Shown here piece by piece: positions 1-13,675 of a stretch of DNA of 13,675 bases. How positions within the stretch are numbered: position 1 is the first letter of the stretch; the number at the start of each line of letters is the position of its first letter. The stretch covers positions 1-13,675 of the forward strand of contig JASEGJ010000027.1 of NCBI GenBank assembly GCA_030018135.1. The letters are read 5' to 3'. The DNA is from Candidatus Hodarchaeaceae archaeon (lineage in GTDB: Archaea > Hadarchaeota > Hadarchaeia > Hadarchaeales > Hadarchaeaceae). The position numbers were made by a program, and so were the translations under genes. The notes under the pieces are model-generated. The model made no database searches. It worked only from the letters and a program-made list of their open reading frames with translations, and was not told where the DNA came from.

Positions 1-310
1 CCCCGCCGCGACGGGGCTTGACCGGGATTCGAACCCAGTATCGAGCGAGTTTCGTGCCCCGGCGTTCAATTCTGATGAGGTCCTTTCTGATGGAGAGCGG
101 GTGTTCCCGCTCGGGCCTGACGCACCTGTAGAATCGCTCTGCCTGCCGGCGGTTAGCGGAGTGGAGTTCAACATTGGGGTCGCCCCGCAGGAGCCGCTGG
201 AGCCCCTCATACTCGTGGTCGAGGATTTGGCGCTTAACGTTGGTCAGCCCCACGACCTTCGCCCTGACGACCTTCTGCACCTGCATCGCGGCCACCCATC
301 CCCCGTCCAT
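1..310 (-). CDS. tnpB: TnpB-like protein of an IS605-family element, N-terminal part (cut by window edge)
   Basis: An open minus-strand frame begins at ATG 310 and continues off the left edge; an in-frame TAA (322-320) lies just upstream. The roughly 103 visible residues match, from memory, the N-terminus of archaeal IS605 OrfB/TnpB proteins: a basic start with KVVRAKVVGLT, then LHSANRRQAERFY, then a segment with SIRKDLIRIERR and KLARYWVRIPV. TnpB is an RNA-guided DNA endonuclease encoded by IS200/IS605 transposons; its RuvC catalytic domain would lie outside the window, so activity cannot be judged. The start is uncertain. ATG 310 sits directly behind a G-run, too close for a ribosome-binding site, whereas ATG 286 has GGGTGG about 8 bases upstream. 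No TnpA transposase is visible. Family assignment is fairly secure; intactness is unknown. Confidence 0.75.
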   Translation of the reverse strand, partial: MDGGWVAAMQVQKVVRAKVVGLTNVKRQILDHEYEGLQRLLRGDPNVELHSANRRQAERFYRCVRPEREHPLSIRKDLIRIERRGTKLARYWVRIPVKPRRGG

Positions 311-376
311 CACCCCCGCTTAAGCGATTTTCGTGGGGAGAGAGGTCACCGAAAGTGTTCGGGCCGCCGCTCCCAT

Positions 377-396
377 CCCCGCTTTGAAGAGCGGGG
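377..396. repeat. GC-rich hairpin upstream of tnpB, followed on the plus strand by TTTT
   Basis: CCCCGCT (377-383) pairs with AGCGGGG (390-396), extended by a T-G wobble, around a TGAA loop. TTTT follows at 397-400. Read on the minus strand it lies about 67 bases before the tnpB start, the position of a subterminal IS605 left-end hairpin. The same eight bases CCCCGCTT recur at 314-321. It could equally act as a plus-strand terminator, but no plus-strand gene is visible before it. Confidence 0.6.
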
Positions 397-412
397 TTTT
401 CCCGCGGCGGGG

Positions 413-422
413 TCTATAAAAG
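413..422 (+). promoter_or_regulatory. TATA-like box before the N-hydrolase-like gene
   Basis: TCTATAAAAG is centred about 27 bases before ATG 445. Archaeal TATA boxes lie about 25 bases before the transcription start, so the transcript would start almost at the ATG. Its reverse complement is also TATA-like and could serve tnpB on the other strand. Confidence 0.5.
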
Positions 423-444
423 CGGAAGTTGCCAGGGGAGACAA

Positions 445-867
445 ATGGTAAAAAAAGTTTACCTGTCGGTGCCTTTGATCGCTAACCGGGACGTGCGAAC
501 TGCCAAGCGAATCGCTAGAATTATCGAAGCAGCTGGTCACAAAATAATTTCCCCTTGGGTCCTCGAGAGGAACCCAAATGGAAATCTGACGGCGGCGGAG
601 GTTTTCGAGCGCGACACGAATGGCGTTAGAGAGTGCGATGTCATCGTTGCGGAGGCGTCCACGCCCAGCCACGGCATCGGCATTGAAATGATGCTGGCGC
701 ACACCTTGGGGAAGAGGATAATCTGCATTTACAGGTCCGGCACCAAGCTTTCGCGGATGATTCAGGGCATGCCGAATGCGGTTCTGATCGAATATACGGG
801 CGTCTCGGATCTAAGGAAAAAGCTGTCGACCGAGCTTAAGGTACTTAAAGACCGACTCCAATCTTGA
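445..867 (+). CDS. Nucleoside 2-deoxyribosyltransferase-fold protein, DNPH1/RCL-like
   Basis: This 140-residue protein looks like the DNPH1/RCL group of the nucleoside 2-deoxyribosyltransferase superfamily. Known members hydrolyse the N-glycosidic bond of 2'-deoxynucleoside 5'-monophosphates, a nucleotide-sanitising or salvage reaction. Visible signs: an N-terminal beta strand with VYLSVPL, a CDVIVAEAS strand with Asp65, then TPSHGIGIE with Ser75 and Glu81, where family members carry the phosphate-binding Ser and the catalytic Glu. A strand GKRIICIYR and an SRMIQG segment resemble the RCL C-terminus. Length fits the family (about 140-175). GGGGAG at 435-440 is a good ribosome-binding site for ATG 445. 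The thiolase-like gene starts 21 bases downstream, so co-transcription is likely. Exact substrate is not determinable; a phosphoribosyl or other N-glycosidase role is possible. Confidence 0.75.
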   Translation: MVKKVYLSVPLIANRDVRTAKRIARIIEAAGHKIISPWVLERNPNGNLTAAEVFERDTNGVRECDVIVAEASTPSHGIGIEMMLAHTLGKRIICIYRSGTKLSRMIQGMPNAVLIEYTGVSDLRKKLSTELKVLKDRLQS

Positions 868-877
868 ATTCGTCGAT

Positions 878-885
878 GAGGTGAT
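878..885 (+). promoter_or_regulatory. Ribosome-binding site deciding a TTG start
   Basis: GAGGTGAT lies 3 bases before TTG 889. No ATG or GTG with comparable spacing is present in this frame, so this site fixes TTG as the start of the thiolase-like gene. Confidence 0.75.
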
Positions 886-888
886 AAA

Positions 889-2052
889 TTGAGGGATGTG
901 GCGATCATAGGATGCGGGATGACGAAATTTGGAAGGATCGAGGGCAAGAATTTAATGGATCTAATGGTGGAAGCCTCCCTAAGGGCAATCGATGACGCCG
1001 GGGTAGGAGAGGAGGACTTCGATTCAGTTTACGTGGGAAATATGATGGCGGGAGAACTCACCCACCAGACCGCGATAGCAAGCGCCCTCGTAGATCGAAT
1101 TAATTTGATCCCGGCGGCCGCGGAACGGGTGGAGAACGGTCCAGCGTCTGGGGCGTCCGCAGTCAAAAATGGCTTTCTGGCGGTGGCTTCCGGGGCAAGC
1201 GACTTGGTGCTCGTCGCTGGCGGGGAGAAGATGACGGAGGCCGATACGGATGTCATCACCGACTTGGTATCCACGATGACCCATCCAACCGCAGAATACG
1301 TGCACGGCGTGACCTTGCCCGCCATGGCCGCGTTGCTCACCCGCCTCTACATGGAACGTTACGGTCTCACCGAGCGCCACTTGGCGATGGTCGCGGTCAA
1401 GAACCATTCCAACGCCATGAAAAATCCATATGCTCACATCCAGAGGCCATGCACGGTCGAAGGCGCCATGAGCTCAGTCATGATCGCAGACCCGCTTCGG
1501 CTTTACTACGCTTGCCCGATCAGCGACGGCGCTGCCGCGGTGGTTCTATGTCCCTTGGAGAAAGCGAAGGAGTTCGCGGATAAACCCGTTCGAATCGCCG
1601 GCTTCGGGCACGCAAGCGATGTGCAGACCCTTCACGAGCGGGAAGACCCAGCAGTACTCAAATCGGTCCAGCTCGCCTCGCAGCGGGCGTTCGAGATGGC
1701 CAAGCTAAAGCCCAAGGACATAGATGTCGTGGAAACCCACGATGCCTTCGAGATACTGGAAATCGTGCAAAGTGAGGATGCCGGATTTTTTGAGAAGGGA
1801 AAGGGGCACCTGGCAGTTGAAAAGGGCGTGACCGCGCTTGATGGGGAACTGCCGATCAACCCATCTGGAGGGCTGAAGGCGAGGGGCCACCCCGTGGGAG
1901 CGACCGGCGTGGCGCAGATAGTCGAGCTCGTTTGGCAGTTGCGAGGTGAGGCCGGCGAACGGCAGGTCAAAGGCGCGAAACGGGCCTTCGCCTGCAACTT
2001 CGGGGGCTTCGGCAACAACACCGTCATACATATCTTGGAGAGGGTGGGTTAA
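889..2052 (+). CDS. Thiolase-fold protein (SCP-x/archaeal thiolase type) with Pro in place of the nucleophilic Cys
   Basis: This 387-residue protein has the full thiolase fold. The N-terminal domain opens with VAIIGCGMTKFG, and the block that normally reads ACASG reads NGPASGAS, putting Pro85 where thiolases have the acyl-accepting cysteine. Other features are kept: HDAF at 284-287 (the His motif of SCP-x thiolases), GHPVGATG with His334, and CNFGGFG with Cys369. Archaeal thiolases typically make or cleave acetoacetyl-CoA and pair with a DUF35 protein, which starts one base after this stop codon. Without the cysteine, ordinary ping-pong thiolysis is unlikely. Thiolase-fold aldolases such as bacterial Ltp2, which also lack the cysteine and need a DUF35 partner, are a possible model (inference). 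Family certain; reaction unknown. Many databases would call it acetyl-CoA acetyltransferase. Confidence 0.88.
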   Translation: MRDVAIIGCGMTKFGRIEGKNLMDLMVEASLRAIDDAGVGEEDFDSVYVGNMMAGELTHQTAIASALVDRINLIPAAAERVENGPASGASAVKNGFLAVASGASDLVLVAGGEKMTEADTDVITDLVSTMTHPTAEYVHGVTLPAMAALLTRLYMERYGLTERHLAMVAVKNHSNAMKNPYAHIQRPCTVEGAMSSVMIADPLRLYYACPISDGAAAVVLCPLEKAKEFADKPVRIAGFGHASDVQTLHEREDPAVLKSVQLASQRAFEMAKLKPKDIDVVETHDAFEILEIVQSEDAGFFEKGKGHLAVEKGVTALDGELPINPSGGLKARGHPVGATGVAQIVELVWQLRGEAGERQVKGAKRAFACNFGGFGNNTVIHILERVG

Positions 2053-2053
2053 G

Positions 2054-2401
2054 ATGCAGGAGAGGCTCACTGGCTTCAAATGTAAGCGCTGCGGTCGGGT
2101 GACGTACCCGAAGCACGAGCGCTGTCTGAGTTGCAGGGGCACCGAGTTCGAGGAGGTCGGGTTGGGCGACGAGTGCACCCTGCTGACCTACACCAAGCTT
2201 TATGCCCTGCCCGAGGGGATTGAGATGCCGCCCCTGACGCTCGGGGTGGTCGACTTCGGCGGCGGCGTGCGAGCACTGGGGCAAATAATATCAGACGACC
2301 CAAAGATTGGGATGAAGCTCCGCCCAGTCTGGGGGAAGCTCCGCAAGATCGGTGAAGAAGAGATGTACGGGTTCAAGTTTGAACCAGCCGAAAAAGGTTA
2401 A
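2054..2401 (+). CDS. DUF35 Zn-ribbon/OB-fold acyl-CoA-binding partner protein
   Basis: This 115-residue protein has the two-part DUF35 layout: a rubredoxin-like zinc ribbon (Cys10, Cys13, Cys24, Cys27, two CxxC pairs) and an OB-fold from about residue 35 onward, with LTYTKLYA and LTLGVVDF strands. DUF35 proteins bind thiolase-family enzymes and help channel or bind CoA esters; in archaea they form complexes with acetoacetyl-CoA thiolase and HMG-CoA synthase. ATG 2054 was chosen because GGTGGGTT (2043-2050) precedes it and the preceding gene ends at 2052, giving tight coupling. A longer in-frame start at 1946 would lie deep inside the thiolase-like gene and is rejected. No HMG-CoA synthase gene is adjacent, so a mevalonate role is not shown. 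Confidence 0.88.
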   Translation: MQERLTGFKCKRCGRVTYPKHERCLSCRGTEFEEVGLGDECTLLTYTKLYALPEGIEMPPLTLGVVDFGGGVRALGQIISDDPKIGMKLRPVWGKLRKIGEEEMYGFKFEPAEKG

Positions 2402-2438
2402 ATGCCTTTAGCTGGATGAAAAAAAGGGAGGGATCGTG

Positions 2439-3032
2439 ATGGAGGTTGACTGGAAAAGTGTAATGAAACCTTACCCAAAGCGAAGGATCGTCCTGCCGAA
2501 CGGCGAGGAGATGATCGTTTACTCGCAGACGAAAGATGAAATCGAACAAGTCGCCGAAGCTATAATGTCGAACATAAAATACCACAAGGACCTCTTCGAC
2601 CTCGTGACCTCGGAGATCATCACCGAGCTTTACCTCTGGCGGGAGAACCGACCGATGTGGGGTTGCCCGCCTGAGAGCCACTTTAACCTCGTCGGGAAGG
2701 TGGGGGGCGAAATAGTCGGTTGCTCGAACGGCGCGCTGCGGGATCCGAAGACCGGGTGCAGCCTCCACACAATAACAATGAAGCGCGGGCTGCAGATAGG
2801 TGCTTACCTCTGGCCGTGCAAACTTGAGCACTACTTTGATGTGCTTGGGATTGAAAGGCTTGAGGCGAGCGCGGAAAGTGCGATCGGAGGGCGAAAGCTC
2901 TTCGCAACGTACGGTTTTACACCGCAGCCCTTCCCCGAGAAAAAGAGTCACTTCGGGACTCAATTGCAAGTGATGACGCGCGAGCAGTGGGAACGGATAA
3001 AGCCAGGCAAGCTCGTAGGCGAGCGGATCTAG
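2439..3032 (+). CDS. GNAT-like N-acetyltransferase
   Basis: This 197-residue protein ends in a segment typical of the GNAT fold. RGLQIGA at about 116-122 resembles the acetyl-CoA-binding RGxGIG loop, though the usual second Gly is Gln. A helix (LEHYFDVLGIERLEA) follows, then the LFATYGFTP ending common to GNAT proteins at about 154-162. The N-terminal half (residues 1-90) is not recognised. Family knowledge suggests acetyl transfer from acetyl-CoA to an amine, but the substrate cannot be told. The start could be GTG 2436 or ATG 2439; GGGAGG at 2426-2431 lies 7 bases before the ATG and 4 before the GTG, so the ATG is preferred. It sits 37 bases after the DUF35 gene, probably in the same transcript, and may act on a product of the thiolase-like pair or be unrelated. 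Confidence 0.65.
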   Translation: MEVDWKSVMKPYPKRRIVLPNGEEMIVYSQTKDEIEQVAEAIMSNIKYHKDLFDLVTSEIITELYLWRENRPMWGCPPESHFNLVGKVGGEIVGCSNGALRDPKTGCSLHTITMKRGLQIGAYLWPCKLEHYFDVLGIERLEASAESAIGGRKLFATYGFTPQPFPEKKSHFGTQLQVMTREQWERIKPGKLVGERI

Positions 3033-3040
3033 CCCTTTTC

Positions 3041-3089
3041 AGCGGTCTAGCGCGTGGGAGACGCATCCCAACCGCTAAGTTTATTTTTT
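3041..3089 (+). terminator. Bulged hairpin followed by a T-rich tract, overlapping a TATA box
   Basis: AGCGGT (3041-3046) pairs with ACCGCT (3071-3076), and TGGGA (3055-3059) with TCCCA (3066-3070), leaving an 8-base bulge on one side and a 6-base loop. TTTATTTTTT follows at 3080-3089. It could end the upstream transcript nine bases after the GNAT gene. The same T-tract is the best TATA candidate for the next gene. Confidence 0.45.
3080..3089 (+). promoter_or_regulatory. TATA-like box for the ferredoxin-oxidoreductase unit
   Basis: TTTATTTTTT lies about 35 bases before TTG 3119. A transcript start near 3109 would leave a leader of about 10 bases over the GGGGT ribosome-binding site at 3108-3112. 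The spacing is tight but workable. Confidence 0.45.
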
Positions 3090-3118
3090 GGAACAAAACC
3101 CACAATAGGGGTAATTCA

Positions 3119-3598
3119 TTGTACAAGCGGATCGCCCTCATAGAAAATCCGCCCATCAATACATGCGTCGGCTGTCGCACCTGCGAATCCGCGTGCTCCT
3201 TTTGGCACGAGAGGGCATTCAATCCGGAAAAATCGCGCATCCGCGTCACCCGCACGGAGTACGGCATAAGCTACCCAATCACCTGCCGTCAATGTTTTAA
3301 GGCCCCATGCGTGGACGCTTGCCCGACCCGCGCGATCCACAGGAATGCTGAAACGGGCGTGGTGTTGGTGAGCGAGGGGCTTTGCATAGGTTGCGGCCTC
3401 TGCGTCGAAAGATGTCCGTTTGGCGCCATTGTCTTACATCCGGACAAAAAAGTCGCGATTAAATGCGACCTCTGCGGCGGCACCCCCGCATGCGTTAAGT
3501 TCTGCCCCGAGCGGGTTCTCCGCCACATCGATGTCAATGTTGCGGCACAAGGTCGCCGTCGTAGCTGGGTGGAATCCAAGGTCGGCGGGGGTGCGTAG
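3119..3598 (+). CDS. Polyferredoxin subunit with four 4Fe-4S clusters, partner of the aldehyde oxidoreductase
   Basis: This 159-residue iron-sulfur protein has 16 cysteines in four groups: C16/19/22/26, C56/59/64/68, C89/92/95/99 and C116/119/125/129, the HycB/DmsB-like arrangement for four 4Fe-4S clusters. Such subunits carry electrons between a catalytic molybdenum or tungsten enzyme and ferredoxin or another carrier. The next gene, starting 2 bases after this stop, is that catalytic enzyme. The order matches AorA-AorB of bacterial tungsten aldehyde oxidoreductases and BamC-BamB of benzoyl-CoA reductase; no FAD-bearing third subunit follows. TTG 3119 was chosen because GGGGT (3108-3112) lies 6 bases before it and the protein then starts just ahead of the first cysteine cluster. 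The longer in-frame start at 2987 would overlap the GNAT gene and adds unrelated basic sequence. Confidence 0.88.
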   Translation: MYKRIALIENPPINTCVGCRTCESACSFWHERAFNPEKSRIRVTRTEYGISYPITCRQCFKAPCVDACPTRAIHRNAETGVVLVSEGLCIGCGLCVERCPFGAIVLHPDKKVAIKCDLCGGTPACVKFCPERVLRHIDVNVAAQGRRRSWVESKVGGGA

Positions 3599-3600
3599 GG

Positions 3601-5532
3601 ATGGCGCTCAGGTACTCCGGCTACGTCGGCAAATATCTGCGCGTGGATCTCACCAGCGGCAAAATCTCGGAAGTCCACCTAGAGGAGCAGCTCACCCGCC
3701 TTTACCTCGGCGGAAACGGTTTCGGGACTAAAATTCTTTGGGATGAGGTCCCGGTCGGCGTCGACCCGTTTGATCCGGAAAATAGGCTTATCTTCAGCAC
3801 CGGTCCTTTGACCGGCACCGTGTGGCCCACCGCGGGTCGGCTGGAGGTCATAGGCAAGAGTCCCCTCACCGGCATTTATGGCGATGCTAACGCAGGCGGG
3901 CATTTCGCCCCCGAACTCAAATTTGCGGGCTATGACATGATCGTCTTTCAGGGCAAAAGCAAAAAGCCCGTATACCTTTGGGTCGAAGACGGTCGTGCCG
4001 AGTTGCGCGACGCCTCTCACCTCTGGGGCAAGGGCACTTGGGAGGCCGAAAGGACAATCCGCAAGGATCATGGGGACGGGGGGATCAAGGTAGCTGGCAT
4101 CGGCCAGGCCGGCGAAAATAGGGTGCGTTTCGCAGGCATCATCACGAGCGGCAGGGCAGCCGCTAGGACTGGATTAGGCGCGGTGATGGGCAGCAAAAAT
4201 CTCAAGTGCGTGGCGGCTCGAGGCACATTCGATGTCGGGGTCGCCAAAGATGAGTTTTATGATTACGCTTACGAGATTCATCAGCAAATTTTAGCAAACG
4301 AGTACACGCCATCGACATCCAGATACGGCACGCTGGGCTTGGTTAATCCCATGAACGAAATCAGCCGCTTTCCGACCAAGAACTTCCAGCGCGGTGACTT
4401 CCCGTACGCGAATGAAATTTCTGGAGAGATCCTCGAGAAAAAATTCCTCGTCAGGCGCGTCGGCTGCTACGCTTGTCCAATAAGCTGTGGTCGAACCGTG
4501 GCAGTTAGAGATGGACCATATAAGGGCACCTACACAGAGGGGGTTGAGTACGAAACCATCAACGCGTTGGGTGCCAGAACCTGGAATAGGGACATGGCGT
4601 CTATCCTCAAAGGCGACCTCCTTTGCGATGAATATGGCATCGATTCAATTTCCACTGGCGGCGTTATCGCTTTCGCGATGGAATGCTTCGAGAACGGCAT
4701 CATCTCCGAAGGGGACACCGACGGACTCAAACTCGAATGGGGAAATCCCGAGATAGTGCTGGAACTTATCGAAAAGATAGCGAAGAGGGAAGGAATAGGA
4801 AACGTGTTGGCAGAGGGAGTAGTAAGGGCGGCCAAGAAATTCGGCAAAGGCGCTGAATATTATGCCATGCACATCAAGGGGATGGAGATGTCCGCCCAGG
4901 ATCCGCGCAGCCAGCAATCCTACATCTTGGCCCACATCACAGGCACGCGGGGCGCGGACCATTTAAAGGGCTTTCCGTGCATAGACGAAACTGGCTACGT
5001 GGACGCGGCGGTCAGGAGATATGGGGAGCAATATTTGCCAGAGATAGTGGACGGGCTTTCGACCAAGTACAAGCCCATGGTTGTAAAGGATGGTGAGGAG
5101 TTGGGGGCCGTGGCGGACAGCGCGATAGTCTGCAAGTTCGGAACGCATTTCCCGCCCGCCTATTATTGGCCGGAGCTCGCGAGGGGGATAAGCTTGGCCA
5201 CCGGCATGCAGCTGGGCATCGCCGAGCTGAAGGAAATTGGGGAGAGGATTTACAACTTGCAGAGGTGCTTCAACGTCCGGGAGGGGATCGGCCGCAGGGA
5301 CGACACTCAGCCTAGGCGGATACTGGTCGAGAGCGGCACCGGTAGGGCAAAAGGTCATGCCGCCGGTCCCCTGCAGGAGCTGATGCTGGATGAGTACTAT
5401 GAGCTGAGGCGGTGGGACAAAAAAACTGGCTGGCCGACTCGGGCCAAGCTCGAGGAATTAGGACTTAAGAATGTCGCTGAGGATATGGAGAAGATGGGAC
5501 GGCTTCCCGCCCGTGGCAAAAGGAGGCGATAG
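3601..5532 (+). CDS. Aldehyde ferredoxin oxidoreductase family protein (tungsten/molybdopterin)
   Basis: This 643-residue protein matches the AOR family in length (600-660) and motifs. The N-terminal domain includes GGNGFGTKILW and the pterin-binding GRAAARTGLGAVMGSKNLK. A 4Fe-4S cluster is set by CxxCxxxC (Cys289, Cys292, Cys296) and a distant Cys511 in the DSAIVCKF block. A second pterin-contact region carries DPRSQQ and GTRGADHLKG. Family members oxidise aldehydes to carboxylic acids (or the reverse) at a bis-pterin tungsten centre, normally in the cytoplasm. With a separate polyferredoxin gene upstream it resembles the AorB/BamB branch rather than the single-subunit Pyrococcus enzymes. 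Substrate is unknown; upstream CoA-ester genes suggest an aldehyde derived from or going to an acyl-CoA pathway (inference). No frameshift or missing ligand was noticed. Confidence 0.92.
   Translation: MALRYSGYVGKYLRVDLTSGKISEVHLEEQLTRLYLGGNGFGTKILWDEVPVGVDPFDPENRLIFSTGPLTGTVWPTAGRLEVIGKSPLTGIYGDANAGGHFAPELKFAGYDMIVFQGKSKKPVYLWVEDGRAELRDASHLWGKGTWEAERTIRKDHGDGGIKVAGIGQAGENRVRFAGIITSGRAAARTGLGAVMGSKNLKCVAARGTFDVGVAKDEFYDYAYEIHQQILANEYTPSTSRYGTLGLVNPMNEISRFPTKNFQRGDFPYANEISGEILEKKFLVRRVGCYACPISCGRTVAVRDGPYKGTYTEGVEYETINALGARTWNRDMASILKGDLLCDEYGIDSISTGGVIAFAMECFENGIISEGDTDGLKLEWGNPEIVLELIEKIAKREGIGNVLAEGVVRAAKKFGKGAEYYAMHIKGMEMSAQDPRSQQSYILAHITGTRGADHLKGFPCIDETGYVDAAVRRYGEQYLPEIVDGLSTKYKPMVVKDGEELGAVADSAIVCKFGTHFPPAYYWPELARGISLATGMQLGIAELKEIGERIYNLQRCFNVREGIGRRDDTQPRRILVESGTGRAKGHAAGPLQELMLDEYYELRRWDKKTGWPTRAKLEELGLKNVAEDMEKMGRLPARGKRRR
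5521..5526 (+). promoter_or_regulatory. Ribosome-binding site inside the end of the AOR gene
   Basis: AGGAGG lies 6 bases before GTG 5533, overlapping the last codons of the oxidoreductase gene. Its strength and spacing are the main evidence that the small frame behind it is translated, and that translation is coupled to AOR. Confidence 0.65.
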
Positions 5533-5700
5533 GTGCGTGCTTCTATGCCCGAAGTGAAATGTCCGGACGATGGCACCCGCTTAGGGAACTTCGAAGCACA
5601 CGACGCTGGGTATTACGAAAAGACGAAGAGGTTTTACTCGAAGCTTTGCCCAAAGTGCAGCAAGGTTTGGTTCTTTGGGTGTTCACGGATGGGAGGGTAA
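5533..5700 (+). CDS. Small cysteine-containing, possible Zn-ribbon protein
   Basis: A 55-residue frame starts at GTG 5533, directly after the AOR stop codon, behind a consensus ribosome-binding site at 5521-5526. Its cysteines are Cys10 (KCPDDG), Cys39 and Cys42 (LCPKC) and Cys50 (FFGC), a spacing that suggests a small zinc ribbon or metal site. No family is recognised. An internal ATG at 5545 would give 51 residues but lies 18 bases from the ribosome-binding site. Tight coupling suggests a role with the oxidoreductase, for example a metal-binding accessory or maturation factor, but nothing in the sequence shows this. It could also be a short regulatory Zn-finger protein. Confidence 0.55.
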   Translation: MRASMPEVKCPDDGTRLGNFEAHDAGYYEKTKRFYSKLCPKCSKVWFFGCSRMGG

Positions 5701-5790
5701 GGATAGAATCGACAACGACGGCAATCCTGCACGAAAAATAGCTTTTCCTGACGAGGTCTTCTGAGACGATCGGTACCACCAGCAGCGGGT

Positions 5791-5798
5791 CATTTAAT
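5791..5798 (+). promoter_or_regulatory. TATA-like box for the DUF2877 gene
   Basis: CATTTAAT lies about 37 bases before ATG 5832, in the 131-base gap after the small cysteine protein. A start near 5820 would give a leader of about 12 bases. The match is moderate. Confidence 0.4.
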
Positions 5799-5831
5799 CT
5801 TCGAATGCGCATTACAAATGGAGCTGGCTGA

Positions 5832-6770
5832 ATGCGATACGTAAAAGCCACTTCCATCGGCTCAGCAGCACGCGACGCGTTGAAGAGGTGTACCCTAGGT
5901 TCTGTGCACAGCGTGTTTGAGCGCACCTTCAATGTTTTGATTGGAGGCGAACTCATAGGCATTGGAAGGAGCGATGTAGCAAGGAGCCCAACAAACGTGA
6001 TTACGGATATTCCATCAAGCGCGAAGATGTCGTCGCTGGGCATTCGAAAAAACGATGAGGTTTTAACAGCGGGGAACTCGCTCGAGATCGGGGGTTGGCT
6101 TAGGATATCGCTGGATGGCGCCGAGATATGGCGCCCGCGGCGGCGAGTTGCCAAACCGCTTGAGGTCGAACTCATCAAAAATAATTTGTCGACGGCAGAA
6201 GAGTTTGCGAACAGCGGGCACTATAGGGATGGTTTGGGGCAACTGCTATTTTACATTGATGATGTCGTTTTTGGTACTGCTGCAGAAGACCCACAGCTAA
6301 ACCCAGTTGTACGGTCGGCTTTGCCGCACATCCTATCCCTATTAAGAGCGGTTGAGTCTAAAGATTTGGACCTAGTGAGGCAGAGCGCGGAAAAGCTCGC
6401 GGGACTTGGACCGGGGCTATCCCCCTCATCCGACGACATGCTAGCGGGCTTTATGTCCAGCCTAAGATGGACGATCAGCTCACTCGGCGGGAATCCTGCT
6501 TACATCGATGAGGTAAATCAAGCCATCTTGGTTTCGACCACTGGGAGGACGACACTTTTGAGCCAACAATTGTTGGGGCATGCCACAGCCGGCGAGGTAA
6601 ATGAGACAGTTGAGGGCCTGCTCGAAACTATTTTGGCTGGCAAGCCGAGCGAGGTGAGGGCCGCGACTGAAGAAGTTTTGGCGATGGGTGAAACCTCTGG
6701 AGTAGATACGATGGTCGGAATTTTGCTGGGTTCACGTTTGGGGCTGAAAATTTTCACAAACAAAAGTTAA
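5832..6770 (+). CDS. DUF2877 (AllH-like) protein
   Basis: This 312-residue protein belongs to DUF2877. The diagnostic blocks are GLGPGLSPSSDDMLAGF at 191-207 and GETSGVDTMVGILLG at 286-300. In bacteria AllH of this family works with AllF and AllG as a carbamoyltransferase on oxamate in allantoin breakdown, but many archaea carry stand-alone DUF2877 genes of unknown role. No AllF, AllG, carbamate kinase or ureide gene is visible here, so an oxamate role should not be assumed. ATG 5832 follows only a weak ribosome-binding site (GGAGCTGG near 5820-5827), consistent with a short leader from the TATA box at about 5795. The gene converges on the DUF5698 gene with 5 bases between stop codons. Predicted soluble; no signal peptide seen. 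Confidence 0.8.
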   Translation: MRYVKATSIGSAARDALKRCTLGSVHSVFERTFNVLIGGELIGIGRSDVARSPTNVITDIPSSAKMSSLGIRKNDEVLTAGNSLEIGGWLRISLDGAEIWRPRRRVAKPLEVELIKNNLSTAEEFANSGHYRDGLGQLLFYIDDVVFGTAAEDPQLNPVVRSALPHILSLLRAVESKDLDLVRQSAEKLAGLGPGLSPSSDDMLAGFMSSLRWTISSLGGNPAYIDEVNQAILVSTTGRTTLLSQQLLGHATAGEVNETVEGLLETILAGKPSEVRAATEEVLAMGETSGVDTMVGILLGSRLGLKIFTNKS

Positions 6771-6788
6771 AAAAATCACTTCTTTTTT
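6771..6788. terminator. Compact two-way oligo-T terminator between convergent genes
   Basis: The plus strand has TTCTTTTTT at about 6780-6788 just after the DUF2877 stop. The minus strand has seven T (from AAAAAAA at 6769-6775) directly after the DUF5698 stop. Oligo-T tracts without a hairpin are typical archaeal terminators, so one short stretch may serve both genes. Confidence 0.5.
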
Positions 6789-7309
6789 GCAACCCCTCTA
6801 ATAAATCCGCCGCTCTCGGACTTGACATCCATCACCGTATAAAATGCCCCCCTATCGTGCCTTTTAAGTATGTTAAGGAATTGCCGCGTGTCCTTTCTCC
6901 TGAAAACGATATTGTAAAGGGGTTTGGGCCCATCCAGACCGACGCCCCATATTGTCGTCACGCCAAACCCGGCCTTCCTAAATTTTCCCCCCAAGTCTGT
7001 CGAGCGATTTTTCGGCACCACGTATGCAAACGTATACCCAAGCGCGATCTTTTCCTCGACGAGACTACCGAGAAAGTTTCCAGCCGAAAATCCCAATGCA
7101 AACGCGAGGAGGTAGTGGATGCGACCTACGCTCAGCTGCGGGAGCACCTGGCTTAGGGCCGCCGCCCATAGCATTATCTCGAAAAAGCCGATTACGGCGC
7201 CAATTTTTCTTTGCCCGCGGATTATCATGATCTGGCGCAAAGTGCCCATCGAAACGTCGGTCATGCGGGCGAGGAAGATCAATAGGGAGCCGAGTAAAGC
7301 AGTCGACAT
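6776..7309 (-). CDS. UPF0316 membrane protein (DUF5698 + DUF2179)
   Basis: This 177-residue protein matches the UPF0316 family. An N-terminal hydrophobic domain of about three membrane segments (residues ~1-90) carries DVSMGTLRQIMIIRG, followed by GFFEIMLWAAAL and GFSAGNFLGSLVEEK. A C-terminal soluble DUF2179 domain (about 95-170) follows. The molecular role of the family is not established. ATG 7309 is preferred over TTG 7312 because GGGGTGA (7320-7314) lies 4 bases before the ATG but only 1 before the TTG. A TATA-like box at 7352-7344 gives it its own promoter. It is transcribed away from the large surface-protein gene, separated from it by 212 bases holding a terminator and a palindrome. 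Confidence 0.85.
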   Translation of the reverse strand: MSTALLGSLLIFLARMTDVSMGTLRQIMIIRGQRKIGAVIGFFEIMLWAAALSQVLPQLSVGRIHYLLAFALGFSAGNFLGSLVEEKIALGYTFAYVVPKNRSTDLGGKFRKAGFGVTTIWGVGLDGPKPLYNIVFRRKDTRQFLNILKRHDRGAFYTVMDVKSESGGFIRGVAKKK

Positions 7310-7343
7310 CAAGTCACCCCAAGGGGTTACATCTAGCTTCCTT

Positions 7344-7352
7344 GATAAAAAA
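7344..7352 (-). promoter_or_regulatory. TATA-like box for the UPF0316 gene
   Basis: Read on the minus strand this is TTTTTTATC, about 39 bases before ATG 7309. A start near 7323 would leave a leader of about 14 bases holding the GGGGTGA ribosome-binding site. Confidence 0.45.
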
Positions 7353-7373
7353 CAATATGGTCCTTTAGTTATG

Positions 7374-7389
7374 CCATAACTGGTTATGG
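7374..7389. repeat. 16-base palindrome, possible operator
   Basis: CCATAAC and GTTATGG form a perfect 7-base inverted repeat with a 2-base centre. It lies about 22 bases upstream of the TATA-like box of the UPF0316 gene, where an archaeal activator or repressor dimer could bind. No regulator gene is adjacent. Confidence 0.4.
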
Positions 7390-7453
7390 GCGTTGGTTGG
7401 AGATATCCTCATTTTAGCCACCCATATTTCTAGATCCAGATATATCGGGCCCC

Positions 7454-7491
7454 ATCGTTTTAAAAAATCAACGATTTTTCGGTTTAAAAAA
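7454..7491 (-). terminator. Oligo-T tracts and weak stem-loop ending the minus-strand ilv/surface-protein unit
   Basis: On the minus strand, 31-68 bases after the stop codon at 7522, there are two six-T tracts (7491-7486 and 7467-7462). A short stem ATCGT/ACGAT (7454-7458 with 7471-7475) encloses the second. Oligo-T tracts are the usual archaeal termination signal. Confidence 0.55.
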
Positions 7492-7521
7492 TTTGTCGCT
7501 TTGCTCAGCCAGATATTTTAC

Positions 7522-9459
7522 CTATGTTAAAGGCTCAAGCTTGGGCTCGCTCTGAAATACGAATCCTGGTTCGTTTTCCCCGTAATGCCAAGGCATCATC
7601 GCATAGTGCAACACGATCGGCCGTCCCTCGTGCTCGAACTCGAACCTCCAGGTGGGGTATGTGGCCACATTTGTCATCGCCGCTGCAGCATGGCAGGCTG
7701 CATCGAAGGGCACGACAACGATCCCCGAGGGCACTAGGTAGGCTAGCTCGAGATATGGGCCGTCGCGATAGCTATCCTTTGAGTAAAGCCATATGGAGCC
7801 GCCTGAGTGCGTCAGCCCCACGCCTGCAACCCCATCGCCCGCAAGCTCTGATCGGATGAACCGCGTGATATCCCAGCTAACCCACTCGCCGCGGATTATC
7901 TGCAGCTCTTGCAGGGCGGAACCGAGCGCAGGGCGGTTGTTCCAAGTTATCGATTTTTCGCTCCAGCCATCGTAGGTCACGCTGTGCGCCGTAATCCTCG
8001 GAGTCCCAGATCTATTGTAAACATATGCGCGGAGACAAGCACCCTCCAAACTGCCGGAAACAGTCGATAGATCGAATTTGAGGTAGGATTGCACGGCAGT
8101 GGGGTTGCCGTAGGGATCCCTCTTCCCTCCCACATATAATGTGTCTTTGGTTCCAAAATTTGAATTAGGGTTGAGTTCCTCGACGTACGCATCGTCGGTC
8201 GGAGAGATCCTTGCATCGGACACGATCAACATCTGCCAGGTGCGCTGTCTAAGCTGCGCGAGGGTCTGCAAGGGCGAACGAATCCATCCGACTGAGAAGG
8301 CATCCGCAACGGATGGATTGTACTCGAACTCAAAGTTTTCCGCACCGCTCAAAATTTCTCGCACCAGCCACGCTTTTTCAACCCCGCCCACGCGCCCGTT
8401 GTCCCATCCTCCGACCACGCGCAAGGTCGCCAGCCCCTCCTCTTCGGTCAACGTCTTATGATCGATGACAACATCGTGCAGCACTGGTGTCAGGTAGATG
8501 TTATCCGCGCGCAGGGTGGCGCGATACCTGATGAACCTCGCCGGAGGCGATGGTACCTCCAGCCCGTTCGTACACGCCTGCCAGCTGGACCAAGCGATGT
8601 TATCGTTGGAGGTGGATACCTCGAGGATTATCGAAGTGCCCATCGGTTCGCTGGATGTCCACGAGATCTTACCCCACTCAACCACCTCGCCGGCATCGTA
8701 AGCTGGAGATGTCAGGACGCCCGTGCTCATGTACTGCGGCGCGCAGGTTATCTCAAGGTATGGATGTCTGTCGCTATGTTGCCATTCCTTGGAGTCGAAC
8801 AACGCACGACCCAAATAGCCCACCTCGGGCGCGCCCCTTAAACAAAAGCTCACCACCCTATCGCCGTTAAACTCCCGCCCCACGAAATCGGTGATGCCCC
8901 AAGTATACCAGCCCGCGCCAGTTATCGCGACGGCATCGAGCCTGCTGCCATGGCTTGGCTTGTTGTTCCAGGTGATGGTGCGTTCGGACCAGCCGTCGTC
9001 GGCGACCTCGTGGCACGCCGCCATAAATTCTTCGAGTTCGAGCTTCCAGCAGTGGAGGTAAAGCTTGGCCTCGAGGATGGCGGATGAAACCTCCCCGAGG
9101 TCGAACTTCAAAAAGCCCCAATTTTTATACCCCTGCTTATCCAAGCGGGTGACCCAAATGCTGGTACGGTCGCCATAATTGGTGCTTGAATATTGATATT
9201 TTTCGTAAACGCTGGCGTCATCGGTCGGACGAACATAAATCCTCGCGCCCTGAAAGGTGGCTTGAAGCTTGACGTCGCCTGGGCTGCTCGTCACATCGAG
9301 GTTCTCGAGGTCGCCGATCTCGAAGTCCGTGCGCAAGGTCTGCGTCCAGCTACCCTCCCTGGGCCGAGAGTACTCCGCCCCGCGGTAGACCAAGCGAACC
9401 AAGACATCATCGCCCTCGCGCCGATATCCGATCGCATCGAGCACCTTACCGTCTCGCAA
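7522..9459 (-). CDS. Large surface protein with two DNRLRE-type beta-sandwich domains (5' end probably broken)
   Basis: The frame encodes 645 residues from TTG 9459. Two homologous domains are visible, at about 74-238 and 416-575. Each has a FLKFDL or YLKFDL strand, a GWSE[RK][TS]ITWNN[KR]P block and a final HPYLEI or GPYLEL strand, the signature of the DNRLRE/disaggregatase-related (CBM96-like) domain of secreted archaeal and bacterial proteins. A different beta-rich domain (about 245-335) lies between them. Such domains bind polysaccharide or build surface layers; no catalytic motif is recognised. The ORF lacks a signal peptide or membrane anchor, unusual for this class. TTG 9459 has no ribosome-binding site: the bases before it are CCCCCC. 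The frame stays open upstream into the end of the preceding membrane-anchored gene, so the true start is probably there, across a frameshift. Confidence 0.75.
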   Translation of the reverse strand: MRDGKVLDAIGYRREGDDVLVRLVYRGAEYSRPREGSWTQTLRTDFEIGDLENLDVTSSPGDVKLQATFQGARIYVRPTDDASVYEKYQYSSTNYGDRTSIWVTRLDKQGYKNWGFLKFDLGEVSSAILEAKLYLHCWKLELEEFMAACHEVADDGWSERTITWNNKPSHGSRLDAVAITGAGWYTWGITDFVGREFNGDRVVSFCLRGAPEVGYLGRALFDSKEWQHSDRHPYLEITCAPQYMSTGVLTSPAYDAGEVVEWGKISWTSSEPMGTSIILEVSTSNDNIAWSSWQACTNGLEVPSPPARFIRYRATLRADNIYLTPVLHDVVIDHKTLTEEEGLATLRVVGGWDNGRVGGVEKAWLVREILSGAENFEFEYNPSVADAFSVGWIRSPLQTLAQLRQRTWQMLIVSDARISPTDDAYVEELNPNSNFGTKDTLYVGGKRDPYGNPTAVQSYLKFDLSTVSGSLEGACLRAYVYNRSGTPRITAHSVTYDGWSEKSITWNNRPALGSALQELQIIRGEWVSWDITRFIRSELAGDGVAGVGLTHSGGSIWLYSKDSYRDGPYLELAYLVPSGIVVVPFDAACHAAAAMTNVATYPTWRFEFEHEGRPIVLHYAMMPWHYGENEPGFVFQSEPKLEPLT

Positions 9460-9526
9460 GGGGGGATGGTGATCGAGCGCGTAGAAATAGGCCGCGGCTA
9501 TCGCGACCGCCTCGAAGCTATTCCCC
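9460..9526 (-). other. Start-less coding continuation and suspected +1 frameshift site (AAAGGGGAATAG)
   Basis: The downstream frame is open from an in-frame TAA near 9610 to 9459 but has no ATG, GTG or TTG before 9459. Its last 21 codons (9522-9460) use the same G/C-rich third positions as the neighbours and encode a plausible hydrophobic stretch, including EAVAIAAAYFYALD. The upstream frame stops at TAG 9520-9518 right after GGGG (9526-9523). Dropping one G would join the two frames into a single protein of 823 residues. Confidence 0.6.
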
Positions 9527-9994
9527 TTTGCCCAGCCATAAAAATTCGGGAGCCGTATCTTCTTTTGGCAGTTCGATCTCCGGCAGCGCGGTTTCGATGG
9601 GCTCGGCGGAGATTATCACCCTATCGCTCCTACCCTGGACAAAGAGCTTTTCACCAGGGCCCGGAAGCGAGCGAACCTCTAGTTCCACGTTCACGCCAGA
9701 GTAATAGCTTTGTCCCTTTCGCATGCCCCGGATTATCGTTAGCACGATCGTGCGGTTGTCCACGCGTAGCTCGTAGTCGCTCCCGCCCACATCGGTGGGT
9801 AACACGTAGGTCGGCTGTTGCCGCACTAGGGCTGCGAAGCAGGCCCGAGCGATGTCGTCGACGAGCAGCTGTGCTTGCTCATCAACGCCCGCCTCTCGCT
9901 GTTTGCTCACCTGCATCACAAAAACGCCGCATAGGAGTACTGCCATCACAACGCTGAATAACAGATAAAATGGCAGATTTTCAGCGTCCGCCAC
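9518..9994 (-). CDS. Membrane-anchored secreted protein, possibly the N-terminal part of the DNRLRE protein
   Basis: This 158-residue frame has one strong N-terminal membrane segment (about residues 8-28, FYLLFSVVMAVLLCGVFVMQ), a helical stretch with DEQAQLLVDDIARAC, then a beta-rich domain with YELRVDNRTIVLTII. It resembles archaeal pilin-like or single-anchor surface proteins and is related to the gene upstream: ADAE near the start versus GDAV, and LRVDNRTIVL versus LRFENRALVV. GTG 9994 was chosen because GAGGGGG (10010-10004) lies 9 bases before it; it overlaps the upstream gene by 14 bases, so translation is coupled. The frame ends in a TAG directly behind a GGGG run, where the downstream protein's frame takes over, so it may be the anchor half of one long protein. 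No function is recognised. Confidence 0.65.
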   Translation of the reverse strand: MADAENLPFYLLFSVVMAVLLCGVFVMQVSKQREAGVDEQAQLLVDDIARACFAALVRQQPTYVLPTDVGGSDYELRVDNRTIVLTIIRGMRKGQSYYSGVNVELEVRSLPGPGEKLFVQGRSDRVIISAEPIETALPEIELPKEDTAPEFLWLGKGE

Positions 9995-10364
9995 TTACGA
10001 TAACCCCCTCGCCAGTTCGCTCAAGGGTTAATTTTGCCTGTCGTCCGCTGATCGAAGGACCGGTCACTTGCACGCCAACATCGTGAGTCCCTACATTTTT
10101 GTCGATAATCACAACAAGCGCGCGATTCTCAAAACGTAGCTCGCAGTTTGAAGGCACCGTGATGGTGAAAAACGTCCGAGTGCCCGAATCTTGATCCGCA
10201 AGTGTTTTTATCCTTTTCGCGAGTTCCTCAGCTTCTCGTCTGGACACCAGCTTTGCGTTTTCCTCGCGATAAGTACCGTACATACCAACAAACATGGTAC
10301 AAAAGATGGCCGCGAAAATAATGCCCGCCAACAACCTGAAGGCGACCACCGCATCCCCCTTCAA
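9981..10364 (-). CDS. Small membrane-anchored pilin-like protein
   Basis: This 127-residue protein has an N-terminal hydrophobic segment (about 8-30, FRLLAGIIFAAIFCTMFVGMYG), a charged helix with REAEELAKRIKTLADQ, and a beta-rich tail containing LRFENRALVVIID. The layout and two short blocks match the next gene downstream, suggesting duplication. TTG 10364 is preferred because it gives MKGDAV, which lines up with MADAEN of the paralogue, and KG|DA loosely fits an archaeal prepilin cleavage site. GTG 10349, with GGGGG 5 bases before it, is a real alternative. It starts 34 bases after ilvC with no TATA box in between, so it is probably read from the ilv transcript or a promoter inside ilvC. Function unknown; a pseudopilin or surface-layer component is a guess. 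Confidence 0.65.
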   Translation of the reverse strand: MKGDAVVAFRLLAGIIFAAIFCTMFVGMYGTYREENAKLVSRREAEELAKRIKTLADQDSGTRTFFTITVPSNCELRFENRALVVIIDKNVGTHDVGVQVTGPSISGRQAKLTLERTGEGVIVSGGR

Positions 10365-10398
10365 GACTTCAGCTTAGGTGACGATCGCGTCGCGGCGC

Positions 10399-11388
10399 TC
10401 ACTTTTCGATGCCAGCCCACTTCCGCAACTCTTGCCCAACCCGTTCAATGAGGTGCTCCCTTGCAGCCTCGCGCATCCGCTTTAGATTTTGAATCTCGTG
10501 CTGGCTCTCCTCGGCCCACTCCTTTGCAAATGCGCCGCTTTGAACGTCGGCCAATATTTTTTTCATCACCTCTCTCGCTCGCTCGTCGATCACCCATTTG
10601 CCGCGCGTCCTTCCGCCATATTCCGCGGTGTTGCTGACCGCCGCCATCATGCCCTCGATTCCACGCTCGTAGATCAAATCGACGATCAGCTTGAGTTCAT
10701 TTAAGCATTCGAAGTATGCGATCTCGGGCTGATAGCCGGCGTCCACGAGCGTCTCGAAGCCAGCCTTGATCAACTCGGAGACACCACCGACGAGCACAAC
10801 CTGCTCGCCGAAAAGGTCTGTCTCCACCTCCTCCCTAAAGGTCGTCTCGACCACGCCTATCCGTGTAAGCCCGATGCCCTTAGCCAATGCCAATGCAACC
10901 TGCTTTGCCAGTCCAGTATAGTCCTGCGCAACGGCTAGCAGACCGGGCACCCCTGAGCCCTGCTGGTACATGCGCCGCAGTATCGCCCCAGGTGCCTTGG
11001 GTGCAATCATTATCACGTCGACATCGCGGGGTGGCACGATCTGCTTGAAGTGGATGTTGAAGCCATGGCTGAAGCAAAGCGTCTTGCCCCTCGTCATCGC
11101 GTGCGAGATCTGCTCTCGATAAACTTGGGCTTGGTACTCGTCCGGTATCAGCACGTGGACGATATCGCCGCGCTTGGCTGCTTCTGCTATCTCAAAGACA
11201 TCAAAGCCATCAGCCAATGCTTGACCCCAGTAGCGATCGCCGCGCACGTTGCCAACGATAACCTCACAACCGGAGTCTCGAAGGTTGTTCGCCTGTGCGT
11301 GCCCTTGGTTGCCATAGCCAATTATCGCTGTGGTTTTACCCCTTAGCGCGCCTAAATCCGCATCCTTTTCATAGTATATTTTCGCCAT
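10399..11388 (-). CDS. ilvC: Ketol-acid reductoisomerase, class I
   Basis: This 329-residue enzyme performs the second common step of valine, leucine and isoleucine synthesis: Mg-dependent alkyl migration and reduction of acetolactate or acetohydroxybutyrate. The Rossmann motif GYGNQGHAQ (about 24-32) is followed by the catalytic-domain metal ligands ETDLFGEQ and [17 protein letters not shown], each with the D/E-x3-E pattern. Length fits the short class I form. The cofactor-specificity loop reads GNVRGDRYW (46-54): Asp51 and Tyr53 stand where NADPH-dependent enzymes usually have two serines, which suggests NADH or mixed use (inference). ATG 11388 has a strong site, GGGGGAGG, overlapping the ilvN stop codon, so translation is coupled. 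It is third in ilvB-ilvN-ilvC. Confidence 0.96.
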
Positions 11389-11390
11389 AT

Positions 11391-11400
11391 CCTCCCCCTA
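11391..11400 (-). promoter_or_regulatory. Ribosome-binding site of ilvC overlapping the ilvN stop
   Basis: On the minus strand TAGGGGGAGG merges the ilvN stop codon with a near-consensus ribosome-binding site, 2 bases before ATG 11388. This couples ilvC translation to ilvN. Confidence 0.7.
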
Positions 11401-11880
11401 GCTCATTTCCCTTGAGATTATCACCTGCCCCGAACGGACAACTTCTCGCAGGATGTCTTGGCCTAAGGCTTCGATTACTTTTTCAATATCCTCGTGGGTA
11501 CCGCTGACCTCGGCCACCAAAGTATTGTTTTTGGATTCCAAAATCCGCCCCCCTGCCTTCTCAACTTGGTGCATAACATTCCACATATCATCATCGCCTA
11601 GGCACTTTGTCTTGAGCAACGCGATTTCGCGAACGATGCTGGTCGCCTGGTCAATCACTTGGATATCGATGACCTGGGTGAGGCGAGCTATAAGCTTGCG
11701 CATGAATTCGGCAATATGATCGTCCGCCTGGAATAGGAGAATTATGCGTGCCAAACCGCTTGGCTCAATGCCAACGGTGATCGAATCGATGTTGATTTGC
11801 CTGCGCGTGAAAACCCGCGAAATCCTCATCATGACGCCAGGCGCATTTTCACACAATACCGAGAAAATTCGGACCTTCAC
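11398..11880 (-). CDS. ilvN: Acetolactate synthase small (regulatory) subunit
   Basis: This 160-residue protein has the normal two-domain layout. An N-terminal ACT domain (about 1-75) contains ENAPGVMMRISRVFTRR and INIDSITVG, and the C-terminal small-subunit domain (about 80-155) contains KAGGRILE. In known systems the ACT dimer binds valine, leucine or isoleucine and adjusts activity of the large subunit encoded just upstream. GTG 11880 is the start; GGGGTGG (about 11892-11886) lies 5 bases before it and overlaps the ilvB stop codon. The gap from ilvB is 10 bases and to ilvC 9 bases, a compact operon. Nothing unusual seen. Confidence 0.95.
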   Translation of the reverse strand: MKVRIFSVLCENAPGVMMRISRVFTRRQINIDSITVGIEPSGLARIILLFQADDHIAEFMRKLIARLTQVIDIQVIDQATSIVREIALLKTKCLGDDDMWNVMHQVEKAGGRILESKNNTLVAEVSGTHEDIEKVIEALGQDILREVVRSGQVIISREMS

Positions 11881-11890
11881 CTTGCCACCC

Positions 11891-13570
11891 CTAGGTCAGC
11901 ATTTGATCGAGCCGCCCGCCCGCTGGTACCATCGGCAGGACATGCTCATCTGGATCTATGATTATATCTAGCACCGCTGGCTTGCCGCACCTCAGCGCCT
12001 CCCGCAGCTTTGGTGCTATTTCGCTCGGCCTCGTAACGCGGTCGCCCCAAGCACCATAGGCCTCAGCGAGTTTCACGAAGTCTGGCGTCTCGCCCAAATA
12101 GACTGCCGAGCGACGCTTTTGGAAAAATATGTCCTGCCACTGCTTGACCATGCCGAGGTAGCGGTTGTCGAGGATACAGACCACAACGTTGATATTATTA
12201 TCGACGGCCGTAGCCAGCTCCTGAGAGTTCATTAGAAAACTTCCGTCACCAGCGACATCCACGACGTCGCAGTCCGGGCGGGCAACCTTTGCGCCGATGG
12301 ACGCCGGAAAGCCAAAGCCCATGGTGCCCAATCCGCCTGAGGATATAAAGTGCCTCGGCTTGCGCACGGTGAAATAGTGCGCCGCCCACATCTGGCACTG
12401 GCCGACCTCGGTCACCACTATTGCATTTTCGTCGAGCACTCCCATGATTTCCTTGATGACGCGCTGAGGCTTGATCGGCACATCGTCGTGGTTCATGCGG
12501 GGCGCGAGTTCCCCGCGCATTTTCTCGACGCGCTGAAGCCACTCGCTTGGCCTTTGTAGCCTTGCCTGTACGCGCAGACCGTCGATGATCGCCTTGAGCG
12601 CGTGTTTCGCATCGCCAACAACTGGCGCATCCACACGCACATTCTTGCTTATTTCGGATGGATCGATGTCGATATGTATAATTTTAGCTTTCGGCGCAAA
12701 ATATCGCACATCACCGGTTGCGCGGTCATCAAAGCGCACCCCGACGCCCAATAGCACATCGCACTCCGTGACCGCGATATTGGCCGCCATCCGACCGTGC
12801 ATGCCGAGCATACCTAATGCCAACGGATGGTCCTCGGGTATGGCCCCTTTGCCGAGCAGAGAAGTCGCAACGGGGGCGCCGAGCATTTCGGCCAGCGTTA
12901 GGACTTCGGACGATGCACCAGACCAAATGACACCCCCGCCCGCAAATATTAAAGGTCGCTTCGCCTGGACCAACAGGTTGACAGCCCTGCGAACTTGCTC
13001 GATGCTGGGCTCGAGCTTTGGGGACTTGGTATACTCGACTTCGGCAGGTATCTCCACATCCACCTCCTTCGCTTGCGCATCCTTCGGCATGTCGATATGT
13101 ACGGGGCCCGGTCTGCCCGTGGTCGCTATTTTGAACGCCAACCTGACCACGCGCGGTACATCTTCGGCCCTATGGACGATGAAGTTGTGCTTCGATATCG
13201 GCAGCATTATGCTCAGCATGTCGGCCTCCTGAAATGCATCGGTGCCCAACATCGAGCTGGGCACCTGCCCGCTGATGGCGATGACTGGCGAGCTATCCAT
13301 GTACGCGTTAAGGATGCCCGTCGTCAGATTTGTCGCGCCTGGGCCGGAGGTGGTCATGCACACGCCCGGCTTGCCGAGCACCCTAGCATAGCCATCCGCA
13401 GCGTGGGCGGCCCCCTGCTCATGTCTTACGAGTATGTGGCGGATATCTCGTTCATCGTAGAGAACGTCGTAAGTGGGGATGATCGCCCCGCCCGGCAGGC
13501 CAAAGATATGCTTGACCCCCTCCGCCTTCAGGGCCTCCAAGAGGGCCTTTGCGCCAGTCAACATAGTCAT
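11891..13570 (-). CDS. ilvB: Acetolactate synthase large (catalytic) subunit
   Basis: This protein of about 559 residues is a thiamine diphosphate and FAD enzyme that condenses two pyruvates, or pyruvate with 2-oxobutyrate, as the first step of branched-chain amino-acid synthesis. Visible blocks: LLEALKAEGVKHIFGLPGG at the N-terminus; RHEQGAAHAADGYAR with the Glu that activates thiamine; GPGATNLTTG; GGLGTMGFGFPASIGAK; and the thiamine/Mg site GDGSFLMNSQE followed by ILDN. Length and order fit the family with no gaps. Three in-frame starts are possible: GTG 13576, ATG 13570 and ATG 13564. None has a clear ribosome-binding site; ATG 13570 is a compromise. The TATA-like box at 13617-13608 would give a leader of about 17 bases. 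It heads the operon and is probably cytoplasmic. Confidence 0.96.
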   Translation of the reverse strand: MTMLTGAKALLEALKAEGVKHIFGLPGGAIIPTYDVLYDERDIRHILVRHEQGAAHAADGYARVLGKPGVCMTTSGPGATNLTTGILNAYMDSSPVIAISGQVPSSMLGTDAFQEADMLSIMLPISKHNFIVHRAEDVPRVVRLAFKIATTGRPGPVHIDMPKDAQAKEVDVEIPAEVEYTKSPKLEPSIEQVRRAVNLLVQAKRPLIFAGGGVIWSGASSEVLTLAEMLGAPVATSLLGKGAIPEDHPLALGMLGMHGRMAANIAVTECDVLLGVGVRFDDRATGDVRYFAPKAKIIHIDIDPSEISKNVRVDAPVVGDAKHALKAIIDGLRVQARLQRPSEWLQRVEKMRGELAPRMNHDDVPIKPQRVIKEIMGVLDENAIVVTEVGQCQMWAAHYFTVRKPRHFISSGGLGTMGFGFPASIGAKVARPDCDVVDVAGDGSFLMNSQELATAVDNNINVVVCILDNRYLGMVKQWQDIFFQKRRSAVYLGETPDFVKLAEAYGAWGDRVTRPSEIAPKLREALRCGKPAVLDIIIDPDEHVLPMVPAGGRLDQMLT

Positions 13571-13607
13571 TTGCACGACCGTCCAGCTATCCGTCTATTT
13601 TTTCGCG

Positions 13608-13617
13608 TTATTTATAG
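13608..13617 (-). promoter_or_regulatory. TATA-like box of the ilvBNC operon
   Basis: On the minus strand this reads CTATAAATAA, a near-consensus archaeal TATA box about 42 bases before ATG 13570. A transcript start near 13587 leaves a short leader without a clear ribosome-binding site. No attenuator or leader peptide is seen in the remaining 58 bases to the window edge. Confidence 0.65.
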
Positions 13618-13675
13618 ATGATATAGGGGTGTGCAAAATTCCTTTGTTTTTGCCGTTGATGACTATTCATGCAAG

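Follow-up and report, generated by a model that had tools for sequence, protein, structure and literature searches.

The analysed window is a stretch of 13,675 nucleotides from a Hadarchaeota MAG whose nearest relatives are Hadesarchaea (88–92% identical). It contains a trio of adjacent genes, encoding a thiolase-fold protein, a DUF35 protein and a GNAT-fold protein, with the following features in and around it:

445–867, plus strand: nucleoside 2-deoxyribosyltransferase-like protein, upstream of the thiolase gene in locus L061 too
889–2052, plus strand: cysteine-less thiolase-fold protein of 387 aa, with a TTG start, of the PRK06064 subfamily and the ENGPASG clade
1141–1143, plus strand: Pro85 (codon CCA), at the position of the thiolase nucleophilic cysteine by alignment
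1738–1749, plus strand: HDAF motif (residues 284–287), with His284 (CAC at 1738) kept and Ala286 at the usual HDCF cysteine of most canonical relatives
1888–1890, plus strand: His334 (CAC) of GHPVGATG
1993–1995, plus strand: Cys369 (TGC) of CNFGGFG
2054–2401, plus strand: DUF35 partner (zf-ChsH2 and OB_ChsH2_C) with an intact C-x2-C-x10-C-x2-C (C4) zinc ribbon
2436–3032, plus strand: third partner, a GNAT-fold protein
3119–3598, plus strand: 4Fe-4S ferredoxin-type protein adjoining the next gene
3601–5532, plus strand: aldehyde ferredoxin oxidoreductase (AOR) family protein, weakly linked to the trio
5832–6770, plus strand: AllH (PF11392), a subunit of the oxamate carbamoyltransferase-type FdrA-AllG-AllH

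The rest of the window has other contents. At about 1–40 on the minus strand, the contig end carries a possible truncated tRNA 3′ end (gggttcgaatcccggt), a region in which ARAGORN called no tRNA. A small ORF between the AOR and AllH genes (5545–5700) encodes two CxxC-like pairs (VKCPDDGTRLG... LCPKCSKVWFFGC) and has a homologue at the equivalent place in L061 (43%). The minus strand at 7522–10364 encodes a CBM96-repeat surface-type protein, then two short ORFs with hydrophobic N-termini that may be pilin- or archaellin-like, and this region adjoins ilvC-ilvN-ilvB-like genes at 10399–13576. Scans for Rfam families and promoters yielded no useful result.

The 889–2052 product scores over the cut-off of the PRK06064 subfamily model and has Thiolase_N and Thiolase_C domains. 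The original prediction placed a proline at the position of the acyl-accepting cysteine, with HDAF, His334 and Cys369 kept, and the codons agree with it on every point. In pairwise alignments the nucleophilic cysteines of 6ESQ (RVEAACASG) and 7YVY (KIEAACASG) lie opposite Pro85 (RVENGPASG), and these alignments with solved thiolases place no substitute cysteine near it. The same genome encodes two more thiolases of the family: a canonical Cys/HDCF protein beside a DUF35 gene on contig C40, and a Cys/HDAF protein on contig C33.

Relatives were grouped by the residue at the nucleophile position, giving a clade set of 39 distinct sequences from Hadarchaeota, Thermoproteota (Nitrososphaeria and others) and Bipolaricaulota, and a canonical set of 46. 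Pro85, His284, Asp285, Ala286, Phe287 and His334 are invariant in all 39 clade members, whose motif is ENGPA[S/A]G, and every one of the 46 canonical relatives has Cys as its nucleophile; Pro85 is therefore neither a chance substitution nor a sequencing error. The acid/base cysteine of HDCF is missing as well (HDAF in 39 of 39), a feature that is not strict, since some Cys-bearing relatives likewise carry HDAF, HDSF or HDNF. Cys369 is Val or Leu in eight members, both Nitrososphaeria-type and others, and is not essential to the clade because just 30 of the 39 keep it; Ser87 is replaced by Ala in six. His132 of the TH[PH] motif occurs in 38 of the 39 and in most other archaeal cysteine-less relatives, with Asp in most canonical ones; it was considered as a new catalytic residue and is suggestive, yet it is missing in L089 and L123. 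With the cysteine-less state fixed and the DUF35 gene consistently linked, the original view of this protein as something other than a thiolase is well supported. Judging from sequence, it is very improbable that the protein carries out thiolysis in the usual way, because the cysteine-less state is fixed.

The AlphaFold model of the protein (pLDDT 94.9) best matches an archaeal acetoacetyl-CoA thiolase (Z 64.3, 1.2 Å over 385 residues), followed by SCP2 thiolases and 4YZO (Z about 58), with Ltp2 and Sal at about 50. Archaeal acetoacetyl-CoA thiolases are also nearest in overall sequence (42–47% identity). The archaeal thiolase/HMGCS/DUF35 complex (6ESQ, 6ET9) shares with the window protein its fold (Z 64, 42% identity), a DUF35 partner, and HDxF and GHP-type motifs, but the window protein has Pro for the nucleophilic Cys and HDAF for HDCF, and the GNAT partner is absent from the complex. 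The thiolase-like ST0096 of Sulfolobus tokodaii (4YZO; 43% identity, Z 57.9) is likewise cysteine-less (NTSGSGG) and shares the HDxxxxLEI motif; in contrast, it has Ser/Thr at the nucleophile position and HDMA instead of HDAF. In the literature searched, no paper addressed either the function of ST0096 or the thiolases of Hadesarchaea.

In the phylogenetic tree, the ENGPA clade is supported (98/91) within a larger archaeal cysteine-less set (96/61). Also in this set, as sister to the ENGPA clade and outside it, are ST0096-type proteins (HDMA or HDMF; 4YZO itself lies outside the tree sample); most of their genomes that were tested for the GNAT partner do not have it. A further member of the wider set is a ‘3-ketoacyl-CoA thiolase’ of Halorubrum lacusprofundi plasmid pHLAC01 (L167:7989–9514), which is cysteine-less (DQTSSSG, HDMF), is followed by a DUF35 gene and adjoins a TRAP transporter. 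Copies from Bipolaricaulota (L013–L018, including one labelled Neomarinimicrobiota) nest within those of Hadarchaeota, and this topology suggests lateral transfer of the trio from archaea to bacteria. The Neomarinimicrobiota-labelled record, L013, groups with Bipolaricaulota and may be mis-binned.

The predicted coupling of the thiolase gene to DUF35 is borne out: the DUF35 gene begins 1 bp past the thiolase stop codon. Three features go beyond the original prediction, namely loss of the second (HDCF) cysteine, the third conserved gene at 2436–3032 and AllH at 5832–6770. Neither Pfam nor NCBIfam gives a match for the product of the third gene; its model, with a pLDDT of 89.9, has a GNAT fold most similar to PA3270 (Z 14.8), and E64, R72, N98, S109, H111, T112 and E147 are invariant in the family. 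Among 121 archaeal genomes this GNAT is confined to 12, all of Hadarchaeota, and the cysteine-less thiolase is seen in 10 of these. It is present in 10 of the 11 Hadarchaeota having that thiolase and in all 12 genomes of other phyla that contributed a clade thiolase. In G001 the thiolase may have escaped assembly, as the GNAT gene borders a contig end; G003, also of Hadarchaeota, is GNAT-positive without a clade thiolase. In Hadarchaeota the three genes run thiolase, DUF35, GNAT, and in Bipolaricaulota GNAT comes first, ahead of thiolase and DUF35; all six of six Nitrososphaeria genomes encode the GNAT, at a place unlinked to the thiolase. An apparent GNAT–thiolase fusion in L018 (a 656-aa ORF) was rejected, its upstream part being an out-of-frame shadow ORF; the genes are neighbours that are read in separate frames. 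The GNAT family, for which Pfam and NCBIfam hold no model, is tied to FdrA-AllG-AllH clusters across several phyla (the window, L017, L096, L146 and others).

The AllH gene lies beside the trio not only in the window but at the majority of Hadarchaeota loci. The host genome encodes FdrA and AllG as well, on contig C2 (L153), together with an acetate-CoA ligase (ACS) homologue and a PF04199 cyclase. AllG was found in 9 of 11 thiolase-positive versus 3 of 17 thiolase-negative Hadarchaeota genomes. Among 300 Thermoproteota genomes, 19 have AllG and 12 have GNAT, and all 12 GNAT-positive genomes are AllG-positive (hypergeometric 6e-17, not corrected for phylogeny), the two genes mostly lying 1–13 kb apart. 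AllG was not found in three of the six Bipolaricaulota-type genomes with the trio, nor in G005 and G014; the link is thus not absolute, or these MAGs are incomplete.

Genes recurring in these clusters encode a three-subunit xanthine-dehydrogenase-like hydroxylase, the PF04199 cyclase, FdrA, AllG, AllH, a CoA transferase or ACS, and a Bmp-type nucleoside-type ABC transporter. FdrA, AllG and AllH are homologues of the AllFGH oxamate carbamoyltransferase of Escherichia coli (PMC11326118); unlike there, they are linked here with CoA enzymes, the hydroxylase and the cyclase, not with allantoin genes. Uridine phosphorylase (TIGR01718, 305 bits, over the cut-off) is found in some clusters only, and some others have a deaminase closest to 5′-deoxyadenosine deaminase, so purines are also possible substrates; cytosine-deaminase-like proteins score below the cut-off. 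In the window (3119–5532) and in L061 (4489–6886), ferredoxin and AOR genes separate GNAT from AllH, and neither locus shows xanthine-dehydrogenase-like genes nearby. In these two loci AOR might take the place of the hydroxylase.

Most GNAT-positive genomes without the clade thiolase carry an MmdA-type carboxyltransferase subunit instead. An mmdA homologue, identified by matches scoring below the curated cut-off of the model, is present in 9 of 10 GNAT-positive genomes without the clade thiolase versus 1 of 24 with it (Fisher 2e-6, with no phylogenetic correction); the genomes with MmdA may belong to just a few lineages. GNAT, AllG and MmdA-type genes occur without the clade thiolase in eight Thermoproteota genomes (G149, G196, G236, G263, G284, G290, G355, G382), and in most of these the MmdA gene lies in the same cluster. 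So it does in the hadarchaeote G003, where mmdA adjoins GNAT; the within-family contrast between thiolase and MmdA comes from this single genome, and G129 carries both. In G196, G236 and G290 (L180, L181, L183), MmdA is accompanied by OAD_beta, a biotin carrier, biotin ligase (BirA) and BioY, and by this gene content the system is predicted to be a biotin decarboxylase of the Na+-pumping kind. In G284, OAD_beta also adjoins MmdA. A further FdrA-AllG-AllH/XDH cluster with a biotin Na+-decarboxylase was seen at L161, from the Thermoproteota phylum. Known Na+-translocating biotin (methyl)malonyl-CoA decarboxylases have the same subunits (MmdA, OAD_beta, biotin carrier); such a system shares its kind of cluster with the thiolase but is a biotin-dependent membrane system non-homologous to it, and displacement of the thiolase by MmdA need not imply the same reaction. 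The clusters of G236 and G290 contain PrpB- and PrpD-like genes, which would fit a propionyl-CoA product from thymine.

The best current explanation, with a probability of roughly 0.4, is that the thiolase-fold protein is, by analogy with KSQ domains, a decarboxylase of malonyl-CoA-type esters in the oxidative breakdown of pyrimidines or other nucleobases. Ketosynthase domains of polyketide synthases in which Cys is changed to Gln or Ser (KSQ/KSS) keep malonyl decarboxylation and lose condensation (PMC12843615), and in KSQ-type decarboxylation two His residues hold the carboxylate (PMC12267109). TbSLP, a thiolase-like cysteine-less protein, slowly decarboxylates malonyl-CoA (PMC12329534). The alignment reveals the same combination in the thiolase clade, with the cysteine lost and both active-site histidines kept. 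The likeness is at the motif level, an analogy and not membership, as KSQ/KSS domains, malonyl decarboxylases within the thiolase superfamily, have acyl-ACP substrates, Gln or Ser where the window protein has Pro, and no DUF35.

The protein would be a CoA-thioester C–C lyase of thiolase fold that has permanently lost its acyl-accepting cysteine, with DUF35 as a stable subunit and the GNAT-fold protein as an associate. It would bind a malonyl-CoA-type thioester (β-carboxyl or β-amidyl), and the His284/His334 pair and the thioester oxyanion hole would expel the β-carbon as CO2, leaving acetyl-CoA. Thiolases cut the Cα–Cβ bond and pass Cβ to a cysteine; were Cβ a carboxylate, no acceptor would be required, so that loss of the cysteine would be expected. 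In the logic of KSQ decarboxylases, the cysteine would be dispensable because the leaving group needs no capture. Against this reading, Pro85 might instead alter the shape of the oxyanion hole in some other way.

For the pathway as a whole we infer the following substrates, reactions and order of steps. Imported nucleosides would undergo phosphorolysis, then hydroxylation by the xanthine-dehydrogenase-like enzyme and ring opening by the PF04199 cyclase. Oxidation of uracil to barbiturate and then ureidomalonate would give a malonyl unit. FdrA-AllG-AllH would then transfer the carbamoyl group to phosphate, releasing malonamate and carbamoyl phosphate by analogy with the AllFGH reaction, in which oxalurate yields oxamate and carbamoyl phosphate (PMC11326118). 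After CoA activation, the thiolase–DUF35 unit would produce CO2 and acetyl-CoA. The genes seen do not account for the conversion of malonamate to a free β-carboxylate. GNAT accompanies both the thiolase and MmdA and therefore probably performs a separate step, perhaps acyl transfer to CoA.

An unlikely alternative is a non-decarboxylating lyase for a β-amidyl thioester, in which malonamyl-CoA or ureidomalonyl-CoA (CoA-S-CO-CH2-CO-NHR, a 3-oxoacyl-CoA analogue) would yield acetyl-CoA and carbamate, or would serve as acyl donor, with the GNAT subunit or some small nucleophile as acceptor. An amide would indeed be the product if the FdrA-AllG-AllH homologues treat their substrate as oxalurate is treated (PMC11326118). 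Acyl-CoA is bound by known relatives of both the GNAT and thiolase subunits, and a CoA transferase or ACS gene adjoins AllG in several clusters. Substitution by MmdA and OAD_beta, however, points to loss of a free carboxylate, and we know of no precedent for C–C cleavage of an amide.

It is more doubtful still that the protein is a non-catalytic or regulatory CoA-binding scaffold that holds an intermediate and the GNAT subunit in position, a role that PhlA may have in PhlABC. That DUF35-containing complex of the thiolase superfamily provides a precedent for a subunit without an active-site role, since acyl transfer there involves residues of PhlC alone (PMC6392133), and both catalytic cysteine positions are lost in our clade. 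The invariance of His284, Asp285, His334 and the surrounding motifs over several phyla nevertheless suggests retained catalysis, and the thiolase seems to bring an activity of its own, because GNAT occurs without it where MmdA is present.

The original prediction of a CoA-ester aldolase, which like Ltp2 or Sal would release an aldehyde or ketone for oxidation by the nearby AOR, is not borne out and is now very unlikely. Ltp2-ChsH2 (6OK1) and Sal-Shy (9MYR) do resemble the window pair in their thiolase fold, DUF35 subunit and lack of a nucleophilic cysteine, and His284 could in principle stand in for Tyr as a base. In Ltp2 and Sal a catalytic Tyr takes the place of the first His, and the second catalytic residue is Tyr344 in Ltp2 and the Cys of YDCY in Sal; mutagenesis has demonstrated the catalytic role of the Tyr and Cys residues (PMC12329534). 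The alignment with Ltp2 and Sal (Z 50, 25–27% identity) shows both residues to be missing: the window protein has HDAF where the Ltp2 reference (from an igr-like operon of a Vibrio plasmid, 535 bits to 6OK1) has YDHF and Sal has YDCY, so that the Tyr is absent, and Ala286 is at the Sal Cys position. Conversely, the GHP histidine lost in both aldolases is present, with GHPVGATG where Ltp2 has EAYIHGMNG. In the tree Ltp2 is far from the archaeal clade, although its long branch makes its exact place unsure. No producers of β-hydroxyacyl-CoA (acyl-CoA dehydrogenase, MaoC hydratase) were identified among the neighbours scanned. The AOR gene does start at 3601, about 1.2 kb downstream on the same strand as predicted; as a pathway partner it was dropped, since among the loci examined AOR was seen beside the trio in the window and L061 only, each time together with ferredoxin and ahead of AllH.

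The least probable reading is that the protein remains a thiolase or Claisen enzyme with a different nucleophile (Ser87 or Cys369) or with an acyl group supplied by the GNAT subunit: it agrees with the closeness of archaeal acetoacetyl-CoA thiolases in sequence and structure and with the placement of Cys369 at what we take, by motif, to be the acid/base cysteine of classical thiolases, but neither Ser87 nor Cys369 is conserved, which led us to drop moonlighting via Cys369, and the genome has its separate canonical thiolase on C40. That GNAT is itself the decarboxylase, by analogy with MLYCD and CurA (PMC3701320), is only an idea, set against its presence with both thiolase and MmdA, which makes a separate step probable, and against the lack of any Pfam match to an MCD family up to E 10 (the invariant S109, H111 and T112 are candidates for the His-Ser/Thr dyad of MCD); MCD and CurA chains are absent among the 50 structural matches listed for its model, which excludes neither.

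The decarboxylase reading can be extended to a complete route of oxidative pyrimidine breakdown, archaeal in origin and acquired laterally by bacteria, in which an AllFGH-type enzyme would save the ureide as carbamoyl phosphate and a cofactor-free, DUF35-dependent malonyl-CoA decarboxylase of thiolase fold would replace the Na+-pumping biotin decarboxylase of sister clusters. In this full form we regard it as tentative and somewhat unlikely.

Databases call these proteins ‘acetyl-CoA acetyltransferase’ or ‘thiolase domain-containing protein’, names that are very likely mistaken for every member of the clade as well as for the ST0096-type sister group. Should the protein prove to be a decarboxylase, the family would represent a thiolase-fold malonyl-CoA decarboxylase of primary metabolism that acts on CoA rather than ACP esters. 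An unnamed GNAT family would then gain a function, and FdrA-AllG-AllH a setting in archaea. The chemistry of cysteine-less thiolases, aldolase versus decarboxylase, is directly testable in this one gene set.
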